6,643 bases of DNA from Gammaproteobacteria bacterium. GTDB taxonomy: Bacteria; Pseudomonadota; Gammaproteobacteria; Pseudomonadales; Azotimanducaceae. The position numbers and the translations under genes are program-made. Below the pieces are notes generated by a model, which searched no databases, was not told the DNA's origin, and worked only from the letters and a program-made list of their open reading frames with translations. Positions 1-6,643 of the stretch are shown piece after piece. Positions within the stretch are counted from its first letter, which is position 1, and every line of letters starts with the position of its first letter. The stretch lies in assembly GCA_027295975.1 (NCBI GenBank), contig JAPUJX010000121.1, positions 1-6,643 on the forward strand. Direction: 5' to 3'.

Positions 1-957
1 CACTTTCTTGCCGATCATGTCGGAGTAAATGCTGCGGCCTTTGCGGTTGAAGTCCGCTTCCATGCCATGGCCGATGGCTTCGTGCAGGAGGATGCCGCTC
101 GGGCCCGCCGCCAGTATTACCGGCATCTCACCTGCCGGTGGGCGCACGGCGTCGAACTGGATCATCGTGCGAGCCACAGCCAACTTCACCATCTCGGCCA
201 TGCGCTCGCTGGTATACCAGTCGAAATCGTTGCGCGCGGCGATGTTGGCGGACCCGGATTGCGAAGCACCATTTCTGGTTGCGGTGACGGAAGCACTGAG
301 ACGGGTCATGGGCCGATGATCCACAATCAACTGTCCGTCAAGCGTTGCAATCAACACTCGATCATCCGAGTCCATCCAGCCGACCGACACTTTTTTGACC
401 CTCGGATCGGACGACCGCGCGAGCTTATCGACTTGCCGCAGAAGCGGCAGCTTTTGATCTATTCCCACATCCGTCCACGGCACACGGACGGTGTAGAGGT
501 CACCCGTTCCGAGCGGGTTAAAAGCCTGAGGTACGGTCACTTTGCCGCTTTTTGCTATCGTTGCCGCGGTTCTCGCCGCGGCCAGCATCGAAGGCAGGGT
601 CAGATCTTCGCTGAAGGCATAACCGGTCTGATCGCCCACGACTACCCGCAATCCAACACCCTGCTGGATATTGGTATTAGCCCGATTGACGAGGCTATCT
701 TCCATCCTGAGGTTGGTGGTGCGAGTGTGCTGAAAATACAGCTCCGCCGTATCCGCCCCGTTTGCGGTCAGCTCGCTCATCACCCGGGCAAGTATTGCCT
801 CATCCACGGCAAACCATTCGAGAAACGGGTTCGCGGGGGTTGCCGTGCTAACCGTTGTCGCCGGGTCAACACCGCAGCCCGATAAGAATGCGGGCATGGT
901 CAGCAGTGCCGTGCCCGTCACCGTATTGCTCAGGAATACTCTTCGGTTAGTCGCCAT
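1..957 (-). CDS. tldD: TldD/PmbA-family metalloprotease homologue with Tat/lipoprotein-type leader (3' end outside window)
   Basis: Reading the minus strand from ATG at 957 gives 319 codons with no stop before the window edge, so the C-terminus is missing (E. coli TldD is about 480 residues). The zinc-binding HExxxH motif is HEAIGH at residues 292-297 (positions 84-67), followed by GMEADFNRKG, a segment typical of TldD. Residues 100-120 contain the conserved N-domain stretch GVGLRVVVGDQTGY...SEDLT. In this family, TldD and PmbA/TldE form a protease that degrades unfolded peptides and matures microcins and RiPPs. The N-terminus is unusual: a twin-arginine-like NRRVFLS (residues 4-10), a weakly hydrophobic stretch, and a lipobox LSGC (25-28). 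This suggests export and lipidation, whereas E. coli TldD is cytosolic. The shine-dalgarno is weak (GAGTGG just upstream). The third metal ligand, a C-terminal Cys in TldD, cannot be checked here. The gene is divergent from the pilin operon and probably unrelated to it. Confidence 0.93.
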   Translation of the reverse strand, partial: MATNRRVFLSNTVTGTALLTMPAFLSGCGVDPATTVSTATPANPFLEWFAVDEAILARVMSELTANGADTAELYFQHTRTTNLRMEDSLVNRANTNIQQGVGLRVVVGDQTGYAFSEDLTLPSMLAAARTAATIAKSGKVTVPQAFNPLGTGDLYTVRVPWTDVGIDQKLPLLRQVDKLARSSDPRVKKVSVGWMDSDDRVLIATLDGQLIVDHRPMTRLSASVTATRNGASQSGSANIAARNDFDWYTSERMAEMVKLAVARTMIQFDAVRPPAGEMPVILAAGPSGILLHEAIGHGMEADFNRKGRSIYSDMIGKKV

Positions 958-964
958 GACCACT

Positions 965-986
965 CGCTTAAGTTAGGACTTAATCG
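965..986. repeat. imperfect inverted repeat just upstream of tldD start
   Basis: TTAAGT (968-973) and ACTTAA (978-983) are perfect inverted copies around a 4-base centre TAGG. Two more pairs (965/986 and 966/985) form across one mismatch (967/984). It lies 8 bp upstream of the tldD ATG, where it could be an operator or a hairpin in the mRNA leader. It is short and AT-rich, so chance is possible. Confidence 0.45.
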
Positions 987-1001
987 CACTTAGTAACATG
1001 G

Positions 1002-1024
1002 TGGTTCTGGGATTGCCAGAACCA
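1002..1024. repeat. perfect 9-bp inverted repeat with 5-base spacer
   Basis: TGGTTCTGG (1002-1010) and CCAGAACCA (1016-1024) are exact reverse complements separated by GATTG. No T-tract follows on either strand, so it is not a typical intrinsic terminator. Its place in a divergent intergenic region, 45 bp upstream of tldD and 165 bp upstream of fimT, fits an operator for a dimeric regulator. I do not recognise a named binding consensus. Confidence 0.6.
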
Positions 1025-1188
1025 ACCCAGTGAAACCGCATGCTCACGACGGCGGTGTCAAACAATTGACTCGTATCCTGCAGATATTCGGGTGCGTCAC
1101 GACTGACTACGCCTCACCTGAATTACCCGTTTGCCTCCGAAAATCTTGACTACCATTAACTAGAGGCGCGCGAATTTTGAGGGACCGG

Positions 1189-1707
1189 ATGACAAACAAA
1201 TCAAGAAGAACTGGATTTACCGTGATCGAGCTGATGGTCACCCTGGCCATTGCAGCGGTGTTGCTGGGCCTTGCGCTACCGGCTTTCAACAACTTTATCA
1301 GTCAACGCACGATGACCAGCAAGGTCAACGATTTTGTGCTCGCGATCGCCTACACGCGGAGTGAAGCGGTGAAGTTGCGTACTCTGGTGAGCGTCCAAGC
1401 CGTTGATGCCACCGACACCGACAACGAATGGGGTCCCGGGTATTGCATTGTGGTTGGAAATCCCGGCGACTGTACGGGTGCTGTGCTCCGGCTGTTCGGT
1501 CCGCATACGGACATGACGGTAGATGCGATCGGTGCCGGATTTGATAACCAGGGTACGTTGAGTTTCAACTCCCGCGGTCTGTTGACGCTGGGTAGCGGCG
1601 GCAGCCTGCAATTGTGCAGTACAGACGGCGTCACCGATCCTGGTCGCAGCGCCGCAATCAACAGGATCGGGCGTGTCAGTACAAACCAGATCATCTGCAA
1701 TCCTTGA
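1189..1707 (+). CDS. fimT: FimT/FimU (GspH-like) minor type IV pseudopilin
   Basis: The 172-residue product has a class III (prepilin) signal: a short basic leader MTNKSRRTG, cleaved by PilD after Gly9, then FTVIEL with Glu at mature position 5, followed by a hydrophobic helix (about residues 10-32, MVTLAIAAVLLGLALPAF). This is the FimT/GspH pattern, and the length suits the family. The globular part has four cysteines, in YC, DC, LC and the C-terminal ICNP, which could form disulfides. ATG at 1189 is chosen because GAGGGA (1179-1184) sits 4 bases before it; an in-frame TTG at 1177 would overlap that ribosome binding site and only adds four residues. The protein should sit in the inner membrane before assembly into the pilus priming/tip complex. 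As first gene of the minor pilin operon it corresponds to fimU of Pseudomonas aeruginosa; fimT versus fimU naming is a convention I cannot settle. Confidence 0.9.
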   Translation: MTNKSRRTGFTVIELMVTLAIAAVLLGLALPAFNNFISQRTMTSKVNDFVLAIAYTRSEAVKLRTLVSVQAVDATDTDNEWGPGYCIVVGNPGDCTGAVLRLFGPHTDMTVDAIGAGFDNQGTLSFNSRGLLTLGSGGSLQLCSTDGVTDPGRSAAINRIGRVSTNQIICNP

Positions 1708-1718
1708 TGAGATTAATC

Positions 1719-2237
1719 ATGCGACAGGTGAAAGGTTTTTCAATGATTGAATTGCTGGTCGCCGTTCTCGTGATGGCGATTGGAATTCTGGGTATCACCG
1801 CTTTGCAGTTGGCGAGCCTGCAGAACAATCGCGGTGCTTTGCACCGTGCCGAAGCCGTTCATCTGGCGTACGACATGCTGGATCGGATCAGGGCTAATCC
1901 TCTTGGAACGCCCGTAGGTCAGCCGTACGGCGGGTTGGACATGACCGATGTTCCGCCGAACACCAACGACTGTTATGCGGGTAACTGCAGCGCGGTAAAT
2001 ATGGTGGCTTTCGACCAGGCCGTCTGGAAGTGCTCTCTCGGGGCGTTCCACGATGAGAATACCTGCCAGGCTTTGCGCGCAGGCCTTGTCATCCCACTCG
2101 AAACGGATCAGCCAGGTTTACCGTTGGGCGACGGGACGATCAGCGTAGATGGTGGAACCGGCTTGATTACGATCACCGTTCAGTGGACGGGAGCGAACAA
2201 CGCAATTCAGACCGTCGTTGTTACCAGCCGCGCTTGA
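1719..2237 (+). CDS. pilV: type IV pilus minor pilin PilV
   Basis: The 172-residue product begins MRQVKG, then FSMIELLVAVLVMAIGILG, a very characteristic PilV N-terminus: prepilin cleavage after Gly6, Glu at mature +5, and a hydrophobic helix. It continues with TALQLASLQNN and an AYDMLDRIRANP segment also typical of PilV. Four cysteines cluster in the middle (NDCYAGNC, WKC, NTC), suggesting a disulfide-stabilised loop. Two starts are plausible. ATG at 1707 overlaps the fimT stop (TGATG) and would be translationally coupled; ATG at 1719 has a weak GATGAG element 7 bases upstream. I chose 1719 because its 6-residue leader is the usual PilV length; the alternative adds only MRLI. The mature sequence is the same. 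PilV works with FimT/FimU, PilW and PilX to prime pilus assembly and connect the tip protein. Confidence 0.92.
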   Translation: MRQVKGFSMIELLVAVLVMAIGILGITALQLASLQNNRGALHRAEAVHLAYDMLDRIRANPLGTPVGQPYGGLDMTDVPPNTNDCYAGNCSAVNMVAFDQAVWKCSLGAFHDENTCQALRAGLVIPLETDQPGLPLGDGTISVDGGTGLITITVQWTGANNAIQTVVVTSRA

Positions 2238-2251
2238 ATGACGACGAAGTA

Positions 2252-3379
2252 ATGAACCCATCTTTTCCTAATCCAACGTATGCAAAAAAGCGCACCGGTT
2301 TTTCTCTCGTCGAGCTGATGCTCGCCATGACGATGGGTCTCATCGTTGTCGCCGGTATCGTTCAGCTTTTTGTCGACAGTTCCCGAACTTACAACCTGGT
2401 CAGCGGCCAGTCGCGCATGCAGGAAAGCGCTCGGTATGCGTTGGATTTCATCTCGCGCGCATCACGCAACGCCGGTCACATAGGGTGCGCGCCGGAGATG
2501 GAAAACATCGTACGTGGTTTGCGCGGAACCTGGGAATTGATTCCGGAGTTCAATCTCACGCAGAACGTGGAAGGGTTCGAAGGTAACGACAACGGCACGT
2601 GGACACCGCCGCTCACCGCTTTACCGCGAAGCGAAGGTGGTGTGGATTTGAACGTTCACACGCCAGGCAATGGAATTGACACCAGTCTCATCACATCAGG
2701 AACCGACGTGGTGGTGTTCCGCACGGTGCAGTATCCCGGGCAACGTCTCATGACCGTTTTGCAACCCGATGGCGATCCAGTTGTCTCTGCGCCCGGGGGA
2801 GACCCGGGCTTTGGTGTCGGCGATGTGGTGCTTATCTCCGACTGTGAGCAGGGTGCGATGATTCGTGTGACGGGGCTGAACGTCGCCGGGAATCAAGCCA
2901 CGCTGTTGCATGCGACCGCCGCGACCGGATCGTTTTATGAAAACAGCGATGTAGTTGATGGTCCCATAGGAAGCGTTCCCGCGACCCTGTCTTTTCTTGG
3001 CCATTCGTATGGTGAAGAAGCGAGTGTTGGTGTAGTCCGAACCACTATCTTCTTCATCGCGCCGAGCACCGAGGCTAATAGTCAGGGAGTCGTTCCCGCT
3101 GCCCTGTGGCTGAAAGAAGGCATTGGCGCCCCGGTCGAACTCGTGCAAGGGGTCGAAGATCTGGAGATGCATTACGGTATTGATACCACGCTGACCGACG
3201 GAATCTCGAACGCCAATCAATATGTAGATTTCGACGACGTCCCCGATCCAGACCAGATTGTCAGCGTTCGCTCCACTGTCACCGTAAACAGTGTGGAGGC
3301 TGTTACTGACGACGGCCAGTTGTTGAGACGGACGTTCTCCCAGACGATTTTGGTTCGCAACACGCAACCGGAGGCATAA
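2252..3379 (+). CDS. pilW: type IV pilus minor pilin PilW
   Basis: The 375-residue product has the leader MNPSFPNPTYAKKRTG, then FSLVELMLAMTMGLIVVAGI, i.e. PilD cleavage after Gly16, Glu at mature +5 and a hydrophobic helix. It is followed by QLFVDSSRTYNLVSGQSRMQES and RYALDFISRASRNAGHIGC, which is the typical PilW N-terminal region with the R-x-AG-x-x-GC element. The large C-terminal domain is Gly/Asp/Val-rich and probably beta-structured. The length is above that of P. aeruginosa PilW (about 270 residues) but in the range of longer PilW proteins. ATG 2252 lies 14 bp after the pilV stop with only a weak GAAG upstream; the frame is open further upstream inside pilV, but that would bury the leader. 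The last codons contain GGAGG, which serves as ribosome binding site for pilX. Confidence 0.92.
   Translation: MNPSFPNPTYAKKRTGFSLVELMLAMTMGLIVVAGIVQLFVDSSRTYNLVSGQSRMQESARYALDFISRASRNAGHIGCAPEMENIVRGLRGTWELIPEFNLTQNVEGFEGNDNGTWTPPLTALPRSEGGVDLNVHTPGNGIDTSLITSGTDVVVFRTVQYPGQRLMTVLQPDGDPVVSAPGGDPGFGVGDVVLISDCEQGAMIRVTGLNVAGNQATLLHATAATGSFYENSDVVDGPIGSVPATLSFLGHSYGEEASVGVVRTTIFFIAPSTEANSQGVVPAALWLKEGIGAPVELVQGVEDLEMHYGIDTTLTDGISNANQYVDFDDVPDPDQIVSVRSTVTVNSVEAVTDDGQLLRRTFSQTILVRNTQPEA
2791..2809. repeat. GC-only 7-bp inverted repeat inside pilW
   Basis: GCCCGGG (2791-2797) and CCCGGGC (2803-2809) are exact inverted copies around GGAGA. They encode part of an Ala-Pro-Gly-Gly-Asp-Pro-Gly stretch. 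A stable RNA hairpin is possible within the message, but Gly/Pro codon composition may explain it. Confidence 0.5.
3370..3374 (+). promoter_or_regulatory. strong ribosome binding site for pilX
   Basis: GGAGG lies in the last codons of pilW. Seven bases downstream is ATC (3382), not ATG; an ATA (3376) is only one base away. This site decides the likely pilX start because the next conventional start codon, GTG 3442, is 67 bases away and would delete the prepilin leader. Confidence 0.6.
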
Positions 3380-3381
3380 CC

Positions 3382-3951
3382 ATCACACGTAACCCCCTTA
3401 GACTGACCCGTCCTTTCGGTTGCCCTTCCCGCAACGGCGGTGTGGTTCTGTTCATCAGTCTCGTGATGTTGCTGATACTGACGATACTGGGTGTATCGGC
3501 CGTTCAGACGACGATTCTGGACGTACGCATGGCACGCAACGACCACGACAGCCTGTTGGCTTTTCAGTCGGCCGAGTCGGCACTACGGGACGCCGAAGAT
3601 TTCCTGGACGGCGTTACGTCGATCGTGGACTTCACGAATACCGGAAACAATGGGTTATGGACGGTCGCAGACCTGGGAGATCCGGCTCGATGGGATGTGG
3701 CCAATGTGTGGACGGGAGCCAACAGCGTTGTCGCGGCTACCGTGGTTGCCGGTGTGGCTGAACAGCCACGTTTCATCATCGAACACGCCGCATCGGTCAT
3801 CCGCGCAGACAACGCCTATCTCATCGAAGATCCCTATGCATCGTCTGCGACTGATCGCATCGAGATCTTCAGAGTAACCGCCCGCGGTGTGGGGGGCTCG
3901 GCGAATTCACGTGTACTGCTACAAAGTGCCTACGGAAGAATATTGGATTAA
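3382..3951 (+). CDS. pilX: type IV pilus minor pilin PilX, apparent non-canonical start codon
   Basis: The reading frame encodes a basic leader ending RNGG, then VVLFISLVMLLILTILGVSA, then QTT...RMARN and LLAFQSAESALRDAE, the hallmark of PilX (compare the family's LAFQAAEAALRDAE). PilX is the GspK-like minor pilin, and such proteins often lack Glu at mature +5, as here. It should insert in the inner membrane and join the PilV-PilW-FimT priming complex. The frame has no ATG, GTG or TTG between the in-frame TGA at 3307 and GTG 3442. GTG 3442 would start at the hydrophobic helix and lose both the positive leader and the cleavage glycine. ATC at 3382, 7 bases after GGAGG, would give a 189-residue protein with a 19-20-residue leader; CTG 3403 is another option but lacks a ribosome binding site. 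A conventional gene finder would probably report 3442-3951. Identity as PilX is firm; the start is uncertain. Confidence 0.88.
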   Translation: MTRNPLRLTRPFGCPSRNGGVVLFISLVMLLILTILGVSAVQTTILDVRMARNDHDSLLAFQSAESALRDAEDFLDGVTSIVDFTNTGNNGLWTVADLGDPARWDVANVWTGANSVVAATVVAGVAEQPRFIIEHAASVIRADNAYLIEDPYASSATDRIEIFRVTARGVGGSANSRVLLQSAYGRILD

Positions 3952-3969
3952 CAAAACCATCTCGCATTC

Positions 3970-3988
3970 GCGCAAGTGCTGCTTGTGC
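3970..3988 (+). repeat. hairpin directly abutting the ribosome binding site of the adhesin gene
   Basis: GCGCAAG (3970-3976) can pair with CTTGTGC (3982-3988) around loop TGCTG: six Watson-Crick pairs and one G-U pair. The base of the stem touches the AGGAGA ribosome binding site (3989-3994). There is no T-tract, so it is not a standard terminator. It might influence translation of the large downstream gene or mRNA stability relative to the pilin genes; that role is inference. Confidence 0.5.
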
Positions 3989-3994
3989 AGGAGA
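3989..3994 (+). promoter_or_regulatory. ribosome binding site of the cadherin-like adhesin gene
   Basis: AGGAGA lies 8 bases before ATG 4003 and supports that start, which is followed by a good signal peptide. Confidence 0.75.
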
Positions 3995-4002
3995 CGTTCA
4001 AG

Positions 4003-6643
4003 ATGAAAAGTATTACCCACGTTAAATCGAGTATGGCGTCTGCTTTACTACTTGCTGCCTTCGGATTGGCGTCTCCTGTCTGGGGACTTCCTCCGATTGC
4101 AGCCCCTCCTGTGTCCAGTAACTCGTTCGTTGAAGACTTCGACGTCATGTTAGGCGACCTTGCATTCATATTCATGGATCCGGAAGGCGACACGATGACT
4201 TTCAGTCAATTAAGTCCAGTACCGTCTCTGGTTACGAACACTGATTTAGATCCGGTTACCGGTCTTGTTACGTTCAATCCGATCGCCAATGCTCATGGAG
4301 TAGAGGTTTTTGTATGGGAGGCGCGAGACACCAATGGTGAAACAGCCACGTTTACGTTTACGCTGACCGTGGTGCCGGTGAACGATGCCCCATCCGTGGT
4401 CGGCCCCGTGCCGGTTCTGGTTACCCTTGAAGGTACGCCCGTCAGCCTCGATTTGTCTGGCACCTTCGACGATGTGGACATTGTTACGGATGGTGACTCT
4501 CTGACTTTGACGGTTGAAGGCATTACGGGTTCTGTTATCGATAGTGCTGAGATGTCGGGTGCCAGCCTCGACCTAACCTTTCTCTCCGATCAGAACGGTG
4601 CTGCCACGGTCACCGTGAGAGCCACGGACTCCGAGGATCTATTTGTCGAGACGACCATCAATGTGACGGTATCCGCCGTAAACGACGTGCCAACCGTGGT
4701 GGGTGCAGCGGCTGACATGACGGTGGACGAGGACGATGGCGCGAGCACCAGTTTTGCTGGCGTGTTCGACGATGTTGATATCGCGACCAACGGAGATGTG
4801 CTGACACTGACTGTGACGAGTTTCACGGGTAGCGTGATCGATACCGCAACAATGGCAGGTGCCACTCTCAACGTTACGTTGCTCCCAGACCAGAACGGTG
4901 ACGCGACGGTGATTGTGCGAGCTACGGACTCGGGGGGGCTATTTGTCGAGAGCACGGTCGATTTGACCGTTGACGAGGTAAACGATGTACCGTTTGTCGC
5001 CAGCCCAATTGCGGACGTAACTACGTTTGAAGACGCGCCGGACCTTGCACTGGATCTTAGTAGTGTATTCGGTGATGTGGATATCGCGACCAACGGTGAT
5101 TCGCTGACGTTGTCGGTGGAAAGTTTCACCGGTGCAGTGATCGAGACCGCGTCGATGTCGGGGTTTGATCTGTACATTGCGCTTCTCCCGGATCAGAACG
5201 GAGCCGCTACGGTCACTGTGCGAGCGACTGATTCTGAGAATTTGTTCGTTGAAACCACGGTCGATGTGACGGTAACCCCGGTTAACGACCCGCCGACCGT
5301 GGTGGCCGCAGCATCTGACATTACCGTGGATGAGGACACTGGCAGCAGCACCAGTTTGGCAGGCGTATTCACCGATGTTGACATAGCGACAAACGGAGAC
5401 GTGTTGACCCTGACCGTAACGAGTTTTACCGGCAGCGTGATCGGTACTGCAACCATGGCAGGTTCGACTCTCAACGTTACTCTACTACCTGACCAGAATG
5501 GTTCCGCTACCGTGACGGTGTTAGCCACGGATTCCGAAGGCTTGTTTGTCGATACGACGGTCAACGTGATGGTCGATTCCGTGAACGATGCGCCGGTTGT
5601 TATCAGCCCGTTTGCGGATGTGGAGACCTTTGAAGATGGGCCGGACCTTGCGCTAGATTTTGCTGGCGTGTTCGGCGATGTAGATATCGCAACCGACGGC
5701 GATATGCTGACGCTGAGCGTTGGAGCGAATACCAATGCTGCGCTCTTCGACGTCCAGTCTTTTTCGGGCACGACGCTCACACTCTCTCTTGCGCTCGATA
5801 TGTTCGGAACCGCAGACATCAGAGTTGATGCGCGGGATACAGCCGGAGCAGCCGTTTCGGACACCTTCACGATAACAGTAACCTCGGTAAACGATTTGCC
5901 GCTGGCCGTCGATGACGTCGCCTTCATGAATGAGGACGACCCTTTTCTGACGATTCCGGTTCTGGTCAACGACTATCTGGCAGAAGAGCCGACAACAATT
6001 ACGGCTGCAGGAGTTGGTGGTTTCAGCGAAAGCACACCAACGACCGTGATAGATCCCTTCGGTGATCCGATCAGTGGCCCTAACGCTGTTATCAGAATTA
6101 GTGGATCTTCTATCGAATACGAACCGAAGCCCGATTATTTTGGTGTCGACTACTTTACTTACACGATCACTGACAGCGATGGTGACACCAGCACGGCGAC
6201 CGTAATGGTAAACGTGTTGGCTGTGAACGATCCCCCGCTGGGCATCCAGGAGCGAACCTTCAACATGCTGGAAAACGGCGTGTTGACGGTACCCGCGTCC
6301 CAGGGGGTTTTTACCGGCGCGTACGATGTAGATGGCAAACTCCTCGACCCCTTAGGCAACGAAGTGGGTTCGCCACTCTCGGCAACCCTGATTCTGCTCC
6401 CCATCGCCGGCACGCTGAATTTCGATAGCGTTACCGGTGAATTCGTCTACACGCCGCCAATCAACTTTACGGGTGAAGTGGAATTTGCCTATCGTCTATT
6501 CGACGGGCAGAACCTCAGCCTGACGCCGGACTATATGGTGCGAATTACCATCAATGCAGCGCCGCCACCCGCCGCACCGCCCAACCCCGGTCAGGTGTCG
6601 GTAACCTTCAATCTCTCGAACACGCCACTCGAACAATCGGCGA
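4003..6643 (+). CDS. large secreted tandem cadherin-like/Ig-like domain protein at the pilY1 position (3' end outside window)
   Basis: An open frame of 880 codons runs to the window edge. Residues 1-28 form a Sec signal peptide: basic MKSITHVK, hydrophobic ASALLLAAFGLA, and probable cleavage after VWG. Then come about eight domains of 100-112 residues, each ending in a V-N-D-x-P signature (Asn at residues 127, 227, 327, 428, 528, 630 and 742). Domains 1-5 share a D-V-D-I-x-T-x-G-D-x-L-T-L motif, and domains 1-4 also DQNG-x-AT and ATDS-x-x-LFV. The acidic residues suit Ca2+ binding as in cadherin-like bacterial adhesins. Domain 6 (632-743) is of the Big_9 type (AVDD...VLVNDY...YEPKPDYFGVDYFTYTITD). 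Domain 7 (744-852) is a divergent relative. A proline-rich linker (854-862) follows, then VSVTFNLSNTPLEQSA, which resembles the segment before the vWA domain in PilY1. The gene sits 51 bp after pilX, where pilY1 is expected, with no terminator between. I infer a surface or pilus-tip adhesin; a PilY1 fusion is possible but unproven here. Confidence 0.85.
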   Translation, partial: MKSITHVKSSMASALLLAAFGLASPVWGLPPIAAPPVSSNSFVEDFDVMLGDLAFIFMDPEGDTMTFSQLSPVPSLVTNTDLDPVTGLVTFNPIANAHGVEVFVWEARDTNGETATFTFTLTVVPVNDAPSVVGPVPVLVTLEGTPVSLDLSGTFDDVDIVTDGDSLTLTVEGITGSVIDSAEMSGASLDLTFLSDQNGAATVTVRATDSEDLFVETTINVTVSAVNDVPTVVGAAADMTVDEDDGASTSFAGVFDDVDIATNGDVLTLTVTSFTGSVIDTATMAGATLNVTLLPDQNGDATVIVRATDSGGLFVESTVDLTVDEVNDVPFVASPIADVTTFEDAPDLALDLSSVFGDVDIATNGDSLTLSVESFTGAVIETASMSGFDLYIALLPDQNGAATVTVRATDSENLFVETTVDVTVTPVNDPPTVVAAASDITVDEDTGSSTSLAGVFTDVDIATNGDVLTLTVTSFTGSVIGTATMAGSTLNVTLLPDQNGSATVTVLATDSEGLFVDTTVNVMVDSVNDAPVVISPFADVETFEDGPDLALDFAGVFGDVDIATDGDMLTLSVGANTNAALFDVQSFSGTTLTLSLALDMFGTADIRVDARDTAGAAVSDTFTITVTSVNDLPLAVDDVAFMNEDDPFLTIPVLVNDYLAEEPTTITAAGVGGFSESTPTTVIDPFGDPISGPNAVIRISGSSIEYEPKPDYFGVDYFTYTITDSDGDTSTATVMVNVLAVNDPPLGIQERTFNMLENGVLTVPASQGVFTGAYDVDGKLLDPLGNEVGSPLSATLILLPIAGTLNFDSVTGEFVYTPPINFTGEVEFAYRLFDGQNLSLTPDYMVRITINAAPPPAAPPNPGQVSVTFNLSNTPLEQSA
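4687..5289 (+). repeat. two-domain higher-order repeat, copy 1 (domains 2 and 3)
   Basis: Domain 2 resembles domain 4 far more than its neighbour: by hand count about 80 of 100 residues are identical, including a shared VDED start motif. Domain 3 resembles the first half of domain 5 (33 of 44 residues), including a shared TFED-x-PDLALD motif. The period is 201 residues, or 603 bp. Confidence 0.85.
5290..5895 (+). repeat. two-domain higher-order repeat, copy 2 (domains 4 and 5)
   Basis: This is the second copy of the A-B domain pair. Similarity of domain 5 to domain 3 stops after LTLSV (about position 5721). The rest of domain 5 (GANTNAALFDVQSF onward) is a different sequence lacking the DQNG and ATDS motifs, so the copy is mosaic. 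Confidence 0.8.
5896..6231 (+). other. Big_9-type Ig-like domain within the adhesin
   Basis: Residues 632-743 carry the pattern P-x-A-V-D-D, an acidic MNEDD, VLVNDY, IEYEPKPDYFGVDYFTYT and DSDGDTSTATVMVNV, ending in AVNDPP. This is typical of the bacterial Ig/cadherin-like domain found in tandem-95 repeat proteins and RTX adhesins. It differs from the preceding repeats, marking a change of module type towards the C-terminal side. Confidence 0.8.
6562..6643 (+). other. proline-rich linker and PilY1-like pre-vWA segment
   Basis: Residues 854-862 read PPPAAPPNP, ending the repeat region. The next residues, VSVTFNLSNTPLEQSA, are short beta-strand-like sequence. From memory of the family, PilY1 proteins have a related S-x-x-P-L segment shortly before APN-x-x-x-x-x-DDSGSM, the metal-binding vWA start. 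The diagnostic DxSxS would lie just past the window edge. Confidence 0.4.

Follow-up and report, generated by a model that had tools for sequence, protein, structure and literature searches.

Evidence for a PilY1 pilus-tip protein with a predicted cadherin-like stalk encoded in a gammaproteobacterial minor-pilin operon

Introduction

The PilY1 of P. aeruginosa and PilY1.3 of M. xanthus carry an N-terminal vWA domain. In P. aeruginosa PilY1 the vWA is described as a force-sensing domain (PMC9210963). In M. xanthus the C-terminal domain of PilY1 is placed adjoining the minor pilins, and the vWA of PilY1.3 has been proposed to act as a plug at the PilQ vestibule of the non-piliated machine (PMC7541494). 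Modelled tip complexes put the N-terminal domain of PilY1 at the ultimate tip and join PilX to PilY1 by strand complementation (PMC13190605).

Departures from this N-terminal layout are known. M. xanthus PilY1.1 and PilY1.2 are PilY1 proteins with an alternative N-terminal module, in which DUF4114 replaces the vWA; the available text of that source, a 2026 comparison of published PilY1 proteins, does not mention a tandem cadherin-like stalk, and it states that no further conserved N-terminal domains are known beside vWFA and DUF4114 (PMC13190605). Acinetobacter ComC is a pilus tip adhesin whose N-terminal layout also varies between lineages, but the variation that is described lies in a finger-like protrusion of the vWA and not in an added stalk (PMC10374093). 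Cadherin-like and Big_9 repeats occur in BapP, LapA and SiiE, and in giant RTX/Bap-type adhesins; extender domains of RTX adhesins are described as stiffened by Ca2+, and a like effect is proposed for those of BapP (PMC12153261). BapP, LapA and SiiE are not parts of a pilus tip, whereas the extender described here would be fused to a retractable tip protein, placed ahead of the predicted vWA. No description of a cadherin-stalked PilY1 was found in the literature searched, outside which most subscription papers and preprints lie. The sequences themselves are already public, since databases list proteins of this kind, for example as 'PilC/PilY family type IV pilus protein' or as 'cadherin-like domain-containing protein'.

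Results

A minor-pilin operon runs into a long open frame

The DNA analysed, referred to as the window, is an entire contig of 6643 bp (C26) from a 3.7 Mb genome assembled in 680 contigs and 77% complete, in which PilQ and PilT are present. It carries the following features.

1189..1707, + strand: FimT/FimU-type minor pilin of the GspH family (PF12019 47.1 bits, N_methyl 28.8 bits)
1716..2237, + strand: PilV-type minor pilin (N_methyl 27 bits, Tt1218-like 34.6 bits), in an operon order common to relatives
2252..3379, + strand: PilW minor pilin (PF16074 PilW, 33.4 bits)
3442..3951, + strand: PilX minor pilin (PF13681 59.8 bits, PF14341 53.6 bits), stop codon at 3949-3951
3989..3995, + strand: Shine-Dalgarno-like AGGAGAC preceding the ATG at 4003
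4003..6643, + strand: putative 5' part of a stalked pilY1, 880 residues, open at the contig end

The operon opens with the FimT/FimU-type gene, which is 63% identical to a copy elsewhere in the genome (contig C259, see below). By the Pfam matches, the frame at 4003-6643 lies directly 3' of fimT/U-pilV-pilW-pilX, the place of pilY1; it starts 51 bp after the pilX stop and runs to the final base of the contig without a stop codon. The preliminary description had given this spacing, which was borne out, and the lack of a terminator; the scan placed no + strand site and one - strand site in the gap. At 5 terminators found against 3.0 expected, and 1 promoter against 1.9, the two scans are uninformative. 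The same order of four minor pilins followed by a closed long PilY1 frame was found in 11 fetched loci (L005, L040, L042, L044, L045, L049, L050, L052, L053, L054 and L056). The minor pilins of the window have their best matches in C259, L042 and L044, and the comparison did not include DNA flanking P0053, the relative used below, so they are of no help in placing the operon.

The frame encodes eight cadherin-like domains

The N-terminus of the encoded protein resembles a signal peptide for export, as predicted from hydropathy only (top 10-residue mean 2.48). Residues 30-855 form eight domains of about 100 residues each, joined by seven VNDxP linkers and bounded at residues 30-128, 129-228, 229-328, 329-429, 430-529, 530-631, 632-743 and 744-855 (r1 to r8).

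4003..4086, + strand: predicted signal peptide, about residues 1-28 (hydropathy, sequence)
4090..4386, + strand: first cadherin-like domain, r1, 24-28% identical to r2-r6; a similar first domain is present in P0053
4387..4686, + strand: cadherin-like domain r2 (repeat analysis)
4687..4986, + strand: cadherin-like domain r3, 80% identical to r5
4987..5289, + strand: cadherin-like domain r4 (repeat analysis)
5290..5589, + strand: cadherin-like domain r5 (repeat analysis)
5590..5895, + strand: cadherin-like domain r6 (repeat analysis)
5896..6231, + strand: longer Big_9/cadherin-like domain r7 of the stalk base (Pfam, NCBIfam, alignment)
6232..6567, + strand: cadherin-like domain r8 of the stalk base (Cadherin_5 stretch at residues 741-843)
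6568..6642, + strand: Pro-rich junction leading in to the vWA (alignments; P0053 residues 661-720)

Pairwise identity among r2-r5 is 57-80%, and r1, r7 and r8 are divergent. The protein matched Big_9 (153.3 bits), Cadherin_4 (84.8) and Cadherin_5 (66.4) in Pfam, all above cut-off, and the NCBIfam tandem-95 repeat NF012211 (183.7 bits, where the cut-off is 90) in 8 stretches. A repeat profile, seeded with r2-r6 of the window and iterated on database proteins, recovered eight repeats in a two-protein search (weakest i-Evalue 3e-8, r7 and r8 partial). The eight-domain array is not a product of chance, and the earlier claim of a signal peptide followed by about eight cadherin-like domains over at least 850 residues agrees with hydropathy, Pfam, NCBIfam and the repeat profile. 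In a 16-row alignment, 37 of the 44 invariant columns fall at window residues 632-880, a count that is lowered in r1-r6 by the varying number of repeats between rows.

Acidic residues occupy the positions of Ca2+ sites at domain boundaries in r2-r6 and are conserved across repeats, as counted on repeats found by a profile that already favours them. We take these positions to be equivalent to cadherin Ca2+ motifs, and on that basis the stalk may bind, or respond to, calcium. Structure prediction, which had been suggested for the whole protein, was made for the stalk (residues 27-629). The predicted model has the cadherin EC fold, and all 50 rows listed by VIA, which only re-ranks Foldseek matches, were cadherin-family chains; Foldseek's own list was mixed and held nuclear pore proteins, contactins, titin, protocadherins and E-cadherin. 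With a pTM of 0.34 the model does not establish the overall shape of the stalk. The predicted EC-type fold and the acidic boundary positions are shared with eukaryotic cadherins including CDH23 and PCDH15, from which the stalk differs in being bacterial, in showing no membrane anchor and in its identity of 13-21% in the listed rows. A PDB sequence search returned nothing for the stalk, and only 3hx6 for the C259 protein.

The window gene is probably the 5' part of a pilY1

Since the frame leaves the contig ahead of any PilY1 domain, it could also be read as a separate cadherin-like adhesin inserted into a pilus operon, as the preliminary description had allowed. Elsewhere in the source genome, PF05567 matched two contigs. 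One of them, C259, carries a second operon, fimT-pilV-pilW-pilX-pilY1, followed by a PilY2-like gene cut by the contig end. The PilY1 of this operon is a paralogue of 1749 aa with a predicted signal peptide, cadherin-like domains, a vWA with DxSxS and the propeller, and the window gene aligns with its stalk and ends just short of its vWA. The other, C482 (3321 bp), holds the last 917 residues of a PilY1 that is open at its 5' end and 52% identical to the C259 protein. Pfam scored the C-terminal PilY1 propeller at 171.8 bits in C259, 147.8 in C482 and 140.2 in P0053; the window frame is cut before the propeller position.

P0053, the nearest intact relative, has 1919 aa comprising six cadherin-like domains, the vWA and the PilY1 propeller. 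A comparison independent of C259, made with 121 database proteins plus frames from L005 and L038-L072, gave the final 260 window residues and the C482 fragment an identical order of best matches (P0053, P0061, P0064). The two pieces are collinear on P0053, the window end matching residues 420-682 and C482 residues 1003-1919, and therefore we regard the window gene, with high probability, as the 5' portion of a gene whose 3' end lies on C482; the whole would by arithmetic have about 2117 residues. P0053 shares 83% identity with C482 and, over aligned residues, 61% with the window (413/674). Its first domain resembles that of the window and its r7-r8 base is the same; it is without only 200 mid-stalk residues, or two domains. 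The window ends at P0053 residue 682 and the P0053 MIDAS lies 11 residues further, at 693. Relatives run on from the Pro-rich junction into an NVLxxMDDSGSMDW-like MIDAS stretch, and the D, S, S and M of DxSxSM are invariant in 47 aligned rows.

No contig reads across the proposed fusion, and some 320 bridging residues (about 960 bp, judged from P0053) were not found in the assembly. There is no exact end overlap of 10-199 bases between C26 and C482, and residues 486-852 of C259, used as a query for the missing middle, returned nothing beyond C259 itself except a match of 23 residues at one edge of C482. This gap, and the 23% of the genome that may be missing, leave room for the separate adhesin, with C482 coming from another, unassembled operon. 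In the same direction, a query with all 880 window residues ranks P0020 first (653 bits) and P0053 second (605), though P0020 too lists PF05567 and P0053 comes second because it is without part of the stalk. Against this stand the shared best-match order and collinearity, the r7-r8 base and junction peptide, which are those of fused PilY1 proteins, the operon slot, which is that of pilY1, and the count of only two PilY1 loci in the assembly, the other of which (C259) has a full operon of its own. A separate adhesin is hence highly improbable, whereas the reading as a PilY1 on a long stalk, the other course left open earlier, gains support from the C259 paralogue, P0053, C482 and the census below.

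An intact copy of the window gene in another record was also sought among 74 relative loci. In the tree none lay nearer to C482 than P0053, P0064 and P0061; the nearest locus was L073.

It could also be argued that the repeats belong to a giant type-I-secreted adhesin of the RTX/Bap type and not to a pilus protein, given the repeat families that such adhesins share and the appearance of an Aeromonas RTX adhesin (6xi1) at Foldseek rank 48. We give this next to no credence: the window has a predicted N-terminal signal peptide and a pilus operon, full-length relatives carry the PilY1 domain, and Pfam scans of C259, C482 (the inferred C-terminus of the window gene), P0053, P0061, P0052 and P0004 found no RTX family.

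Stalked PilY1 proteins share one layout

A census of 229 rows was reduced by 34 copies or contained pieces and 25 rows with open ends to 170 distinct PilY1 proteins, and DxSxSM lies ahead of the propeller in 153 of these. The other 17 rows are without DxSxSM, some of them with repeats (L053, L073, L118, L137); for L073 and L137 a split into before and after is meaningless. L053 has 1 recognised repeat. Database proteins were the best 120 of 1815 matches (113 with PF05567 and a Big_9/Cadherin family, 7 with PF05567 alone), taken as deposited; P0120 and P0122 start at the MIDAS. Alignments used chosen subsets (10 loci and C482; 46 of the 120 proteins; 15 of the 120).

In 129 of the 153 the MIDAS lies at residue 272-2690 (median 902), and all 129 have at least one cadherin-like repeat ahead of it (three or more in 111). 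These are the N-terminal fusions of tandem cadherin-like domains to PilY1 for which a genome search had been proposed; the census query itself carried a stalk, so their share is not a frequency. A hydrophobic stretch occurs in the first 50 residues of 118 of them, and 11 have no clear hydrophobic start. In 21 proteins, all without a repeat, the MIDAS sits at residue 2-82 (47-82 in stalkless loci with a closed 5' end), and 3 proteins fall between the two groups. Repeats always precede the MIDAS (none of the 153 has one after it), and the distance from the MIDAS to the C-terminus is similar in stalked and stalkless proteins (medians 1231 and 1221), so that the stalk reads as a module added between signal peptide and vWA. 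The repeat profile undercounts very long stalks, finding 8 repeats in L098, where the MIDAS is at 2690.

A FastTree tree, for which the loci and 18 named proteins were taken and then cleared of copies and short rows, gives 6 changes between stalk and none, or 4 without P0120 and P0122; its outgroup is spread over more than one branch and several long branches meet. Five stalkless rows lie inside the stalked clade (L048, P0055, P0074, P0078, P0121), so that unless they are truncated models the stalk is not essential to this type of PilY1. P0055 and P0121 begin in what appears to be the end of the stalk base and may be truncated.

Stalk length varies between close relatives

L039 and P0004 share 99.8% identity, both downstream of the MIDAS and where their stalks align, yet P0004 has an additional block of 203 residues, equal to two domains; the net difference is 183 because the start of L039 lies 20 residues further out. 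P0061 and P0064 are one 102-residue block apart, and the window and P0053 are a like case (two domains, 200 residues). Among 56 pairs with at least 80% identity, 29 differ by at most 23 residues, 27 by at least 86 and none by a length in between. Of the larger differences, 15 of 27 come to within 12 residues of some multiple of 102, against roughly a quarter expected by chance, and 12 do not, in a statistic where the pairs are not independent and the unit of 102 was picked by us. Short-read assemblies may miscount or collapse repeats and so add to the apparent differences. Taken at face value, the stalks of close relatives are longer or shorter by blocks of domains.

Distribution of stalked PilY1 in the family and the class

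PF05567 matched in 42 of 58 genomes (G000 and relatives) and in none of 14 control genomes, and PilY1 frames in the family of the window reach 3176 residues. Outside the family, no PilY1 frame above 1692 aa was present among the matches listed for 194 genomes of the order. A stalk-base/vWA query (C259 residues 240-560) matched 28 of 100 genomes of the family, in 27 of which the match reached past the MIDAS position; as it is a single sequence, divergent stalks are missed, and the stalked G003 and G023 gave no match. Class-wide, 5 of 369 genomes matched at E 1e-12, and only the window's own genome matched past the MIDAS position, the other four doing so in the repeat part only; among the 25 class genomes listed, G000 alone is from the family. 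Records of the relatives are mostly labelled as Pseudomonadales or Gammaproteobacteria MAGs, and the 74 named loci were counted without assignment to families. Many members of one gammaproteobacterial family carry a cadherin-like extender at the N-terminus of PilY1.

Discussion

We consider it very probable that the window gene encodes the N-terminal portion of an approximately 2117-residue PilY1, its eight cadherin-like domains placed after a predicted signal peptide and ahead of the vWA, so that the tip adhesin would be carried on a calcium-stiffened arm. What can be read from the sequences is the operon position, the eight domains, the acidic boundary positions and the fused relatives, found both in this genome and in the family. 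These features are best read as an extension arm at the tip of the pilus that calcium would rigidify and that varies in length; its orientation, calcium binding and function we infer.

By this mechanism the C-terminal propeller would, like that of PilY1 proteins already known, bind the minor pilins at the end of the pilus, the vWA would follow it outward and the stalk would form the outermost part of the pilus. Cadherin domains are spaced at about 4.5 nm, and with Ca2+ at their boundaries eight of them would make a semi-rigid rod of roughly 36 nm. The arm could carry contacts with a surface, matrix or cell beyond the pilus end and pass the load to the vWA during pilus retraction. Adding or losing domains would tune its reach, with the motor-facing part unchanged.

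The stalk may instead do the binding itself, its domains pairing between neighbouring cells or binding polysaccharide, so that pili pull kin or matrix together. Ca2+-dependent homophilic and heterophilic binding is cited for Saccharophagus CabC and CabD, and the reference list of the same paper names bacterial cadherin domains as carbohydrate-binding modules (PMC12153261, available text). Further, Pfam found no other ligand-binding domain in the window gene or P0053, and r1 is divergent. On the other side, no binding residue was identified, and the likeness of r2-r5 and the gain and loss of whole domains look more like a spacer than a conserved binding site. We regard such binding by the stalk domains as possible but somewhat unlikely, and it would be compatible with the extension arm.

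Returning to the extension arm, its stalk would lie N-terminal to the vWA. With the N-terminal domain of PilY1 modelled at the tip and the vWA proposed as a plug at PilQ, the stalk would be outermost on the pilus, and in or through PilQ when the pilus is retracted. We tentatively suggest, while holding it rather less than even in likelihood, that in the non-piliated machine the stalk is never fully withdrawn but stays in or through PilQ as a permanently exposed, calcium-rigid feeler, which retraction would pull taut against the force-sensing vWA: a bacterial counterpart of a tip link with its length set by gain and loss of domains. If so, a rod of about 36 nm would stand outside the closed machine, and by the same arithmetic one of more than 100 nm in the longest relative.

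The N-termini of PilY1 proteins are thought to set what pili stick to and how cells sense surfaces. Natural length variants of one tip protein would allow the effect of tip reach to be tested against calcium and against force, and stalked PilY1 proteins would allow a test of whether the PilQ channel holds part of PilY1 when pili are retracted.

N-terminal variation and flanking genes

Three PilY1 proteins, from one relative's locus (L048) and two database entries (P0074 and P0078), were observed to lack the stalk and to run from a hydrophobic start into the vWA domain. In the FastTree tree they were placed within the stalked clade (support 90), and a loss of the stalk is probable. Further features are as follows.

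L061, 240-5684, plus strand: PilY1 of the window's family, a 1814 aa frame
L120, 7328-12747, plus strand: stalked PilY1 in two overlapping frames (1378 + 447 aa), 4.6 Mb contig
L005, 1-327, minus strand: small gene after pilY1, matches PilY2 weakly at 17 bits, below the cut-off of 25
L006, 215-478, minus strand: piece of the small gene after pilY1
Window, 1-963, minus strand: gene for a divergent metallopeptidase resembling TldD/PmbA, with three domains of the PmbA_TldD family

In the L061 protein no repeats were recognised and the DxSxSM motif was absent; its N-terminal part appears to be of another type. The split in L120 is a frameshift or a sequencing error. L142 (JABDRC010000312.1) is labelled 'Halobacteria archaeon' yet bears a PilY1, which clusters with gammaproteobacterial PilY1 in the tree; this contig is likely mis-binned.

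Relatives of the small gene follow pilY1 in many loci. The L006 piece gave no PilY2 match in the scan that scored the L005 copy, and the gene is likely a divergent PilY2.

The third domain of the metallopeptidase is truncated by the contig start, and the protein has what looks like a Tat-type signal plus a Cys.

Two stalked operons, one of them probable, in one genome

The genome carrying the window has two distinct stalked pilY1 operons, one most likely on C26/C482 and the other on C259, with eight versus four repeats when counted using one and the same profile. Their presence suggests alternative pilus tips.
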